From NCBI GenBank assembly GCA_000531095.1, contig HG799467.1, forward strand, positions 62,001 to 126,000: 64,000 bases of DNA, in the 5' to 3' direction. Shown piece by piece: positions 1 through 64,000 of the stretch. A program made the translations under genes and the position numbers. Under the pieces are notes generated by a model that worked only from the letters and a program-made list of their open reading frames with translations, ran no database searches and was not told where the DNA came from. This stretch comes from Gemmata massiliana (lineage in GTDB: Bacteria; Planctomycetota; Planctomycetia; Gemmatales; Gemmataceae). Position 1 is the first letter of the stretch; the number at the start of each line of letters is the position of its first letter.

Positions 1-922
1 CCGACGGCCATTCCACGCCTTCGATCGACCCGGGCACGCCCTGGAATTCGGACTCGAACGCGGACGCGCCCACTTCGGCCCGCTTCAGCATGATGTCGAG
101 CAAGCTGAATCGCTGGGGCCAGTAGAGCACCGCGCCCTCGTCCATCGCAGCTTTGTTCCGCTCGTAGAACGCACGCGCCGTTGTGTCGCGGTTGTCGTCG
201 GCGAGGTTCGTCGCAAGCCTCTCGAACTCGTCCCACAGGTCCATTCGCTTCGGCCAGGAGTGGACGGCCTTGTACGTGTGCCCGGACCAGCCGGCGAGTT
301 TGCCGAGACGGACCGCAACGGCCTCACGGTGGATGGCGGAGCCGACGGCGAGGAAGTTCGTGTGCTCATCGCCGGCGTTCATCACCTCGCGCGTGGCCCA
401 TCGCCAAGCGTGGTCGCGTTCGATCGGCGAGATAACGTCTTTGTTCGATTGAATGTCGTCGAAAATGATGAGTGACGGTCGGGCTGATCGGTTGCGGCGC
501 CCGCGCACCTTTTTGCCGCGGCCGAGGGCCTCGATAATCGACCCGTTGCGGAGTTGGATTCGCGACGTCTTCCATTCCGGCCCGACGCCCGCTGCGTCCG
601 AGTACACCGTGCGAATCAGGTCGTTGTCTTCGAGCTCCTTCCTGATGTGCCCTAAGTGCTGGTCGGCCTGGTCGCTGCTGTCCGACAGAATGAGCGTGTA
701 CTTCTCCCAACCCTCCAGGGCGGCACGGAGCGGGTAGGCGAGCGTCTTCCAGGTGCTTTTCGCTCCACCCCGCGGCGCGATGTCGGAGATCTTCACCGAT
801 CTCCGCTTGTGGAGTTGGTGCAGCTCGGTGTCGAACTGGCGGTGAAAGTCCGCCTGGCTGCCGCGGAAGTAGTGCGGCAGGTACGTGCGGTTCCAATCCG
901 TCGGCGATAACTCACGCGCCAT
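1..922 (-). CDS. terL: Terminase large subunit, N-terminal 307 codons (runs off left edge)
   Basis: The packaging motor ATPase/nuclease that translocates phage DNA into the prohead. My translation from the ATG at 922 gives an open frame to base 1. A Walker-A-like PRGGAKST lies at about residues 50-57 and a Walker-B-like LIIFDDIQS at about residues 125-133, in the right order for the N-terminal ATPase of TerL; the C-terminal nuclease domain is beyond the window. The start overlaps the end of the small subunit by 11 bases, the usual terS-terL arrangement. I am confident of the family because of motif order and neighbour. The exact TerL subfamily (and so the packaging mechanism) cannot be assigned from this part. 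Confidence 0.85.
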   Translation of the reverse strand, partial: MARELSPTDWNRTYLPHYFRGSQADFHRQFDTELHQLHKRRSVKISDIAPRGGAKSTWKTLAYPLRAALEGWEKYTLILSDSSDQADQHLGHIRKELEDNDLIRTVYSDAAGVGPEWKTSRIQLRNGSIIEALGRGKKVRGRRNRSARPSLIIFDDIQSNKDVISPIERDHAWRWATREVMNAGDEHTNFLAVGSAIHREAVAVRLGKLAGWSGHTYKAVHSWPKRMDLWDEFERLATNLADDNRDTTARAFYERNKAAMDEGAVLYWPQRFSLLDIMLKRAEVGASAFESEFQGVPGSIEGVEWPS

Positions 923-1688
923 CAGCCGTTCCCCGGCCGCCCAAATGCGGCGGAGCGAAGAGGGGGCGAAGGGCAGTGAGGAGAGCTGCGAGTTCATCGG
1001 GGGCCATCTTGGTCAGGTCCGGCAGGTCGCCGTCTTTGATCTTCACCACGTCCTCGAACATGCCGAGGTGCCGCGCGACGTTGACCAGTGCGGCGTGTTG
1101 GTCGTTGAGTTTGGCTTCGATTCCCTCTTTGGTTTGCTTCACGCCGGCGTAGAGGCACTTCGCCGCGGCAGACAGCAACCGAGTGTCTTTGATGTGGGTT
1201 CGGCCTTCGCCCTCACCGAAGCACTCGGAGCAGTCCGGGTGAGGCGGCTTCCTCGCGTCGTAACCGTCGCCCCCCATTGTGGCGAACGTGCCGGGGTGCG
1301 GTTCCTTCGAGTTGGCCTGGTGCGCACGGACCAGCACATCGTGCGCGGCCCGATCCCGCTCCAACTCCCCCTGCGTGCGCTGGTACCGGTTCCCGCGACC
1401 GTGGCAGTACCGGCAGCACGTCCGCCGGTACTCCACGATCTCGTTCGCATCGGCCGTCGCGATCGACCAGAACCGCTGTAGGACCGCGTCCGCACTGATC
1501 TCCGTGCTTTTACTGCGTTTCGCAATCGCCGCATCGATCGCCGCTTTTACGTCAACAAAAGTCAACAACCGCTGACCGATCTGCTTCGCCGTCTTTGCCG
1601 AATACCCTGCCCGAATAGCGGCTTGCGTTGCGTTCAGATCGATCAGGTATTCAGCGACGAAACGCTGTTGCTTGGGTGTAAGAGCCAT
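912..1688 (-). CDS. terS: Terminase small subunit with DnaJ-like zinc-finger insertion
   Basis: DNA-recognition subunit of the packaging terminase. The N-terminus (ALTPKQQRFVAEYLID, then NATQAAIRAGYS) is the classic Terminase_2 (TerS) helix-turn-helix region. I chose the ATG at 1688; a TTG three codons upstream (1697) is possible. The middle carries two CxxCxGxG units (CRYCHGRG and CSECFGEG) separated by about 60 residues, the pattern of the DnaJ central zinc finger, so a zinc-binding insertion is likely. The gene ends inside terL and begins shortly after the ParB-like gene, giving the phage order parB-like/terS/terL. About 258 aa, longer than minimal TerS proteins because of the zinc insertion. 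Confidence 0.85.
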   Translation of the reverse strand: MALTPKQQRFVAEYLIDLNATQAAIRAGYSAKTAKQIGQRLLTFVDVKAAIDAAIAKRSKSTEISADAVLQRFWSIATADANEIVEYRRTCCRYCHGRGNRYQRTQGELERDRAAHDVLVRAHQANSKEPHPGTFATMGGDGYDARKPPHPDCSECFGEGEGRTHIKDTRLLSAAAKCLYAGVKQTKEGIEAKLNDQHAALVNVARHLGMFEDVVKIKDGDLPDLTKMAPDELAALLTALRPLFAPPHLGGRGTADGA

Positions 1689-1703
1689 GCCCGGCAAATG
1701 GCA

Positions 1704-2432
1704 CTATTCCGCACCTGCCGATTCTTCCGTCAGATCGCGAATCACCACTGTGAGCGTCTCATACGCCGGCCAGCGATCACCCTCGAACGGCACCCCGTGA
1801 CGCTCGGCAACCTGCCGAAACCGATCGGCCAGTGGACCGGCCAACAGCTCGGGAATCGCACCAAACACGCGATCCCGGTCGGCGCGGTACAAAGTCGATA
1901 ACGCCCGCCGGAACCGTTCCAGGGGCCGAAACGCCAAGTTTGAACCGGGGGGTTCAAGCTCAAGACCGGCCGCACTTGCGATATCCCTGACAATTTGCGT
2001 CTGACTGATACCCTCGGCATGAGCGATATCACGTGTCGTCAGGCCACGGTCACGCAACGCGACAATGCGGGCCAGTCGCTCTTCGCGCCGGGCACTCTGC
2101 TCGGCCGGACTCAGGTGCCTGCGATCAATGTTCAGGTCCAGGCACTCGATCCGCGCGTCGTCGTCGCTCATCGGCCCCCGGTGTTGGACCGGAATATCGA
2201 TCGGGTGTTCCATCTCGCTCACGATCCGCAACCGATTGGCCCCGTCGATCACGCACCGATCACCCCATGTCGGGCTGTCGTAAGTCACGACGCGAGTCAG
2301 GACCCTGCGACGTCGGGTAATCGACTCCGTAAGGCCCGCGGCCTCCCGCTTGTTCAGCGGCCGGATCAGATCAGCAAACGGGAGCCGGTATAACAGCCCG
2401 CCCAGGCGAATCACCTTCACTGTCTCACTCAC
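1704..2432 (-). CDS. ParB/Srx-type nuclease-fold protein (phage ParB-like)
   Basis: The 242-aa protein begins at a GTG (2432) that overlaps the stop of the upstream gene in a 4-base GTGA. The N-terminal part has the ParB-like layout: a region with PLNKREAAGLTESI, then VIDGANRLRIVSE (the DGxxRxxA-type nucleotide-binding motif), followed by a helix-turn-helix-like stretch (RGLTTRDIAHAEGISQTQI). Phages often carry such proteins just upstream of terS. They may act as nucleases or DNA-binding regulators rather than in plasmid partition. The longer reading frame upstream of the GTG is a shadow of gene 2429-2623. No ParA is visible, so a true partition role is unlikely. Confidence 0.75.
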   Translation of the reverse strand: MSETVKVIRLGGLLYRLPFADLIRPLNKREAAGLTESITRRRRVLTRVVTYDSPTWGDRCVIDGANRLRIVSEMEHPIDIPVQHRGPMSDDDARIECLDLNIDRRHLSPAEQSARREERLARIVALRDRGLTTRDIAHAEGISQTQIVRDIASAAGLELEPPGSNLAFRPLERFRRALSTLYRADRDRVFGAIPELLAGPLADRFRQVAERHGVPFEGDRWPAYETLTVVIRDLTEESAGAE

Positions 2433-2623
2433 GCTTTGGCCCTCGCCTTGGTGTTCGGATCTTTCCCCGCTTCGAGCCGCATCCAGCTCCCGTTCCTCAG
2501 CCCACTCTTGTCCATCAGCGCCAGGGCCTGCGGTCCCGTTTCCGCCCGACCGACCTCGCGCCACTTGTGCCGCTTCGTCTCCCGGTACCACAACACGACC
2601 TGCGGATTATTCTGATCGCTCAC
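2429..2623 (-). CDS. Small phage protein of unknown function (64 aa)
   Basis: Starts at an ATG at 2623 and ends in a 4-base overlap with the ParB-like gene, so the two are probably translationally coupled. The sequence reads like a compact beta-rich protein with VVLWYRETKRHKWREVG near the N-terminus and a basic C-terminal tail (KARAKA). I do not recognise the family. Its support as a real gene comes from the tight spacing with both neighbours and the ATG start, not from homology. Confidence 0.55.
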   Translation of the reverse strand: MSDQNNPQVVLWYRETKRHKWREVGRAETGPQALALMDKSGLRNGSWMRLEAGKDPNTKARAKA

Positions 2624-2638
2624 CTAATGCCCTCCGAA

Positions 2639-3085
2639 TCAGATCTGCCGACCCGCTGCCAACTCACGAGCGCGGGCCTGGATCTCGCGACAGGCCGCAA
2701 CAACCCCGACCGTGTCACGCCACTGGCGAGCGGCCACACAGCGCGATGCCGCTGCGCTGATGACCTCATCGAAGCCGCTGACACGTAATTGGCCGATCAT
2801 CCCGTCCGTTTCGCTCTCAAGCGCAGCCAGAGGCCCTGGCTGCCACGCGCGGAGCCACTCCAGCACTTCGGGTTTCCGGGCGACTAGCTGCTCACCGACG
2901 GACCGGGCTTCCTTCGGGCCTTTGATCCGCAGCGAATCGCCATCCACGATGAGCGCGATACCCGCTCGAACGGCTTGAAAGACCAGTTCCGGGACCGAAT
3001 CGCAGGTTTGCCGCAGGTTTGACGCAGGTTCCAACGCAGGTTTCCTCCGAAATCGGTTGTCGCAACCTGTTGAAAGATAAAGCAC
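2639..3085 (-). CDS. TubC-N-like small protein next to the origin
   Basis: The core (AGIALIVDGDSLRIKGP, then KPEVLEWLR) resembles the TubC N-terminal docking-domain fold found in many phage and primase-associated proteins; the remainder is an Ala-rich helical tail. The open frame starts at a GTG (3085) that has no clear ribosome-binding site, and its first 30 codons overlap four of the iterons at 3001-3043. The N-terminal part may therefore be constrained by origin sequence rather than protein function, and the true start may be further in. It lies immediately downstream of the replicative helicase and origin in transcription order. Function unknown. Confidence 0.5.
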   Translation of the reverse strand: MLYLSTGCDNRFRRKPALEPASNLRQTCDSVPELVFQAVRAGIALIVDGDSLRIKGPKEARSVGEQLVARKPEVLEWLRAWQPGPLAALESETDGMIGQLRVSGFDEVISAAASRCVAARQWRDTVGVVAACREIQARARELAAGRQI

Positions 3086-3378
3086 TTACAAAGACACCGC
3101 AGGTTTCGCAGGTTTGAAACCGGGTTAATCACCTCACACATGCGCGTATGCACACGCACACACGCATGCACGGGCGCCCGCGTATACGCTAAGGTGGGCA
3201 AAGAAACCTGCGAAACCTGCGGTGTTTCCATAACTCGTTCACTAATGCCATGTTGTGGACTGCCTGTTTTTGAGAAACCTGCGTTGAAACCTGCGATAAA
3301 CCTGCACGAAACCTGCGGTGTAAGCTGGGTCAGAATGTCGCTCGGGATTTCGGCTCGGAAACCTGCGGCAAACCTGCA
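3001..3378. repeat. Mirror-symmetric array of 14 nine-bp iterons: candidate replication origin
   Basis: Left of the axis the unit CGCAGGTTT occurs at 3001, 3012, 3023 (one mismatch), 3035, 3098 and 3107. Right of the axis the reverse complement AAACCTGCG occurs at 3204, 3213, 3275, 3287, 3298 (last base differs), 3309, 3359 and 3370 (last base differs). Units are spaced 11-12 bp within clusters, about one helical turn, and 9 bp in the inner pairs. The four-unit clusters 3001-3043 and 3275-3317 and the inner pairs are equidistant from an axis at about 3159. The inner pairs form a 22-bp perfect inverted repeat (3094-3115 with 3204-3225) around a central alternating CA/GC-rich stretch. The array abuts the helicase and primase genes, which is where a phage origin is expected. 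Confidence 0.75.
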
Positions 3379-5493
3379 TCACGCTGTGATGTCGAATTCC
3401 TCGTCAGACTCCGCATATTCATTTCTGGGCTTGGCTTCCGGCTTCTTGCTCGCCTTCACCTCTTGCAGCTTGTAACGCGGCCTACCGCTGTGATCGCGGT
3501 CCTCTTTGCCGTCCTGCCGAGTGACAGCCACGATGCGGTACCCGGCGCACACGCGGTCCCGCTGCTTCCGGAGGAAGCGCCCTAGCTGCTTCTTCCGGCC
3601 GTCGTCGTTCTCCGCGGTCAAAACGGATTCGAGAATCTCTTTCGCATCGGTGAACAGCTCCGACGCCATAACGGGAAGTGAATGGTGGCGTTCCCACCAA
3701 GCGCGGACGAACTCCGGCATCTCGTTCGCCTCGTTCGCGGAGAGTTGACGGAACTCCTCCGCGTTACCCAGCAGCCCATCAATCCCCGCGGCCGCGAGGA
3801 TGCCACCCACAGTGCGGGACCAGTGCTCGAACTTGCCGAGCGTCTCGGAGCCGGGCGGACGGCCCTGCGTGAGCCAGTTGTTCACAAGGGTGATGAGTGC
3901 GGCGAGCAGCCGTTCCCGGTTGTCTCGGATCCACTGGTGAATGTCGGGGTGGCGGTAACCGACGTGCTCGCTCGGGTTCTCCTCCCCACGGTCCAGGCGA
4001 ATCCAGTAGACGCGGCGGGCGATCTCGCGGGACACAAGGACGTTGTTCCCAGTGAGGAGCCAGCATACGTTGACGCGAGCGCGGGCAACGGTGGACGAGC
4101 CGAGGATGCGGCCGCGCTTGTATTTGGACGTGAGAGCCGCCGCGAGGTTGCCACTATCAACGGTCTTATTCGCGTTGTCGAAGTACACAACGGGCGAGCC
4201 GGCAATCAGTTCGGCCAGGAGCAGCTTGTTCCACTCCTCGTCTGAGAGGTCGGGACTCATCGCCTGAGGGATTTCGCCGATCGTGGTGAGTGTGACCACT
4301 TCCGCCAGCAACGATTTTCCCGTTCCTTCCGCCGGTGCGTCGATCAGCGCGAGCGGGGTCGGGCCGTCGATCGCGTGGCGGATCAGTGGCAAGATCAGCA
4401 TCGCAACCGCGTTGGCACGGCTCGACTGATCCACGAACGGGAAGTCGCCGAGCAGCTCCGTGACGATCAGCTCCCGCGCGGCCTCGACCTCTTCGACCGA
4501 CGGCCGGACCGGGACCGATGGGAGCGCGAGCGAACCGAGGTCGCAGTAGATCAGGGACGACGGGTGATAGCCGGAGGTCGCGGCCAGTTCCCATTTGGGA
4601 CCGAATACCGGATAGGTAGCGACCGAACGCAAATGTGGGATACCGGGCCACGCACCGCGGGCCGGAAAGCTCGTCAAAAGCGGTAGGGGCGGGAAGTCGT
4701 CCTTATAAGTGACACCCTGACTCGTTTCTTTGCGCGAGATCCAGTTGGCCACGCGCGCGAGCACGCCACGCAGCGAGTACGTATCCAGCTCGCGGGCCAT
4801 CAGAGACGAATCAGGATCGCTCTTCTGGAGGTCGACCAGGCCGCACCCATTACCCACGAACACGGACGGCGGGTCGTTGGCACGGACGAGGGCCTGCAGC
4901 GCGTCCGACTCGACGTCGCGGTACTGGCGCCCGTTGTGGACGATGTCCGGCAGGTCGTTGAGCGTGGAACCGTGGCCGTCGCCGTCACCGGCGGGCGGTG
5001 GCACACCTCGACCGGAACCGGCCGGCTGCTCGGACCGCGTGCGGGACCGCGATTCGCTCGGTGCGTTCCAGCCCGGCCGGTCCTCCTGCAGCTTCCACCC
5101 GCGCCCCTTTGGACAGGGTCCGCGATCGACCGCCTCATTCCATTTGCGGCGCAGCCCCTGCTTCCCGTCCTCTTCCCACGGCGGTGAACAGGTCGCGTTG
5201 TACTCGTCGAGCAGCGCGTAGCCGTCGGCTTCATCCACGCCGAAGTCATTCCAGATGACTCTGGCCGCGTGAAAAACGCGATCGCTCCCGTTCTGGCCCT
5301 CGACCGACGGGGGCAGTGTCTTCAGGTAGGCACGGCACCTCGCGACGCGGTTGTCCGCGTGCGGTCCGGTGCCCCGGGGCCGCTCGGCTCGTGGTGGGGC
5401 TGCAGCCCGACGCGCCGCTTCCTCCGCCGCGATCTCCGCGAGATATTCGGCCGCTACTTGCTCGATCAATTCGCGCGGGGTGACCTGACACAC
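3379..5493 (-). CDS. Phage D5-like replicative helicase with PriCT-type N-terminal region
   Basis: A 704-aa ATPase that probably unwinds DNA at the adjacent iteron origin. A Walker A (APAEGTGKSLL, about residues 386-396) and Walker B (VVYFDNANK, about 435-443) are present, followed by a sensor-like LLTGNN. The N-terminal 130 residues (AYLKTLPPSVEGQNG, then WNDFGVDEADGYALL) resemble the primase C-terminal/helicase-linker region common in phage primase-helicases. I chose the GTG at 5493, one base after the primase stop and preceded by CGGAG; the upstream extension is a shadow. The catalytic primase domain is absent here but is encoded by the gene just upstream, so primase and helicase are split between two genes. 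Confidence 0.8.
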   Translation of the reverse strand: MCQVTPRELIEQVAAEYLAEIAAEEAARRAAAPPRAERPRGTGPHADNRVARCRAYLKTLPPSVEGQNGSDRVFHAARVIWNDFGVDEADGYALLDEYNATCSPPWEEDGKQGLRRKWNEAVDRGPCPKGRGWKLQEDRPGWNAPSESRSRTRSEQPAGSGRGVPPPAGDGDGHGSTLNDLPDIVHNGRQYRDVESDALQALVRANDPPSVFVGNGCGLVDLQKSDPDSSLMARELDTYSLRGVLARVANWISRKETSQGVTYKDDFPPLPLLTSFPARGAWPGIPHLRSVATYPVFGPKWELAATSGYHPSSLIYCDLGSLALPSVPVRPSVEEVEAARELIVTELLGDFPFVDQSSRANAVAMLILPLIRHAIDGPTPLALIDAPAEGTGKSLLAEVVTLTTIGEIPQAMSPDLSDEEWNKLLLAELIAGSPVVYFDNANKTVDSGNLAAALTSKYKRGRILGSSTVARARVNVCWLLTGNNVLVSREIARRVYWIRLDRGEENPSEHVGYRHPDIHQWIRDNRERLLAALITLVNNWLTQGRPPGSETLGKFEHWSRTVGGILAAAGIDGLLGNAEEFRQLSANEANEMPEFVRAWWERHHSLPVMASELFTDAKEILESVLTAENDDGRKKQLGRFLRKQRDRVCAGYRIVAVTRQDGKEDRDHSGRPRYKLQEVKASKKPEAKPRNEYAESDEEFDITA

Positions 5494-5494
5494 G

Positions 5495-6241
5495 TCATGC
5501 TCCGATCGTAGACGGCACTTCGAGGACGCGGCACATGCGGTGCGGGCGCTCCGGGGTGCTGTCACCCTTCCGCGCCCACGTACCGGGGATCTTGATGATG
5601 CGACTCGGATTGAAAACGGTCGTGTCCACGCCCGCGAGCGGCGTGTTGTGGCGTCGTGCCATCTGCTTCAGCGTGCGTTCGATCTGGCCCCCGTCGTCGC
5701 GGGGCAGATCGACGCGGTACCACAGGTGGAACCCGTTCCCGCTGTCGATGAACATGGGAGCCCGGAACCCGCGGGCACTCAGATCGGACCGCACGCCGTC
5801 GATCACCGAGCGGGCCGCGGCCTTTTCCTCGTCGGTGGAGCTGACACCGGCGATGCGGCGCTTCGGGTCGACGTCCACGACGACCCACCGGCGCGAGACC
5901 ACGTCGCCATCGTCCGCGGAGATCTTCGCCAGCCCGTCACCCATCCGGTTGTTAGCGCGGGACAGGTAGACCGGGTCCACGCCGTTCATCGTGACGTAGA
6001 TCCCGGCCGGCTGCAGCTCAAGGGGGCGCGAGACGTACCCCTTGACGGCTTCCCAGAAGCCGCGCTTGCCCGGTTCGGTGAGCAGATCGAAGAACCCGGC
6101 CTCGGTGCGCGGGCGCCCGTACCGCTGCGGGGCGTTCGGCACCCGCAGTTCGACCACGAGCGAGCCGACGGCACCGGCAGTGAACACCGGGACAAAGCGT
6201 TTCAACTGCTCGCCACATTCGTTAATGGCGCTCTGTTCCAC
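5495..6241 (-). CDS. Archaeo-eukaryotic-type (AEP) phage primase
   Basis: A 248-aa protein that probably makes primers for element replication together with the helicase one base downstream. AEP hallmarks are visible: WVVVDVDPKRR (the hhDhD metal-binding motif I), DSGNGFHLWYRV (the sxH motif II with the glycine-rich lead-in) and a later VDTTVFNPSRIIKIPGT block corresponding to motif III and the conserved PGT(W) turn of phage AEPs. I preferred the GTG at 6241, preceded by GGAGG at a good distance, over the open frame starting at 6289, because the latter begins inside a perfect hairpin (6263-6297). No C-terminal PriCT is fused; that region sits in the helicase gene. Confidence 0.8.
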   Translation of the reverse strand: MEQSAINECGEQLKRFVPVFTAGAVGSLVVELRVPNAPQRYGRPRTEAGFFDLLTEPGKRGFWEAVKGYVSRPLELQPAGIYVTMNGVDPVYLSRANNRMGDGLAKISADDGDVVSRRWVVVDVDPKRRIAGVSSTDEEKAAARSVIDGVRSDLSARGFRAPMFIDSGNGFHLWYRVDLPRDDGGQIERTLKQMARRHNTPLAGVDTTVFNPSRIIKIPGTWARKGDSTPERPHRMCRVLEVPSTIGA

Positions 6242-6262
6242 CCGCACGCCTCCATTGCGTCG

Positions 6263-6297
6263 AACGGCCCGTGTGGACGTGTTCCACACGGGCCGTT
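6263..6297. terminator. Perfect 15-bp hairpin before the primase gene
   Basis: Arms 6263-6277 and 6283-6297 are exactly complementary with a 5-base loop. It lies between the stop of the zinc-ribbon gene (6325) and the primase start (6241). There is no U-run in the direction of transcription, so it may be a processing or attenuation structure or an operator rather than a classic terminator. It breaks the otherwise gapless gene series exactly at the replication module. Confidence 0.6.
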
Positions 6298-6324
6298 ATT
6301 AGTTCCGCCGCAGCCCTGGCGGGC

Positions 6325-6627
6325 CTACTCGGATGACTGGTTATCGATCCACTTCTGAAGCTCGCAGATGGTGCCAGAGAGCCGGCACGCGACTGCGTAC
6401 CAGTACCCTGCGTGAATCTCGGTCAGGTGATCGCGAAACGTCTGAGTTCCGCCGTCGCCTTTAGTTGGTACCGCGTCGGCAATCAGCTTCGGCAGGATCG
6501 CGACAGCACACTCTCCGCAGACGTAAACATCCTGACGGCCCGACCACATAGCTGAGGCCAGGTCGCCGCAATTGAAACACGGCTTGGCTGGCGGGGCCTC
6601 TTCGGGCCGGGGGTACTGAATTCGCAT
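6325..6627 (-). CDS. Small zinc-ribbon-like protein (100 aa)
   Basis: Two CxxC knuckles (CFNCGD and, about 20 residues later, VCGECAVAI) near the N-terminus suggest a four-Cys zinc ribbon; the remaining 60 residues are amphipathic (TEIHAGYWYAVACRLSGTI). Starts with ATG at 6627, sharing one base with the stop of the upstream gene. Zinc ribbons of this kind in phages are often DNA- or protein-binding adaptors. I cannot name a family. It is the last gene before the hairpin that precedes the primase. Confidence 0.6.
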   Translation of the reverse strand: MRIQYPRPEEAPPAKPCFNCGDLASAMWSGRQDVYVCGECAVAILPKLIADAVPTKGDGGTQTFRDHLTEIHAGYWYAVACRLSGTICELQKWIDNQSSE

Positions 6628-7070
6628 CAGACAGCCTCTCTGCTTTTCTGGTTCCTTCCGGTGGCCACTTTGCGAACGTTCTGTTCGGCCTCGGCTCGTA
6701 GTTCGGCCCGCGCCGCGGCGAGTTCTTCGGGAGTAGGGAACCGCCGACCGGTGATCGCCTCACACAACTCCTTCAGCACCGCGGCGCCGCGCTCGACAAT
6801 GCTGAGCGCGGCGCGATCGTCTGCGAATTCGGCGCGCATCACCTCACCCCACGTAAACGCGACCCGCGGAAACATGATCGCGGCCGGGCGCTGGTCAGCG
6901 GGGCGCTGGTCGATCTCGTCGGAGACAACCAGGTCGATGCCCAACTGTTTCTTTGCGATCGCCCGCCAAGTGTCGGACGTGTCCTCGTGATCCGCGAGCC
7001 ACGCCCAATAATCAGGTGGCACCCGGTCGAGAGGTTCGCCGCGGTATCTACCGAACGGGATGCGGAGCAC
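6627..7070 (-). CDS. DUF3820-like small phage protein (147 aa)
   Basis: The N-terminus reads VLRIPFGRYRGEPLDRVPPDYWAWL, the recognisable 'fG+y+G..l..vP..Yl.Wl' motif of DUF3820-type proteins that occur in phages and near exonucleases. I chose the GTG at 7070, preceded by GGAGG five bases away, because the longer frame overlaps RNase H and is out of character. The C-terminal half is helical (PTPEELAAARAELRAEAEQNV), perhaps a coiled coil. The molecular role of this family is unknown; a link to nucleic-acid processing is an inference from the neighbouring RNase H, primase and helicase. Confidence 0.6.
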   Translation of the reverse strand: MLRIPFGRYRGEPLDRVPPDYWAWLADHEDTSDTWRAIAKKQLGIDLVVSDEIDQRPADQRPAAIMFPRVAFTWGEVMRAEFADDRAALSIVERGAAVLKELCEAITGRRFPTPEELAAARAELRAEAEQNVRKVATGRNQKSREAV

Positions 7071-7119
7071 GTGGCCCTCCGTAGTCAGTAAGCCTGCGAC
7101 GAATCGGCCAATGGCACGG

Positions 7120-7602
7120 TTACTTCTTCTTCTCCCGGACCGGGAACGGTTTGCCGGTGGCACCCACGTAGGCCGCTTGCGTGAGACTGTCGGCCGCGGT
7201 GTTGAAATCACGCTTCACCCACGTCGCCGACCACGGGCACCCGATGGACGTGAGCAGCTCTCGGCACCGCGCGAGCAGCGGGCGGAGATTCGCAGCGTTA
7301 CAGGCCCATCGTCCGCTGAGTTGCTCGACGACGAGTTTCGAGTCACCACTAATAAGGAGCGAGTGTTCAGACGCCGGCTTCAGAACCGAGCGGTAGTTAG
7401 AATCAACGAACGCGAGTGCCTTTCCGAGCGCAACCCACTCAGCGACGTTGTTGGTCATCGGCACCGATAGTGGTTCGACGATGCCAACGCCGTACACAGG
7501 GACGGACCGGCCAGGCAGATCACGGATGATGAAGCCCCAAGTGCCAACTCCACCGGGATTCACCGGTTCGCACGCGCCGTCGAAGTTGATTGCAACGATC
7601 AC
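7120..7602 (-). CDS. rnhA: Ribonuclease HI (phage)
   Basis: Cleaves the RNA strand of RNA-DNA hybrids, for example to remove primers during replication. The four catalytic acids are visible in order: D in NFDGAC, E in NNVAEWVALG, D in ISGDSKLVVEQL and D in FNTAADSLTQAA. The 160-aa length fits the family. Start is the GTG at 7602, preceded by GGGAGGAG and forming a GTGA overlap with the stop of the upstream gene; the open frame extends far upstream of this but that part is shadow. Sits in the replication half of the element, upstream of primase and helicase. Confidence 0.85.
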   Translation of the reverse strand: MIVAINFDGACEPVNPGGVGTWGFIIRDLPGRSVPVYGVGIVEPLSVPMTNNVAEWVALGKALAFVDSNYRSVLKPASEHSLLISGDSKLVVEQLSGRWACNAANLRPLLARCRELLTSIGCPWSATWVKRDFNTAADSLTQAAYVGATGKPFPVREKKK

Positions 7603-7874
7603 AATCCGGCTCCTCCCGCTATCACAGCCGCGTCGAGCATGAGCAGCCCAGACACGCGCAGCAGTAGATCTGTAGCCTGGAACAAAACCGCCTCGCCGCC
7701 CGCGTCGTTGTGCTCGTCTCGCCACCAGTAGAACGACCATAGGTTGACCGCCCGGCGTTCGGCTGCGTAAGCTTTGTCGCGGAGTTCCATCCATTCCCGG
7801 TACTGCTGCGGCTGCCACGGCGCACGACGCGACCTACCGGACGGGAACGCTGCCTGCAGTTGCTCGGTGGTCAC
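7599..7874 (-). CDS. Unknown phage protein (91 aa)
   Basis: Starts with GTG (7874) and ends with TGA (7599), each overlapping its neighbour by 4 bases. The first half is Arg- and Trp-rich (QQYREWMELRDKAYAAERR, then WSFYWWRDEH); the second half is hydrophobic and helical and ends AAVIAGGAGL. No family recognised. It is kept because the overlaps on both sides mean the reading frame is under the same packing as the rest of the operon. Confidence 0.5.
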   Translation of the reverse strand: MTTEQLQAAFPSGRSRRAPWQPQQYREWMELRDKAYAAERRAVNLWSFYWWRDEHNDAGGEAVLFQATDLLLRVSGLLMLDAAVIAGGAGL

Positions 7875-8188
7875 GGCCGCGGCCCCTCTTCGTGGCGAAC
7901 ATCATCGGTCAAGGTGCCGCATCGAGCCGAGTACGCGAGAAACTTCTCGATCTTGGCTCTCTTCCCAACAAACTCGAAGTATTCGATCGGGCGCAGCAGC
8001 CCCATGTCACGGAGCACATTCCAAGTGGCGATCAGATCGCACATCTCTGCTTCAATGCGCTGAGCGTTGGTTTCGGGTTGCCCTGGCTGGATCTCACCGA
8101 GGCCGAATCGCAACGCCTTACTGATGCGCTGCGCGACCTCTGCGCACTCTTCAGCCAGAATCGTTAGCAGATGCTCCAGCTTGGTCAC
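7871..8188 (-). CDS. MazG-like nucleotide pyrophosphohydrolase-type protein
   Basis: A 105-aa protein whose first 70 residues show the MazG/all-alpha NTP-PPase pattern: LLTILAEECAEVAQRISK (the ExxE metal site) followed by IEAEMCDLIATWNVLRD (ExxD). Phage MazG-like proteins adjust host nucleotide or ppGpp pools; that role is inferred. The start is the GTG at 8188, two bases after the stop of the upstream gene and preceded by GGAGG; an in-frame ATG at 8209 would give seven more residues. Confidence 0.7.
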   Translation of the reverse strand: MTKLEHLLTILAEECAEVAQRISKALRFGLGEIQPGQPETNAQRIEAEMCDLIATWNVLRDMGLLRPIEYFEFVGKRAKIEKFLAYSARCGTLTDDVRHEEGPRP

Positions 8189-8189
8189 G

Positions 8190-8582
8190 TCAGCAAACCT
8201 CCGCCACATGAGGGCAGCCATCATCGGCCATGCGGTGGAGGTCCGCGATCGCGACAGGGCGCACAGGCCCGCGTCGCATCTCCCCCACGGTCGCGGGATC
8301 GTCGGTGCGGTGCCGGCCCGCGTCCGGGTCACCGATCGGGATGGCACCGATGATTTGGCCCGTCTGCCACTCGGTTGCCAACTGGCGGACGTCGGCGACG
8401 TACTTCGGGTCCATGCCGCACTGAGCCGCGGCATCCGCGTAGGCCCTCAGCGCGGCTGGTGCGGCCGGGTCGCCTTCACCGAGGACGAACCAGGCCCACG
8501 GCGGTATTGTGCCGTCGCGCCGCTTGACGAGGTACTTACCCTCGCGCGTGCCCTCATCGTTTCGCCACAGTCCGGCCATCAC
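8190..8582 (-). CDS. Conserved phage protein of unknown function (130 aa)
   Basis: Starts MMAGLWRNDEGTREGKYL; either of the first two ATGs (8582 or 8579) could be used. The block KYLVKRRDGTIPPWAWFVLG followed by DPAAPAALRAYADAA looks like a compact domain seen in other phage proteins, where a mimic of a substrate- or nucleotide-related function has not been shown. The C-terminal 40 residues contain a His/Asp-rich tail. Overlaps the upstream small membrane gene by 4 bases. No function is assigned. Confidence 0.55.
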   Translation of the reverse strand: MMAGLWRNDEGTREGKYLVKRRDGTIPPWAWFVLGEGDPAAPAALRAYADAAAQCGMDPKYVADVRQLATEWQTGQIIGAIPIGDPDAGRHRTDDPATVGEMRRGPVRPVAIADLHRMADDGCPHVAEVC

Positions 8583-8716
8583 TCACCGCCTTTCGATCGC
8601 CCGGAATGAACCCACTCAATCGCCACAGCACCAAGGACAATAAGGCCGACGAAGCACACGCTTTTCCACGACAACGTGGGCAGGAACGAGTCAACGAAGT
8701 TGGCAAAGAGAGCCAT
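8579..8716 (-). CDS. 45-aa single-pass membrane peptide
   Basis: From the ATG at 8716 the peptide reads MALFANFVDSFLPTLSW, then a hydrophobic segment (SVCFVGLIVLGAVAIEW) and a short basic tail. One transmembrane helix is clear. Its ATG shares one base with the stop of the upstream gene, and its stop overlaps the next gene. The much longer open frame starting at 8956 is a shadow of gene 8716-9429. A role in lysis timing or membrane anchoring is possible but there is no evidence for either. Confidence 0.5.
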   Translation of the reverse strand: MALFANFVDSFLPTLSWKSVCFVGLIVLGAVAIEWVHSGRSKGGE

Positions 8717-9429
8717 CACACACGACCTTTCCGAGGAGACAACACGAGCCATGTCTGAGACCACAGCCCTTGCCGGAGCAGTTCCGCGGCGATGACCCAC
8801 GGTGCGGTTTCGGCGCTCGGGATCTCCGCACTCGACTGCACGCTGAACGGGTTCGCGCCCGATGTGGCCAGCAGACGGCATTTGCTCGCGGTCCCAGTGA
8901 TCGGGATGAACTGACACAGCACCGCACCGGCAGGAATCCGGCCCTCGCGATCCCACTGCGCGAAGATGCCGACGATGTCTTCGCCCGGTGGCAGGATCAC
9001 ACGGCGCGGGATAGGCTCGCCCGGAGGCCGTCGCTTCGGCGGAGGCGTGGACTCATCGAAGTCGTCCACCGGAGCAGGTGGAGGGGGCAGCTCGGGAGCG
9101 GACGGTGCGGGCCAGCCGGCCATCACTTTGAGCATGTGGACCCGGCCGCCGAACAGCTTGATGAGGGCGTCACCAAACCTGTACCGACTGACGTCGGACA
9201 ACTCGTGCTTGTATGCGATCACGAATGCCGGTTCACACGTTGGGTCCGCCGCGGCCTCGGCCTCAGTCAGTGGGCGCAGATCCGCGAGCGTGAGAATGCC
9301 CTTCTCTTTGAAGTAGGTCGCGGCCTCGGCCGGCATGCCGGGCACGTCGGCGAGATTGAGGGCCGGGCCGGGATCGCGAAACTTCGGGGCAGCCTCGGTC
9401 GCGCCGGTGAAGACTTGCTTGCGCCTCAT
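8716..9429 (-). CDS. Unknown phage protein with helix-hairpin-helix-like N-terminus (237 aa)
   Basis: N-terminal residues 25-60 (LADVPGMPAEAATYFKEKGI, then LADLRPLTEAEA) resemble a helix-hairpin-helix or Rad51-N-like repeat. A proline-rich linker follows (residues about 112-140, several PPPP runs), then a C-terminal domain with VILPPGEDIVGIFAQW and WVIAAELLRQGLW. The domain layout suggests a DNA-binding adaptor, but this is inference. It ends by touching the 45-aa membrane peptide and begins inside the end of the methyltransferase gene (4-base overlap). Confidence 0.5.
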   Translation of the reverse strand: MRRKQVFTGATEAAPKFRDPGPALNLADVPGMPAEAATYFKEKGILTLADLRPLTEAEAAADPTCEPAFVIAYKHELSDVSRYRFGDALIKLFGGRVHMLKVMAGWPAPSAPELPPPPAPVDDFDESTPPPKRRPPGEPIPRRVILPPGEDIVGIFAQWDREGRIPAGAVLCQFIPITGTASKCRLLATSGANPFSVQSSAEIPSAETAPWVIAAELLRQGLWSQTWLVLSPRKGRV

Positions 9430-10427
9430 GGCTTCACCGCCTTTCGCTTCCGGCCGGTGGGCTTCTTCGGTTCCTCCGACTCAGGCAGTGGGGTCGGTTC
9501 GACGGGCACGGTCGCGAGTGGTACCGGGCTGTCGTCGAAATCATCGAACGGGAGCGTGCCCTGGACGCCGACCTTCGCCACCCTTTCTGCGGTGTTGAGG
9601 TTGCGGCACGCGGCGGCGTGGTACTCGGGCTTCAGTTCGCACCCGTAGAACCGACGGCGCCGTTTGATGGCGACGTAGCCCTCCGACCCGATCCCGGCGA
9701 ACGGCGAGAAGACCAATTCACCGGGGTTGGAGTAGAGCCGAATCAGGCGATCAATGACCGACAGTTGCAAGGGGCAGATGTGCTGTGTGTCCCCTTCACC
9801 GCGGGCCTCTTCCTTTCCCTTGTCGCCTTTGAGCGTGTCGTTCTCGCGAATGTCGCCCCAACACCCTTCGGCCCACTCGATCCAGTCGTTGCGGGAAACC
9901 TCTCCATCCGAGTCAATCGGGACCGCGTTCTCCCCGGGAACAATGAACTTAAGCAGGTAGTCCGGGAGCGACCCTCGAGACGCCGCGCGGTCGTTCTCCA
10001 GTCCGGCGAACTGAAGGCTCCGGCTCCGCGTGCGGATGGCCTGAGCTTGGGGATTTTTGCGTACCGACCAGTCGTACTCGAACACCAGCCCGGCCCGCTC
10101 GCCGAGCCGGATGTTCATCCCGCGGTAATCGAACAGACCGGTGCCCCCGGACCGCTTCATGCGCGGGATCTGGGCCACGTGGACCATCACCACCCGCCCC
10201 GGTTTCATGACCCGGACGAGCTGGCGGTAGAAGAACGACAGGTGCAGTTTCGCGTCGCCCTTCAGATCCTCACTGTTACCGATGTCCCGGTCGCTCGACG
10301 TGTAGGCGTAGAGCTTGGGGAACGGCGGGCTGAACGCGGCCATGTCGAACACCGCCGGGGGGAGCGCGGCCATGTGCTCGATGCAGTCACCGAGGTGAAC
10401 GTGCCACGGGTTCTCAGTAGTCAGCAC
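9426..10427 (-). CDS. Beta-class DNA methyltransferase (N4-C or N6-A)
   Basis: A 333-aa SAM-dependent amino-methyltransferase. The catalytic motif IV SPPF is at residues 33-36 and the SAM-binding motif FSPFAGIGSEG is near residue 250, the permuted IV-to-I order of the beta class. SPPF is more usual in N4-cytosine enzymes than in N6-adenine ones, but sequence alone does not settle it. A basic Pro-rich tail (KKPTGRKRKAVKP) may bind DNA. There is no restriction endonuclease beside it, so it is an orphan phage enzyme, probably for self-protection or regulation. Overlaps the SNF2 helicase by 14 bases. Confidence 0.85.
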   Translation of the reverse strand: MLTTENPWHVHLGDCIEHMAALPPAVFDMAAFSPPFPKLYAYTSSDRDIGNSEDLKGDAKLHLSFFYRQLVRVMKPGRVVMVHVAQIPRMKRSGGTGLFDYRGMNIRLGERAGLVFEYDWSVRKNPQAQAIRTRSRSLQFAGLENDRAASRGSLPDYLLKFIVPGENAVPIDSDGEVSRNDWIEWAEGCWGDIRENDTLKGDKGKEEARGEGDTQHICPLQLSVIDRLIRLYSNPGELVFSPFAGIGSEGYVAIKRRRRFYGCELKPEYHAAACRNLNTAERVAKVGVQGTLPFDDFDDSPVPLATVPVEPTPLPESEEPKKPTGRKRKAVKP

Positions 10428-11880
10428 GGAACGCCTCCTTAAAGAGTTGCTCTTGCTCCTCAGTGTCCGCCTGTACCCGGCCCGCTTTCGCGAGCACGGT
10501 ATCGATCATGGGGCGCTCGATTTCGGTGGTCGGGATTAACACGTCGAGCGGCCGCGTCGAGCCGTAGCGGTTGGCGCGCTTCACCGCCTGGTAGTAGTCC
10601 TCGTAGCTGTCTTGCAGCGTCGAGAAGACCATCCGCCGGCACCGCTGGAGGTTCAGCCCGAAACCCATGATCTTCGGCTTGGTGATGAGCGTGGCGCGTT
10701 CACCGGTCTGGAACTGGCGGATCAGCTCGCCGCGCTCCTTCTCCGGAGTCTCACCCGACACATCACCAGCGCCCGGCATCAGCCGGACCAGCTCGTCTTG
10801 CTCCGGGTTGTACTTGCACCACACGATGCACGGTTCGTCCGACGACGCGACCAGATCGGCGATGAATCGGGGCTTGTGGCCGCTCGCTTCCTTTGCGATG
10901 GACGCGACCTTCTGGCGCCCGCCGATCCCGCCCGGAACGCCGAACAGGTTCCCGGTGACGGCCTGCGCCCGGTTCCACTGGTCGTCAGTTAGCGGGACGT
11001 CGAGGATCTGCGTGTTGATCGGTGGGAGCGGACCCGAGTTGTCCTTCCACCCGTAAACTCCGGGCCGGGACAGGAAGATGCACCAGTGCGAGAGGGCGCG
11101 GTAGAACGGCCGGAGGGCGTGCGGCTTCAGCTCCCAGCGGTTCGCCGTTTCGCCGCGGTTAACGAAGAACCGCGCGAGGAAGCTGTTGACCGTCGGGAAC
11201 TGGTCGAGGAACACCGCGTGGTTCGCGTACTCGATCCGGTCGTTCGGCGCGGGCGTCCCGGTGAGGCACAGCTTCCACTCGATGCCGCGGCCCAAATTGA
11301 TGAGCCGCTGGCCCCACTGACCGTAATGCGATTTCAGTAAGCTCGACTCGTCGAGAATCAGCGCACCCAACCGCCCGGCGCTCGTTACCTTCTTGGTGAT
11401 AGCTTCGTAGTTCGTGATCCCGAGGCGCCCGGCCCCCGCCTCGATCCATTTGGGCAGATCCGCCGCGCGGACGGGTTCTATGGGCATGTCGCCGCGGTAG
11501 AATTTCGCGGCCTCGCTCACGGTCTGGTTCACGACCATGAGGGGCGACACGATCAGAACCGCTCGGTCGCGCGGGAGCACGCCGAGAGCCTGTCGCGCGA
11601 ACTCCAGCATGATGAGCGTCTTGCCCAGTCCACAATCGGCGAACACCGCGAACTTGCGCCGGGTGATCGCCGTTGCCGCGATGTCGGCCTGATAATCGAA
11701 CAGGCCCCTCATCGGGTCGTACAGCTCGTCAACCGGGTCCGACGGCGCCACCCCCAGACGCGCCGCGTACTCGTCCGGGAACCACGCCTCGCGCCCCACG
11801 AAGCGGTGCACCGGCAGGGCCTTCACCTGCAGGAAGGTCCGGTACCCGTCGATCGTGTTGAGGTCGAGTTCGAGACGCAT
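10414..11880 (-). CDS. SNF2-type DEAD/H helicase (phage)
   Basis: A 488-aa superfamily 2 ATPase. Motif I FADCGLGKTLI, motif Ia region LIVSPLMVV, motif II LILDESSLLK (DESS in place of DEAH), motif III CLTGTPAP, and C-terminal motifs including MGFGLNLQRCRRMVF and QAVKRANRYGST (motif V/VI with the arginine finger) are in order. I start at the ATG at 11880 (MRLELDLN), nine codons inside the longest frame. Phage SNF2 proteins remodel DNA-protein complexes in replication, recombination or anti-restriction; which one applies here is unknown. It is cotranscribed with a methyltransferase and lies close to a SWIM-domain protein, a pairing also seen in bacterial SWIM/SNF2 systems. Confidence 0.85.
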   Translation of the reverse strand: MRLELDLNTIDGYRTFLQVKALPVHRFVGREAWFPDEYAARLGVAPSDPVDELYDPMRGLFDYQADIAATAITRRKFAVFADCGLGKTLIMLEFARQALGVLPRDRAVLIVSPLMVVNQTVSEAAKFYRGDMPIEPVRAADLPKWIEAGAGRLGITNYEAITKKVTSAGRLGALILDESSLLKSHYGQWGQRLINLGRGIEWKLCLTGTPAPNDRIEYANHAVFLDQFPTVNSFLARFFVNRGETANRWELKPHALRPFYRALSHWCIFLSRPGVYGWKDNSGPLPPINTQILDVPLTDDQWNRAQAVTGNLFGVPGGIGGRQKVASIAKEASGHKPRFIADLVASSDEPCIVWCKYNPEQDELVRLMPGAGDVSGETPEKERGELIRQFQTGERATLITKPKIMGFGLNLQRCRRMVFSTLQDSYEDYYQAVKRANRYGSTRPLDVLIPTTEIERPMIDTVLAKAGRVQADTEEQEQLFKEAFRADY

Positions 11881-11947
11881 ATGCGCGCACCGGGGGCTAC
11901 GCGGCACGGTTCGCTGTGCCGCTCGAACGAATCGGGCTAACTGCGGG

Positions 11948-12301
11948 TCAGGCTGCGGAGGCGATCAGCTCGCGGATACGGCCCGCGACCTTTGCGGGCG
12001 TGGTGCGCGGGATCGACGGGTAGCACTCGGGCGCGAACAGGTGCCGGGCCTGTTCGTAGCTGATGTCGAAGAACATCGCAGCAGCGCCAAAACCGACCAT
12101 GTTGCCGAAACTTGGTACCGCAGGATCGCCGGCGAGACAGAGTTTCTGTTCGCGGAATTCTTGGATCAGGCAAGCGTGCCCCATCGCACAAGCGACAGTC
12201 CCGCAGTCCGGATATTCACGATGCCAAATGCCCAAATCGAAGGCCTTCTCTTCGACGGTATCGAGGTGGTTGGCGAGCACTGTCAGGCGATCGGTTTTCA
12301 C
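11948..12301 (-). CDS. Conserved phage protein with CGTVACAxGHA motif (117 aa)
   Basis: The distinctive element is DCGTVACAMGHACLIQEF near residue 35, a Cys/His motif that occurs in many phage and actinobacterial hypothetical proteins of this size; the pair of Cys and the His could bind metal. The rest has an acidic helix (HLDTVEEKAFDLGIWH) and a C-terminal helical segment. The ATG (12301) overlaps the SWIM gene's stop by 4 bases. No function is known to me. Confidence 0.6.
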   Translation of the reverse strand: MKTDRLTVLANHLDTVEEKAFDLGIWHREYPDCGTVACAMGHACLIQEFREQKLCLAGDPAVPSFGNMVGFGAAAMFFDISYEQARHLFAPECYPSIPRTTPAKVAGRIRELIASAA

Positions 12302-12609
12302 GCACTGATCTCCATTGCGGGCCTGATGATTTCGTTCCAGATCGCCCCGGCGTGCTTACAGACCGGCACGCCATTGGCCTCACACCATCGCCCGGCCGCG
12401 TGCCGGTTGTACTTCCACGCCGGACACGAGCACTTGCACCCGCCGTCGGGGAGCTCGCTCACGCGGTGCGTCTCGCCCTTCGGGGAGGTCACCAGCCACG
12501 CGCGCCACTCGCTCTCATCAGCGACGACCGGCAGCACGAGGTAGGCGACCAGTTCGCCGTCGGGCTGTTGCACCTCGACGGCGGGCTTTCCGTACACGGT
12601 GGCGGGCAT
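12298..12609 (-). CDS. SWIM-type zinc-finger protein
   Basis: The 103-aa protein carries KCSCPAWKYNR, then WCEANGVPVCKHAGAI, matching the SWIM pattern CxC...CxH (two Cys in CSC/C, then VCKH). SWIM fingers bind DNA or proteins and in bacteria are often paired with SNF2 ATPases; here the SNF2 gene lies one gene downstream, so a functional pair is plausible. The N-terminal beta strands (AVEVQQPDGELVAYLVLPVV) form a small separate domain. The start ATG is three bases after the upstream stop. Confidence 0.75.
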   Translation of the reverse strand: MPATVYGKPAVEVQQPDGELVAYLVLPVVADESEWRAWLVTSPKGETHRVSELPDGGCKCSCPAWKYNRHAAGRWCEANGVPVCKHAGAIWNEIIRPAMEISA

Positions 12610-12612
12610 GGG

Positions 12613-14034
12613 TCACTTCTTGTCGGGGTGCGTCTTGAGGTCCGCGGTCAGGGCGACGAGTTGCTCGGTGCTCAGCTCGTACAGTTGGGTTTTGCCCTCG
12701 TACTTCGTGCCGAACCGGGTGTTGAGCCACGAGACGCACTTGACCCAACGGGTTCCGGTGCGCAAAATCTCGGCCCGGCACGCGCTGAACTCGGGACGCG
12801 AAAGGGACTCCTTGAGCTGATCGACCGTGGCAACTGCCAGCTCGATTGCGGTCTTGTTCCACTTCGTGAAGTCGGGGGACAGGCCCTTCCGTGCTCCGCC
12901 CTCCATGATTCGCGCCGTGACAGCACCGGCCGAGCACAGGCCCTGGTCAACGAAGTCCGCGTCCTGGTGACTGATCCACTCCGCGAAGTCGTCACCCACG
13001 GCCGGATGCCACGGCTCCCCTTCGTCCTCAGTCGTAGAGGTGGAGGTTTGCGAGGTCGTCGCAGACGCATCGGACGCAGTGGCACCAGCGGCACTCGTAG
13101 GGTCCGAGCCTTCCTCATCCTCCGTCGCCACGTCCCCCACCGGCGCGGATTCCGGCATGCGGCCGGGCTGGTCGTCCTGCTGGTGGGGCGCGAACTCCTG
13201 CGCGACCTCGGCCTCTTCCGCGTCGTCACTGAAGTCGTCGGGGGCCGCGAGTAGCCGCTTGTATTCGGTCTGGGCTGCGGCCAGTTCCTTGACGTGCTTC
13301 ACCTCGAACTGCGCCAGTTCCAGCGCGCGGGCCTGGAGTGCCGCGATGTCGTTACCCTGCAACTCGACGTGGACGACGTAGATCGTCGTGGGCTTGCCGT
13401 CGGGTGACACCTGCATCGGCCGCACGACGAGCCGGAGCGGGAGGCCGCGGAGCACACCGCCGGTGAGCTGGCGGAGCTGTACGAGTGAGCCGTACATCTG
13501 GTCGGAGGTGATCCGCGACGTGGTGCGGAACTTATAGAGGCCCCCGAAGCGCGACGACGCGGACGCAATCAGCACGTTCAGCGTGCAGTGCAGTTTGAAC
13601 ATGGGGGCGTTGTTGAATTTGAGGTCCGCCCACGCGCTCACCCACGGCTGAATCTTCGGCTTATCCAGCCACTTTCCCGTCTTGTGGTCGAAGAATGTCG
13701 TGAGCGTCTCGCCGTCCGATTTGCCGGCCAGCCTTTTGCCGTTGTACCAGAGGTAAGCGGCCTGCATCACCTCTTCCATGTTGTTGGACAACAGGGACAC
13801 GGGGATCGAGGTGAGCTTGCCGTTGCTGTCTTTGGGGAGCGACGCCATCAGCTCGGTGTCGTCGATCAAAAGCCCTTGCTCGTCCCTGTTCAGCGTGGTG
13901 ATGTGAAACTCGTCGTACTTCATCGGCGCGCGATACTTGTTGCCGGCCTTGCTGGTGCGTTCTTCACCCAGTCCACCGATCTTGATCTTGCCCAGCTCGC
14001 ACACGCGCGGGCGGAGCATGTTCGCCAGAGACAT
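12613..14034 (-). CDS. phiC31 gp3-like (recombination directionality factor family) protein
   Basis: The first 200 residues match the family of phage proteins related to the serine-integrase directionality factor gp3: GEERTSKAGNKYRAP, then YDEFHITTLNRDEQG, an IPVSLL stretch and LWYNGKRLAGKSDGETL. Residues 200-270 continue a beta-rich domain; 270-355 is an acidic low-complexity linker; the last 110 residues are a separate helical domain (FTKWNKTAIELAVATVDQL). Members are also annotated as hydrolase or metal-binding proteins in phages with no serine integrase. This element has a tyrosine integrase, so excision control by this protein is not assumed. 473 aa from the ATG at 14034. Confidence 0.7.
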   Translation of the reverse strand: MSLANMLRPRVCELGKIKIGGLGEERTSKAGNKYRAPMKYDEFHITTLNRDEQGLLIDDTELMASLPKDSNGKLTSIPVSLLSNNMEEVMQAAYLWYNGKRLAGKSDGETLTTFFDHKTGKWLDKPKIQPWVSAWADLKFNNAPMFKLHCTLNVLIASASSRFGGLYKFRTTSRITSDQMYGSLVQLRQLTGGVLRGLPLRLVVRPMQVSPDGKPTTIYVVHVELQGNDIAALQARALELAQFEVKHVKELAAAQTEYKRLLAAPDDFSDDAEEAEVAQEFAPHQQDDQPGRMPESAPVGDVATEDEEGSDPTSAAGATASDASATTSQTSTSTTEDEGEPWHPAVGDDFAEWISHQDADFVDQGLCSAGAVTARIMEGGARKGLSPDFTKWNKTAIELAVATVDQLKESLSRPEFSACRAEILRTGTRWVKCVSWLNTRFGTKYEGKTQLYELSTEQLVALTADLKTHPDKK

Positions 14035-14060
14035 TGGGGCATCCTCAGTTAGTGATTTCA

Positions 14061-14151
14061 GCGCCGCGGATGGGAGTCGAACCCATCAACCGACCCGTTC
14101 TCCGCACCACAGCCGAGAGCTTGCAAGCGGCCGTAGGTGGTCGTCGCAGCA
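14061..14151 (-). ncRNA. tRNA-like element A (T-arm and acceptor-like stem)
   Basis: Read on the minus strand, 91 nt. The 5' TGCTGCG pairs with the 3' CGCGGCG (two G-U), and a T-arm-like hairpin GATGG-GTTCGACTC-CCATC precedes the 3' strand exactly as in tRNA. A 9-bp hairpin (CTACGGCCG with CGGCTGTGG) occupies the place of the D and anticodon arms, and no standard D-loop or 7-nt anticodon loop can be found. Element B (16313-16412) has the same plan with compensatory changes. It lies directly upstream of the gp3-like gene. It is a structured RNA or a degenerate tRNA, not a canonical tRNA. Confidence 0.6.
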
Positions 14152-14158
14152 GATAGTT

Positions 14159-14197
14159 GCCGGGGCCGCGAGGGAGGCTGTTCGCTCGCGCCCCGGC
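14159..14197 (-). other. GC-rich hairpin just 5' of element A
   Basis: Arms 14159-14172 and 14185-14197 pair over 13 bp with one bulged base and a 12-base loop. It immediately precedes element A in transcription order and could be a terminator for the upstream gene 14292-14579 or a processing site for A. No U-run follows. Confidence 0.45.
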
Positions 14198-14291
14198 TGC
14201 CGTGGTTTTTGTGCCGGCGCTCACGGGCACTGCACGGCTAATCCCACACCTGCGGGCCACGCGGCCCTGCGCCCCGGTGCCGGGCGGGGTA

Positions 14292-14579
14292 TCACTTGTT
14301 CGCGTGGGCCTGTGCCGCCTGGATCTGGTACGGCATCCACTCGCAATAGTCGCCGCCCGGCTCAGGCTCGCCCGGCTGCCGGAGCGTGACGGACGTCATG
14401 CCGAAAGTCTTGCCGTTCGCGTCGGACACGGTCAGGTTCACGCACGTGTCGCTATGAACGTAGGCGACGTGCGCGTTGTGGGGCTTGCCAGCATTCAGCG
14501 CGAAGCCGAATCCGTGCTTACTCTCCTTTGGCACGAACAGCACAACGCGGCCAATGGTCGGCTTGATCGTCTGACTCAT
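14292..14579 (-). CDS. Conserved small phage protein (95 aa)
   Basis: The protein starts MSQTIKPTIGRVVLFVP and contains HVAYVHSDTCVNLTV and DYCEWMPYQIQ, a pattern shared by small phage proteins (GRxV.Y.P... then ...CEWMPYQ) of unknown function that look like a small beta barrel. ATG start at 14579, stop at 14292. It is separated from the upstream acidic protein by about 60 bases and is followed by a hairpin and tRNA-like element A. Confidence 0.65.
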   Translation of the reverse strand: MSQTIKPTIGRVVLFVPKESKHGFGFALNAGKPHNAHVAYVHSDTCVNLTVSDANGKTFGMTSVTLRQPGEPEPGGDYCEWMPYQIQAAQAHANK

Positions 14580-14639
14580 CTGATCTCCACGTAAAAGAAT
14601 GGTCGAAATTCACCACACGTCGTCGGGCCGCGATCGGCC

Positions 14640-14801
14640 TTATTCGTCGTCTTCGTCGTCCTCTAAGTCGTCGCCCTGGTCGTCGAACCGCCCGTCTATG
14701 TTCTCCTGCACTTCGGTAAGCAGTTCGTCGTACTCGCCCTCGTCCAGCTCATCCTCCGCTTGGTCGAGCAGCTTCGTGATCCTGGCCAGGAACTCGTTCA
14801 C
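14640..14801 (-). CDS. Very acidic 53-aa protein
   Basis: From a GTG at 14801, preceded by AAAGGGGAAT, the peptide reads VNEFLARITKLLDQAEDELD and ends in an almost purely acidic tail (DDLEDDEDDE). Such strongly acidic small phage proteins can act as DNA mimics that block host nucleases or DNA-binding proteins; that is an inference from composition only. The start lies within the last 53 bases of the DUF1580-type gene, a larger overlap than elsewhere, so the start is less certain. Confidence 0.45.
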   Translation of the reverse strand: MNEFLARITKLLDQAEDELDEGEYDELLTEVQENIDGRFDDQGDDLEDDEDDE

Positions 14802-15045
14802 CGTTAATTCCCCTTTCCTCTGATGCCCGGTGGAACCGTTTGATCGCGGCACTGGTCGTCCACCACTCGCCCCGCCGCTTGACCCCGTCCAGGTGGACCC
14901 GGCTCCGCCCCTCGATGATCCACCGCAGCATCACCACCGGTGGGGCGCCGGCCGCTCGGGTCAGTTCCGCGAGCGGCCGAAGGTTACCGTCAGCCGCCAG
15001 GCGCAGGATCGCCCGGCCGATCTCGATGCGGCTCAGCTTCGCCAC
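14749..15045 (-). CDS. DUF1580-type planctomycete DNA-binding-like protein
   Basis: About 98 aa. The order of elements (an N-terminal helix, LTRAAGAPPVVMLRWIIEG as an HTH-like segment, then VHLDGVKRRGEWWTTSAAI and a terminal helix with KRFHRA) follows DUF1580, a family largely confined to planctomycetes and their mobile elements and resembling excisionase/MerR-type HTH proteins. I place the start at the GTG at 15045 (GGAG five bases upstream); the GTG at 15051, which forms a GTGA overlap with the upstream stop, is an alternative. Its presence supports a planctomycete host. Confidence 0.65.
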   Translation of the reverse strand: MAKLSRIEIGRAILRLAADGNLRPLAELTRAAGAPPVVMLRWIIEGRSRVHLDGVKRRGEWWTTSAAIKRFHRASEERGINGERVPGQDHEAARPSGG

Positions 15046-15047
15046 GG

Positions 15048-15350
15048 TCACTCCAGTTCGGTTGGTTCGTCGGGAGAGTCGCCGTCGTCCACGACGATTG
15101 CGGCGTCGCCAGCTTCGGGCGACTCTCCCTGTAACTTCGCCTCGGCTTCCAGTGCCGGCGTCCACTCGATCGGGGCCACCCGATCGTCGAGGATCAGGAA
15201 CTCCGTCAGCACAGATCCCTGCGCCGCGTAATCGGTGATGGCGTCTTCGAGCGTCTCGCCGTGACCGTGCCGCTTCACGGCTTCCTCGCGAGCGAGGTTC
15301 TCCAGTTCGACCGAATCAATGGCCGTGTATTCGATGATGAGAACGGGCAC
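15048..15350 (-). CDS. Unknown acidic phage protein (100 aa)
   Basis: Starts at a GTG at 15350. Residues 1-60 mix beta strand and helix (VPVLIIEYTAIDSVELENLA, then HGHGETLEDAITDYAAQ); the C-terminal 40 are acidic (VDDGDSPDEPTELE). The upstream part of the open frame is a shadow of the gp88-like gene's tail. No family recognised. It overlaps the DUF1580-type gene start. Confidence 0.5.
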   Translation of the reverse strand: MPVLIIEYTAIDSVELENLAREEAVKRHGHGETLEDAITDYAAQGSVLTEFLILDDRVAPIEWTPALEAEAKLQGESPEAGDAAIVVDDGDSPDEPTELE

Positions 15351-15367
15351 GGGAACCTCGTTGGTTG

Positions 15368-16297
15368 TCAGGCCACCATCGGGAGCGCGACGCGGCGCAG
15401 CGCCGACACCGCTTTTCGACTGCCCCACCCGTGTACCGCGAAGCCGATGGCGAGCGTCGCGCCGGCGAGACGAGCGTCGTTGAAGCACAACCGGCAGTCG
15501 GTACAGACGCGGTCGCGGGTTTGCTGCGGGCACGGGACGACCTTCACCCCGTCAACCTCGTGGGCGACGTCCGACGCGAACTCCGGCACCACGATCGCCG
15601 CGGCGTACCCACGGGCGCGGGCCAGGAGCACATCGGCCCCGGTCTCACAGCTCGCGAGGATGGACACCGTACCCCACGCATCGCGCGGAACCGTCCGCCA
15701 GGCGTGCGTGTAGGCCCAGACCCGGACCGCCAGGCCGAGCTGCCGGCCCCGCTCCACGTACCGAGCACATGCCGCCGCGATGAGTCGGGTGCCCTCGTCG
15801 GTGGTCGAATCGCCGGCGACGTGGAGCCGCAAGTCACGGTCACCCGGCAGACCGTCGATCGCCGCGGCCTCGGCACGGGCCAGGTCGAGCGGCGTCGCTT
15901 CCATCGCGCCCGCCGTGATCCGGTCCCAGATGACGCGGTTGTTGTCGTGCTCCGCGTAGCAGCCCTTCTGGTGGAACGCGCACGACGTCGGGCACGACTG
16001 GCGAGCGACGATCGTGACGGCAGCCTGACCGAGCTTCGCGTTCTTTGAGTTCGCGACCACCGTGACGCCCGATCCCTTCTTGACCTTTGCGGCACGCTTC
16101 GCGGCCCACTTAACGACCTGGTGCCCGTAGCACATGAACGGGCCACGCATCCGCGCCTTGAGCCGACCGTCGCTGATCGCTCGGTGGACGTTGCCCACGT
16201 CCAGACCGATAACCTTCGCGATCTGTGCGGCCGTGTACAGGCGCGACCCGCTAAGCTGTGCGCGCACGCGCGCCAGTGATTCCGCCGGGGTAATCAT
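15368..16297 (-). CDS. Cys-rich phage protein (gp88/DUF7227-like) with N-terminal HTH
   Basis: A 309-aa protein from the ATG at 16297. Residues 15-55 are HTH-like (LYTAAQIAKVIGLDVGNVHR). The middle contains TVVANSKNAKLGQ, then SCPTSCAFHQKGCYAE, a Cys cluster typical of a family of phage and planctomycete proteins often named gene product 88; a second cluster, CTDCRLCFNDARL, lies near the C-terminus. The two clusters could hold a metal or iron-sulfur centre, but no enzyme activity is established for the family to my knowledge. LHVAGDSTTDEGTRL resembles a nucleotide/phosphate-binding turn. The tRNA-like element B lies 15 bases upstream. Confidence 0.55.
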   Translation of the reverse strand: MITPAESLARVRAQLSGSRLYTAAQIAKVIGLDVGNVHRAISDGRLKARMRGPFMCYGHQVVKWAAKRAAKVKKGSGVTVVANSKNAKLGQAAVTIVARQSCPTSCAFHQKGCYAEHDNNRVIWDRITAGAMEATPLDLARAEAAAIDGLPGDRDLRLHVAGDSTTDEGTRLIAAACARYVERGRQLGLAVRVWAYTHAWRTVPRDAWGTVSILASCETGADVLLARARGYAAAIVVPEFASDVAHEVDGVKVVPCPQQTRDRVCTDCRLCFNDARLAGATLAIGFAVHGWGSRKAVSALRRVALPMVA

Positions 16298-16312
16298 TCC
16301 TTTGACCCTCTT

Positions 16313-16412
16313 GAGCGCCGCGGCCGGGAGTCGAACCCGGCAACCGACCCGTTCTCCACACCACCGCGTCACGGGAGTCGTCTTGTGTCAACGCGGTAGC
16401 TAGTCGTCGCAG
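16313..16412 (-). ncRNA. tRNA-like element B (paralogue of element A)
   Basis: Minus strand, 100 nt. Acceptor-like TGCTGCG pairs with CGCGGCG; T-arm-like GCCGG-GTTCGACTC-CCGGC; central 8-bp stem CTACCGCG with CGCGGTGG around a 23-nt loop. Relative to element A (14061-14151) the T-stem differs by two compensatory base pairs (A-T and T-A in A, C-G and C-G here) and the central stem changes in both strands, while the 9-nt T-loop and a 19-nt linker are nearly identical. It sits directly 5' of the Cys-rich gene, as A sits 5' of the gp3-like gene. No standard anticodon arm is present. Confidence 0.6.
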
Positions 16413-16546
16413 CAACTCGGTTCTCCCCCGACCGCAACGCGACCAGGGAACCTCCACCGAAAGGCCGGTCATGGGCCGACCGGAGCCTGCGCATATTGGC
16501 GTGCGCTGCACCCTCACACCCCCTTCCCTGGGGAGGACTCACGTTG

Positions 16547-16903
16547 TCACTTCGTCGGCAGTGCGGTTGCGGGGATCAGGTCACCCGGGAGCACGTCGGG
16601 CTGGGCCACTTGCGGCCCCTGCGGTTGGCGGGACAGCTCGCGGAGCAGCCCGTTGCGCTCCAGTTCGAGATCCAGCACCTGGCGCCGCAGATTGAACTCG
16701 GCCGTGCGGAGCCGGTGGTTCTCGACGAGCAGTTGCTTCGCGGCCGGGGTGTCCATCTCGTGGACATGGGCCGGTTCGGGGCGGATCAGTCGGTCCCCGC
16801 CGTACACGATGCCGGCACACGCCGTGACTACCGCGAGGTACCCGACGCACGCCGGGGCCATCTCGCACGCGGCGCCGATCCAGTTCGAGAGAGACCGTTT
16901 CAT
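16547..16903 (-). CDS. Single-pass membrane protein with coiled coil (118 aa)
   Basis: One N-terminal transmembrane helix (CVGYLAVVTACAGIVYGG) is followed by a helical region rich in heptad-like Leu/Glu/Arg (ENHRLRTAEFNLRRQVLDLE) and a proline-rich tail. The layout (inner-membrane anchor plus periplasmic coiled coil) is reminiscent of Rz-type spanins, but the position among early genes and the lack of a second lipoprotein make this weak. The start ATG overlaps the stop of a 42-aa membrane gene. Confidence 0.5.
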   Translation of the reverse strand: MKRSLSNWIGAACEMAPACVGYLAVVTACAGIVYGGDRLIRPEPAHVHEMDTPAAKQLLVENHRLRTAEFNLRRQVLDLELERNGLLRELSRQPQGPQVAQPDVLPGDLIPATALPTK

Positions 16904-17028
16904 CGCTTGCCCTCCGTGACGGGTCGCGGCCGATCGGGTTCAAGCCAGCAGAACAAGAGGCCGAATCCGACACAGGCCAAAAGGATCAAGGGCGTGAAGA
17001 CAACCACTGCGGTGAGGAATGCGGCCAT
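16900..17028 (-). CDS. 42-aa single-pass membrane peptide
   Basis: The frame from the ATG at 17028 reads MAAFLTAVVVFTPLILL and continues hydrophobic for about 27 residues, then ends in a short Pro/Arg/Lys tail. It is preceded by GGAGG at 8 bases, and its stop overlaps the next gene's ATG by 4 bases. This ribosome-binding site and coupling are good evidence that it is translated despite its size. With 16547-16903 it makes a pair of tiny membrane proteins. Confidence 0.55.
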   Translation of the reverse strand: MAAFLTAVVVFTPLILLACVGFGLLFCWLEPDRPRPVTEGKR

Positions 17029-17131
17029 CGGGACATCCTCCGGGCGAACCGCGTGTATCACCGACCGGGGGAGTCAGCGGCTGTCGCCCATTCAGCGCAC
17101 ATCCTCACCCCGGCCGGTTTTCTCCTGCGAG

Positions 17132-17380
17132 TCAGGTGCGGCCCATGATGCGCCGGTAGTTCAGCACCGGTGCCACACCTCGACTCGACTGCTCGATTGC
17201 GATGGCCAGCTCGTCTTCGTAGACGCGGCGCTCGGCACCTTTTCGCAGCGCGACTGGTCGCGGGTCCGTGAACACCAAGTGCCACCGGCGCCAGAACGTT
17301 CGACGACAGCACCCGAGCGCCCTGCACGCCTCCTGCATCTTCACGAGGCGCGTCGTCAGTATTGGGGTGCGCGACGGCAT
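17132..17380 (-). CDS. Excisionase/MerR-like HTH protein (82 aa)
   Basis: The core MQEACRALGCCRRTFWRR is a recognition-helix pattern like AlpA/MerR-type excisionases, followed by the basic wing (LRKGAERRVYEDEL). Its ATG shares a base with the stop codon of the small upstream gene (TAATG). Proteins of this type bend DNA at attachment sites or regulate early genes; as this is the second gene after the early promoter, either role fits. It is the best candidate for the element's excisionase. Confidence 0.6.
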   Translation of the reverse strand: MPSRTPILTTRLVKMQEACRALGCCRRTFWRRWHLVFTDPRPVALRKGAERRVYEDELAIAIEQSSRGVAPVLNYRRIMGRT

Positions 17381-17586
17381 TAGCGGCGGCCCTCGGTTTC
17401 CGCCTGCATCTCGGCCAGCACCTTGCGGTACTCCTTGTCAATTCCGGGTCCGCCGAATCGGTCGACAACATCGGCGATGTTCCCGCCACGGCGCTCGCGA
17501 ATGACCCGGACCTTGGAAAGAAAGCTCTCGTAGAGAAGTGCCGCTTTGACGGCTTCCGCCTTCTCCTCTGCGGCGGTGGTGCTCAT
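17380..17586 (-). CDS. First early gene: 68-aa helical protein
   Basis: Begins at the ATG at 17586, preceded by CGGAG at 6 bases, 9 bases from the inner operator repeat. The sequence is helical and charged (EEKAEAVKAALLYESFLSKV, then ADVVDRFGGPG). The reading frame extends further upstream but that part lies in the promoter. No family recognised. Being the first gene after the early promoter, it is likely a regulator or an early host-takeover protein. Confidence 0.5.
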   Translation of the reverse strand: MSTTAAEEKAEAVKAALLYESFLSKVRVIRERRGGNIADVVDRFGGPGIDKEYRKVLAEMQAETEGRR

Positions 17587-17593
17587 CTTGGCT

Positions 17594-17683
17594 CCGCTCG
17601 TTTGAACGCTCCGTTCGTTTGAACGCTGAGAAATAAATAACACCACGTTCAAAATTTGTCAAGTCACGGGAACGAACTATTTC
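17594..17683. promoter_or_regulatory. Divergent early promoters with tandem 17-bp operators
   Basis: Minus-strand promoter: TTGACA (17657-17662) and TATTTA (17634-17639) spaced 17 bp. Plus-strand promoter: TTGTCA (17656-17661) and TATTTC (17678-17683) spaced 16 bp; the two -35 boxes overlap. Downstream of the minus -10 box lie two direct repeats of 17 bp (17594-17610 and 17611-17627, 16 of 17 identical), each centred on the half-palindrome CGTTTGAACG; a third CGTTC half-site is at 17646-17650 inside the promoter spacer. This is the expected layout of a repressor-controlled switch. Confidence 0.65.
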
Positions 17684-17756
17684 TAAACCGGTGCGTTGAG
17701 ACGGGGCGGGCGCGCCGCTAACCTGAGCGACATGCCCCTCAAGGCGAGAGGCGACC

Positions 17757-17993
17757 GTGACGAACACTGCGATGGCAAAAGGCGAGAAGAAGAAATTGGT
17801 CAACGACGATGACGTGACGAGCGTTAAGGCTCGCGTGAAAGTCGCGAAGTTGATCCGAAAATACGCGGCCCTCCTGGAGGTAAACCAGGAGGAGATTCTG
17901 GATCGCTACACGCAGCGAATCGAAGACGACTTGTACGCTGAAATGGCTAAGCAACAGGCTCAGAAGAATCGCCCGTCGGGACCAAAGTCGTAA
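17757..17993 (+). CDS. Possible ribbon-helix-helix regulator (78 aa)
   Basis: GTG at 17757 preceded by GAGAGG; an in-frame ATG follows at 17772. The segment VKARVKVAKLIRKYAALLEV, then ILDRYTQRIEDDL, resembles small planctomycete proteins with a predicted Arc/CopG fold in which an antiparallel strand is followed by two helices. It is the first plus-strand gene after the divergent promoter and so a candidate for the repressor that binds the 17-bp operators. This assignment rests on position and general shape only. Confidence 0.45.
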   Translation: MTNTAMAKGEKKKLVNDDDVTSVKARVKVAKLIRKYAALLEVNQEEILDRYTQRIEDDLYAEMAKQQAQKNRPSGPKS

Positions 17994-18135
17994 CGCCTTC
18001 TCGCTCGATCAGCACGAACCGCAACAGCTTCCCGTTGCGGCGCACGCTGATCGATATTTCGTCGTGATCGGGTGCCACATTGTTCCAATAGTCGCGCGTC
18101 GCGCGTTCGTACTCGGCTTGGCTTGTCTCTTCCAC
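17947..18135 (-). CDS. Unknown small protein (62 aa), convergent to the regulator
   Basis: Start GTG at 18135 with a strong AAGGAGTGAG ahead of it. The sequence is mixed (DYWNNVAPDHDEISISVRRN, then LLRFVLIEREGVTTL) and looks like a complete small alpha-beta domain. It overlaps the end of gene 17757-17993 on the other strand by 47 bases, so one of the two could be shorter. No function is recognised. Confidence 0.45.
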   Translation of the reverse strand: MEETSQAEYERATRDYWNNVAPDHDEISISVRRNGKLLRFVLIEREGVTTLVPTGDSSEPVA

Positions 18136-18249
18136 AATCTCACTCCTTGAACGGCACGTACACGAATGTGAACTATAACCATTGCTCGCCCCGCCGTCAT
18201 TAACCACGTGTTCTTTTTTTCACGGGGAACACGAGAGGAGCACCGCCCA

Positions 18250-19140
18250 GTGATCAACTTCAACGCTCGCCCCGAAGTTCTGTGCGACTGGTTCGGCCCG
18301 ATTTTGGCCCGATCCGCTCGGCTCCACAATCTGAACTACCTGCGGTGGAACAGCGATCTTGAGGATCTACACATCACGATGGGATTCAAGCCGCAAGAAT
18401 CCAAAACGATCGACGATGACCCCGATCTCCCGGCCGATCTGTGGAAAGCCCGCCCCAAAACACGGGACGTGTACCGCGCCATCCGCACCATTTGGGAATC
18501 GCGGGGAGCCGATCCCACTCCGGTCATGCCGGCCGACATCATCGAATGGCTCGCCGGCTGGTACGCACAGCAGGAGATCGACCCGCGCAAGCGCAAGGAC
18601 GTGGCTCGCAGCACGGTTCAGCACGCGCTCACCGATCTCCAGCAAGCCGATCTCGTTCAACAGCACCCGGACGGCGGGTGGTTGTTCCAGCGCAGGCAGG
18701 GCCGAATCGACGAAGTGCTATTGCGCGCTCCCCGCGAAAAACGGAACACATCGCCGGTTGGTCCGGCCACGGAAATCACGCATGCTTCCCGTGTCACTCG
18801 CGACGACCGCGAGGCACATGAGGGGCGCGACATGTTCGGCAAGCGGTGGATCTGGGTTCCCGGGGACAAACCCGATTTCGGAATGTCGGGGCTCGTGGTC
18901 GAGGACGTTGCGACCGAGCGCCAGCATCTCGCGGACGGCAAGATCGGCGAGATGGTTTATGAAACACGCACGGGCCGAACGGTACGGAGGAAAGCGATCC
19001 GCCTGGAGCTGGTTCGCGCCGACGACCAGCACGCGCGAGTGAAGCTCTCCGACGGCACCCAGATCAAAATCAAAGTGCTTGGTGACTGGCACACGCGGGG
19101 CCTGACCCGCGCAGAGGAGTTGGAGTCGGCCAGCAACTAA
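18250..19140 (+). CDS. Winged-helix-like protein upstream of the integrase (296 aa)
   Basis: I place the start at the GTG at 18250 (AGGAG upstream); the open frame extends to 18208. The region DVYRAIRTIWESRGADPTPV, then DVARSTVQHALTDLQQADL and GGWLFQRR looks like a wHTH with a dimer helix, as in phage replication or regulatory proteins. The C-terminal 120 residues form a separate beta-rich domain (LVVEDVATERQHLADGKIG). It ends 18 bases before the integrase start and probably forms one transcript with it. No family name can be given. Confidence 0.5.
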   Translation: MINFNARPEVLCDWFGPILARSARLHNLNYLRWNSDLEDLHITMGFKPQESKTIDDDPDLPADLWKARPKTRDVYRAIRTIWESRGADPTPVMPADIIEWLAGWYAQQEIDPRKRKDVARSTVQHALTDLQQADLVQQHPDGGWLFQRRQGRIDEVLLRAPREKRNTSPVGPATEITHASRVTRDDREAHEGRDMFGKRWIWVPGDKPDFGMSGLVVEDVATERQHLADGKIGEMVYETRTGRTVRRKAIRLELVRADDQHARVKLSDGTQIKIKVLGDWHTRGLTRAEELESASN

Positions 19141-19158
19141 CCGGGCAGGAGTGCTCCA

Positions 19159-20298
19159 ATGGGCCGCGTGTTTCAGCCCACCTACACCAAGTCCGACGGG
19201 GCGGGCGGGCGGATTACGGTCAAGGTTAAGGACTGGTACTGTGAGTGGACCGATGCCGCGGGAGAGCAACGCAATCGAAAAATCGGCACCAAGAGCGCGG
19301 CGACGGCCGCACTTGCGAAGTTCGAGGAAGAGGCAGCCCGAAAGCGACACGGGCTGCCGGACCTGGCGGGCGAAGCGGTGGCCCACAACCGGCCGATCGA
19401 GGAGTTGTTCGCGGAGTACCTCGACGAGCTGGAGGGGCGCGACACCGCGGATGAGTACCGCAACAACGTGCGGCGCCACCTCCGGGGGATTTCCACCGCG
19501 TGCCACTGGCAGACGTGGGCGGACGTTACCGACGGCCCGGTAATCAAATTCCTGAACAGGCTTCGAGCCGGGAACAAGAATCAGAAGAGCCGCAGCCCCG
19601 CGACCGTGAACGGGTACGTCCGCAGCTCGAAGGGGTTCGCGGAGTGGTACGCGGACAAACTCGAAGTGCGTAACCCACTTCGTGGGGTGCGACTTTTCAA
19701 TGAGGAAGTCGACCGGCGCCGTTCGCGCCGGGTGCTCGACGACGACGAGTTCGCACGGTTCATCGCGGCAACCGAGGCGTGTCCACCGCGTCACAACGCC
19801 TTATTCACCGGCCCACAGCGCGCGGCACTTTATCGCGTGGCCGCGTACACCGGGCTGCGACTGAGCGAGCTGGCATCATTGACGCCGGACCACTTCCGGC
19901 TGGACGATGAGATCCCGGTGGTCGCGCCGCTCGCAAAAGACACCAAGGGGAAACGGTTCGAGCCGATCCCGTTGGAGGCAAGTCTGTTGGCTTTTCTGCG
20001 CGGCTGGCTCGCCGGCAAAGTACGCTCGCACCCACTCTGGCCCGGCACATGGGCGAAGCAGCGCCGGCACGTCAAATGGGTCGAAAGGGACGCGGCCCGC
20101 GCTGAATTGGGACCGGGAGTGATTTTCCACTCGCTGCGCCGGAAATTCGTCACGGATTTGTTTAAATCGGGGGCCGATATCGACGAGGTACGCAGGTTGG
20201 CGCGGCACAAATCGGTGCAGACGACCCTCAACCACTACGCCGAAAGCAAGCTATCGCACCTCGCAAAAGCAGTCAGTCGGCTCAAACCGCTTGCGTAA
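19159..20298 (+). CDS. int: Tyrosine-type integrase
   Basis: Site-specific recombinase of 379 aa. The catalytic residues are all visible: R in TGLRLSELASL, then HSLRRKFVTDLF (H and R), then ARHKSVQTTLNHYAESKL with the second H and the nucleophile Y. The N-terminal 60 residues (WYCEWTDAAGEQRNRKIGT) are the arm-type DNA-binding domain, followed by a SAM-like core-binding domain. Its 3' end lies 130 bases from the 3' end of a tRNA(His)-like gene, the usual orientation for integration into a tRNA. The start ATG at 19159 is 18 bases after gene 18250-19140. Confidence 0.92.
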   Translation: MGRVFQPTYTKSDGAGGRITVKVKDWYCEWTDAAGEQRNRKIGTKSAATAALAKFEEEAARKRHGLPDLAGEAVAHNRPIEELFAEYLDELEGRDTADEYRNNVRRHLRGISTACHWQTWADVTDGPVIKFLNRLRAGNKNQKSRSPATVNGYVRSSKGFAEWYADKLEVRNPLRGVRLFNEEVDRRRSRRVLDDDEFARFIAATEACPPRHNALFTGPQRAALYRVAAYTGLRLSELASLTPDHFRLDDEIPVVAPLAKDTKGKRFEPIPLEASLLAFLRGWLAGKVRSHPLWPGTWAKQRRHVKWVERDAARAELGPGVIFHSLRRKFVTDLFKSGADIDEVRRLARHKSVQTTLNHYAESKLSHLAKAVSRLKPLA

Positions 20299-20384
20299 CC
20301 CTTGCGTAAAGCCCTCTCTCGCAGGGTCTCGCGCTGTCGCAGGTTGTTCAATTCTGTTCACTAGGACATTTGGAGACAATAACG

Positions 20385-20414
20385 CCAAAAGCCCCAGAAT
20401 TCTGGGGCTTTTGG
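20385..20414. terminator. 30-bp perfect palindromic terminator between integrase and tRNA
   Basis: A perfect 30-bp palindrome centred at 20399/20400, GC-rich core with an A-tract on one side and a T-tract on the other (CCAAAAGCCCC arms). It can end transcription in both directions: from the integrase and from the tRNA(His)-like gene that reads towards it. It is the nearest inverted structure to the presumed attachment site. Confidence 0.8.
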
Positions 20415-20428
20415 TCGCTCTTTCCTAG

Positions 20429-20503
20429 GGTGACTGACGGGATTTGAACCCGCGACTTCCAGATCCACAATGTAGCACTGTAGCCAAGTGAGCTACAGCC
20501 ACC
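20429..20503 (-). tRNA. tRNA(His)-like gene, probable attachment site
   Basis: On the minus strand this folds as a tRNA with an extra 5' G (G at -1 opposite C73), acceptor GTGGCTG/CAGTCAC with one G-U, T-arm GCGGG-TTCAAAT-CCCGT and an anticodon loop TTGTGGA with GTG (His). The D-stem pairs poorly and the anticodon stem has one C-C mismatch (CTACA with TCTGG), so the 5' half may have diverged or been altered at recombination. CCA is not encoded. The gene's 3' end faces the integrase, as expected for attB/attR. It is either functional tRNA-His or a decayed copy. Confidence 0.7.
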
Positions 20504-20590
20504 GTGAATAGTTACACAGAAAAACAATCCGATTGTTCGGATCAGATTACTACAGCAGGCGCTGCAGGTCAACCCCTCGGCCTCACTCCA

Positions 20591-20694
20591 TCAGGGCCGT
20601 TTCAGGGATCGCGTAAGTTCAATGCGGAAAGCCCGAATAGCGGGACCGCCTGTCTGAAGAATAACGACTTACGCGATCGCTGAAACAGTCCTGA
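20591..20694. repeat. 104-bp MITE-like element
   Basis: Terminal inverted repeats 20591-20618 and 20667-20694 (28 bp, 3 mismatches, ends TCAGG/CCTGA; shared core TTTCAG and GATCGCGTAAGT). The interior, about 48 bp, has no reading frame. Size and structure fit a miniature inverted-repeat element mobilised in trans; a single strong hairpin is the alternative. It lies next to an IS630 remnant, but the ends of the two have not been compared with any database. Confidence 0.6.
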
Positions 20695-20849
20695 ACGCCC
20701 CGTAATTGTAGGAACCCGAACAGTCGCCACCAACGGCAAATTCTCACCAAACTCCCCTCACGCCCGGCTTACCAAACGAAAATCCCGAGCCGAAGGTTGT
20801 GGCGCCTCGCTCCACCCCTTACCGGTTCCGGCAAGGGAGTTATTCCCAC

Positions 20850-21368
20850 TCAGACGGCGAGCGCGAGCCCCAGCAGTCGGGTTTCTTGGATAAGCGCTCT
20901 CAATGGGTCCGGTCGGTGCCTCGGCGCGATCAATTCATCGACCACATGACCCCAGAGTTCCTGCTTGCTGTTGGCCGTCAGGTTCGCCAATCGACCGCAC
21001 TTCGTCCGCCCCCAGACGCCCTCGTCCGGGTTCAACTCGGGGACGTAACCGGGGAAGTCCTCCACCACCACGCCCGGATGTTTCGCCACCCACGCCTGGA
21101 CCGCCTTCGACGTCGAGTGGATCGGGTTCCGGTCCCGGATCACTGTCCGCGGGTCCACGCGCCGGTGCCGGCCCTTTAGGGTGTCGGCCCGGGCAGGTGC
21201 TTGGCGCCCCGCCGCACGGGTGTCGCGGCGCACCATCGAGGGAATGATCTTGATGTGAACGCCCAGAACCTGAGCGACGGTCTTTCGGGACTGGCCGTCG
21301 GCCACGGCGGGCACGGCCCGCTTACGGCGCCGTTCCAGTTCCTCAACGGTTCCAATTGGTCGGCTCAT
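20850..21368 (-). pseudogene. Internally deleted IS630-family transposase (172 aa)
   Basis: The N-terminal HTH (TVEELERRRKRAVPAVADGQ, then KTVAQVLGVHIKIIPSMVRR) is followed directly by the C-terminal DDE segment (HSTSKAVQAWVAKHPGV, then PELNPDEGVWGRTKC). Full IS630 transposases are about 340 aa; the middle part with the first catalytic Asp residues is missing. The deletion keeps the frame, giving an intact 172-codon open frame that retains the DNA-binding domain. It is a non-mobile remnant, or possibly a domesticated DNA-binding protein. Confidence 0.7.
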
Positions 21369-21539
21369 ACGTGGTTAGAGACACGGGGCCGGCCAAAGGG
21401 TGCGTTCCCCACGGGAATCGATAGTTATCTGTCACGGCTGGGCGTGCGCACTTTATTGCAGTAGTTGCCATTGCAGTCGTCGGTGGTTGGGTTCGTGTGT
21501 CGGTGGGTACGGGTGTGAGGATCACAGATCCCAGGGGAT

Positions 21540-21675
21540 CTCGTCCAAGGTGGCACCGCGTGCCGCGATCCACCAGGCCCACCCCGACCAGGAGTAACCG
21601 GTACACCGGGAGGTGCGGTTCGATCAGCTGCCACTGCGCGTCTGTAACATCACTGGGGTAGGATGAGGTTCTCAT
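21540..21675 (-). pseudogene. IS5-family transposase N-terminal fragment
   Basis: From the ATG at 21675 the frame reads MRTSSYPSDVTDAQWQLIEP, the N-terminal signature of IS5-family (DUF4096) transposases, but homology stops after about 26 codons. The following residues in the neighbouring frame (RHAVPPWTRSPG) look like a displaced continuation, so there is at least one frameshift and the rest is lost. Only a relic. Confidence 0.6.
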
Positions 21676-21732
21676 GAACCATTTTACCCAACCCAATCAC
21701 CCCTAATATGGGACTGCCACACAATCGCCTTG

Positions 21733-21860
21733 GCAACTACTGCTTGAATCTGCGGATGAAACGGACCGGGGCGCGTTGGCGGGTCGAACAGGTGGGTCCG
21801 CTGGAGCTCCGGGCCGTCAGTCAGACGGCGGTCGGGCAATCGCTCTGGAACGTCGCTTAA
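21733..21860 (+). pseudogene. ISKra4-like transposase C-terminal fragment
   Basis: The plus frame reads RMKRTGARWRVEQVGPLELR, then AVSQTAVGQSLWNVA and a TAA at 21858. The RTG.RW...a..LRAV pattern is the conserved C-terminus of ISKra4/UPF0236-type transposases. Only about 40 codons remain, with no start and no catalytic region. A second, unrelated fragment of the same family lies at 59180-59760. Confidence 0.5.
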
Positions 21861-21880
21861 AAACACTGCCCCAAACAATA

Positions 21881-21947
21881 GGGCCACCCAGCAACGCGAG
21901 AACCCCGGTGGTTGAAGCACCGGGGTTCTCGCGTTGCTGGGTGGCCC
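21881..21947. terminator. 30-bp perfect hairpin terminator
   Basis: Arms 21881-21910 and 21918-21947 are perfectly complementary over 30 bp with a 7-base loop (GTTGAAG). It begins 6 bases beyond the stop of the glycosyltransferase gene (21954) in its direction of transcription. The length of the perfect stem is far above that of common terminators. Confidence 0.8.
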
Positions 21948-21953
21948 GCGCGA

Positions 21954-23015
21954 TCAGTACCGAACCAAACCGAGCCGGTACAGGCGGTTGTAAATCACGT
22001 GCCACCCCAGATAGCGACGAATGCCCTTTTGGATCTCCTGCGGGGTCACGTCGCGCCCGTGCATGCGCCGGCGCAGTTTCGTCATCTCTTCTTGGCCGTG
22101 CGTGTTCACCACCGTCATCGTCTTGGACGAGTCGTGAATGCGGAACGCTCCGAGGAACCGCGGCATCCGGTAGAACTTGGCCCCGGCCTCAACGAACCGC
22201 GAGATCAGATCCCAGTCCATCGCGAACCGGAAGCTCTCATCGATCCCGCCAACCTTGTCCCAGATCCGGCGCCGCCAGAACATCGTTTCCTGCGGCACGT
22301 AGTCGGCCCACTTCAGCACGCCGGAGTCGTGCGGCGGCAGTACCCACCGCCCGATCTCGTCCCCCTGCTGGTTAATCAGGACGCGATGGCCGTACACGAC
22401 ATCCACATCCGGATGGTCCTCGAAATATTTCGCGACCGCGTGGAGCGACCCGGGCAACAGGATGTCGTCCGAGTTGAGGTACGCCATGATCTCGCCGTCG
22501 GTGCGCGCCAGTCCGAGGTTAATCGCGTGCGACTGGCCCCGGTCCTTCTGCATTTCGCAGTGGTGCAAGCGGGACTTGTACCGGGCGAGAACGTCGACGG
22601 TGCTGTCCGTTGATCCGCCGTCCTGCACGACGTACTGGAGCTTCGGGTACTCTTGATCGAGTACGCTCCGCATCGTGCCCTCCAGGAACTCCCCCTGGTT
22701 GTACGACGGGGTGGCGATCGAGATGACCGGCGGGTTCTTGAGTGCGGGTTTGGTGTGGTACCACTTCGGGACGCCCACGACCTTCGGCGGCTCACTGAAT
22801 GAGAGCTTGCCGAGCACCACGCGCAGGTCCAACAGCACTTTGATCTGGTGCCGGATCCAGAACTTCCACGGGAGCCGCGGGCGGGTGTACGCTTTCAGCC
22901 GGCCCAACTCTTGCTGGAGCACCTGAACTTGGTTCGCCAGCTCTTGGACGCGGCGCTCCATCCCCACAATAATGGGGTACTCCGCGGCGTTCGTGTCGGT
23001 TTCCGGCGAACTCAT
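21954..23015 (-). CDS. Family 2 glycosyltransferase
   Basis: A 353-aa transferase for surface polysaccharide. The GT-A fold is recognisable: ISIATPSYNQGEFLEGTMRS at the nucleotide-binding start, QYVVQDGGSTDST, the DXD-type site AYLNSDDILLPG, and the acceptor-side MDWDLISRF. An N-terminal coiled coil (ERRVQELANQVQVLQQELGR) precedes the catalytic domain. The ATG at 23015 follows AGAGGGG; the 53 codons upstream in frame are not coding. Divergence of start and gene order with the GDP-fucose synthase suggests the two are co-transcribed, fcl upstream. The donor and acceptor sugars cannot be predicted. Confidence 0.85.
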   Translation of the reverse strand: MSSPETDTNAAEYPIIVGMERRVQELANQVQVLQQELGRLKAYTRPRLPWKFWIRHQIKVLLDLRVVLGKLSFSEPPKVVGVPKWYHTKPALKNPPVISIATPSYNQGEFLEGTMRSVLDQEYPKLQYVVQDGGSTDSTVDVLARYKSRLHHCEMQKDRGQSHAINLGLARTDGEIMAYLNSDDILLPGSLHAVAKYFEDHPDVDVVYGHRVLINQQGDEIGRWVLPPHDSGVLKWADYVPQETMFWRRRIWDKVGGIDESFRFAMDWDLISRFVEAGAKFYRMPRFLGAFRIHDSSKTMTVVNTHGQEEMTKLRRRMHGRDVTPQEIQKGIRRYLGWHVIYNRLYRLGLVRY

Positions 23016-23044
23016 AGCTGTGCCCCTCTGTGGCGGCTGTGGTA

Positions 23045-24520
<1,476 letters not shown>

Positions 24521-26038
24521 ATGGGCCGATATCTTCTGTTGTGCGCGCTGGTCTTCGTCGCGCCGTCACTCCGCGCGGCGGAGTTCGATCCCAAACCGAT
24601 CGACGAGGCTGTTACCAAAGCGCTCAAGGAGTTTGATGCGCCAGGCGCGTCCGTGGTGATCGTGAAGGGTGGGCAGGTGATCTACCTCAAGGGCTTCGGT
24701 GTCCGCGCGAAGGGGAAGGAAGACAAAGTTACGCCCGATACGGTGTTCCCGATCGCGTCGTGCTCGAAGGCGTTCACTGCGACTGCACTCGCGATGCTCG
24801 CGGAGGACGGCAAACTGAAGTGGGACGACAAGGTCCACGACCACCTCGACTACTTCCGCCTGTCGGACGAACTCGCGGACCGCGAGGTGACGCTCCGCGA
24901 CCTGCTCTGCCACCGCACCGGGATGCCCCGACACGACGCGCTCTGGTCCGGGTTGAGCACGGACGGTGGCGACGTGATCCGGCGCTGGGGCCGGGCCACG
25001 CCCTCAACCTCGTTCCGCTCGAAGTGGGAATACGCGAACGTGCCCTTTACAACGGCGGGCGTGATTGCCGGGAAGCTCGACGGGAGCGACTGGGCGAGCG
25101 TCATCAAGAACCGCATCTTCAAGCCACTCGGCATGGAGCGGAGTAGTTGCACCTGGAAAGAAGGGAGCGCGCCGCCCGACCACGCGACCGCACACTATTA
25201 CGGGTTCGACAAGTCCGTCACCGCGATCGGGTGGGACGAGATCGACCACGCGGGCGGTGCCGGGTGCATCAACAGCACGGCACGCGACATGGGTTCGTGG
25301 TTGCAGTTCCAGCTCGCGGGCGGCAAGTTCGACGGTCGGCGCCTCATCACCGAGCGCGCGTTGAAGGAAACGCACACGTCGCAGATGCTCTTCATTCCCG
25401 AAGACCCGTTCATCGTTTATTTCCCGCCGAAGGTCACGCGGTTCACGAGTTACGGCCTGGGCTGGTTCGTCCACGACTACCGCGGGGCGAACTGCGTTTC
25501 GCACGGTGGCACGCTCACGGGGTTCCGCGCGCAGTGTATGCTGGTGCCGGAAAAGAAGATCGGCGTGTTCGTGTTGTGTAACCTGCGCCCGTCCTACGTG
25601 TGCGAATCGGTGTGCAAGACTGCCCTCGACGCGCTGCTGGAGTTGCCGGCCGAGGACTGGGTGACGTTCTACAAGAGCCAGTTGAAGCGGCTCGATTTCG
25701 TGGTCGCGTCCGCGAAGGAGAAACGCACCGCGTCGCGCAAACCCGACACCAAGCCGAGCTTGCCTCTCAAGGACTACGCGGGGGCGTTCCTCGAACGCGC
25801 TTACGGGCGCGCAGAGGTCATCTACGAGAACGACAAGCTGATGATCCGGTGGGGGAAATACACCTTCCGCGTGGAGCACTACCACTTCGACACGTTCACC
25901 GCGATCCCCGTGGAGCCGAAGGACGACGTGATTTCGTTCGACCGCAGCACGTTCGACGTGCAGTTCCGTCTCGGGACCAACGGCGAGGTGCAGAGCATGC
26001 GGTTCTTCGACCAGGAGTTCCGGCGCGCGAAAAAGTAG
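24521..26038 (+). CDS. Secreted beta-lactamase-fold serine hydrolase with DUF3471-like tail
   Basis: A 505-aa protein with a signal peptide (MGRYLLLCALVFVAPSLRAA, cleavage near AA). The serine hydrolase triad of the class C beta-lactamase/esterase fold is visible: SCSK (SxxK nucleophile motif, about residue 85), YANV (YxN, about residue 170) and SHGGTLTGF (HxG, about residue 325). The C-terminal 110 residues resemble a DUF3471 domain. Such proteins can be esterases, DD-peptidases or hydrolases of unknown substrate; antibiotic resistance is not implied. Monocistronic by spacing. Confidence 0.85.
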   Translation: MGRYLLLCALVFVAPSLRAAEFDPKPIDEAVTKALKEFDAPGASVVIVKGGQVIYLKGFGVRAKGKEDKVTPDTVFPIASCSKAFTATALAMLAEDGKLKWDDKVHDHLDYFRLSDELADREVTLRDLLCHRTGMPRHDALWSGLSTDGGDVIRRWGRATPSTSFRSKWEYANVPFTTAGVIAGKLDGSDWASVIKNRIFKPLGMERSSCTWKEGSAPPDHATAHYYGFDKSVTAIGWDEIDHAGGAGCINSTARDMGSWLQFQLAGGKFDGRRLITERALKETHTSQMLFIPEDPFIVYFPPKVTRFTSYGLGWFVHDYRGANCVSHGGTLTGFRAQCMLVPEKKIGVFVLCNLRPSYVCESVCKTALDALLELPAEDWVTFYKSQLKRLDFVVASAKEKRTASRKPDTKPSLPLKDYAGAFLERAYGRAEVIYENDKLMIRWGKYTFRVEHYHFDTFTAIPVEPKDDVISFDRSTFDVQFRLGTNGEVQSMRFFDQEFRRAKK

Positions 26039-26222
26039 GGGGATTGGGTACTTGCTCGCGCGGGGGAAAGCGGCGCGAGGAGGTCGCTTCCCCAGGTTCC
26101 CCACTCGGCTGGATTGGGTTACGGAATCTTCAGTGAATCTCGAAAAGAGCGAAAACTTCTGCGGAGGTTTGGCCGGATTATTCCGATTAACCATGACAAA
26201 CTCTTGTCTTATAGGAGCCGTC

Positions 26223-28355
26223 ATGAGTGCGTTTCATCGGACCGCCAAGCCGGGTGCTCGGCTCGCAGTTGAATCGCTGGAAGATCGGGCCACACCCGCG
26301 GCCGTGTACGCCCTCAGCGGCAGCAACTTACTCTCGTTCGATACGACCAGCCCGTCCGCGGCGCCGGTGACCGCGATCACCGGTGTCGGCTCGAACGAGG
26401 CGCTCGTCGGCCTGGACTTCCGCTCCCAGGACGGCGCCCTTTACAGCCTGGGCGTGGACGCGGCCGCGAACACGGCGACGCTCTACAAGATCTCGACGCA
26501 GACCGGTCAGGCCACGGCCATCGGCACGCCGGGTTCGGTCAAGTTCGTTGATACAGTTGGTAGCCAGGTCGATCTGCCGGACCCGTCCGCGGTGAGCTAC
26601 GGGGTCGCGTTCGACCCGGCGACGGGCCAGCTCCGCGTCGTGACCGCGAACGGGCTGAACTTCCGCATCGATCCCGCCACCGGCGCGGCCATCGACGGCA
26701 ACACCGGTCTGGCCGGGAACGTGAACGGCGTCAACACCGACGGCGCGATCAACGGGCTGCCCACCGGTTCGACGGGCGTCGACGCGACCGCGTTCGTGGG
26801 GGGCTCCGGGAGCGCGACGCAGTACACGCTCGACGCCGCGAGCAACGGCCTATTCGTACAGAACGCGAACAGCGGGTCGCAGACCGCGCAAGTGGGCATC
26901 ACGCTGAACGGCGCCCCGCTCGACTTCACCCGCGCGAACGGGCTCGACATCTCCGGGAACACGGGCGTCGCGGCCCTCACGGTGAACAACGTCACCCACA
27001 TTTACGAGATCGACCTGACGACGGGCGCCGCGGTCGACCGCGGTGTCGCGCCGCAGGGCGTGAGCGGCCTGACCCTCGCCCCCGCGTCGGTCGCGTTCAC
27101 GAGCGCGACGTTCGCCGCGTCGGAAACCGGCACGAACGCGACGATCACACTCACCCGCTCCGGCGACACGAGCGCCGCGGTCGCGGTTTCGGTCCTGGTG
27201 ACGGGCGGCACCGCGACGCCGGGGACCGACTTCACCGGTAGCTCGTTCGTGGTGTCCTTCGCGGCCGGTCAGACCACGGCCACGCTGAACATCCCGATCG
27301 CGAACGACGGGGTCGAGGAGCCCGCCGAGACCATCACGCTGACGCTGTCGGCTCCGACCGGTGGCGCGGCCCTCGGCGCGCAATCGACCACGACCGTGAC
27401 GGTCACCGATACCGATCCGACGGTTCCGCCGCCCCCGCCGCCGCCCACGGGCTGGTCAGGGACGGTTCTCGGAACCGGGGTCGGGGCCGGTGGGGTGCAA
27501 CTGCTGAACGCGGACGGCACCCCGGGTCGCAGCTTCCTGCCGTATGAGGGCGTCATGACCGCGGGCGTGCGGGTGGCGACCGGGGACGTGAACGGCGACG
27601 GCGTGGCCGATATCATCACGGCCCCGCGCGTGGGGGCGCCGCACGTGAAGGTGTTCGACGGTGTAACGGGCGCGGAGATCCGCAGCTTCTTCGCGTTCGG
27701 CCAGGGCTTCATGGGCGGGCTGACGCTCGCGGCCGGGGACATCAACGACGACGGGTTCGACGACATCATCGTGGGGACCGCGGCCGGCTTCTCGCACGTG
27801 AAAGCGTTCAGCGGGGCGAACGGCGACGAACTCGCGAGCTTCTACGCCTACAACGGGTTCGCCGGCGGGGTGAACGTTGCGGCCGGGGACGTGAACGGGG
27901 ACGGGCGCGACGACATCATCACCGGGACCGCGACCGGCACCTCGCACGTGAAGGTGTTCGCCGGTGGAACCTTCGCGACGATCCAGAGCATGTTCGCGTT
28001 CGTGGACCACTCGTTCTTGGGGCAACCGGGCGGGGTGACCGTGGCGGCCGGCGACACGAACGGCGACGGGCACGCGGAGGTGATCGTGGGCGCCGTGTCG
28101 TCGACGTCGTCGGTGAAGGTGTTCAACGGCGAGACGGGTACGGAGATGCGCACCTTCCGCCCGTTCGCGACGGGCTACTCGGGCGGGTTGAACGTGGCGG
28201 CCCGGGACGTGAACGGCGACGGACTGGCCGACATCCTCGTCGGGACCGCGTCGGGCGCGTCGCACGTGAAGGGCTTCGACGGCGGCACCGGGTCGGAAAT
28301 CAACAGCTTCCTCGCGTTCGGCGCGGCCTTCAAGGGCGGCGTGTACGTTAACTGA
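26223..28355 (+). CDS. Secreted DUF4394/Calx-beta/FG-GAP repeat protein with LEDR-type N-terminus
   Basis: A 710-aa surface or extracellular protein. The start is the ATG at 26223 preceded by AGGAG; the longer frame upstream is not coding. The N-terminus (VESLEDRATPAAVYAL) carries the planctomycete L.xLEDR.TP-type motif that replaces or follows the signal peptide. Domain order: DUF4394 (about residues 30-285, LVGLDFRSQDGALYSL), a Calx-beta domain (about 290-395), a proline linker (VPPPPPPPTGW), then about seven FG-GAP repeats (AAGDVNGDGRDDIITGT-type). FG-GAP repeats form a beta propeller that binds Ca2+. Expected function: adhesion or surface structure. Confidence 0.85.
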   Translation: MSAFHRTAKPGARLAVESLEDRATPAAVYALSGSNLLSFDTTSPSAAPVTAITGVGSNEALVGLDFRSQDGALYSLGVDAAANTATLYKISTQTGQATAIGTPGSVKFVDTVGSQVDLPDPSAVSYGVAFDPATGQLRVVTANGLNFRIDPATGAAIDGNTGLAGNVNGVNTDGAINGLPTGSTGVDATAFVGGSGSATQYTLDAASNGLFVQNANSGSQTAQVGITLNGAPLDFTRANGLDISGNTGVAALTVNNVTHIYEIDLTTGAAVDRGVAPQGVSGLTLAPASVAFTSATFAASETGTNATITLTRSGDTSAAVAVSVLVTGGTATPGTDFTGSSFVVSFAAGQTTATLNIPIANDGVEEPAETITLTLSAPTGGAALGAQSTTTVTVTDTDPTVPPPPPPPTGWSGTVLGTGVGAGGVQLLNADGTPGRSFLPYEGVMTAGVRVATGDVNGDGVADIITAPRVGAPHVKVFDGVTGAEIRSFFAFGQGFMGGLTLAAGDINDDGFDDIIVGTAAGFSHVKAFSGANGDELASFYAYNGFAGGVNVAAGDVNGDGRDDIITGTATGTSHVKVFAGGTFATIQSMFAFVDHSFLGQPGGVTVAAGDTNGDGHAEVIVGAVSSTSSVKVFNGETGTEMRTFRPFATGYSGGLNVAARDVNGDGLADILVGTASGASHVKGFDGGTGSEINSFLAFGAAFKGGVYVN

Positions 28356-28411
28356 CGCGGCCCGCACGGGTTACGTGGCCCCGATCGCGATAGAGGGGGC
28401 GTAAACTCTCG

Positions 28412-28473
28412 TTCGCCGGTGGTAACGTCAAAGGTCTCAATAAGAGACGATCTTTGACGTTACCACCGGCGAA
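28412..28473. terminator. Two-tier hairpin after the FG-GAP gene
   Basis: Outer arms 28412-28433 and 28452-28473 pair over 22 bp; inside them GTCTC (28434-28438) pairs with GAGAC (28444-28448) around AATAA. It is 57 bases past the stop of the FG-GAP gene. The nested hairpin makes a very stable, probably bidirectional, transcription end. Confidence 0.75.
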
Positions 28474-28665
28474 TACCCTTTACCCGGCGCGATTTCGGCT
28501 GCACGCGGCCTTTACGAGCGGGGGCCGCCGATGGGTCGAACAGCCGTTACCTATGCACGTCCGCCTTGACGTCGGGTGTCAACCTGTCGAGAATGCGTGT
28601 ACGGCTCCCGCTGATGTGCCCGCCTCTACACCGGCCCGCGAGGGCCGTCTCCGAGACTTCCATAA

Positions 28666-29277
28666 ATGCCATTGCCACAACTTCGCGCGATTTCTGTTCT
28701 GCCATTTGCGCTGGTCGCGGGCCTCGCGGTTGGTGTGATCGGGTGCGGGGGCGACGACGGTGTGCGGTCGTACAACGCGCCGAAATCGACCGAACGCGGT
28801 AGCAAGGGAGAGTCGGAACCCGAAGCGGGAGAGTACCGCATTCTCGGCGCGATGTACCCGGACAAGGAGCCGGAGTGGTTTTTCAAGTTGTCGGGACCGG
28901 CGGACCAGCTCACGAAGTACGAGGCCGATTTCGACAAGCTGCTCGCGAGCGTGTCGCTGCCGCCGAACGGCCCGCCGAAGTTCGACGCGCCCGAGGGGTG
29001 GAAGGTCGGCCCCGGGCGCGCCGGGATCGTGGTAGCGACCATTCGGACCCCGGACAACAAGTTTGAAGTCACCGTGACATCTTCTACCGGCGGTGTGGAG
29101 GCGAACTTGCGGCGGTGGGCGGTCCAGCAACTCGGGGCGAAGGGCTTCGGCCCCGAGGACGTTGCCAAGGTCACGAAACCGGTCGATGCGAAGGGCGTGA
29201 AGGGGCTGCGGGCCGACGTGCGCGGCCCGAACAACCCCTCCCCGAAGGGCGGGCCGTTCATGGGTGGTGGGAAGTAA
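28666..29277 (+). CDS. Lipoprotein upstream of the cytochrome c assembly gene
   Basis: 203 aa, with an N-terminal lipoprotein signal (LVAGLAVGVIGCGGD, lipobox VIGC). The mature domain carries SGPADQLTKYEADFDKLLAS and, later, a Gly/Pro-rich tail ending MGGGK. Similar predicted planctomycete lipoproteins (with PEGWKVGPGRAG) are of unknown function. It ends 47 bases before the ResB-CcsA fusion and may be in the same operon, suggesting a role in c-type cytochrome biogenesis or a linked envelope process. Confidence 0.75.
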   Translation: MPLPQLRAISVLPFALVAGLAVGVIGCGGDDGVRSYNAPKSTERGSKGESEPEAGEYRILGAMYPDKEPEWFFKLSGPADQLTKYEADFDKLLASVSLPPNGPPKFDAPEGWKVGPGRAGIVVATIRTPDNKFEVTVTSSTGGVEANLRRWAVQQLGAKGFGPEDVAKVTKPVDAKGVKGLRADVRGPNNPSPKGGPFMGGGK

Positions 29278-29324
29278 CGACCCGTTCCAGTGGCTACGCG
29301 GTCCAAATTTCCGAGGAACCAACG

Positions 29325-32300
29325 ATGACCCCGACCCTGCCGCACGCCCCGGGCGAACACGGTGAGCCGCCGGCCCGCACCGCGCCGGTTCGCGGACCGA
29401 GCTTCTACGCGCTCAAAGTGCTAAAAGCGCTCGCGTCGCTCCAGCTCACGGTCGTGCTGTTCGTGTTAGGGATCTTGTTGGTTTTCTTCGGTACCCTCGC
29501 GCAGCTCGATAACGGGATCTGGACCGTCGTCGATAAGTACTTCTACTCGCCGGTCGTGTGGGTTCCGTTCGAGTTGTTCCACAAGTTCCTCGCCGTGTTT
29601 TGGAAGGAACAGTTCCCGGCCGGCCGGTCGGTGTGGCAGGGGGCGTTCCCGTTCCCGGCCGGTCAACTGGTCGGTGGGGCAATGGTGGTCAACCTGCTGG
29701 CCGCGCACGCCCTCCGGTTCCGCCTCACGTGGAAGCGCAGCGGCATCTTCTTGATCCACGGCGGGATGCTCCTGTTGTTTACGGGCGAGTTCATCACCCG
29801 CGAGTTCGCGATCGAACAGCAGATGACCATTCCTGAAGGGGGGGGCGTTAACTTCACGGAGGACACCCGGAACGTGGAACTGGCCCTCATCGACCGCTCG
29901 CCCTCGACCGAGGACCGGGTCGCGGTTATTTCGCAGAAGCGGCTGGCGGCGGCGCGCCCGGGCACGCGCATCACCCACCCGGACCTGCCGGTGGACGTTG
30001 AGGTCGTGAAGTTCATGAAGAACTCCGACTTCAAGAAACCGGGCGGGGTCGAGAACCCCGCGACCGCGGGAGCGGGGTTGGAGATCGTGGCCGTTCCCAT
30101 GCCCGAGGAGGCCGGGGTCGAAACGAAGCAGCGCGGCGACATCGCGTCCGCATACGTCCGGCTCTACAAGAAGGGGACCGACGAGGTTCTCGGCGTTTAC
30201 CTCGTGTCCCTTCTGCTCGCGCTCCAGGACCACGCCGACACGGTCAAGGCCGGCGACGCGACGTACCAGATGACGCTCCGCCGCGCCCGGCACTATAAGC
30301 CGTACCGCGTTCACCTCGATAAGTTCCGATTCGATCGGTACACGGGTACCGATAAGCCCAAGAACTACTCCAGCGACGTGCGGGTGTACGACGAAGCGGG
30401 AAACCTGGTCCGCGAGCAGCGGATCGCGATGAACGAGCCGCTCCGGTACGCGGGCGAGACGTTCTACCAGAGCAGCTTCGACAAGACGGAGACCACCACC
30501 GTTCTCCAAGTCGTGAAGAATCCCGGTTGGCTGAATTTTGGGTTGTTCCAGGCGTCCATTGACTACATCGCGTGCGCGGTCGTCGGGTTCGGTCTGGTCC
30601 TGCACTTCGGTATTTACCTGATCCAGTTTCTAATGCGACTGGCGCCGACCGAGCGGAGGGGGCTCACGGGGTCCGCGGGCTACCTCCCTTGGGTGGCGCT
30701 CGGGCTGGCCGGGCTCCTTTTGCTCGGAGCCTACGCGCGAATGACGCCCCGCGCGCACCGGGAACCGTACAACCTCGACGCGCTCGCGCGGCTCCCGGTG
30801 GTCGAGGGCGGGCGGGTGAAGCCGCTGGAGACGGTTGCGCGCGTGTACCTGCGGACGGTGTCGCACCGCGAGACGTTCGTGGACGACAACGGCGACACGC
30901 AACCGGCGATCCGGTGGTACCTGGACCTCATCTCGGCCGGGTCGTTCGAGGACGACTCCCCCGCGTGGCACCACAAGGTGTTCCGCATCGAGAACGATCA
31001 GGTGCGGGCGGAACTGAAGTTGCCGCTCCGCGAGGGGCTCCGGTACTCGCTCGTGGAGATCCGGCCCCAGCTCCCGAACTTGCAGTCCAAGGCGGCCATC
31101 GCCCAGAGGAACATCAAGGCGAAGAAAGAAGTGGGCGTCGCCGAAGCGAAAATGATCGAACTGGAGGAGCGCATCGCCCTGGTTCGCGGGCTCAGTCAGA
31201 AACGGGCGCTAAACACCCACGGGAAAGACACGCTGCAATTGTTGCCGCCGGAGAGCGGGCGCACCTGGGAGTCCTTCGCGAAACTGCGCGACGACGCCGA
31301 TTTCGACGGGCTGGTCGCGGCGCAGCGCGCGCTCCAGGCCGACCCCCAGCGCCTCTTCCGGTTGACCCCCGAAGAGGCGCGGCGGGTGGTGTTCGCTTTT
31401 TCCCAGCGCGACCTCAATCAGTTGGACGAGAAGCAGCAACTCGAAGTGCTGGTCGGTGTCGTTCGGGCGCTTAACGCCCCGGCCGCGGACCTCCCCCCGG
31501 AGGGGCGCCCGAGGTGGCTGGACGCGACGCTCGCCGCGCTCCCCGTCGCGGACGCGGCCCGGATCCGCTCCGAGACCGAGTCCGACTACCGCGCGCGTGT
31601 GAGCGCGTCGCCCGCGGCCACGGGTTGGGACCGGATCATCACCGCGTACCGCAACGGGAAGCCGGAGGAGTTCAACGCGGCGGTGGCCGAGTACCGGGCG
31701 GAGCGCCTGGGCGAGGTCGCGGCGGGGGACGTGATCCGCACCCGCGTCGAGGTGGCGTACAACCGGTTCGCTCCGTTCTACTTGTGCGCCGGGCTGTACG
31801 TGTTCGGGTTCCTTTTAGCTGTCACCGGGTTCGTGCTGTACGTCGCGGAACGGCCCCAATGGGCGGTCGCACTGCGGCAGGCAGCGTCCGTGACGCTGTT
31901 CCTGACGCTCGTCGTTCACACGGGCGCTCTGCTCACCCGCATGTACATCATGGAGCGGCCCGGAGTGTTCGTCACCAACCTCTACTCGTCGGCCATTTTT
32001 ATCGGATGGGGTTGCGTGGCGCTGTGCCTCGTCTTGGAACGGATCTTCCCGATCGGGGTCGGCAACACGGTCGCGGCGGTGCTCGGGTTGGCGACCACCA
32101 TCGTGGCCCACAACCTCGGCACGCAGGACACGCTCGAGATGATGGAGGCGGTGCTCGACACGAACTTCTGGCTCGCCACGCACGTCACCACTGTGACGCT
32201 CGGGTACACGGCCACGTTCGTGGCCGGGTTCCTCGGCGCGATCTACATCCTGATGATGCTGGGGACCGTGGTCCGCGATTCCTACGAGAGCAAGGGCGAG

Positions 32301-33197
32301 CCGACCGTGGGCGCGCTGCTCGCGTTCGGGGTCGCGGTACTGGGACTCGTGACCATTCCGGTCTTCTTCCTGTGGTTCATGAGGTCCGCGCTGGAAAAAT
32401 TCGAGCTCGTGCACCCGATCTTGCTAGACGCGGCCTTCTGGCTGGTGTGTGCGGCCGGTGTCATGTACGGGCTGACGACGCTGCTCCTGCGGGTGTCGGT
32501 AGCGGGCGTGGACGCGCACGGGAAGCCGCTCCAGGGTCAGGTGCCGGCACTCGCGCAACCGGTCACCGCGCTCGCCCTCACGCCCGAGTCCGGGAAGATT
32601 CTGGGCCAAATGATTTACGGCGTGATCGCGTTCGCGACACTGTTGAGCTTCGTTGGCACAGTGCTAGGCGGGATCTGGGCGGACCAATCGTGGGGCCGGT
32701 TCTGGGGCTGGGATCCGAAGGAGAACGGGGCGGTTCTCATCGTGCTGTGGAACTCCCTGATCCTGCACGCTCGGTGGTGCGGTCTCGTGAAGGACCGGGG
32801 CGTCGCTGCCCTCGCGGTGTTCGGTAACACCGTTACCGCCTGGAGCTGGTTCGGCACTAACCAACTTGGTATCGGGCTTCACGCTTACGGGTTCGACAGT
32901 CGGCTCGCGGACGGATGCTTCAACTTCTGGCTGCTCCAGTTCGTCGTCCTCGGGTGCGGGGCCGTGATCCCGCGCCATTTCTGGGCGAGTGCGACTCGTC
33001 GGGCCGCGGCGCAGAAGCTCCCGGTCGCTGAAGTGGTAGGAGCCGCCGCCCCGGCTCCGGGGGCCGGCGCCGCAACACACAACGAAAGCGCCGCGGGCAC
33101 GAACGGTACGGTGCCCGTGAATTCGGTGAACGGTCACGCCAACGGCAACGGTCAGTCGCACCGCGATAAGGGGAAGAAACACGGCAAGCGCCGGTAG
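29325..33197 (+). CDS. ccsBA: ResB-CcsA fusion, cytochrome c biogenesis (System II)
   Basis: A 1,290-aa membrane protein that delivers haem to apocytochrome c. The N-terminal half is ResB/CcsB-like (four transmembrane segments, a large periplasmic loop with conserved FYQSSFDKTETTTVLQVVKN). A long soluble insert of about 350 residues follows. The C-terminal third is CcsA with about eight transmembrane segments and the haem-handling motif WGRFWGWDPKENGA (the WWD domain), plus histidines in VVHTGALLTRMYIM and THVTTVTLGY. Fusions of this kind occur in several bacterial phyla including planctomycetes; the insert is unusually long. The start is the ATG at 29325 with AGGA ahead; the C-terminus ends in a basic Gly/Asn tail (GKKHGKRR). 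Confidence 0.9.
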   Translation: MTPTLPHAPGEHGEPPARTAPVRGPSFYALKVLKALASLQLTVVLFVLGILLVFFGTLAQLDNGIWTVVDKYFYSPVVWVPFELFHKFLAVFWKEQFPAGRSVWQGAFPFPAGQLVGGAMVVNLLAAHALRFRLTWKRSGIFLIHGGMLLLFTGEFITREFAIEQQMTIPEGGGVNFTEDTRNVELALIDRSPSTEDRVAVISQKRLAAARPGTRITHPDLPVDVEVVKFMKNSDFKKPGGVENPATAGAGLEIVAVPMPEEAGVETKQRGDIASAYVRLYKKGTDEVLGVYLVSLLLALQDHADTVKAGDATYQMTLRRARHYKPYRVHLDKFRFDRYTGTDKPKNYSSDVRVYDEAGNLVREQRIAMNEPLRYAGETFYQSSFDKTETTTVLQVVKNPGWLNFGLFQASIDYIACAVVGFGLVLHFGIYLIQFLMRLAPTERRGLTGSAGYLPWVALGLAGLLLLGAYARMTPRAHREPYNLDALARLPVVEGGRVKPLETVARVYLRTVSHRETFVDDNGDTQPAIRWYLDLISAGSFEDDSPAWHHKVFRIENDQVRAELKLPLREGLRYSLVEIRPQLPNLQSKAAIAQRNIKAKKEVGVAEAKMIELEERIALVRGLSQKRALNTHGKDTLQLLPPESGRTWESFAKLRDDADFDGLVAAQRALQADPQRLFRLTPEEARRVVFAFSQRDLNQLDEKQQLEVLVGVVRALNAPAADLPPEGRPRWLDATLAALPVADAARIRSETESDYRARVSASPAATGWDRIITAYRNGKPEEFNAAVAEYRAERLGEVAAGDVIRTRVEVAYNRFAPFYLCAGLYVFGFLLAVTGFVLYVAERPQWAVALRQAASVTLFLTLVVHTGALLTRMYIMERPGVFVTNLYSSAIFIGWGCVALCLVLERIFPIGVGNTVAAVLGLATTIVAHNLGTQDTLEMMEAVLDTNFWLATHVTTVTLGYTATFVAGFLGAIYILMMLGTVVRDSYESKGEPTVGALLAFGVAVLGLVTIPVFFLWFMRSALEKFELVHPILLDAAFWLVCAAGVMYGLTTLLLRVSVAGVDAHGKPLQGQVPALAQPVTALALTPESGKILGQMIYGVIAFATLLSFVGTVLGGIWADQSWGRFWGWDPKENGAVLIVLWNSLILHARWCGLVKDRGVAALAVFGNTVTAWSWFGTNQLGIGLHAYGFDSRLADGCFNFWLLQFVVLGCGAVIPRHFWASATRRAAAQKLPVAEVVGAAAPAPGAGAATHNESAAGTNGTVPVNSVNGHANGNGQSHRDKGKKHGKRR

Positions 33198-33227
33198 CGG
33201 TCGGTTCGGTGTGAAACGGTGATTCGT

Positions 33228-33269
33228 AGCGTGCGGGGGAGTACCAGATTGGTACTTCCGCCGCACGCT
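33228..33269 (+). terminator. Rho-independent terminator of ccsBA
   Basis: A 19-bp stem with one bulged G, apical GTACCA/TGGTAC and 3-base loop, followed immediately by CTTCTTTTTG. This is a textbook intrinsic terminator in the plus direction, 31 bases past the ccsBA stop. Confidence 0.85.
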
Positions 33270-33327
33270 TCTTTTTGGGCCACACAGGTCCGTTCGCTGG
33301 TGGCTCGACGGGATAATTCGATCGCAT

Positions 33328-34113
33328 TCAATCGGGCGTGCCGCGGAACCGGTGCTCGAGTTCGCGGAGCCGGGCTTCGAGGGCGCGCAAACGGCGTTCT
33401 TGCATTTGCATCACGAGTGCGGTGGCCAACCCCAGCGTGCCTACACCGGCGAGCGCGAGGGCCGCGTTCGAGGGTGCGAGTACGGCCCCGCCCACAAGCG
33501 CAAACGCAGTCACGACCAGCACCGGCAGCACGCGGAACAGGGGCCAGTCGCGCAACTTGCGCTCGGGTTGTCGGAGGAGCCATTCGAGGCGCCGCGAAGG
33601 GACTGCTTCTTCGCCCTCGTTTTCACCTGCGAAGGGAACGGACGTTTGTTCCCACTGGGACCAGTCGTAACCGATTAGTCCGGCGATCAGTCCCGCGAGT
33701 GCCCACGGGATTGAGGAACTGACGATTGGGTGCCACCATTCGCTCAGTGCAACGACCGCCGGAACGCTCAACCCGCCGCCGATGACTCCCACAAGAACAC
33801 CGATCGCGCCGAAAGTTGCTGCGACCGTGTCGCGTTCGCTCCCGCCGCGGAGCAGACCAGCGACAGCGCCCGCAGTGAGCCCCGCGATACTGGAGAAGCC
33901 GCCGAGGAGCAGAGAAATCAGGATCGTGTGGTCGGTCAATTCGGTCGAAATGACCCCGAACGGGAACCCAAAAATGAGGACGGTGAGTACACCGGCCCAC
34001 CCGCCACCGGCACAAATCGCACCAGCCAGTCCCCAGCGAATCGCGGTGACCGCACCGCTCGGGGCCGATGTCGTGGGTACAGCGGGATCGGGCAACGTGT
34101 TCGCCAGTGACAT
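33328..34113 (-). CDS. Polytopic membrane protein of unknown function (261 aa)
   Basis: About six hydrophobic segments, for example WAGVLTVLIFGFPFGVI, LLLGGFSSIAGLTAGAVAGL, FGAIGVLVGVIGGGL and FRVLPVLVVTAFALVGGAVL, then a C-terminal coiled coil (MQMQERRLRALEARLRELEH). I choose the ATG at 34113 because GAGGGAACC precedes it; the frame extends to 34152. No family recognised. Convergent with the ccsBA gene. Confidence 0.65.
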   Translation of the reverse strand: MSLANTLPDPAVPTTSAPSGAVTAIRWGLAGAICAGGGWAGVLTVLIFGFPFGVISTELTDHTILISLLLGGFSSIAGLTAGAVAGLLRGGSERDTVAATFGAIGVLVGVIGGGLSVPAVVALSEWWHPIVSSSIPWALAGLIAGLIGYDWSQWEQTSVPFAGENEGEEAVPSRRLEWLLRQPERKLRDWPLFRVLPVLVVTAFALVGGAVLAPSNAALALAGVGTLGLATALVMQMQERRLRALEARLRELEHRFRGTPD

Positions 34114-34174
34114 GGTTCCCTCGGCGCCGGCCCGGGAACGATCTTCCATCACGTAAAGTGAGTGGGCGAAACGT

Positions 34175-34228
34175 GCGGTGGCGTCATCACCACATCCGCG
34201 TTACCGGGTGTAGTGATGACGCCACCGC
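34175..34228. terminator. 19-bp hairpin between two minus-strand genes
   Basis: Arms 34175-34193 and 34210-34228 pair over 19 bp with one mismatch (16-base loop). It is 22 bases past the stop of the lipoprotein gene at 34250 and ahead of the start of 33328-34113, so it separates the two transcripts. Confidence 0.7.
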
Positions 34229-34249
34229 TCGGGTCTGATTTCGTGCCCG

Positions 34250-34942
34250 TTACTTCTTCCAGTCCGGTGCCGGGGCGGAACTGCCCATCTGCTTGCGGAT
34301 GCTCTCGCCGCGCTCGGACTGTTTCAGCAGCGGTGCGACGCGGTCGAGGTCGGCCGGGTCGAAGCCCGCGCCTTTCAGCAGGTCGCGCGCGGCCTGTGCT
34401 GCGTCGGCCGCGTCGACGCCCCGGTTGCCGCGCGGGAAACGCTTCTCGTGGAACGCGAGGTTCGCCTGTTGCCCGGCGTCGACGGGCGTGCCGCCCCCGA
34501 GGACCGGGCTGCCGCCGAAACTCGCGTCCCGGATCGGGTCGACGTCGCGCCCCACGCTCTTCGCGGACCGCTTTTCGGCCACCATCTGGCCCAGTTCGGC
34601 GCACAACACGGCCGCGAGTTCCGCGTCCGTCTTGCACTTGTTCACCAACCCCTCGCTGATCCAGAGCTGTTCCGTGCCGTGGTGGAACAGGACCGATTCC
34701 TTCACGCCGGCCGTGAAAATGAGCGGCTCGATCCCCGTGAACGTGTTCTGCGCGAGGATCTTCCGGCCGAGCACCTCGACGCGCTCCGCGACGGGCAGCG
34801 ACGCCTTCGGCGGGTTCTTGGGGTCGAAGCCGGGATTGTCGTCCCACCCGAGCGCCCGTGACACGGACCACTCGCCGTCGTGCATGCACCCGGTCGAAGA
34901 GAGCAGGGCGAGGCCCGCGACCAGCGCGGCGAGACGGTTCAT
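34250..34942 (-). CDS. Lipoprotein with degenerate M48 peptidase-like domain
   Basis: 230 aa, lipoprotein signal (LVAGLALLSSTGC, lipobox). The middle (LWISEGLVNKCKTDAELAAV, then LCAELGQMVAEKRSA) aligns with the part of M48 metallopeptidases that should read HELGHV: here both metal-binding His are replaced (AELGQ). The protein is therefore probably inactive as a peptidase. Following residues are Asp/Gly-rich. A chaperone or structural envelope role is conceivable. Start ATG 34942; AAGGGGCACC precedes it. Confidence 0.65.
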   Translation of the reverse strand: MNRLAALVAGLALLSSTGCMHDGEWSVSRALGWDDNPGFDPKNPPKASLPVAERVEVLGRKILAQNTFTGIEPLIFTAGVKESVLFHHGTEQLWISEGLVNKCKTDAELAAVLCAELGQMVAEKRSAKSVGRDVDPIRDASFGGSPVLGGGTPVDAGQQANLAFHEKRFPRGNRGVDAADAAQAARDLLKGAGFDPADLDRVAPLLKQSERGESIRKQMGSSAPAPDWKK

Positions 34943-35047
34943 AACGGGTGCCCCTTTGTCTTAAAGAATGGCGCCCCGCATACCGAAGAAGAGAAGTGCT
35001 GTCGAGAGACTTTCGCACCAAATCGCCGCGTGAAACTGCGCAAAAGA

Positions 35048-35086
35048 GTGAACCCGGCGAGCGTCGCGTGCGCTCACCGGGTTCAC
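35048..35086. terminator. Hairpin terminator after the transaldolase-like gene
   Basis: Arms 35048-35063 and 35071-35086 pair over 16 positions with one mismatch (core GTGAACCCGG). It starts 29 bases past the transaldolase-like stop at 35115 in its direction of transcription and closes the sugar block. Confidence 0.7.
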
Positions 35087-35114
35087 CCAGCTACCTCGTT
35101 GTCAGCGCCCGCAC

Positions 35115-35819
35115 TCAGGCGGCGCGCTTCAGTTGGTTCGCCTGAACCGCCTGTTCCCAGGCGCGGAACTCGGTCATGAACTGGCCCACGGCCTCGTCCG
35201 TCTTCGGGTGGCCGCACATTTGCGGGAAGAACTTCGGCGGTACCGTGATGATGTGCGCCCCGGCCTGGATCGCCTCGTTCACGTCCACGAGGTGCCGGAT
35301 GCTGCCGACGATGATCTCGCTGTCCAGCCCGCGCCGGTCGAGCGACTCGCGGGTCGAGCGGACCACCGAGCCGGCGTCGTAGCCGATGTCCCGGATGCGC
35401 CCCCAGAACAGGCTGACGTACTTCGCGCCGGCGCTGGCGGCCATCACCGCTTGGTTGTACGACATGCAGCACGTGCAGTTCACCGGCACGCCGCGCTTGG
35501 CCAGTTGCGCGATCACCTTCAGCTCGTTCCACCCGATCGGGATCTTGATGTTCAGGTACGGGTAGTCGCCGAACTCGTTGACGAACTGCTCCGCCTGGTC
35601 GGCCATCTTCGCCGGGTCGGTGGTGTTCACCTCGACGCTCAGCGGGATCTTCGCGTCGTGCTTGATGAGCGCGTCGATCATCGAGCGGATGTGCTCGCCG
35701 AAGTCGACGCAGTTGGACCGCGCGATGAGCATCGGGTTGGTGGTGACGCCCGACGCGAACCCGCGCTCGAGGCACGTTTCCAGTTCCTTCACGTCCGCGG
35801 TATCGACGAACAGTTTCAT
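35115..35819 (-). CDS. Transaldolase/fructose-6-phosphate aldolase-family protein
   Basis: A 234-aa short-form transaldolase. Visible motifs: MKLFVDTADVKELETCLERG, then GVTTNPMLIARS (substrate-binding), YLNIKIPIGWNEL with the Schiff-base lysine, and a C-terminal DEAVGQFMTEF helix. The short class includes fructose-6-phosphate aldolases and sedoheptulose-7-phosphate transaldolases. It is the last gene of the heptose block, and sedoheptulose-7-P is the starting substrate for the pathway, so supplying or balancing that intermediate is a reasonable inference, not shown. Start ATG 35819 (the frame extends 20 codons upstream). Confidence 0.8.
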   Translation of the reverse strand: MKLFVDTADVKELETCLERGFASGVTTNPMLIARSNCVDFGEHIRSMIDALIKHDAKIPLSVEVNTTDPAKMADQAEQFVNEFGDYPYLNIKIPIGWNELKVIAQLAKRGVPVNCTCCMSYNQAVMAASAGAKYVSLFWGRIRDIGYDAGSVVRSTRESLDRRGLDSEIIVGSIRHLVDVNEAIQAGAHIITVPPKFFPQMCGHPKTDEAVGQFMTEFRAWEQAVQANQLKRAA

Positions 35820-35844
35820 GCCAGCCCCCGTTTGTGAATATGTT

Positions 35845-36405
35845 TCAAGCGGCCGAGCGCCCCGCGACCTCGCCCGCACTCGTTGCCAGAACCCAGTCCG
35901 CGGCGCCCGAGATGTCGGGCGCCATGTGATCCGGAGCGCACCGCTCCGGTTGGCCGAACGGTGTATCGATCAACACGCCGCGACAGCCCGCGGCGTGCGC
36001 CGCCGCGATGTCGCTCCAGCGGTCCCCGATCAGGAACGCGCCGGACAGGTCCAAATCCCATTTCGCCGCCGCCGCGGTAAGCATCCCGGGCTTCGGCTTG
36101 CGGCACGTGCACTTGTCTGCGGTGTCGTGGAAGCACGCGAACACGTCGAGCAGCGGGAGCGCGCGGTACAGTTCCGCGTTGATCCGCTCGACTGCGGCGC
36201 GCGTCTGCGTCCCGCGGGCGACGTCCGGCTGGTTCGTCACGACGACGAGTACGAACCCGGCCCCGCGCAGTCGCGCGAGCGCGCGCTCGACACCGGGGAG
36301 CAGTTCGAGTTCGTCCACGCTCGCCGGCGGGCGCGTGGTGCCGCCCTCGGGGAACGCTTTGTTCAGCACCCCGTCGCGGTCCAGGAACACGACCCGCTGC
36401 CCCAT
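35845..36405 (-). CDS. gmhB: D-glycero-D-manno-heptose 1,7-bisphosphate phosphatase
   Basis: HAD-type phosphatase that removes the C7 phosphate of heptose 1,7-bisphosphate. HAD motifs in order: VFLDRDGVLNKA (motif I, nucleophile Asp), VVVTNQPDVARG (motif II), CRKPKPGML (motif III) and FLIGDRWSDIAAA (motif IV). The GmhB-specific zinc loop CFHDTADKCTCR is present. 186 aa, the family's usual size. Its stop lies 25 bases before the transaldolase-like gene, and gmhA is directly upstream. Confidence 0.88.
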   Translation of the reverse strand: MGQRVVFLDRDGVLNKAFPEGGTTRPPASVDELELLPGVERALARLRGAGFVLVVVTNQPDVARGTQTRAAVERINAELYRALPLLDVFACFHDTADKCTCRKPKPGMLTAAAAKWDLDLSGAFLIGDRWSDIAAAHAAGCRGVLIDTPFGQPERCAPDHMAPDISGAADWVLATSAGEVAGRSAA

Positions 36406-36454
36406 TGCGAAACCCCACCGTACCGCGAATCTGTTACTTTTACCCCGCCGGTGA

Positions 36455-37075
36455 CTACGCGACCTTCTTCGCGTCGGCCGCGGCCGTTGATTCCCACTTG
36501 GTCGCGGCGGCCTTGAGTGCCGGGTGCGTGACGAACAGGTGCCATACCACCGCCTGGAACGCTTCCGCGTGCGGGGTGACGTGGGCCGCGTTCACCGTGG
36601 GCACGATCACGCAGGCGTCCGCGACCTTCGCGGTGTACCCGCCGTCGCGCCCGACGATCCCGCACACGGTCGCGCCCACGGCCTTCGCGTGCTGGACGGC
36701 GCGCACGAGGTTCGGGCTGACGTTGCGCTCCAGGTCGCCGCCGCCGACGGAAAATACAAGGATGCCGTCCTTCGCGTTCAGCCGGCTGCCGCGGAGCCAC
36801 TCGACGAACACCGTCTCCCAGCCCTCGTCGTTGGTGCGGGCCGTGAGTTCGGACACGTTGTCGGTCGGCGAGTACGTCTCGATGCCCGCGATCTTGCGGA
36901 AGTCGTTGACGGCGTGTGCCGCGTTCGCGGCGCTGCCCCCGACGCCGAGGATGAACAGGCGCCCGCCGCGCCCGCGCACGCTCGCGAGCGCGTCCACGAC
37001 CTGATCGATGGCGCCGGTGTCGAGCCGGGCGATGATTTCGCTCGCTTCGGCGAGGAACTGCTTCGTGAAGGACAT
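36455..37075 (-). CDS. gmhA: Phosphoheptose isomerase (SIS family)
   Basis: Converts sedoheptulose-7-phosphate to D-glycero-D-manno-heptose-7-phosphate, the first step of the pathway. SIS-domain sugar-phosphate binding loop LFILGVGGSAANAAHAV and a second SIS motif in ILVFSVGGGDLERNV; the C-terminal acidic/His region is ...PHAEAFQAVVWHLF. 206 aa. The identification as GmhA rather than another SIS protein rests on the neighbours gmhB, hddA and the nucleotidyltransferase. Start ATG at 37075. Confidence 0.8.
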   Translation of the reverse strand: MSFTKQFLAEASEIIARLDTGAIDQVVDALASVRGRGGRLFILGVGGSAANAAHAVNDFRKIAGIETYSPTDNVSELTARTNDEGWETVFVEWLRGSRLNAKDGILVFSVGGGDLERNVSPNLVRAVQHAKAVGATVCGIVGRDGGYTAKVADACVIVPTVNAAHVTPHAEAFQAVVWHLFVTHPALKAAATKWESTAAADAKKVA

Positions 37076-37105
37076 TGGAGCGACTCCGTTCGCTGTAGGA
37101 TCAGA

Positions 37106-37150
37106 GAACCTAACCCCCGCCCCCCTTCCCTAAGAAGGAAGGGGGAGCAG
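37106..37150. repeat. C-rich palindromic intergenic repeat, copy 1
   Basis: Between gmhA and the nucleotidyltransferase gene. The text runs AACCTAACCCCCGCC, then CCTTCCCTAAGAAGG and AAGGGGGAG, a near-palindrome with C-rich left and G-rich right arms. Similar text is found at 50428-50476 and a half-copy at 59807-59825, so it is a dispersed repeat, probably REP-like. Confidence 0.6.
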
Positions 37151-37193
37151 GATTCGGCCCGTCCCTTAATTGGGTCAGGGGCGCACTCGCACC

Positions 37194-37907
37194 TTACGCC
37201 GCGCGGCTCAGAACGAACTGCTCCGCCTCGCGCAGGCCCGACGGCGACCCGATCTCGTAGAACCGCTTCGTCACCTCGAAGCCGACCATCTCGCCGGTCG
37301 CGACCAGCGCGCTGTACAGTTCCGCGAGGTCCGACGGCTGGCCCGCCGGGATGCGCTCGATCGCGGCCCGGCGCAACAGCGACAGCCCGTAGTCGATGTG
37401 CGTCATGTCCGGGGTCGCGTCCTGCTTGCTGTACCGCAAGAGGCGCCCGCGCTGGAAGAGCACGTTGCTCTTGTCGAAGCTGTTCTCGTTGTGGAACACG
37501 GTCATCAGCCCGAGCGCGGTGTGCGACAGGGAATCGAAGACGCGCGCGTAATCCACGTCGAGGAGCGAGTCGCCGTACAGCACGAAACAGCCGTCGCCGA
37601 TGAGCGGCAGTGCCCGGCGCACCGCGCCGCCGGTGCCGCGCAGGGTCGGGCCGTCTTCCGAGTACCGGACGCGGAGGCCGAACCGCGCGCCGTCGCCCAC
37701 GTAGTCCCGGATCTGGTCCGCGAAGTGGCCGACGCACATCACGACCTCGCGGACGCCTTGCTCGTACAGATCCTCGAACTGGTGATCCACGAACGGGCGC
37801 CCGGCGACCGGTACCAGCGCCTTGGGGATCGCCTTCGCGACGTCGCCCAGGCGCGTGGCCTTGCCGCCGGCGAGGATCAGAACGGGTGTCGAAGCGAGGT
37901 CCGTCAC
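37194..37907 (-). CDS. hddC: HddC-like sugar-phosphate nucleotidyltransferase
   Basis: 237 aa. Probably transfers GMP (or another NMP) to the heptose-1-phosphate, the last step of the GDP-heptose route. Signature VLILAGGKATRLGD at residues 10-23 (GGxGTRLxxxT-type activator motif), IPKALVPVAGRPFVDHQ, and the catalytic Asp region CFVLYGDSLLDVDY. HddC and related nucleotidyltransferases share these, so GDP specificity is inferred from the neighbouring kinase and phosphatase. Start GTG at 37907; AAGG lies 9 bases upstream. Confidence 0.75.
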   Translation of the reverse strand: MTDLASTPVLILAGGKATRLGDVAKAIPKALVPVAGRPFVDHQFEDLYEQGVREVVMCVGHFADQIRDYVGDGARFGLRVRYSEDGPTLRGTGGAVRRALPLIGDGCFVLYGDSLLDVDYARVFDSLSHTALGLMTVFHNENSFDKSNVLFQRGRLLRYSKQDATPDMTHIDYGLSLLRRAAIERIPAGQPSDLAELYSALVATGEMVGFEVTKRFYEIGSPSGLREAEQFVLSRAA

Positions 37908-37966
37908 GGGCGCTACCTTACTTTGTGATTTTCGTGCGTGCGGGGAGCCGGGGCCGCTGTACCGAG

Positions 37967-38992
37967 TTACGCCGCCCGCCGCACCGCGGGGCGCAGCGCC
38001 GGCGAGGGCGTCGCGCCGCTCACGATCCGCGTGCCCTCGAAGTCGAACCGGAACGGAACCTGTTGCAACCCGGCTTCGGTCATCGCGTCGGTGAGTTGTT
38101 CGGCGTCCTCGGTGTAGAACATGAGGAACCCGCCGCCACCGGCGCCGATCAGCTTGCCGCCCAAACCGCCGTGCTTGAGCCCGAGGTCGTACCACTCGTC
38201 GATGCGGGAGTTCGACATGTTCCCGCTGCGCTTCTTCTTCGAGCGCCAGTGGACGTTCATCAGTTCCGCGAAGCCCCGCAGGTCGCCGCCCTCGAGGGCG
38301 TCCTTACTCTTCAGCCCGAGATCCTTGATGAAGTGCAGGTTGTCGATCATCGACTGGTCGGCGGCTTTCGTCTTCGTGTCCTGCTCGCGCAGCACCTCGG
38401 ACGCGGACCGCGTGTAGCCGGTGAAGTACAGCACCAGGTTCTGTTCGAGCTTACGGAGCGTGTCCGACGACGCCCGGAGCGGCCAGTATTCGACGTGCCC
38501 GTCCGGGTGGAACCGGAAGCACGTGACCCCGCCGACCGCGGCGATGAACTGGTCCTGCTTGCCGACCGGTTCGCGGAGCCGGTCGATCTCGATGTGGCAC
38601 GCTTGCTCGGCGATCTCGGCGGCACTCGGGTTCCCGTTGCGGAGCGCGTGCAGCCCGCGCAGGAGCGCCGTGCAGAAGCTCCCGGACGACCCCAACCCCG
38701 TGCCGGCCGGGATGTCGGCCATCGCCGCGATCTCCAGCCCGTCCGCGGGCAGGCCCACGAGCCGCATCGCCTCGCGCACCAGCGGGTGCTGGATGGCGCC
38801 GACGTCCGTGACGCGCTCGGTCTGCGAGTACTTGAGGATCATCTCCGGCAGGATGGTCCGGTTGATGACGATGTGGACGTGCCGGTCGATGGCCGCGGCG
38901 ACGAGGAACCCGGTGTGGTCGCGGTAGTACGACGGCAGGTCGGTCCCACCACCACCGAGCGAGATGCGGAGCGGACTTCGCGTGATAATCAT
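37967..38992 (-). CDS. hddA: D-glycero-alpha-D-manno-heptose-7-phosphate kinase (GHMP)
   Basis: Phosphorylates C1 of the heptose-7-phosphate. GHMP kinase motifs: PLRISLGGGGTDLPSYY at the N-terminus, AGTGLGSSGSFCTALLRG as the ATP-binding glycine/serine loop, and GAGGGGFLMF near the C-terminus. HddA is distinguished from galactokinase and mevalonate kinase by the start RSPLRISLGGGGTD and the length (341 aa). Its place next to gmhA/gmhB and the nucleotidyltransferase is decisive. Start ATG at 38992. Confidence 0.88.
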   Translation of the reverse strand: MIITRSPLRISLGGGGTDLPSYYRDHTGFLVAAAIDRHVHIVINRTILPEMILKYSQTERVTDVGAIQHPLVREAMRLVGLPADGLEIAAMADIPAGTGLGSSGSFCTALLRGLHALRNGNPSAAEIAEQACHIEIDRLREPVGKQDQFIAAVGGVTCFRFHPDGHVEYWPLRASSDTLRKLEQNLVLYFTGYTRSASEVLREQDTKTKAADQSMIDNLHFIKDLGLKSKDALEGGDLRGFAELMNVHWRSKKKRSGNMSNSRIDEWYDLGLKHGGLGGKLIGAGGGGFLMFYTEDAEQLTDAMTEAGLQQVPFRFDFEGTRIVSGATPSPALRPAVRRAA

Positions 38993-39160
38993 CGGTCACT
39001 CCGCTTCCGTGCGGTGTGGTACTTCGGGATAACCGCGCATCGCGCGGTATTGTAAGGGTCGGTTACGGGGCCTACTCTGCTTCAGAGTTTGCCGAAAAAA
39101 CCGCTTGGTTCGTCGCTCGCCTTCTCGAACCGTTTCCCGCTCGGTGCTCGGCTCTGGCCG

Positions 39161-40159
39161 TTATGCCGCGCGCTTCGCCTCGCCGGATTGCTGGTACACA
39201 GCCGCGACCACGTCGAGGGCCGCGATCGCGTCCGTTAGCGTCGCGCCCATCCCCGTCGTGCCCGCGATCGCGTTCTCGAAGTCCCGGAACTCGGCGTTCC
39301 ACGACGTGTCTTCGCCCGGGTACTCCCAGATGGTCGTTTCCGGCGGGCCCATTTGCGGCAGCATGCGGTAGTACGCGAGCCGTTCGACGCCGTAGCTCCC
39401 ACCAAGCCCATCGATCTGGAGCTTCCCGGTGCGGCCGTAGATTTCCAGGCAGAACAGGTTCTTCCACTCGGAGCAGCTCGCGTGCAGCCACCCCACTTGC
39501 CCGCCCGCGTGGTGCAGGCAGACGAACCCGTTGTCCTCGACCGGCATGTCCCAGAAGAACGTCCCCGCGAACCCGTTCACGCTCGCCACGTCGCCGAGGA
39601 ACCAGCGCGTGAGGTCGATCAGGTGAACGCCCTGGTCGAGCAACTCGCCACCACCCGCGAGCGCCGGGTCCGCGCGCCACTCGCGATCGTAGCCCACGCG
39701 CCCGCCGTGCCCGTAGCGCCCGCGGACGAACATCATCGGCCCGCACGCGCCCGCGTCGACGAGTTCCCGCGCCTTGCGGAGGGCCGGGTGGAACCGGTGG
39801 TTGAACCCGACGCGGACCGTTACCCCCGCGCCCTTCGCCGCGGCCGCAACGGGGCGGAGTTCGTCCGCCGAACGCGCTGCCGGCTTCTCCACGAGAACGT
39901 GCTTACCCGCGCGAACGGCCCCGAGCGTGATCGCTGCGAGCGCGTCGTTGATCGTCGCGACGACGACCGCGTCGATGTCGGTCCGGGCGACCAGTTCGCG
40001 CCAGTCCGTGGCCGGCACACAACCCGGGTACGATTTGGCGAGCTGGGCCGCGCGCTCCGGGACCGCGTCCGCGGTGCCCGCGACGGTGTGCCCCAGTGCC
40101 GCGATGGACTTCGCGCGCTTCCCGCCGATCAACCCGCACCCCACGATGGCTACGCGCAC
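39161..40159 (-). CDS. Gfo/Idh/MocA-family sugar dehydrogenase-like protein
   Basis: 332-aa NAD(P)-dependent oxidoreductase with VAIVGCGLIGGKRAKSI (GxGxxG) and HVLVEKPAARSADELR (the EKP motif with the catalytic Lys), and a C-terminal substrate-binding domain with LLDQGVHLIDLTRWFLGD. The sugar substrate cannot be predicted from sequence; within this block it may modify a nucleotide sugar or a precursor. Start GTG at 40159 overlaps the SDR's stop by 10 bases, with GGAAG ahead. Confidence 0.8.
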   Translation of the reverse strand: MRVAIVGCGLIGGKRAKSIAALGHTVAGTADAVPERAAQLAKSYPGCVPATDWRELVARTDIDAVVVATINDALAAITLGAVRAGKHVLVEKPAARSADELRPVAAAAKGAGVTVRVGFNHRFHPALRKARELVDAGACGPMMFVRGRYGHGGRVGYDREWRADPALAGGGELLDQGVHLIDLTRWFLGDVASVNGFAGTFFWDMPVEDNGFVCLHHAGGQVGWLHASCSEWKNLFCLEIYGRTGKLQIDGLGGSYGVERLAYYRMLPQMGPPETTIWEYPGEDTSWNAEFRDFENAIAGTTGMGATLTDAIAALDVVAAVYQQSGEAKRAA

Positions 40160-41025
40160 TTCTTCCACCCCCCGCGGTCGTCCGGTGTGATCCGGCGCAG
40201 CGTGTAAATGTCGCCGGCCGCCAGTTCGTCTTTCTTCTCGGGCAGGGCCGCCCAGTCGTCCCACACCGCACTAATCAGGCGCCCGGAGATCCCGTCGGAC
40301 GCGGCAGACGCCAACCACGTTACGAGTGCCGCGGCCTTGTCCGGGGGCGTGCCGCCGTTCGCACCTCGGGCGACCGCGGCTTCGTACTCGGCCCGTGCCC
40401 GGCCCGGCCCGGCGGCCAACACTTCGTTCAGCATGCGGGTGTTCATGGCACCGGGCGCGACTGCGTTGACTGTGACGCCAGTGCCGGCCAATTCCTGGGC
40501 GAGGGTCTCGGTGAGCCGGACCAGCGCGCACTTGGACGCGGCGTAGGCGGCGAAGTCCGGGCGCGGACCGGTCGCGCCGCCCCCGGAAACGTTAATCACG
40601 CGCCCGAACCCGCGCTCGATCATATTCGGGAGTACCGCTCGGGTAAGCCACACCGGAGCGAGCAGGTTAACACGGAACACGTCCTCCCAGCCGTCTCCGC
40701 CTTCGGCCACGAACGGCCCGATTGCGCCCTGAACGGCTGCGTTGTTTACGAGGACATCGACGCGCCCAAAGTCGGACAGGCACGACGCGATCGCGGCTTC
40801 GGTGCCGGCGCGGTCCGTCAAGTCGACCGGGTAGACGCGCGCCTCGGAGCCCTCGGCCCGAACCGCATCGGCGGCTTGTTGAAGCGCGCCGGCATCACGG
40901 GCCAGTAGCCCCAAACGCGCCCCGTTCGCGGCGAGCGCTCGGGCGAGGGCCAACCCCAGTCCCCGGGACGCGCCCGTAACAACAGCGACGCGGTCGGCCA
41001 GTGGCTTCACGGTCCGCGAATCCAT
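40150..41025 (-). CDS. Short-chain dehydrogenase/reductase
   Basis: 291 aa. Classical SDR: VAVVTGASRGLGLALA (TGxxxGxG), VLVNNAAVQGA (NNAG-type) and the catalytic AAYAASKCALVRLTE (YxxxK) with GGATG before it. The C-terminal extension of about 40 residues is unusual (DDWAALPEKKDELAAGDIYT). The start ATG at 41025 is preceded by GGAAGGACGCC. Substrate unknown; its coupling to the Gfo/Idh gene suggests they act on the same sugar. Confidence 0.8.
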   Translation of the reverse strand: MDSRTVKPLADRVAVVTGASRGLGLALARALAANGARLGLLARDAGALQQAADAVRAEGSEARVYPVDLTDRAGTEAAIASCLSDFGRVDVLVNNAAVQGAIGPFVAEGGDGWEDVFRVNLLAPVWLTRAVLPNMIERGFGRVINVSGGGATGPRPDFAAYAASKCALVRLTETLAQELAGTGVTVNAVAPGAMNTRMLNEVLAAGPGRARAEYEAAVARGANGGTPPDKAAALVTWLASAASDGISGRLISAVWDDWAALPEKKDELAAGDIYTLRRITPDDRGGWKKCA

Positions 41026-41164
41026 CCGGCGTCCTTCCGGAGACAACGGCCAATCACCGGTCACGGTAATTTGCACGGGTTGGGAATAAGAACGAAGCGT
41101 CTATAGCCGAGGTGAGAAACACGCTGCAAGGCCAACTGTGGTGTTCGGGGCCTTTGTAACAAGT

Positions 41165-41192
41165 GAGGCCCGGGGCGGGTGCCCCGGGCCTC
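41165..41192. terminator. 12-bp perfect hairpin terminator
   Basis: GAGGCCCGGGGC (41165-41176) and GCCCCGGGCCTC (41181-41192) with a GGGT loop. It is 24 bases past the stop of the epimerase gene (41216) in its direction of transcription. Confidence 0.8.
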
Positions 41193-41215
41193 GTGTGGCG
41201 CGTGCCTTGCAAGCG

Positions 41216-42178
41216 TCAGGCCGCGTGGCGCGCTTCCAGAACCCACGGGTTCGCGCGGAGGTAGTCGAGCGTGCGCACGACCGCCTCGCGGATGGTCAGC
41301 GTCTGGCGCCAGCCGAGCGACTTGAGCTTCGCAGTGTCGAGGAAGATGAACGGGCTGTCGCCGATCCACCCGCGCGCGCCACCGGTGTGGTTCACCTTGG
41401 GGGTCAGCCCGAGCCGCTCGCAGATCCACCCCAGGGAGTCATCGACCTGGCAGTACTCATCAGCGCCCAAGTTCACGACGGTGACCGGGTCCGTGGCCTT
41501 CTCGACCACAGTGAAAATCGCGTTGATGCAGTCCTGTACGTAGAGGTAGCTCTTCCGCTGCTTGCCGTTGCCGAGCACCTCGATGGCGTGCGGGTTGGCG
41601 AGCAGCTTCGCGTAGAAGTCGAACACGTGCCCGTGGGTGTAGCGCTCGCCCAGGATCGAGACGAACCGGAAGATGAACGCCTGGAACCCGAACCCGGTCG
41701 CGTAGGCCGAGATCAGCCCTTCGCCCGCGACCTTGCTGGCCGCGTACAGGCTCGTCTGGACCGGGAACGGCGCGTTCTCGGGCGTCGGGAACACCTCGGC
41801 CTCGCCGTACACGGAGCCCGTGGACGAGAACCCGATGCGCTTCACCCCGTTCAGGCGCATCGCTTCGAGCACGTTGAACGTGGCGATCGTGTTCTGCTGG
41901 AGGTCGCGGTCCGGGTGGTCGGTGCCGAACCGGACGTCCGCGTTGGCCGCGAGGTGGAACACGAGGTCGTGCCCCGCGACCGCGCGCGTGAGGGCGGCTT
42001 TGTCGAGCAGGTCGCCCTCGACGAGCGCGAACCGGGCGCTCGTCCGCGCGTCCGCGAGGAACCGGCGCTGGCCCGTGCTGAAGTTGTCGAACGCGGTCAC
42101 GTGGTGCCCGGCCGCGAGGAGCCGGTCCACCAGGTTGCTGCCGATGAACCCGGCCCCGCCGGTAACGAAGTAGCGCAT
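41216..42178 (-). CDS. UDP-glucose 4-epimerase-like NAD-dependent epimerase/dehydratase
   Basis: 320-aa extended SDR. N-terminal MRYFVTGGAGFIGSNLVDRL (GGxGxxG), STGSVYGEAEVFPT, and the YxxxK motif SLYAASKVAGEG. The length and the motifs fit the GalE/Gne or RmlB-related group; substrate unknown. The glycosyltransferase gene upstream ends 18 bases before its ATG (42178). The frame from 42193 has five extra codons that are not needed. Confidence 0.8.
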   Translation of the reverse strand: MRYFVTGGAGFIGSNLVDRLLAAGHHVTAFDNFSTGQRRFLADARTSARFALVEGDLLDKAALTRAVAGHDLVFHLAANADVRFGTDHPDRDLQQNTIATFNVLEAMRLNGVKRIGFSSTGSVYGEAEVFPTPENAPFPVQTSLYAASKVAGEGLISAYATGFGFQAFIFRFVSILGERYTHGHVFDFYAKLLANPHAIEVLGNGKQRKSYLYVQDCINAIFTVVEKATDPVTVVNLGADEYCQVDDSLGWICERLGLTPKVNHTGGARGWIGDSPFIFLDTAKLKSLGWRQTLTIREAVVRTLDYLRANPWVLEARHAA

Positions 42179-42196
42179 GTCGTGAGTTCCCAAAAA

Positions 42197-42916
42197 TCAG
42201 GCGGCCTTCGCCCGGCCGAAACGGATGCGGAACAGGTCCTTCAGGTTCTTCCAGTTGCCCGACACGAGTTTCAACCGCGTGTCCCCGTCGTCCTGCCAGC
42301 TCACGCCGATCTCCTTCACCGTGTACCCGGCGCGGACCGCGAGCGAGAGCACCTCCACGTCGAACATGTAGCCGTCGATGCGCTGGCGCGCGAACAGGTC
42401 GCGCGCCACGGCGCGCCGGAAGAACTTGAACCCGCACTGGGTGTCGCCGATCCCGTACAGCCCGACGAGCGGGCGCATCAGCAGCGCGAACCCCGCGGAC
42501 CCGGCGGTGCGGTACCACGGGCGCCGGGCGTGGAGGGCCGCGCCGGCCGCCTTGCGCGACCCGATCACGACGTCGAACCCCTGGTCGAACCAGGGGAGCA
42601 CCTTCTCGATCTCGTCGATGGTGACCTTGTAGTCGGCGTCGAGGAACCCGACGATGGCGCCGGTCGCGGCCAGCACGCCCTCCCGCACCCCGCGCCCCTT
42701 GCCCCGGCGCTCCGGAGCCCCCATTACCGTGACCGGTAGCGCGCCCGCGAGCGCGGTTGCGGCCTCGCGCGTGCCGTCGGTGCCGTCGGCGGCCACGATC
42801 AGCTCGTAGGTGATCCCCCGTGGCGCGAGGTACTCCCCGATCGCGCGGAGCGTGCGCTGGATGGTCGCGACCTCGTTGAACGCGGGGACCACGAGGCTCA
42901 GTTGTGGGGCGCGCAT
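42197..42916 (-). CDS. DPM1/Alg5-like family 2 glycosyltransferase
   Basis: 239 aa. Nucleotide-binding N-terminus SLVVPAFNEVATIQRTLR, VAADGTDGTREAATAL, and the metal-binding VGFLDADYKVTIDE (DXD). The C-terminal part has KFFRRAVARDLF and VKEIGVSWQDDGDTRLK, as in dolichyl-phosphate (undecaprenyl-phosphate) sugar synthases. Such an enzyme would load a sugar on a lipid carrier for transfer by a membrane glycosyltransferase. The neighbouring 1,100-aa membrane protein is a possible acceptor enzyme. Confidence 0.8.
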   Translation of the reverse strand: MRAPQLSLVVPAFNEVATIQRTLRAIGEYLAPRGITYELIVAADGTDGTREAATALAGALPVTVMGAPERRGKGRGVREGVLAATGAIVGFLDADYKVTIDEIEKVLPWFDQGFDVVIGSRKAAGAALHARRPWYRTAGSAGFALLMRPLVGLYGIGDTQCGFKFFRRAVARDLFARQRIDGYMFDVEVLSLAVRAGYTVKEIGVSWQDDGDTRLKLVSGNWKNLKDLFRIRFGRAKAA

Positions 42917-42955
42917 TTGCGCAAGCTCCTGGGTGTTCGCGTGGGGCTGGGGCGG

Positions 42956-45900
42956 TTACGGTGCCGGGCGCGCGGGCTCGGTGCCGACGAACCGGAGCAG
43001 CGCGCCCACGGCGCGCCCGTCCGGGCGGGGAGCACTTGTGTGTTCAAGAATCGGCATTCGAGTCGGTGCGCTTGAGAGCCCTTCGGCGAGGGCGCCCGCA
43101 CCTCGAAGTCGCCCGGGGGCAGGGACCGTTTCGCGACCTCGGTCCCGTCGAGCACCACCACCAGTTCGGTCCGGAACCCCGTGTTCCCGTCGACCACGGG
43201 GATCTGCCCGCGCACGACCAGGTCGCGCCCCGGTTCGGGTTGCCACACCTGCGCCGCGAACGCCCGCGAGCACCAGCCGTCGCCGTGGACCCCGACCACC
43301 CCCGCGCGCGGGTGGCGCAGGTCGCCCGGGAACGAGGTGAGGGCCTCGGGGGGGCGCGAAAGGGCATCGTTCTTCGGCTCGAAGCCCACGGATCGGAGTA
43401 GCGCGACCGCGCTCCGACCGTCGGGCTCGGGCAGTACCTGTGCGTGCGAGAACCGCAACTCGATCCACCGCGGGCCGGCCCCGCGCCCCGGGCGCGCGGA
43501 TCTCGAACTCGCCCGGGCTCAGTGCCCGGGTCTCGACCGGGCGCCCGTCGACGAGCACCGTGGCCTCGGTGCGGAACTCGGCCGCCCCGATCTGGGGGAT
43601 CATCCCGCGGATCACCGCTTCCTGGTCCGGGGCCGGCTGCGTGAGCCGGACCTTGAACTCCGTCCCGACCCAGCCCTCCTCGTAAAGGCCGGAGTACTCG
43701 AGGTGCGGGTGGGTCAGGTCGTCGGGGAAGCGCTCCACCCGCTCCGGCGGGCGGAACGCCGCGTACTCTTCTTCGGAGAGCACCGAAATGTCGCGGGCGT
43801 GGCCGGCCAGCCGGCGCCGGTCGCGCGGCAGGTGCGCCCCCCAGAGCCGCTCGATCGCGGTCAACTGGTTGGAGTTGCGGCCCGTCGGCCCGAAATCGAG
43901 CGCGAGGTACCGCCCGGGGCCGTCCGGTTGTGTGGCGACCGGCGGTGAAACCAGTCGCGCCGAGCCGGAACCGATCGCGCCGAGTGCCACGCGCTGGTCC
44001 CCGGTCACGTGTACCGGGGGCACCCGGCGCTGCGCCGCGTCGCGCCGGAACGAACCGGTGCAGTTGACGAGTACCCGGACGCGCGGGGCCGGGTTGAGCA
44101 CGTCGAGGAGCATCGCCCGGCCGACGCCGCCGACCGTGCGGTCGCGGAGCACGGGGTCCTGTTCCAATTGGTAGAGGGCGATCTCCTCGGGCGCGCCCAT
44201 CCCGACGAAGTGCTGCCGGGCGCCGCTCGCGTCGCAGAAGACGGCAAAATTCTGAAACTCCGATAGCGGCGCGCACACGAGCCCCGGTCCGGTGAGTTCC
44301 GGGAACCGGTACCGGTTCAGGAGCGACAGGCCCCCGCCCCCGGCCACTACGAGCGTGCGCCCCGGCGCCCCGGTCGTGCGGTCGTAGGGCGCATAAATCA
44401 GCGTGTGCGCGGGCCGGTGGGTGCTCGGGTCGACGAAAGAGGTTCGGGTCCGCTTTTGGGCCGCGAGGAAGGACGCGCCCATCGACCGGAGCGGTTCCCG
44501 CCACTCCTCGTGGAACCGGAGCCAGGGCGAGTGGTTGTTGTCGTTGATGAAGCTGTACCCGGTTTCGGCCAGCTCGGTGAACGGGGAGACCCCGATCGCG
44601 CTCACCGGTGTCCCCCGGACCTCCGACGCGAGCAGCTTCATCAGCACGTTGTTTTCGGTCGCCAGGACCACGCGGTCCACGTCGCCCGCCGCCGCGCGGG
44701 CCGCGTACTGCGCGCGGAAATCGGAGAGGACGCGCCGGGAGGTGGCGGCCGTGACCTCGACCCGGTGCTCCCGCCCCTGGCTCTGGTCCACGTACCAGAA
44801 CTGGACCCGGGCGTTCAACCCGGCCGCGACGAGTAGGAGGGCCGCGGCCCCCGCCGCCGCCCCGCGGGACCGCCGGGTGACCGCCCACGCGGCCGCGACC
44901 GCCCACAGGAACGGTTGGGCGAACATGGCGATTTTAAACAGCCCGAACGAGGTCCGCTGGGCGTAGAGCACCGCGGTCATAACCGCGATCGTTCCCAGTG
45001 CGGCCGCGAACGCGCGCCGCCCGCGGATGTTTGAAACGGTCGGGGCCAGTACGGCGCCCAGGAACACGAACCCGAAGAGGATGCAGGCGTCTTGCAGGGC
45101 CGCGGACTCGGGCCCCGCGAGCGGCAGGAGCCCGCACACCAGGGCCGGGGCGCGGGGGGTCAGGTAGTACGGGAACACCTCCGCCACCGCCTCCGATGAC
45201 CCGCCGTTGCCGCCCGACTGCGTGGCAAGGAAGTGGGCCGCTCCGTACAGGTAGACGGGCAGCAGCGCGGCCATGACCCCGATCGCCGCGGCCGCGTGGC
45301 CCAGGTGCCGGGGGGCCAGGCGCCGGCGCACCAGATCCTGCACCCCCAGCAGCACGCACCCGCCCACGAGGATCGGAATCACCTCCGGATAAAACACGAG
45401 TAACCCCGCAAACACGAGCCCGCACGCCCCGGCCCGCCGGACGAGGAGCCCCGTTCGGAGCCGCCGGAAGTTCCCCGAAACGAGGGCGAGGGACGCGCAC
45501 AACAGCGCGAGGCCGCCGACCTGGGCGATGAGCTGTTGGATCACCCCGTATGTGTTCGCGGCCGAAACCGTCAGGAGCGCGCCGGTCAGTAGCCCGGCGC
45601 CGCGGCGCCGGGTACCCGCGACGGCCAGTCCGCTGGCCGCGGCCACGAGGGCCGCGTTCAGCGCGGCTATTACCGGCATGAACACTTGCTGGGCCGAGAG
45701 GCCGGTCCAGACCGAGGTCAGTGCCAGGAGCACGTCGGCCCCGGACCGGGCCTGTAAGAGCACCGCCATGAACCACATCGGCTGGGTCGAATCGCGCCCG
45801 TCGAGCAGGTCGTCGGCCGTCGGCACGGTCGCGAAGGCGTGATCGCGGTACCCGGTCGCCAGCAGGCAGTAGTTGGCCATGTCGTCGTTGCCGTTGGCCA

Positions 45901-46258
45901 CCCAGTCGAACCCGTACTTGAACAACGGCCACGTGTTTAAGGCGAACGATGCGATGAGTATCAAGCCGAAGGCCCGGGAGCGGCGCCACAAGTTCCCCGC
46001 GCGCGCCGCGGTCGGGCGCGTGCGCCATAGCACCCCCAGCGCACCCGCGAGCAGCGCGCCGCCGACCGGGGCCGCCGAAAGGCGGACGGGCACGCCGAAC
46101 CGTATCAGGATGTACGTGGGTACGAGCAGCGCGGCGAACCCGACGGTCGGCGCGAGGAGCAGCGTCACCGTGGTCCAGCGGAACCGGGCCAACTTCAGCA
46201 CCGCGGTGCCGACGAGAGCCCAGCCCACGAACAGTGCCCAGGTTAATAGGACCGCCAC
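42956..46258 (-). CDS. Large membrane protein with soluble C-terminal repeats; internal double frameshift
   Basis: From the GTG at 46258 (GGAGGGTGATAA ahead), about the first 480 residues hold roughly a dozen transmembrane helices (LLTWALFVGWALVGTAVL at the start), like a polytopic GT-C-type glycosyltransferase or transporter. The rest is soluble. Two similar domains follow each other: VERFPDDLTHPHLEYSGLYE...FEIRAPGARGR and, in another reading frame between about 43490 and 43035, LTSFPGDLRHPRAGVVGVHG...FEVRAPSPKGS. The annotated frame leaves coding near 43490 and returns near 43033, so two compensating frameshifts (or sequencing errors in G/C runs) are present. Function unknown. Confidence 0.65.
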   Translation of the reverse strand: MAVLLTWALFVGWALVGTAVLKLARFRWTTVTLLLAPTVGFAALLVPTYILIRFGVPVRLSAAPVGGALLAGALGVLWRTRPTAARAGNLWRRSRAFGLILIASFALNTWPLFKYGFDWVANGNDDMANYCLLATGYRDHAFATVPTADDLLDGRDSTQPMWFMAVLLQARSGADVLLALTSVWTGLSAQQVFMPVIAALNAALVAAASGLAVAGTRRRGAGLLTGALLTVSAANTYGVIQQLIAQVGGLALLCASLALVSGNFRRLRTGLLVRRAGACGLVFAGLLVFYPEVIPILVGGCVLLGVQDLVRRRLAPRHLGHAAAAIGVMAALLPVYLYGAAHFLATQSGGNGGSSEAVAEVFPYYLTPRAPALVCGLLPLAGPESAALQDACILFGFVFLGAVLAPTVSNIRGRRAFAAALGTIAVMTAVLYAQRTSFGLFKIAMFAQPFLWAVAAAWAVTRRSRGAAAGAAALLLVAAGLNARVQFWYVDQSQGREHRVEVTAATSRRVLSDFRAQYAARAAAGDVDRVVLATENNVLMKLLASEVRGTPVSAIGVSPFTELAETGYSFINDNNHSPWLRFHEEWREPLRSMGASFLAAQKRTRTSFVDPSTHRPAHTLIYAPYDRTTGAPGRTLVVAGGGGLSLLNRYRFPELTGPGLVCAPLSEFQNFAVFCDASGARQHFVGMGAPEEIALYQLEQDPVLRDRTVGGVGRAMLLDVLNPAPRVRVLVNCTGSFRRDAAQRRVPPVHVTGDQRVALGAIGSGSARLVSPPVATQPDGPGRYLALDFGPTGRNSNQLTAIERLWGAHLPRDRRRLAGHARDISVLSEEEYAAFRPPERVERFPDDLTHPHLEYSGLYEEGWVGTEFKVRLTQPAPDQEAVIRGMIPQIGAAEFRTEATVLVDGRPVETRALSPGEFEIRAPGARGRPAVDRVAVLARTGTARARRSERGRATPIRGLRAEERCPFAPPRGPHLVPGRPAPPARGGGRGPRRRLVLAGVRGAGVATRTGARPGRARADPRGRREHGVPDRTGGGARRDRGRETVPAPGRLRGAGALAEGLSSAPTRMPILEHTSAPRPDGRAVGALLRFVGTEPARPAP

Positions 46259-46484
46259 TTATCACCCTCCGTCCGAACCGGCGCAGTTACTACCAGTATC
46301 GACCGCACTGTCGCGCCGACTGAAGCGGTCGAGTGGGTGTTACCGCGCGGATCGGGGCGCCGGTCCTCGCGGGTGCGGGACGTGGCGTAATCGTGCCGGT
46401 TGGGGGTAATAGCGAATTTGGCGAGTTGCTGCAATGCGACTCACGCGGGGCGCGGATCGGTCCGTTTGCAGGCGAACGAGTGCG

Positions 46485-47312
46485 TCAGGGGGCGTAAGTG
46501 TTCAGGAACGTGGCCAATTCCCCCAAATACGCATCGCCGGGCAGCGTGCTGTGCCCGGCCCCGTCGAGCCGAACGAAGAGTTTGGGCTCGTTCGCGGCGG
46601 CGAAGAGTTGCTCCGAGTGGTCGAACGGCACCACGCGGTCGGCGGTCCCGTGAACGAAGAACACCGGGCGCGGGCACCGGCCGATCTTCGCGAGGTTGTC
46701 GAACCGCGTGCGCATGAGCGTGTGAACGGGCAGGAACGGGAAGTGGTGTTTCGCGGCGGCCGGGAGGCTGGTGAACGTGTAGATGAGCACAAGTGCGCGG
46801 TGCTCGTGTTTCGTAGCGAGTTCGACCGCCGTTCCGCCGCCGAGCGACTCGCCACACAGGACGATCCGGTTCGGCGCGATCCGCGATTCGTCCGTCAGCC
46901 ACTGATACGCCGCGTCGCCGGCCGCGTAACAGCCCTCTTCGGTGGGCTTCCCGGCACTCTTGCCGTAGCCGGGGTAATCGAACAGCAGCACGCCCGCACC
47001 CAGGGCGCGGCGCAGGTCGGCCGCGAGCCGCCCGCGGTGCGTGAGGTTGCCGCCGTTGCCATTGGCGACCAGTACCGCGCCGTGTTGCGGCGACTCCGGC
47101 GGAATCCAGCGCCCGAAGATTTTGGTGCCGTCGGCGGAGTAGAACCACACGTCCTGCGTGCGTGGGTCTTCCGGCTTCAGCCACGCTTCTTCTGCCGAGG
47201 ACGGGCGGAACACGAGTTGGCGCTCGAGGAACCAGAACACAATGACGATTCCCAGGTAAGTGACGAGGAGGAAGAGCGCCCATCGGCGCACGCGGCGAAG
47301 AGACGAAGACAT
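46485..47312 (-). CDS. Membrane-anchored alpha/beta hydrolase
   Basis: About 275 aa. A single N-terminal transmembrane helix (LFLLVTYLGIVIVFWFLE) is followed by an alpha/beta hydrolase domain with VLCGESLGGGTAVELA (nucleophile Ser in GxSxGG), FVHGTADRVVP (acid) and RLDGAGHSTLPGDAY (His). Family members of this BEM46/YqkD type are esterases or lipases of unknown substrate. I start at the ATG at 47312; the GTG at 47327 has no better ribosome-binding site. The MITE-like element 47323-47549 begins just upstream. Confidence 0.82.
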   Translation of the reverse strand: MSSSLRRVRRWALFLLVTYLGIVIVFWFLERQLVFRPSSAEEAWLKPEDPRTQDVWFYSADGTKIFGRWIPPESPQHGAVLVANGNGGNLTHRGRLAADLRRALGAGVLLFDYPGYGKSAGKPTEEGCYAAGDAAYQWLTDESRIAPNRIVLCGESLGGGTAVELATKHEHRALVLIYTFTSLPAAAKHHFPFLPVHTLMRTRFDNLAKIGRCPRPVFFVHGTADRVVPFDHSEQLFAAANEPKLFVRLDGAGHSTLPGDAYLGELATFLNTYAP

Positions 47313-47322
47313 CAGAAAATCC

Positions 47323-47549
47323 GCCACGGATGAACACAGATCAGAGAACCGAGGCCGAGTACGTATTTCGTAGTCTCCGGCACTCCGCCAGGGGTTGCGC
47401 TACACTCCACCCCTGGCTACACTCGGTCGCCCCTTCCGGGGCTAAAAAACCGACACACGTTCGGCCCCTGCGTTCTGCCTTCTGCTTTTGTGACCATCTC
47501 CTCTTCATTCTCTCTTGCCTGATCCGCGTTATCTGTGTTTATCCGTGGC
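47323..47549. repeat. Terminal-inverted-repeat element, 227 bp
   Basis: Left end 47323-47343 (GCCACGGATGAACACAGATC) and right end 47520-47549, whose reverse complement is GCCACGGATAAACACAGATA followed by a short extra segment. The interior contains the hairpin CCAGGGGT (47394-47401)/ACCCCTGG (47413-47420) and a G/C-rich run. No gene is inside. It sits between the hydrolase and the HAD gene and starts directly ahead of the hydrolase start codon, so it may carry its promoter or a terminator. Confidence 0.6.
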
Positions 47550-47562
47550 TCTTCCTTGTTCC

Positions 47563-48048
47563 TCATTCCTCAATTTCCACCCGAAAGCCTTCTACATCGA
47601 CGATGAGTTCCGCGAGAACGGCCCAGGCGCCGTCGGGTTTGTCGCGGTCGACTAGCACGAACGGTACGCCCGCCAGTCGCGACGCTTCGCCTTCTTCTTC
47701 GTCCGTGTCGCCGATGCTGGCGATGATCCGGTACTCGCGGGCGAGGCGCGCATGAATCTCGGCTTTGTGGCGCTTCGATCCTTGCCAGTTCGGGCAGTAG
47801 TAAACGTTGCGGTGTCCCGGCAACCTGTGCTCCGCGAGGAAGTCGTCCGTTCCCTTGCGGCTCACTTCGGTGCGCGCGGTGACGTAGTGGACTTCGACCT
47901 TCTGCCGGTGCAGGCGTGAGAGTACGTCGAGTGCGGCCCGGAGCGGGCACGCGAACCCGGTGCACACCGTTTCGTCGAGGTCGACGATGAGCGCCAGTCG
48001 CTTGGCTGGCACGTCATCGCCGAAGAACTGCCGGGCGAGATCACTCAT
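47563..48048 (-). CDS. HAD-superfamily phosphatase-like protein
   Basis: 161 aa from the ATG at 48048. HAD motif I LALIVDLDETVCTGFAC (DLDET), motif II VHYVTARTEVSRKG, and motif IV ASIGDTDEEEGEASR. Compact, with a conserved RLALIV start, like bacterial HAD phosphatases of the acid-phosphatase or 5'-nucleotidase type. The 40 codons upstream in the same frame are a shadow over a hairpin and are not counted. Function unknown. Confidence 0.72.
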   Translation of the reverse strand: MSDLARQFFGDDVPAKRLALIVDLDETVCTGFACPLRAALDVLSRLHRQKVEVHYVTARTEVSRKGTDDFLAEHRLPGHRNVYYCPNWQGSKRHKAEIHARLAREYRIIASIGDTDEEEGEASRLAGVPFVLVDRDKPDGAWAVLAELIVDVEGFRVEIEE

Positions 48049-48065
48049 GGGATTGAGGTTGTCGA

Positions 48066-48148
48066 GGTGAACCCCGCGCGCCAGTGCGGTGGGTGCTTGC
48101 TGCCGTCGGGGCTGTGTACACCCACCGCACTGGCGCGCGGGGTTCGCC
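48066..48148. terminator. 30-bp near-perfect hairpin (convergent/tandem gene boundary)
   Basis: Arms 48066-48095 and 48119-48148 pair over 30 positions, of which the 26 inner ones (48070-48095, 48119-48144) are perfect, with a 23-base loop. It begins 2 bases past the alanine dehydrogenase stop (48150) and precedes the HAD gene start, so it ends the dehydrogenase transcript. Confidence 0.75.
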
Positions 48149-48149
48149 A

Positions 48150-49253
48150 TTACACCGCCGAAACGCATTCCAGGCCGAAGGTTTCGGCGACGGCGGCGTT
48201 GGTCACCTGGCCGGCCTTAATGTTGACGCCCGCGAGCAGCGCCGCGTTTTCCTTGACCGCCCGCTCCGGTCCCTTGTTCGCGAGTTGGAGCGCGTAGGGG
48301 AGCGTCACGTTGGTGAGCGCGTAGGTGCTCGTGCGGCCCACCGCGCCGGGCATGTTCGTCACGCAGTAGTGAACGATGTCGTCCACGATGTACGTCGGCT
48401 TCGCGTGGGTCGTCGGCAGGCTCGTCTCGAAGCACCCGCCTTGGTCGATGGCCACGTCGATGATGACCGCCCGCGGGGGCATCTTCTTGAGGTCTTCGCG
48501 CCGGACGAGGTGCGGGGCCTTGGCGCCCGGAATGAGCACGGCGCCGATCACGAGGTCCGATTGCTGGAGGCAGTCCATGATGTTCAGCCGGTTGCTGAAC
48601 ACGGTCGTCACGTTCTGCGGCATCACGTCGTCGATGTACCGCAGGCGGTCGAGGTTCACGTCGAGGATGAACACGTTCGCGCCCAACCCGGCCGCGACCC
48701 GAGCTGCGTTCGCGCCGACGATCCCGGCGCCGATGACGGACACCGTGGCCGGGGGCACCCCGGGGACGCCCGCGAGCAAAATCCCGCGCCCGTCGAACGG
48801 CCGTTCCAGGTACTTCGCGCCTTCCTGAATGCTCATGCGCCCGGCCACCTCGCTCATCGGCGTGAGGAGCGGGAGCGTGCCCTTCGCGTCCTTGATGGTT
48901 TCGTAGGCGATCGCGGTGATGCCGGACTTGATGACCGCTTCGGTCAGGTGCTTGTCCGCGGCGAAGTGGAAGTACGTGAACACGGTCTGGCCGCTGCGCA
49001 TGTGCTCCCACTCGGCCCGCATCGGCTCCTTCACCTTCACAATGAGTTCCGCCCGCTTCCACACGTCGGCGTCGCTCGCGACGATCTCCGCGCCGGTGGC
49101 GACGTACTGCTCGTCGCTGATACCGGAGCCTGAACCGGCGCCGGACTGGATGAGCACGGTGTGGCCGGCCCGGGTGAGTTCTTCCACGCCCGCCGGCACC
49201 ATCGCGACGCGGTACTCGTCTTGCTTCACTTCTTTGGGGACGCCGACAATCAT
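48150..49253 (-). CDS. ald: Alanine dehydrogenase
   Basis: 367 aa; converts L-alanine and NAD+ to pyruvate, ammonium and NADH. N-terminus MIVGVPKEVKQDEYRVAMVP is the AlaDh/PNT signature. The NAD-binding fold VSVIGAGIVGANAARVAAGL and the substrate-side HFAADKHLTEAVIKSG are present. Start ATG at 49253 with CCGAGGTCTGTC ahead; the 25 codons upstream are not coding. Adjacent genes do not suggest a pathway. Confidence 0.93.
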   Translation of the reverse strand: MIVGVPKEVKQDEYRVAMVPAGVEELTRAGHTVLIQSGAGSGSGISDEQYVATGAEIVASDADVWKRAELIVKVKEPMRAEWEHMRSGQTVFTYFHFAADKHLTEAVIKSGITAIAYETIKDAKGTLPLLTPMSEVAGRMSIQEGAKYLERPFDGRGILLAGVPGVPPATVSVIGAGIVGANAARVAAGLGANVFILDVNLDRLRYIDDVMPQNVTTVFSNRLNIMDCLQQSDLVIGAVLIPGAKAPHLVRREDLKKMPPRAVIIDVAIDQGGCFETSLPTTHAKPTYIVDDIVHYCVTNMPGAVGRTSTYALTNVTLPYALQLANKGPERAVKENAALLAGVNIKAGQVTNAAVAETFGLECVSAV

Positions 49254-49513
49254 GACAGACCTCGGAAATCGAAGGTTCACGTTCTGAGGTTGGGGCGGCC
49301 GACCGATCGTTGTGACCGGCCGCTCCACACGGAACTCGGAATTCGTGGACCCGGAACTATTGATTTAGGAACCCGCGGAGAAGTGAAACAAGGGGAACGG
49401 CTCTCACGATGAAATGCCTTGTCCCGCACGGCGTCAAATGTCTAGGATTGAGAAGGCTCTCTGAGCCGCTCCGGTGTTCACGTCTTGTTGGTTCGGGTCA
49501 CGGGTGCTTTATC

Positions 49514-50392
49514 ATGCCGCCGCGTTCCGCCGTTGCGGGCATCGTCGTGTTCTGGCTCGCCACAACTGTCTACATCGCGTACCGCGACCTGTGGCCGCGC
49601 CTGTTCGCGTCCGGCCCGCCGCCGGTCTCGATCGAACTCGCGGACGAGGCCAAACAGAACATCCCCGCGCGGTGGACGCTGTACCGCAACGGGCAATCGG
49701 TCGGTAAGCTCACGACTCTCATGAAGTACCACGACTCGGACGACGCCTTTCAGTTCACCTACCGTTACACCAACCTCAAACTCGAACAGGCCGGACTCAC
49801 GCTCGAAGTTCCGGAAGCCATTTCTGATGTGCGCATGACCCGGGCCGGCGACCTCAAAGAGCAGGGCATGACGGCGAAGGTCAAAGCGATTTATCGCGGC
49901 ATCACAATTGAGGGCGAGATCGATGTGCGGGGGCAGGTCAAAAACAACAAGCTGACCGGGCGCGCCGAACTGAAAAGCCCCCTCCTCACGATCGCGAGCG
50001 ACCTCGACCCGGTGGAAGTGAAACAGGGGCAACCGCTGAACCCGCTCCAACCGGTGAACCGGATCGCATACGTACACGGCGGGATGCGTTCGTGGGTCGT
50101 CCACGAGTACAACCCGCTCCAGGACGCACTCGGTGACCTGATTCGCAAGCAGATCGCCAAGAGCGGAATCACCTTCGGTGCGCCCAAGCCCAAAGCCGCG
50201 CTGATCGCAGAAGTGGACAGCGCGCCGCAAAACCTGCGCTGGCAGAAACAGGACATCGCGTGCTGGGTGATCGAGTACCGGCGGGACGCGGACGTGATCG
50301 CGCGCACCTGGGTGCAAGTCACCGACGGCAAGGTGCTGCGCCAGGAAGCGTCCGAGGGCGGCGAGTCGCTCATGTTCGACCGGGAGGACTAG
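49514..50392 (+). CDS. Membrane-anchored protein of unknown function (292 aa)
   Basis: N-terminal transmembrane anchor (AVAGIVVFWLATTVYIAY) and a large predicted periplasmic beta-rich domain (AIYRGITIEGEIDVRGQVKN, DLDPVEVKQGQPLNPLQPVN). I start at the ATG at 49514; the frame extends 35 codons upstream without coding character. It is divergent from ald and about 150 bases upstream of the ABC ATPase, with the repeat at 50428-50476 between them. A structural role in an exporter or envelope complex is possible but not shown. Confidence 0.65.
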   Translation: MPPRSAVAGIVVFWLATTVYIAYRDLWPRLFASGPPPVSIELADEAKQNIPARWTLYRNGQSVGKLTTLMKYHDSDDAFQFTYRYTNLKLEQAGLTLEVPEAISDVRMTRAGDLKEQGMTAKVKAIYRGITIEGEIDVRGQVKNNKLTGRAELKSPLLTIASDLDPVEVKQGQPLNPLQPVNRIAYVHGGMRSWVVHEYNPLQDALGDLIRKQIAKSGITFGAPKPKAALIAEVDSAPQNLRWQKQDIACWVIEYRRDADVIARTWVQVTDGKVLRQEASEGGESLMFDRED

Positions 50393-50427
50393 CGTGAAGG
50401 AACCTACCTCCTGGGGCGCCCTCGAAG

Positions 50428-50476
50428 AACCTACCCCCCCGGCCCCTCCCTGAAGGGAAGGGGTAGGGGGTTAGGT
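50428..50476. repeat. C-rich palindromic intergenic repeat, copy 2
   Basis: AACCTACCCCCCGGCCCC, then TCCCTGAAGGGAAGGGG and TAGGGGGTTAGGTT form a near-palindromic 49-bp repeat. A partial unit AACCTACCTCC precedes it at 50401. It matches 37106-37150 and the half at 59807-59825. It lies between two plus-strand genes and could be a transcription or processing signal. Confidence 0.65.
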
Positions 50477-50540
50477 TGCCTTCGTGAAGTAACTACCGGA
50501 CCGTTGTTTTCGTCCCTCCGGGGAGTTGGAGCTGCTCGCC

Positions 50541-51284
50541 ATGATCCGAATCGACAACGTCACGAAGCTCTACGGCCCGAAGGTCGCGGTGCGAGACCTC
50601 AACTTGCACGTCCCCGCGGGCGAACTGTTCGCCTTCCTCGGGCCGAATGGGGCCGGGAAGACGACCACCATCAAGATGCTCTGCGGACTGCTCCACCCCA
50701 CAACGGGGAGCGTCAGCATCGGCGGGTTCGATGTGCGTGCGCAGGGCGATCACGCCCGGGCGCTTGTCAGTTACGTGCCCGATCAGCCGTTCCTTTATGA
50801 GAAACTGACCGGGCGCGAGTTCCTCCAGTTCACGGCCGATCTCTACGCGATGCCGGCCTCTCGCACAGCCGACAAGATCGAAGAGGTGATCGACCTCTTC
50901 CACCTCGACGAGTTCGTAGACGACCTCACCGAGCGCTACTCGCACGGCATGCGCCAGCGCACCGTGTTCGCCGCCGCGCTCGTTCACGAGCCGAAACTGT
51001 TGATCGCCGACGAGCCGACGGTGGGGCTCGACCCGAAAAGTATTCGCGAACTCAAAGTGCTGCTCCGCAAGCTCGCGGCCGGGGGAATGACGGTGTTCCT
51101 CAGTACGCACACGCTGGACATCGCCCAGGAACTCGCCGACCGCATCGGGATCTTGGACCGCGGTCAGCTCCTCGGGTGCGGTACCATGACCGACTTGCGC
51201 AAGCAGGCGAACCAGGACGGCAGCCTGGAAGACTTGTTCATGAAGATCACCGAAGAAACTCCGGCTGAAGCCGCGACGGTCTGA
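50541..51284 (+). CDS. ABC transporter ATP-binding protein
   Basis: 247 aa. Walker A GPNGAGKTTTIKML, signature YSHGMRQRTVFAAAL, Walker B LLIADEPTVGLD and the switch His in LSTHTLDIAQELADR. The layout fits the DrrA/CcmA-type exporter group. I start at the ATG at 50541; five codons upstream exist in frame. The matching permease is at 52208-53923, but a small gene and a repeat-containing gap lie in between, so the pair is not contiguous. Confidence 0.92.
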   Translation: MIRIDNVTKLYGPKVAVRDLNLHVPAGELFAFLGPNGAGKTTTIKMLCGLLHPTTGSVSIGGFDVRAQGDHARALVSYVPDQPFLYEKLTGREFLQFTADLYAMPASRTADKIEEVIDLFHLDEFVDDLTERYSHGMRQRTVFAAALVHEPKLLIADEPTVGLDPKSIRELKVLLRKLAAGGMTVFLSTHTLDIAQELADRIGILDRGQLLGCGTMTDLRKQANQDGSLEDLFMKITEETPAEAATV

Positions 51285-51326
51285 GTTCTGTTCGCACTGC
51301 GAAATGTGCCGCCGCGAAGGTGTCTC

Positions 51327-51860
51327 ATGCCCGTACCGCCGCGCTTGCGTCCGCCGACGCCATCGGTCGAGGAGTTCCGCGAGTACGTCGCGCTGTGCCA
51401 CCGGATCGAGGACGCGACTTCCGACGAGCTGGCCCCGCTCCTCGGTCGGTGGAACGCACGAGCGGGGGGGCCGTACACGCAGTCCGATTTTCGGTCGTAT
51501 TACAAGTCGATGGACGTTGAGACGTTCGTTGGTGGAATGCTGCTCGGTGCCCCGGCGTTTGTGCCTGATTTGACATACGCGGAGTTGCACCAAGTGCTGC
51601 AATCGGTGACGGATCAGGAGTTGTCCGAAGCGGTCGCGATGTACTACCTGAACTGGCTGGAAACCAATCTGCCGAACGCGAACGTGTCCGATTTGCTCTA
51701 CTGGCCTAATCACTGGTTCAACAACGAATCACTGCTCCACGTTGAACTGACCACGGACCAGATACTCGCCTACGCGATTGCGAAATCGGGGCGGCTGTTC
51801 CCTGATGCGCCGACCGGCACTTCGATGCCGTACCCGATTCCTGGCCCCGATAGCTCTTGA
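51327..51860 (+). CDS. Unknown protein inserted between ABC ATPase and permease (177 aa)
   Basis: Starts MPVPPRLRPPTPSVEEFREY at the ATG at 51327, 42 bases past the ATPase stop. The sequence is mixed and soluble (LTYAELHQVLQSVTDQELSE) with a Pro/Gly/Ser tail. I recognise no domain. It splits the exporter's ATPase from its permease and is followed by a repeat-containing gap of 350 bases, suggesting a later insertion. Confidence 0.6.
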   Translation: MPVPPRLRPPTPSVEEFREYVALCHRIEDATSDELAPLLGRWNARAGGPYTQSDFRSYYKSMDVETFVGGMLLGAPAFVPDLTYAELHQVLQSVTDQELSEAVAMYYLNWLETNLPNANVSDLLYWPNHWFNNESLLHVELTTDQILAYAIAKSGRLFPDAPTGTSMPYPIPGPDSS

Positions 51861-52207
51861 TGGGAATGATCTGTTGCTTTTCTTGTTCACTAGTATACAA
51901 TTGATTAATTTCTGGTCTGTTGGAGCGGCGTTTGGGCGAACGACCGGTGTGAGCCGGCTGGTAAACGGAGAGCAATAACCCCTTGTTTGAGGGCGATATT
52001 GATTGTGGTTGTTAGCAGTCGTTCGCCAAAAATGGATGTTTTGAATCGGGTTGTTAGCAGATGTTAGCCTGTTTCGAGTGGTTCGAGGCGATGGTTTAGT
52101 GCCAAGTGGTTGTCAAATTAGTGGTTGCGGCGACGGTGCCGGGTCGAACGTCCGGAAATGTTAGCATTTGTTAGTCTCGCTGGCCGGAACGCTGTGGGGA
52201 GTCGAAC
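51861..52207. other. Intergenic gap, locally AT-rich at its start, with triple repeat
   Basis: About 350 bases between the unknown gene and the permease. The first 100 bases look richer in A and T than the surroundings (TAGTATACAATTGATTAATT). The second half carries the 17-bp repeat triplet described separately. I see no gene. The sequence looks foreign in composition. Confidence 0.6.
52011..52176. repeat. Three 17-bp direct repeats upstream of the permease
   Basis: Copies at 52011-52027 (GTTAGCAGTCGTTCGCC), 52053-52069 (GTTAGCAGATGTTAGCC) and 52160-52176 (GTTAGCATTTGTTAGTC). Consensus GTTAGCANNNGTTAGYC, two GTTAGC half-sites one helical turn apart. The last copy ends 31 bases before the permease start, so operator function is plausible. 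Confidence 0.65.
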
Positions 52208-53923
52208 ATGGGTGCGGAAGTTCCCGCGGTCGCCGATCAGGGCGCGCTGTTTCGGCGCCTTCGCGCACAACTGTTTCGCAACGGTTTGCGCGTTGCCCTC
52301 GAGAACGGTCGCGTGCGGCTGTTCACCATGATCGCCACGAGCGGGGTGGTGGCCGCGTTCACGTTCGCGGTGAGCCTGTACCTGTTCAACCAGCTCGCGG
52401 TCAACAACATCCCGTTCAAGGGGGCCATCGTCGAAGCACTCTTCGACCTGCTGTTCTTCACGCTCGGTACGATGCTCATTTTCTCGACCGGGATCATCCT
52501 CTACGCGAGCCTGTACACCAGCCCGGAAGCGCGGTTCCTGCTCTGTTCGCCGGCCCGCGCGGACCAGATCTTCGCGACGAAATTTCAGGCCGCGGTGACG
52601 TTCAGTTCGTGGGGGTTCGTGGTGCTCGGGATGCCGGTCTTCGTGGCCTACGGCATCATGTCGAGCGTACCGTGGTACTTCTACCCGCTCTTGCCCGCGT
52701 ACTTGTTCGGTTACGTGCTCCTGCCCGGCTCCATATCAGCCGCGGTGTGCTTGTTGCTTGTGCGGTACATGCCCCGGAACCGCAAACAGTTCTTCGCGCT
52801 CGTCGCCCTCGTTTTCGCGCTCGCGCTCGTGGTGTGGGGGTACCGGGTGGTGCTGAGTTTGAGGAAGTCGCTCGTCACGAGCGGCCGGGAACTGGATGAC
52901 CTGATCGGGCAGTTCAGCCTGTTGCGGAGCAGCTTTTCGCCGAGCCACTGGATGACGAGCGGGCTGATGGCCGCGGCCCGCGGGAACGTGAGTGGGGCGC
53001 TCGTCCCGCTCGCGCAGGTCTGGAGCAACGGGCTTCTGCTCTTCGTGTTCGCGGCGTGGGTCGCGCGGCGCGTTTACCGCACCGGGTACGATCGCATTTC
53101 GGCGTTCGGGCGCGGGAAGAAGATTTACGGTACCAGCCCGCTCGACCGGGTGATGGAACTGCTCGTGTGGTACTTCGACAAACGGACCCGCGTGCTCGTG
53201 GTGAAGGACTTCCGCACGTTCCGGCGCGACCCGACGCAGTGGGCCGTGCTCGCCATTTTCGCGGTGCTCATGCTGATCGGGGCGAGCAACTTCCGCCAGT
53301 ATTACTCCGCCGATATCGGGATCATGGACAAGTACGCGATCAGCCTCATGAACCTCTGCGGGACCGCGATTCTGATGTGTGCCGGCTTGAGCCGGTTCAT
53401 CTTCCCATTGATCTCATTGGAGGGGCGGAAGTTCTGGATTCTGGGGCTCACGCCGGTCAGTCGCGATCAGATCCTGTGGGGGAAGTTCGCGTTCGCCGCG
53501 ACCGGGGCACTGATCGTGGCCGAGACGCTCATTCTGGTGAGCGACTTACTACTCACACTCCCCGCAGAGGCGCTATTGCTGCACGCGGTTGCGGTCGCGG
53601 TGGTGGCAATCGGCCTGAGTGCGCTGAACGTGGGGTTGGGCGCCTACCTGCCGACGTTCCGCGAAACGGACCCGTCGAAGATCGTGGTCGGGTTCGGCGG
53701 CACCGTGAACATGGTGGTGGGGTTGGCGTTCCTCGTCACAGTAATCGGTGTGATGGTGGTCCCGTTCCACGTCACTCAACTCGCGAAGGGTGCGACCGGG
53801 GGCGCGGCGAAAATCAACCCGTGGGTGTTCGTGGGCATCCCGATCGGGTTGATTATTGGTGTGCTCGCGACCGTGTTACCGCTGCGTTACGGGGCACGGT
53901 CGTTGCGTGAAATGGAGTTCTGA
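52208..53923 (+). CDS. ABC exporter permease (571 aa)
   Basis: About a dozen transmembrane segments (VVAAFTFAVSLYLFNQLAV, ALFDLLFFTLGTMLIFSTGI, ALVALVFALALVVWGYRVVL and others) with two conserved cytosolic stretches (YTSPEARFLLCSPARADQIF, PVSRDQILWGKF) like the ABC-2-type permeases that pair with CcmA/DrrA ATPases. Two repeated halves suggest a pseudo-dimeric exporter. The cognate ATPase is at 50541-51284. Start ATG at 52208. Confidence 0.8.
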   Translation: MGAEVPAVADQGALFRRLRAQLFRNGLRVALENGRVRLFTMIATSGVVAAFTFAVSLYLFNQLAVNNIPFKGAIVEALFDLLFFTLGTMLIFSTGIILYASLYTSPEARFLLCSPARADQIFATKFQAAVTFSSWGFVVLGMPVFVAYGIMSSVPWYFYPLLPAYLFGYVLLPGSISAAVCLLLVRYMPRNRKQFFALVALVFALALVVWGYRVVLSLRKSLVTSGRELDDLIGQFSLLRSSFSPSHWMTSGLMAAARGNVSGALVPLAQVWSNGLLLFVFAAWVARRVYRTGYDRISAFGRGKKIYGTSPLDRVMELLVWYFDKRTRVLVVKDFRTFRRDPTQWAVLAIFAVLMLIGASNFRQYYSADIGIMDKYAISLMNLCGTAILMCAGLSRFIFPLISLEGRKFWILGLTPVSRDQILWGKFAFAATGALIVAETLILVSDLLLTLPAEALLLHAVAVAVVAIGLSALNVGLGAYLPTFRETDPSKIVVGFGGTVNMVVGLAFLVTVIGVMVVPFHVTQLAKGATGGAAKINPWVFVGIPIGLIIGVLATVLPLRYGARSLREMEF

Positions 53924-53947
53924 TCGCTGGAGCGCCCGATGATCGGA

Positions 53948-54469
53948 TCAGGCTTTGGGCCGGAACGCTTTCACCACGGCCTCGTTCGTAGTCAGGAACG
54001 GTCCGCCGATCAGGTCGATGCAGTAGGGGATCGCGGGCATCACTGCGAGCAGGCACTCGCGGATCGCGGACGGCTTGCCGGGAAGGTTCACGATGAGCGT
54101 TTTACCACGAATTCCAGCCGTTTGACGCGACAGGATCGCGGTGGGTACGGACTTCAGCGAGACCTGGCGCATGAGTTCGCCGAACCCCGGCAGGATCTTT
54201 TCGCACACGGCCTCGGTCGCTTCGGGTGTCACGTCGCGCTTGGCGGGTCCGGTGCCGCCGGTGGTAACGATGAGGCCGCACCCCTCGTCGTCGCTCATGG
54301 CTTTGAGGGTCGCTTCGATGTGCTCCTGCTCGTCCGGGATCACCAGCGCATGCGGCTGCCACTCGCACGTGAGGAACTCGGTCAGGCACTCGCGGATCGC
54401 CGGTCCGCCGCGGTCTTCGTACACGCCGTGACTGGCCCGATCGGAAACGGTGAGGATGCCGATGCGCAT
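53948..54469 (-). CDS. mog: MoaB/Mog molybdopterin adenylyltransferase-type protein
   Basis: 173 aa. Starts MRIGILTVSDRASHGVYEDR at the ATG at 54469; the frame extends further upstream (a shadow). The MoaB/MogA signature TTGGTGPAKRDVTPEATEAV with DDEGCGLIVTTGGTG is clear, and LLAVMPAIPYCIDLIGG closes the protein. It adenylates molybdopterin before metal insertion. No other molybdenum-cofactor genes are in the window. Confidence 0.85.
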   Translation of the reverse strand: MRIGILTVSDRASHGVYEDRGGPAIRECLTEFLTCEWQPHALVIPDEQEHIEATLKAMSDDEGCGLIVTTGGTGPAKRDVTPEATEAVCEKILPGFGELMRQVSLKSVPTAILSRQTAGIRGKTLIVNLPGKPSAIRECLLAVMPAIPYCIDLIGGPFLTTNEAVVKAFRPKA

Positions 54470-54599
54470 AGGAGAGGTCGGGTCGGGATTCGGGGAAAGA
54501 ACCGCGTGAGCGATCGCACGCCGTGTAGTATAACCGCCCGGTGTCCCGAGACTCGCACTCTCGCGCCCCGAATTTCCATCCCGAACCCGAATCTTCATC

Positions 54600-55808
54600 A
54601 TGCGCACCTGGTCCTTCTCCTCCGCCGGCGCACTGTTCTTCGGCCGGAACGCGGTCCGCATCCACCTCCGCGAAGCGTGCGAGCGGCTCGGCGCGAAGCG
54701 CGCGTTCATCGTGACGGACCCTGTTTTGGTGAAGGTGGGCTTGCTCGCACAAACGACCGAGCCGCTCACCGCGGGGAACGTGGCGTTCGCGCACTTCGAC
54801 AAGATCACGCCGGAACCGGGCGTGGAACTCGTGCGCGAGTGCGTCGCAGCAGCGCGGGCCTTCGATCCCGATGTTGTCATTGGTTTGGGCGGGGGGAGCA
54901 ACATCGATACGGCGAAACTCGTGTCGATGATCCTGGCCCACGGCGGCGACCCGCTCGATTACACGGGGGATTGTCGCGTACCGGGGCCGGTCAAGCCGCT
55001 CATCTGTATTCCGACCACCGCAGGGACCGGGTCGGAAGTCTCCGCGGCGGCCGTGTTTACTGATACCGCGAACCACATCAAGGTGAGCTGCCTCAGCCCG
55101 TTCCTGCGGCCCGCGTTCGCGATCGTCGATCCGCTGTTCACCGTGAGTTGCCCGCCGAAGGTGACCGCGGACTCCGGTATCGACGCCCTCACGCACGCGA
55201 TCGAGGGGTTCTGCGCCGTTCACAACGATGAGTTCCCGCTGCCGAGCGGTGAGAAGACCGTTTATCAGGGCAAGAACCCGATGGCGGACTCAATGGCGCG
55301 TGAGACGTTTCGACTCGTCGGGACGCATTTGAGGCGCGCGGTGAAGGACGGGAACGATCTTGAAGCACGCGACGGCATGGCGCTGGCCGCAACTCTCGGT
55401 GGGCTCGCGTTCTCGAACGCGGGCGTCGCTCTCGTTCACGCGATGGAGTACCCGGTCGGCGGAGCGGTTCACGTTTCGCACGGAGCCGGGAACGGGCTGC
55501 TGCTGCCGTTCGTAATGCGCTTCAACCTGGAAAAGCGTGTGCGCGAAACGGCTGAAATCGGTCGCGCTTTGCTGGGTGAAACTGGCACGACTTCGGACGA
55601 GGTACTCGCCGAAAAAACGATCTCTGCGATCGAGCAACTTCGTGCAGACATTGGTATTCCGCTGCGCCTGCGTGACATTGGCGTGACCGAAGCCATGCTG
55701 CCCGGGTTCGCGTCGAAGGCGTTCGCCATCAAGCGGCTGATGCGCGTGAACCCGCGGATGCCGCAGAGCGAGGACGATATTCTCGGCATCTACCGGGCTG
55801 CGTTCTAA
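54600..55808 (+). CDS. Iron-containing alcohol dehydrogenase
   Basis: 402 aa. Group III (Fe-ADH) family: NAD(P)-binding GLGGGSNIDTAKLVS, PTTAGTGSEVSAAAV, and the metal ligands in DSGIDALTHAIEGF (D, H), ALVHAMEYPVGGAVH and HVSHGAGNGLLLPF (H). The group includes lactaldehyde reductases, butanol dehydrogenases and others; substrate unknown. Start ATG at 54600, divergent from mog. Confidence 0.87.
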   Translation: MRTWSFSSAGALFFGRNAVRIHLREACERLGAKRAFIVTDPVLVKVGLLAQTTEPLTAGNVAFAHFDKITPEPGVELVRECVAAARAFDPDVVIGLGGGSNIDTAKLVSMILAHGGDPLDYTGDCRVPGPVKPLICIPTTAGTGSEVSAAAVFTDTANHIKVSCLSPFLRPAFAIVDPLFTVSCPPKVTADSGIDALTHAIEGFCAVHNDEFPLPSGEKTVYQGKNPMADSMARETFRLVGTHLRRAVKDGNDLEARDGMALAATLGGLAFSNAGVALVHAMEYPVGGAVHVSHGAGNGLLLPFVMRFNLEKRVRETAEIGRALLGETGTTSDEVLAEKTISAIEQLRADIGIPLRLRDIGVTEAMLPGFASKAFAIKRLMRVNPRMPQSEDDILGIYRAAF

Positions 55809-55816
55809 GCTACCGC

Positions 55817-57463
55817 ATGAACACTCGCGGCCTGTTTGCAATTACTGTTTGTGTCGCGCTTGTGGCGTGGTTTTGGAGCCGCGGCGAGCGTTTCATGGCT
55901 GCGAACGGACCAACGTTTGATGAACCGGCCCACCTCGCGGCCGGTTATTCGTATTGGGTGACGGGCAGCGTTCGGCTCAACCGCGAGCACCCGCCGTTCT
56001 TGAAAATGCTCTGGGCCGCGCCACTCGTGTTCGGTGCGAACCCGCCGTACCCGTATGACGTTGCGGGTGAAACCAACAACGATCACTGGCACGTCGGGAA
56101 CGCCTTCCTCTTCCAATCGGGGCGGGCACCGAACGAACTGCTGACACCGGCGCGCCGCGTCAATCTGGCACTGGGTGTGTGTGTGGTTCTGTTGGCGGGG
56201 TGGTGGGCGTTTCGACTGTGGGGGTCGTGTCTCGCGGGCGCCGGAGCGGTGGGATTCGCGGTGTGTGACCCAAATTTACTCGCGCTCTCGTGTGTCCTCT
56301 CCACCGACGTTGGGCTGACGTTGTTTACGCTGCTCGCGTGCTACTTCGTGTGGGAGTACGCGGCCGCACCGTCGCGCGGGTTGCTAGTTGGTGCGGGCGT
56401 GGCTCTGGGGCTCGCACTCGGGGCGAAGTTCTCGGCACTGGCGGTCGTTCTGGGGCTCGGTGCGGCCGGGGCGGTGTTCGTGCTCAGGGGCGGAAGGCTC
56501 GCCTTACCGAACGCTCCGCCCGACGCCCCCCGTGGGCGCGCGCTTATTGAGTTCGCGTTCCGGTTGGGGCTGATCGCGCTCGTGACGCTCGCCGCGACTT
56601 ACGGCTTCGTCCACTTCGACCAGTGGGGGCGCGGACTGAAGTTTCAGCTTACGCGCGCCGCGCACGGTGGCGGGGTGATGTACCTCAACGGCGAACTCTC
56701 GCGCGCCGGTTGGTACCACTATTTCTTGGTTCTTCTGCCCCTGAAGCTGCCGCTCGGGTTACTCACGGGTGTGCTGCTCGTGGGCATTACGGGCCGGTTG
56801 ACTCGCGCACCACGAAGCGCGCTCCTGCTCGTACCCGCGGTCGTATTCTTCGCCCTCGCATCGTACTCACGGGTCGATCTCGGTATTCGTGTCGTGTTGC
56901 CCGTTCTGCCGTTCTTGTACCTCATTGCGGCGGGACTGGCGGGCGGGGCTTGTGGCCGTGTCGCGGGCCGAGTTCTGTTTGCACTTTGCTTGGTGTGTGC
57001 GGGTGTTTCGGCCGCGCGAAGTGACCCGTACCCGATCGCGTATTTCAACGAATTGGCCGGTGGGCCGCGCGGCGGGCTTCGTTTCGCCGCGGATTCCAAC
57101 GCGGATTGGGGGCAGGGGCTCCCCGCGTTGAAGGCGTACCTCGACGCACACGCACCGGACGTGATCTACCTCTCGTACTTCGGCACCGACCGACCCGAAG
57201 CCTACGGCATGCGCTATCAACCGTTACCGGCATACGGGCGCGTAGGTGTCCCGGGTGGTGAACTCGTTCCCGCGGACGCGCCGCGCCAGGTCGTTGTCGT
57301 GAGCGCGAATAACTTGCTCGGCATTTACTTGAACGATCCGGACACGTTTGCCTGGTTGCGCGCGCGCGCGCCGACGGCTATTCTCGGTGGCAGCTTGTAC
57401 GTTTTTGATCTCACCGGCGACGCCGCGGCCGTCCGACGTGTGCGCGCGATCTCGGCGAAGTGA
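55817..57463 (+). CDS. GT39-like membrane glycosyltransferase
   Basis: 548 aa, many transmembrane helices, with the N-terminal acidic motif PTFDEPAHLAAGYSY and a short motif LNREHPPFLKMLWA, characteristic of PMT/GT-C enzymes that transfer from a polyprenyl-phosphate sugar. A C-terminal soluble domain contains LRFAADSNADWGQGLPALKA and a Tyr/Gly-rich strand region. Starts 8 bases after the alcohol dehydrogenase stop and is followed by another membrane transferase (GT87-like). Confidence 0.78.
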   Translation: MNTRGLFAITVCVALVAWFWSRGERFMAANGPTFDEPAHLAAGYSYWVTGSVRLNREHPPFLKMLWAAPLVFGANPPYPYDVAGETNNDHWHVGNAFLFQSGRAPNELLTPARRVNLALGVCVVLLAGWWAFRLWGSCLAGAGAVGFAVCDPNLLALSCVLSTDVGLTLFTLLACYFVWEYAAAPSRGLLVGAGVALGLALGAKFSALAVVLGLGAAGAVFVLRGGRLALPNAPPDAPRGRALIEFAFRLGLIALVTLAATYGFVHFDQWGRGLKFQLTRAAHGGGVMYLNGELSRAGWYHYFLVLLPLKLPLGLLTGVLLVGITGRLTRAPRSALLLVPAVVFFALASYSRVDLGIRVVLPVLPFLYLIAAGLAGGACGRVAGRVLFALCLVCAGVSAARSDPYPIAYFNELAGGPRGGLRFAADSNADWGQGLPALKAYLDAHAPDVIYLSYFGTDRPEAYGMRYQPLPAYGRVGVPGGELVPADAPRQVVVVSANNLLGIYLNDPDTFAWLRARAPTAILGGSLYVFDLTGDAAAVRRVRAISAK

Positions 57464-57525
57464 CGCGATCGCGGTAGCCCCGGTGGGGGGCAAGGAACAA
57501 CCATCAGGATCCGCTCGACCGAACT

Positions 57526-58669
57526 ATGTCACCACGCTTTCGTTCGGCATTTGTGTTGCTCGTGGGTGGAGTTGTGCTCGTGTTCGTTGCGGACGGACTC
57601 GTGCGCACGCCCGGGCTCCTCGTACCGCGCGACTTTCTTGAGTACTGGTCCGCCGGGCGCGTAAACCTGCGCGGTGGGAACCCGTACCACCCTTCCGAAC
57701 TATTCGCTGAGCAGAAGCGCGCCGATCCGACCCGCGCTGACGCGGTAATGATGTGGAACCCGCCCTCTGCACTCGCCTTGTACATGCCCCTCGGCGCTTG
57801 CGCGCCGCGGTGGGCCATGCTCCTGTGGATCGGGTTGCAACTGGCTGCTGTGTTCGTCGCTTGTGATCTGTTGTGGCGCGCGTACTGCCCGGTTCACCGC
57901 TGGTTCGCGGCGCTCGTGGCGCTCTCCTTCGTGGGGACGTGGTGGCTGGTCAGTTACGGTCAAAATACGGGGCTTCTTCTGCTGGGATTGGCCGGTTTCG
58001 TGCACTTCACGAAAAACGAGCGGCCGCTCGCGGCCGGTGCGTGTGCCGCACTCACCGCGCTCAAACCGCACCTGCTCGCGGTGTTCGGCGTGCTGCTCGT
58101 GACTGACGTGCTTACCCGACGCGGGCGCGCGACGCTCGGCGCCGGGTGTGCAGTGCTCGTGCTCGCCCTAGGGATCGCGCTGGTGGCGAACCCGCGCGTC
58201 GTTTCGCAGTTTATCGCGGCCGTGCGAACTCCGGAAGAGGGGGCTGTTCCGCTATCGGAATGGGCGCTACCAGTTCCGGCCTACTGGCTGCGGATGTGGC
58301 TCGCCCCGGGCCACTTCTGGGTTCAATTTGTGCCCTGCGTGGTTGCGTGTGCCGGGTTTCTGGGATACCGAGTGTACAAGGGAAACACGTGGGCTTGGAC
58401 GCACGCGCTGCCGCTAATCTGCGCCGTATCGGTTCTCGCAACGCCTTACGGTGGCTGGCTCTTCGACCTTCCGATACTACTCTTGCCCGTACTCTGGGTG
58501 ACGGCTCGGTTTGTTCGGAACGGCAACGTGGCTTCCCGCAGTTGCGATCGCGTGGTGGCAGGCCGCGATTACCGTCACTACATACGCGGTTCCCGGCGGA
58601 TTGCACGGATACTGGTGGGTCGCGCCAGCCGTGCTGGTAACGTGCCTTTGGGGGCGTGCAAAGTGTTAG
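57526..58669 (+). CDS. GT87 (DUF2029)-like membrane glycosyltransferase with C-terminal frameshift
   Basis: ATG at 57526. N-terminal transmembrane helix (AFVLLVGGVVLVFVADGL) and RDFLEYWSAGRVNLRGGNPY, the GT87-type motif with the catalytic Asp, then MMWNPPSALALYMPLGA. The frame continues to 58761, but past about 58530 it becomes basic and non-hydrophobic (RDYRHYIRGSRRIARILVGR). In the +1 frame the text is WLPAVAIAWWQAAITVTT and VLVTCLWGRAKC, a clear membrane segment that stops at 58667-58669. A single-base indel between 58502 and 58532 therefore explains the gene; the feature end given is the ancestral stop. Confidence 0.7.
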
Positions 58670-58786
58670 GGAAATCAGAAGGGAGAAGAGGGTACGAACA
58701 ACTAGGGCAACTGGTTCTGGGACGATTCTGGGCGGTAAAAAAAACACAGCGAACATTGTAACTCGCTGCGGGCTTGAGATTATGAG

Positions 58787-58860
58787 TACACCCGAGAGGA
58801 TTTGAACCTCTAACCCTCGGTTCCGAAGACCGATGCTCTATCCAGTTGAGCTACGGGTGC
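58787..58860 (-). tRNA. tRNA-Arg (anticodon UCG)
   Basis: 74 nt on the minus strand. Acceptor GCACCCG/CGGGTGT (G1-U72 wobble), D-arm GCTC...GAGC with AACTGGATA, anticodon stem TCGGT/ACCGA with loop CTTCGGA giving UCG, T-arm AGAGG-TTCAAAT-CCTCT. No encoded CCA. It reads CGA arginine codons. Follows the glycosyltransferase gene on the other strand. Confidence 0.93.
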
Positions 58861-59179
58861 AAATACTTTCTTTTCAGTCACTTATGAGCTTTTCGTTTCA
58901 CTCGCTTCACTTCGTTTGACACCAGTTGTGACCCCCAGTATCTTCGCAAATGACCAAGAGTGCGAGTAACACCCGTGGCCGAGTTACAACGGCTGCTCTC
59001 GATGAACAGCCGACAGGTTCATCGACGATTCTATCGCGCACACGTCCGCGAACAAGCCGAACAAAACCCGGGGCATTGCGGAGGTCACGTCGCGGTCGGC
59101 GCGGGCGCTTGCGTTAATTCCGCTACGGGGTAGGAAGTGCTGAAACTGTCATTGACGTAACTTCAGGGCAGGATGAGGT
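58861..59179. other. Intergenic region without a visible gene
   Basis: Between tRNA-Arg and the decayed transposase. No open frame with protein-like composition, no strong hairpin and no repeat that I could define beyond short runs. Presumably the boundary of the mobile-element debris at 59180. Confidence 0.5.
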
Positions 59180-59760
59180 ATGGCGCTCCCGCGATTCGTG
59201 CCCGAAGAACGCCAAGAGCTCCACGACCTTGCAGCTCAGTGGCCCCAAATTGTTTCCAAACGGACATTCGGGAACGGTGGACCAGGTCTTAATGTCGACT
59301 TCCGACCCTTGCAGCAGATCGCTACCACCGCCACGCAAGGGCCGACCGAAGGAACCTTCCACCTCCCGTCCCAGCAACAAGCCCAACGGCTCACTAGCGA
59401 ACTGCCTTGTGGGACTGTGCAGTGTCGAGCGAGTGGCTCGCTGCCCCGACAGTCGCCGGGATTTTTCCCCCGCGAACGGTACTGGGGTTGGATGAACACG
59501 GTTGTAGCTCCTCTGTCCGCGAGCGAATCGGCACCGCGACCGCACGGTTCTCCTCGTTCAGCGGTGCCACCAACGCGGTTCGCATGGCAAACACTGTCGT
59601 CAGCGAGAGCCTGGTCGGGCGGCTCGCACATTGAGGTCGGAGCGGAACTCGTTGAGCGGCGCGACCGGAAGGTGGTCTCACGTCGCCGCCGGGAGTTGTC
59701 GGCTCGCGTGGCGGTGATCCCCGACGCTGTGGCACTCGGTGGCACGGCGTCGGGCGTTCA
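59180..59760 (+). pseudogene. Decayed ISKra4-like transposase
   Basis: The plus frame opens MALPRFVPEERQELHDLAAQ, then FGNGGPGLNVDFRPLQQIAT and GPTEGTFHLP, the N-terminal region of ISKra4/UPF0236-type transposases. Further on the match continues in another frame: VLGLDEHGCSSSVRERIGTA and VVSESLVGRLAH, then VGAELVERRDRKVVSRRR in the first frame again. Several frameshifts are therefore present, and the catalytic region and 3' part are missing. Non-functional. Confidence 0.62.
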
Positions 59761-59806
59761 CGCGGCCCAGAACAAGGATTCAAAGCGAATTAGCTGCGTT
59801 GGCCCT

Positions 59807-59825
59807 GGGGTGGGGGTTAGGTTCT
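59807..59825. repeat. C-rich palindromic intergenic repeat, half copy
   Basis: GGGTGGGGGTTAGGTTC matches the right half of the repeat at 50428-50476. It lies just past the ISKra4-like remnant and upstream of the SDR gene at 59889. Only half of the palindrome is present. Confidence 0.5.
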
Positions 59826-59888
59826 TTCTCCGTGCTCCCATAGGCTTGTCTACGCGGTTCTCTTCACACGCACGTTACAGGAGCATCC

Positions 59889-60644
59889 ATGTCCGATAAA
59901 CCGCTCGCCGGGAAGGTCGCGCTCGTTACCGGAGGGTCGCGCGGGATCGGGGCGGCCATCGCCACCCGGCTCGCCGCGGACGGGGCGAAAGTGGTCGTCA
60001 ACTATGCCCGGAGCGAGGCCGAGGCCAACGCCGTGGTCGCGGCGATCACCGCGGCCGGCGGATCGGCCGTGGCCGTGAAAGCGGACGTGGGAACCCCGAC
60101 CGAGATCCCCGGGCTGTTCGCCGCCACGACAAAAGCGTTCGGCCGGCTCGACGTGCTGGTGAACAACGCCGCGATCATGCAGCGCACGTTCCTGACGGAC
60201 GTGACCGCGGAATCCATCGACGCGCACTTCAACGTGAACGTGCGCGGGTACCTGCTCTGCGTCAAGCACGCGGCCGAGCTGATGACGGCCGGCGGGAGCA
60301 TCATCAACATCGGCAGCGCGATCAGCCGGATGGCGTACCCCGGTGCGGTGGTGTACACGGCCACGAAGGGCGCGATCGACGTGATGACCCGCGTACTCGC
60401 GGCCGAGTTGGGGCCGAAGGGCATTCGCGTGAACGTGCTCGCACCCGGCTCGACGCGGACCGACATGAACAGTGAAAAGAGCGGCAAAACCAAGGAAGAG
60501 GAGCGCCAGGAGGAACAGGCGACCGCGCTGCGTCGGATCGGTGACCCGAAGGACATTGCGGACGCCGCCGCGTTCCTCGCGTCCGACGACGCCCGCTGGG
60601 TGACGGGCTCGTGGCTCGACGTGTCCGGCGGCATCCGGCTTTGA
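59889..60644 (+). CDS. FabG-like short-chain dehydrogenase
   Basis: 251 aa. VALVTGGSRGIGAAIATRL (TGxxxGxG), VLVNNAAIM and the catalytic Ser-Tyr-Lys in INIGSAIS, VYTATKGAID. Close to 3-oxoacyl-ACP reductase-type SDRs but without operon partners for fatty-acid synthesis, so the substrate is open. Its ATG is at 59889, and its stop lies 35 bases before the Macro-SIR2 gene, so the two could be co-transcribed. Confidence 0.85.
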   Translation: MSDKPLAGKVALVTGGSRGIGAAIATRLAADGAKVVVNYARSEAEANAVVAAITAAGGSAVAVKADVGTPTEIPGLFAATTKAFGRLDVLVNNAAIMQRTFLTDVTAESIDAHFNVNVRGYLLCVKHAAELMTAGGSIINIGSAISRMAYPGAVVYTATKGAIDVMTRVLAAELGPKGIRVNVLAPGSTRTDMNSEKSGKTKEEERQEEQATALRRIGDPKDIADAAAFLASDDARWVTGSWLDVSGGIRL

Positions 60645-60679
60645 TTTCGGCCCGGGCGGGGCGCTCGCGGGGTACCACG

Positions 60680-62287
60680 ATGCCGGGGCACGTGTTCATC
60701 GTTCGCGGCGACGTTCGGCGCCTCGCTTGCGATGCGTGGCTCATCCCGTGCAGCCGCAGCGCGCGCCCCGGGTACGAGTGGTTCCCGCCGGACTACGCCG
60801 GCCCGCGCGAGGGGCGCCGGTTTGTCGACGGGCAGAGCCGCGTGCAACCGCTCATCGCCCCCGCACCGAACCGCCCGCAACCGTGGTTGTGCTGGATCGG
60901 GCGCGGCGGGCAGCCGGTGTCCTGGTACACCTCCGGCGCGGCCGAGTTCCTCAACACCGCCGCGACCGAGATCGCCACGAACGACCTTCCACCACTCTTT
61001 GGCCGTGCCCGTTCGCTGCTCGCGCTACCGGTCGTGGGTACGGGGCAGGGCGGTGGGGCGGAGCGGGCCGGCGAGATCGTTCAGGCACTTCTGCCAGAAC
61101 TGGAAGCATTTACCGCGCGGACGTTCCCCGGAGAGCGGGAGTTCGATGTCGCGCTCGTGTGCTGGGATTCTGCCAGTCACGCCGCGGCCCAGGCCGAGCG
61201 CGTGCGCCGGGCGGACTGGCCCACGGACCTCACCGAACAATTGAGGGCCGAAGCCCAGCGCCTGGCCGCACACGCTCTGCGGGGCGAACTCGCGCTCTTT
61301 CTCGGTGCGGGGGTAAGCATCGCGGCCGGACTTCCCAGTTGGGGCGGGTTGCTCGACGAACTGGCGGTTCGGGCAGAAATGTCTCGCGAGGAGCGTGCCG
61401 CACTCGCGGAGCTACGCAACGCACTCGATCAGGCGACCGTGATCGAACGGCGCCTCAAAGCACGCGGGGGTTCGATCGGCCGAACGGTTGCTTCGGCTCT
61501 CGGCCCGCGCCGGCACTACGCTCTTGCCCACGCACTACTTGCCGCGCTTCCGGTCCGCGAAGCGATCACCACCAATTACGACCAACTGTTCGAGGACGCC
61601 TGGGCGCTGTCCGATCCCGACGGGTTGTCGGTGCTACCGGGCGCGATCAAACCGGACGCCCGGCGCTGGCTCCTGAAGATGCACGGGTGCCTCTCGGACC
61701 CAGACCGAGTGGTTCTAACGCGCTCCAGTTACACGCGCTACGACGAGCAGCTCCCGGCCCTTAGCGGAATGGTTCAGGCGTTTCTTGTCACGCGACACGT
61801 TCTGTTCGTCGGTTTCTCGATGACCGATGACAACTTCCACCGCATCGTGGACGCGGTGCGGCGCTTACGCGGGGAACACCGCCCTCCGGGGCACTTTGGA
61901 ACGGCCCTATCACTCGGTGCGGGCGGATTGGCCGAAATGCTGTGGGACCAAGATATTCGGCGCGTGCGCATGGCCGATGTGCCCGAGACGATGGCGAACT
62001 TTGCGGCGCCCGAAGCGGCCCGGCGCCTGGAAGTGTTTCTCGACTATTTGGTGTCCCGGACGCGAGACGCGGCCCACCTGTTGGTCGGGGAGCGGTTCGA
62101 TTCACTGCTGACGCCGGGAGAGCGCCAATTGCGGGACGCCCTGGTGCGCTTCGTGAAAGACGTGACCGGTGCCGACGCGAGCGCCATTCGCGGAACGGTC
62201 GCGTGGCCGCAGATCGAGCGACTGCTCCGCGGGTTGGGACTGGAGCCGCCCGACGGGGCACTCGTCAGCGGTTCCGGTGGCGAGTAA
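60680..62287 (+). CDS. Macro-SIR2 fusion protein, candidate NAD-depleting defence effector
   Basis: 535 aa from the ATG at 60680; the frame extends 23 codons upstream. N-terminal domain (about residues 1-175) is macro-like: FIVRGDVRRLACDAWLIPC at the start (the GD...DAi pattern), ALPVVGTGQGGGAERAGEIV (about 115-134) and VALVCWD. Residues about 200-460 form a SIR2 domain: FLGAGVSIAAGLPSWGGLLD (209-224), TTNYDQLFEDAW with the catalytic Asn (297-308), KMHGCLSDPD with the catalytic His (333-342) and FVGFSMTDDNF (376-386). In Thoeris and DSR defence families SIR2 domains of this type hydrolyse NAD+. The macro domain may bind an ADP-ribose-like ligand. No TIR partner or defence island is visible in the window. 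Confidence 0.82.
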   Translation: MPGHVFIVRGDVRRLACDAWLIPCSRSARPGYEWFPPDYAGPREGRRFVDGQSRVQPLIAPAPNRPQPWLCWIGRGGQPVSWYTSGAAEFLNTAATEIATNDLPPLFGRARSLLALPVVGTGQGGGAERAGEIVQALLPELEAFTARTFPGEREFDVALVCWDSASHAAAQAERVRRADWPTDLTEQLRAEAQRLAAHALRGELALFLGAGVSIAAGLPSWGGLLDELAVRAEMSREERAALAELRNALDQATVIERRLKARGGSIGRTVASALGPRRHYALAHALLAALPVREAITTNYDQLFEDAWALSDPDGLSVLPGAIKPDARRWLLKMHGCLSDPDRVVLTRSSYTRYDEQLPALSGMVQAFLVTRHVLFVGFSMTDDNFHRIVDAVRRLRGEHRPPGHFGTALSLGAGGLAEMLWDQDIRRVRMADVPETMANFAAPEAARRLEVFLDYLVSRTRDAAHLLVGERFDSLLTPGERQLRDALVRFVKDVTGADASAIRGTVAWPQIERLLRGLGLEPPDGALVSGSGGE

Positions 62288-62362
62288 AATGTTCGTGTAA
62301 GGTCGGTCGGGCGCCGTCGCTCTCAATTTGCGTGTCCTTGCCCCGGTACCACGCCGAGCGGA

Positions 62363-63433
62363 ATGATGAATATACCTTCTGGTGACCCGCCGCAGCTTTT
62401 TTTTAGTCCCCACCACACGCCGCCCCCGCGCTCCTCGTTGCGCCGCCGACTCGTTGCGATTAGTGGGTGGTGCTGTCTCGTGTTGGCGCTCGGTTTGTGG
62501 GGCGTTTTGCGGTTCGCGGACTCGTGGCCCGTGGCCACGGTCGTGATGTTCGCCCCGCTCCACCTCGTGGCCCTGCTCCCCGGCGCACTTCTCGTTGTTG
62601 CGGCGGCCTTTCACCGCCGGGCGCTGCGAACTCTCGTGCCCGCGTTCGTCATAACTGTTGGCCCGGTAGCGGAATTCTGTGTGCCGTGGGCCGGCGCGAG
62701 TGCGGACGGTGTGCCGACGGGTGCGCGGCTCCGCGTGCTCACCTGCAACGCGCACTACGCGCGCATGTCGGCTGCGCCGCTGGAGGCCCTTGTTGCGGAC
62801 GCCCGGCCCGATGTCGTAGTGCTTCAAGAATGGAACTCGAAGAACCGGTCCGAAGTGCTCACCGCTCCCGAGTGGCACACGCACCGCGACAGCGGGCACT
62901 TTTTGGCGAGCCGCTACCCCATTCGTCGGGTCGAACCGCTCGGCAACCAGTCCGCCGGGACGCAGGGGTCCGTCACGCGCTACGCGCTGGACGCGCCGGC
63001 CGGGGCCGTCACCCTGTTCAGCGTTCACCTGGCCAGCCCGCGCGACGGTTTGAGTGAAGTGGCAAAGGGGGGGACGTTCGGGTTCGATAATATTCTCGCG
63101 AACAGTGAGTTGCGCTGGATCCAGTCGCGGAACTTGGCGGATTGGGCCGGGCGGGTGGACGGCCCGGTCGTCCTCGCGGGGGACTTCAACACGCCCCCGC
63201 ACAGCGACATTTTCCGCCAGGTTTGGGGCGAGTACGAGAACGCCTTCGCGTCGGCCGGGTGGGGGTGGGGGCACACGTTTATCGTGCGCGTCGCGGCGGT
63301 CCGGATCGACCACGTCCTCGTCGGCGGGGGCGGGCGCGCGAGCGCGTGTTGGGTCGGCCCGAACATCGGGTCGCCGCACCGCCCGGTGATCGCCGACGTC
63401 GCTTGGCCGGTCGGCGGACTCAAAGCGCCTTGA
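62363..63433 (+). CDS. Membrane-anchored endonuclease/exonuclease/phosphatase-family protein
   Basis: 356 aa (start 62363 or the next ATG at 62366). Three or four N-terminal transmembrane segments (LVAISGWCCLVLALGLWGVL, MFAPLHLVALLPGALLVVAA) anchor a C-terminal EEP domain with RVLTCNAHYARMS, VVVLQEWNSKN (Glu), VVLAGDFNTPPHSD (Asp, Asn), VRIDHVLVG and GSPHRPVIADVAW (His). Such proteins cleave phosphodiesters in nucleic acids, lipids or second messengers; the substrate is unknown. It follows the Macro-SIR2 gene by 75 bases. Confidence 0.82.
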   Translation: MMNIPSGDPPQLFFSPHHTPPPRSSLRRRLVAISGWCCLVLALGLWGVLRFADSWPVATVVMFAPLHLVALLPGALLVVAAAFHRRALRTLVPAFVITVGPVAEFCVPWAGASADGVPTGARLRVLTCNAHYARMSAAPLEALVADARPDVVVLQEWNSKNRSEVLTAPEWHTHRDSGHFLASRYPIRRVEPLGNQSAGTQGSVTRYALDAPAGAVTLFSVHLASPRDGLSEVAKGGTFGFDNILANSELRWIQSRNLADWAGRVDGPVVLAGDFNTPPHSDIFRQVWGEYENAFASAGWGWGHTFIVRVAAVRIDHVLVGGGGRASACWVGPNIGSPHRPVIADVAWPVGGLKAP

Positions 63434-63756
63434 AGCCGATCGCGTTCGGTCCGCGGAGCGCGTTTGTGCGTCGCACGAACCGGTGCCGCTTTTCATGCGG
63501 GAGCAAAGTCACGCACCCGCCGTCCGTTACCCAGAAGCCAATTTCCCTACACTCGAATCGATCGGATATTCGTACTTGGAAAGGTTCACATTGACAGTGC
63601 GCGTGGACCCGTTAAATTCAAGGAAGTTACGGTCCGTGTTAAATCCGCCAAGCGCCCAGCCCGGTTCGTGTTCCCCGGCTTCTTAATTGCACAGCCGATT
63701 CCAACCCGAGCCGGTTTGGTGTGGTTTTGCACGTTCAACCCGCGTGAGGATTCGCC
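63434..63756. other. Intergenic region before the kinase gene
   Basis: About 320 bases between the EEP-family gene and the kinase. The short overlapping open frames look like shadows. The promoter candidate at 63591-63618 is the only defined element. It otherwise shows nothing. Confidence 0.5.
63591..63618 (+). promoter_or_regulatory. Sigma70-like promoter candidate for the kinase gene
   Basis: TTGACA (63591-63596) and TAAATT (63613-63618) are separated by 16 bases. It lies 138 bases before the proposed kinase start, in an otherwise gene-free interval. Planctomycete promoter consensus is not well defined, so this is a candidate only. Confidence 0.45.
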
Positions 63757-64000
63757 CTGTCCGCGCTGATCGATCATTTGGCCCTGCTCGCCCCCGAACG
63801 CCTCGCGGATATCGATGGTCTGCGCGCGCGATTCGCGTCCGAAGAGCAGCTCACCACGGAACTCGTCCGCCGTAAATGGCTGACGCCGCTCCAGGGGCGC
63901 TGGTTGCTCCGGGGGCACGGGGCGCGGCTGTTCGTCGGCTCTTACGTTCTCGTCGATCGGATCGGTGAGGGCGGCATGGGGCAGGTGTTCCTGGCCCGGC
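63757..64000 (+). CDS. Serine/threonine protein kinase, N-terminal end (runs off right edge)
   Basis: The frame reads LSALIDHLALLAPERLADID, then LTTELVRRKWLTPLQGRWLL and reaches GSYVLVDRIGEGGMGQVF, a Pkn-type glycine-rich loop (GxGxxGxV), at the window's end. The leading helical region before the kinase is typical of planctomycete kinases. The frame has a stop 10 bases before 63757; GAGGA lies 6 bases upstream of a CTG at 63757, so I place the start there, with TTG at 63778 as the alternative. It is expected to be a large transmembrane kinase but only 81 codons are visible. Confidence 0.72.
   Translation, partial: MSALIDHLALLAPERLADIDGLRARFASEEQLTTELVRRKWLTPLQGRWLLRGHGARLFVGSYVLVDRIGEGGMGQVFLAR

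Follow-up and report, generated by a model that had tools for sequence, protein, structure and literature searches.

A mirror-symmetric array of 14 nine-base-pair units at positions 3001 to 3378 of the window, the whole 64,000-nt stretch of Gemmata massiliana DNA analyzed here, is very likely the origin from which a prophage replicates bidirectionally, and of the RepA/RepB-iteron (PICI-like) type, by analogy with replicons whose origins have been tested. The units, their mirror arrangement, its recurrence beside homologous helicase genes, the homology of the adjoining helicase to a footprinted initiator and an alternating purine-pyrimidine tract in the center of the array were observed directly. 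Helicase homology and layout place the array very probably among origins of the pWTY27 and PICI type. Two things appear to be new, the sequence-independent rule of the mirror and the alternating tract at the axis. The literature search found no paper on either; the main SaPI origin papers were outside its coverage, and priority is not claimed.

The array lies in a prophage with probable ends (Table 1). The tRNA-His gene, the adjoining integrase gene and a 51-nt identical copy of the tRNA-His 3' end at C6:32955-33005, beyond the window and probably the left end of the prophage, bound the element at about 49.5 kb. This size and the presence of its own terminase small subunit and integrase speak for a prophage rather than a helper-dependent PICI satellite. 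IMG/VR contains the array region as a viral contig. Identical tRNA-His 3' fragments were also present at C6:8183-8226 and C9:306861-306903, which suggests tandem elements integrated side by side at one tRNA gene, with a further fragment on C9. The array is placed immediately after the stop codon of the helicase gene, which itself follows a putative primase gene. On the side away from the helicase are the TubC_N-domain, ParB/RNase E-like and terminase small subunit genes.

Table 1. Positions of the array, its parts and the neighboring genes in the window
Feature	Position	Strand	Remarks
Window (contig labeled C6)	HG799467.1:62,001-126,000 (64,000 nt)	+	Gemmata massiliana, GCA_000531095.1; genome 9.27 Mb
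Terminase small subunit gene	912-1697		About 1.3 kb from the array
ParB/RNase E-like gene	1704-2393		Weak PHROG matches; <2 kb from the array
TubC_N-domain gene	2639-3034	-	Pfam TubC_N, E 7.6e-07; probable translation start overlaps left outer cluster
Left outer cluster	3001-3043	+	Four CGCAGGTTT units: 3001, 3012, 3023 (one mismatch), 3035; mirror of 3275-3317
Left inner pair	3098-3115	+	Two abutting units: 3098, 3107; with 3094-3097, half of the 22-bp inverted repeat
Central gap, 88 bp	3116-3203		Separates the inner pairs; axis at about 3159.5
Alternating purine-pyrimidine tract	3135-3172		38 nt, uninterrupted
Right inner pair	3204-3221	-	Two abutting AAACCTGCG units: 3204, 3213
Right outer cluster	3275-3317	-	Four units: 3275, 3287, 3298 (one mismatch), 3309
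Extra unit pair	3359-3378	-	3359, 3370 (one mismatch); without mirror partner; ends at helicase stop codon
D5/SaPI-Rep-type helicase gene, putative initiator	3379-5565	-	728 aa from first GTG; true start perhaps further in
Putative archaeo-eukaryotic primase (AEP) gene	5495-6289	-	Same direction as helicase gene, upstream of it
Integrase gene	19159-20298		Adjoins tRNA-His gene
tRNA-His gene	20428-20502 (C6:82428-82502)	-	Probable right attachment site of the prophage

Six units of sequence CGCAGGTTT on the plus strand lie to the left of position 3159.5, and eight of sequence AAACCTGCG, on the minus strand, lie to the right of it. The earlier note on this DNA had the layout right but took the units as identical; 11 are exact and 3 carry one mismatch. 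Six unit pairs with a span of 316 bp are mirrored about 3159 to 3159.5 with a deviation of at most 1 bp, in agreement with the proposal that clusters and inner pairs are equidistant from an axis at about 3159, and the inner units are 48.5 and 57.5 bp from the axis. The perfect 22-bp inverted repeat ascribed to the inner pairs was found at 3094-3115/3204-3225, with its arms 88 bp apart, and the center that had been called CA/GC rich resolved into the alternating tract. The DNA between the units is dissimilar in the two arms, with 18 of 49 and 7 of 43 positions identical, indicating that the array is not simply a recent inverted duplication and that the placement of the units is what is kept. 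Further exact copies of the unit in the 64 kb number two (50230 and 57663), and a scan allowing one mismatch gave 32 matches compared with 16.5 expected, a number reached in none of 100 shuffles. A classical iteron plasmid origin has its iterons all in the same direction, beside a DUE; here, the units are opposed about an axis instead of following that one-directional layout. A reversed unit, common in relatives, could not be demonstrated in the window. A degenerate reversed pair (AACCTG on the plus strand at 3064-3069, mirrored at 3249-3254) was considered and rejected, because the test favored another candidate, which was equaled by 1126 of 5000 shuffles.

To judge from the sequence, the likelier start of the TubC_N gene is the TTG at 3034-3032, preceded by GGAGG at 3048-3044; the Pfam domain begins at codon 33 of the longest open reading frame. 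With this start, three units would lie within the first codons, as had been claimed for the left cluster as a whole, and the unit at 3035-3043 would lie between GGAGG and TTG. Since a unit is placed between the likely ribosome site and the start codon (3032-3048), initiator binding could affect the TubC_N gene too.

Recurrence of the mirror was examined in 80 loci around helicase homologues, which include the window and are partly related to each other. The scan accepted any 9-mer, with one mismatch allowed, in mirrored pairs no more than 700 bp from the helicase stop codon. At least three mirrored pairs were present in 26 of the 80 loci, compared with 1 of 363 control windows of equal size from other parts of these loci and none of 800 dinucleotide shuffles. 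The single positive control window contained the array of locus L068 itself, which lies 1.2 kb downstream. The numbers for at least two pairs were 56 of 80 loci, 59 of 363 control windows and 30 of 800 shuffles. Conversely, 54 loci had no three mirrored pairs near the stop codon, including 24 with fewer than two and thus without an array in the 700-bp scan. Conservation of the axis in relatives, the check proposed in the earlier note, was therefore found in a minority of loci, but one that excludes chance. Duplicates (L112, L113, L117, L119, L121, L122 and L125) were left out before counting and the window's own copy (L076) was dropped beforehand; L098 to L102, duplicates by place, were outside the scan. 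L034 was scored as a miss; its four mirrored pairs lie about 860 bp upstream of the helicase open reading frame.

In many homologues the array lies directly behind the helicase stop codon, and the unit sequence differs from locus to locus, for example, TTTAGGACG in L077, TTGCGGTGT in L078, CTGCCGAAC in L065, TTGGTGGAC in L062 and TGGTGAACC in L123, where 12 units form six mirrored pairs. Thirteen of the 26 positive loci mirror spaced units about the inner axis (the window, L059, L062, L064, L065, L077, L078, L083, L086, L103, L120, L123 and L127), although the right arm lacks one inner unit in L064 and L103. Eight (L036, L042, L046, L048, L070, L075, L088 and L089) consist of single tandem blocks facing each other, a pattern that any inverted tandem repeat would give; in two of them the central gap measures just 18 and 12 bp, respectively. 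The mirrored 9-bp blocks of L036, L042, L046 and L048 are inside the helicase reading frame, at its 3' end, and low-complexity helicase tails were seen, such as STPSTPSTP (L036) and GDAGDAGD (L042). In the remaining five (L074, L104, L105, L107 and L108) the best-scoring axis differs from the inner-pair axis, the inner pairs being mirrored and the outer clusters shifted. Despite the different units, the inner units lie about 33 to 56 and 42 to 66 bp from the axis, with L083, L145 and the tested Escherichia coli PICI EcCICFT073 as exceptions. The reversed unit, where present, lies about 84 to 112 bp from the axis, and on one side only in L064, L069, L074, L077, L086, L104, L107 and L108.

Seven further records were scanned besides pWTY27. 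The Streptomyces plasmids L145 and L146 had five and six mirrored pairs, respectively, pCM32 and pMNOD06 had two, and three records had none. No such array was found behind the helicase gene of Ruegeria phage V10, phiCbK, phiAsp2 and RcXuper (L095, L096, L149 and L150) or behind the homologue in a Methylobacterium tardum plasmid (L147). In the Methanosarcinales virus vir525 (BK063673; L097:6507-6840), opposed TACCCGCAA units stand behind a helicase homologue around a center of 18% GC; the plan of this archaeal virus resembles that of the window array but is less exact. A second mirrored array was found in a neighboring element at C6:2903-3188 (L128:2903-3188), with the unit GGTGACAGG and three mirrored pairs at offsets like the others. 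It overlaps the 3' end of a 1038-aa open reading frame that matches DUF5906 weakly (E 0.0066, short of the curated cutoff) and was not among the matches of the homologue search with the window helicase. This element and the window prophage both end at fragments of the same tRNA-His. The exact tandem CGCAGGTTTCGCAGGTTT was also tried and abandoned; it gave 9 stretches in the viral collection but no cluster of more than three units, except in the element itself (L030).

The helicase is 31% identical to RepA of the Streptomyces plasmid pWTY27 over 480 aligned positions and had this protein as its top match in the plasmid search. A Pfam search with the helicase gave no family, a sequence search against solved structures (queries A1 and A2) gave no match at E values up to 1, and a single-protein scan of genome contigs gave no relative. 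The AlphaFold2 model had a mean pLDDT of 70.8, with 203 of 728 residues below 50. It matched SaPI5 Rep with a Z score of 15.2 (323 residues, rmsd 5.4), the poxvirus E5 and D5 with 14.0 and 13.6, respectively, and the NrS-1 CTR with 13.2; fold families absent from the list of structure matches are not thereby excluded. By this structural comparison, the helicase is predicted to have the AAA+ core fold of SaPI Rep and D5. Residues 602 to 703, where the C-terminal winged-helix DNA-binding domain that goes with this fold might lie, were modeled as helices and two strands, and 7pds aligned over 256 to 703 of the whole model rather than with a separate domain. We tentatively take the product of 5495-6289 to be an AEP from its motifs. 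It had no match in a Pfam search, and its structure model (pLDDT 40.7) was too poor for use. Stretches 41 to 48% identical to it occur in L065, L072, L059, L068, L034 and L033; several relatives have the counterpart either as the N-terminal portion of the helicase or immediately upstream of it.

Functional evidence for an array of this plan comes from pWTY27. In the parts of the plasmid paper covered here (PMC3583192), RepA protects positions 405 to 447 and 462 to 509, the locus replicates bidirectionally, and a 300-bp segment (321 to 620) restores replication, whereas 149 bp (382 to 530) does not. An array was detected right behind repA in which five of five pairs are mirrored. After conversion to the coordinates of the published record, both inner pairs (404 to 421 and 486 to 503) are covered by the footprints, the axis at 453.5 falls in the unprotected stretch 448 to 461, and the failing 149-bp piece holds, in our mapping, only the inner pairs. 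For the window array, binding to the region with the inner pairs, a need for the outer part and bidirectional replication may be expected by analogy with this homologue (PMC3583192). The earlier proposal of a bidirectional phage origin gains support from the recurrent mirror and from these footprint, deletion and replication data. The opposed initiator filaments of the same proposal go, if extended over the whole array, beyond the pWTY27 data, in which the footprint covers the inner pairs. As a point against an origin, the GC skew across the prophage showed no switch at the array.

In the mechanism that we propose, the helicase would be its own initiator and would bind the 9-bp units, the inner pairs first. 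Two opposed initiator complexes would then face the axis. The 88 bp of the central gap, which include the alternating tract, might be distorted or opened between the complexes, and two helicase rings could be loaded in head-to-head orientation and move away from each other, with the adjacent primase priming the new strands.

Other functions of the array were weighed against this origin. The units might be a partition site that binds a ParB-like protein, for example, the product of 1704-2393. Centromeres are repeat arrays, and a ParB/RNase E-like gene with weak PHROG matches is encoded less than 2 kb away. This reading is very improbable, since arrays of like plan stand behind homologous helicases, the tested PICI origin has the mirror, and the initiator of pWTY27 binds the counterpart (parts of PMC3583192 covered). 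An operator array, whose units would bind a repressor acting on the TubC_N gene and on the downstream packaging genes, is suggested by the overlap of the left cluster with the probable TubC_N translation start, and initiator autoregulation could occur as a side effect of the array. As the main function it is slightly less credible still, because opposed or mirrored arrays lie behind helicases with different annotated downstream genes (a hypothetical gene and SSB in EcCICFT073, ParA in L145).

It is equally doubtful, at a chance as slim as that of a partition site, that each unit serves the AEP as a template signal and is not a helicase site. Such recognition is known from NrS-1, whose two strands each carry one PrimPol site of 8 nt near the middle of the genome (as far as PMC7102993 was covered), and the putative AEP gene adjoins the array, but in pWTY27 it is the helicase RepA itself that leaves footprints on the inner units (PMC3583192, in part). 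A combination of the two roles is conceivable, as suggested for SCCmec CCPol-MP in the covered part of PMC7581432. A packaging (pac/cos) site, suggested by the small terminase gene 1.3 kb away, has next to no probability, given the mirrored arrays on the Streptomyces plasmids L145 and L146, which had no terminase annotated in the stretches examined.

For the replication origin, the center of the array deserves separate consideration. The tract is the only alternating purine-pyrimidine run of at least 18 nt in the 64-kb window and in C6:1-100000. An AT-rich region between the iteron sets, a PICI feature, was not found in the window, where the central gap has 59% GC and 18% of same-size windows are equally low. 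In 23 of 46 arrays (14 of 27 plus 9 of 19), the alternating run of the gap was longer than in any sampled window of its own locus. Locus windows for the run and AT comparisons were sampled at every third base, and inner pairs for the gap analyses were picked by hand among the pairs that the scan listed; the set of 19 omits L145, whose gap had been chosen too short. Among the other 23 arrays, ten (L036, L046, L049, L070, L078, L088, L120, L126, L146 and vir525) have a gap within the 5% most AT-rich locus windows, and thirteen show neither feature. From this distribution, the tract seems to substitute for an AT-rich opening region, but not universally. Tentatively, and with the odds rather against it, the tract may be a selected origin element that turns into left-handed Z-DNA under negative supercoiling, with the opposed initiator complexes loading at the B-Z junctions. 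The tracts contain 31 TA steps compared with 30.3 expected, a step composition that does not tell Z-DNA from easily melting or flexible DNA. If the Z-DNA reading is true, what is conserved in this origin element would be a physical property instead of a sequence, and in one large group of phages and plasmids the tract would take the place of AT-rich melting DNA. With such a tract at the axis, it becomes possible to test whether a bacterial replicon uses left-handed or flexible DNA as its opening element.

As a sequence-independent signature of D5/SaPI-Rep helicase origins, the mirror points to a candidate origin in spite of changes in the unit. The elements connected in this way are prophages of planctomycete-like hosts, plasmids of actinomycetes, an island of E. 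coli and, less tightly, a virus of methanogens.

The window shares with pWTY27 the homologous helicase, the array of mirrored pairs directly behind it and the abutting inner pairs around a central gap, which is 64 bp in the plasmid. The two differ in the unit (CGTGGGAAC in pWTY27, CGCAGGTTT in the window), in one reversed unit on each side of its array that the window is without, and in an alternating run of only 12 nt in its center compared with 38 nt in the window. RepB of pWTY27 had no similarity to the window primase detectable by BLASTP. The covered parts of the pWTY27 paper describe direct and inverted repeats and a stem-loop model and do not name the mirror (PMC3583192).

With PICI and SaPI, represented by EcCICFT073, the window shares a layout in which the origin, a probable one in the window, lies directly 3' of the primase-helicase gene and has two iteron sets, and in EcCICFT073 the pri-rep-ori segment drives plasmid replication (both from the covered part of PMC6092414). 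The fold of SaPI5 Rep is, according to the model, also that of the window helicase. In the tested EcCICFT073 origin, an outer pair, a reversed unit and an inner pair are mirrored about one axis; the geometry is shorter, with inner units 21.5 and 32.5 bp from the axis rather than 48.5 and 57.5 bp, and the A+T-rich stretch lies between the outer and reversed units of one side instead of at the axis. EcCICFT073 is a satellite, whereas the window element is rather an autonomous phage. For this kind of helicase, head-to-head iterons are less unusual than the earlier note assumed: opposed iterons flank the opening region in PICI origins (PMC6092414, in part), and they occur in the crr of phage P4 too. 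The latter (L138:4291-4590) lies just 3' of the alpha gene and has 9-bp spaced type I repeats, partly in opposed pairs, but its mirror is inexact, a second ori is located elsewhere, and there are two 120-bp direct repeats. In SV40 and papillomavirus, the initiator helicase recognizes its own origin through opposed sites around an opening center, as is proposed for the window array; the sites are short pentamers and the host is eukaryotic. The initiator of this type carries its DNA-binding domain at the N-terminus (covered part of PMC7581432).
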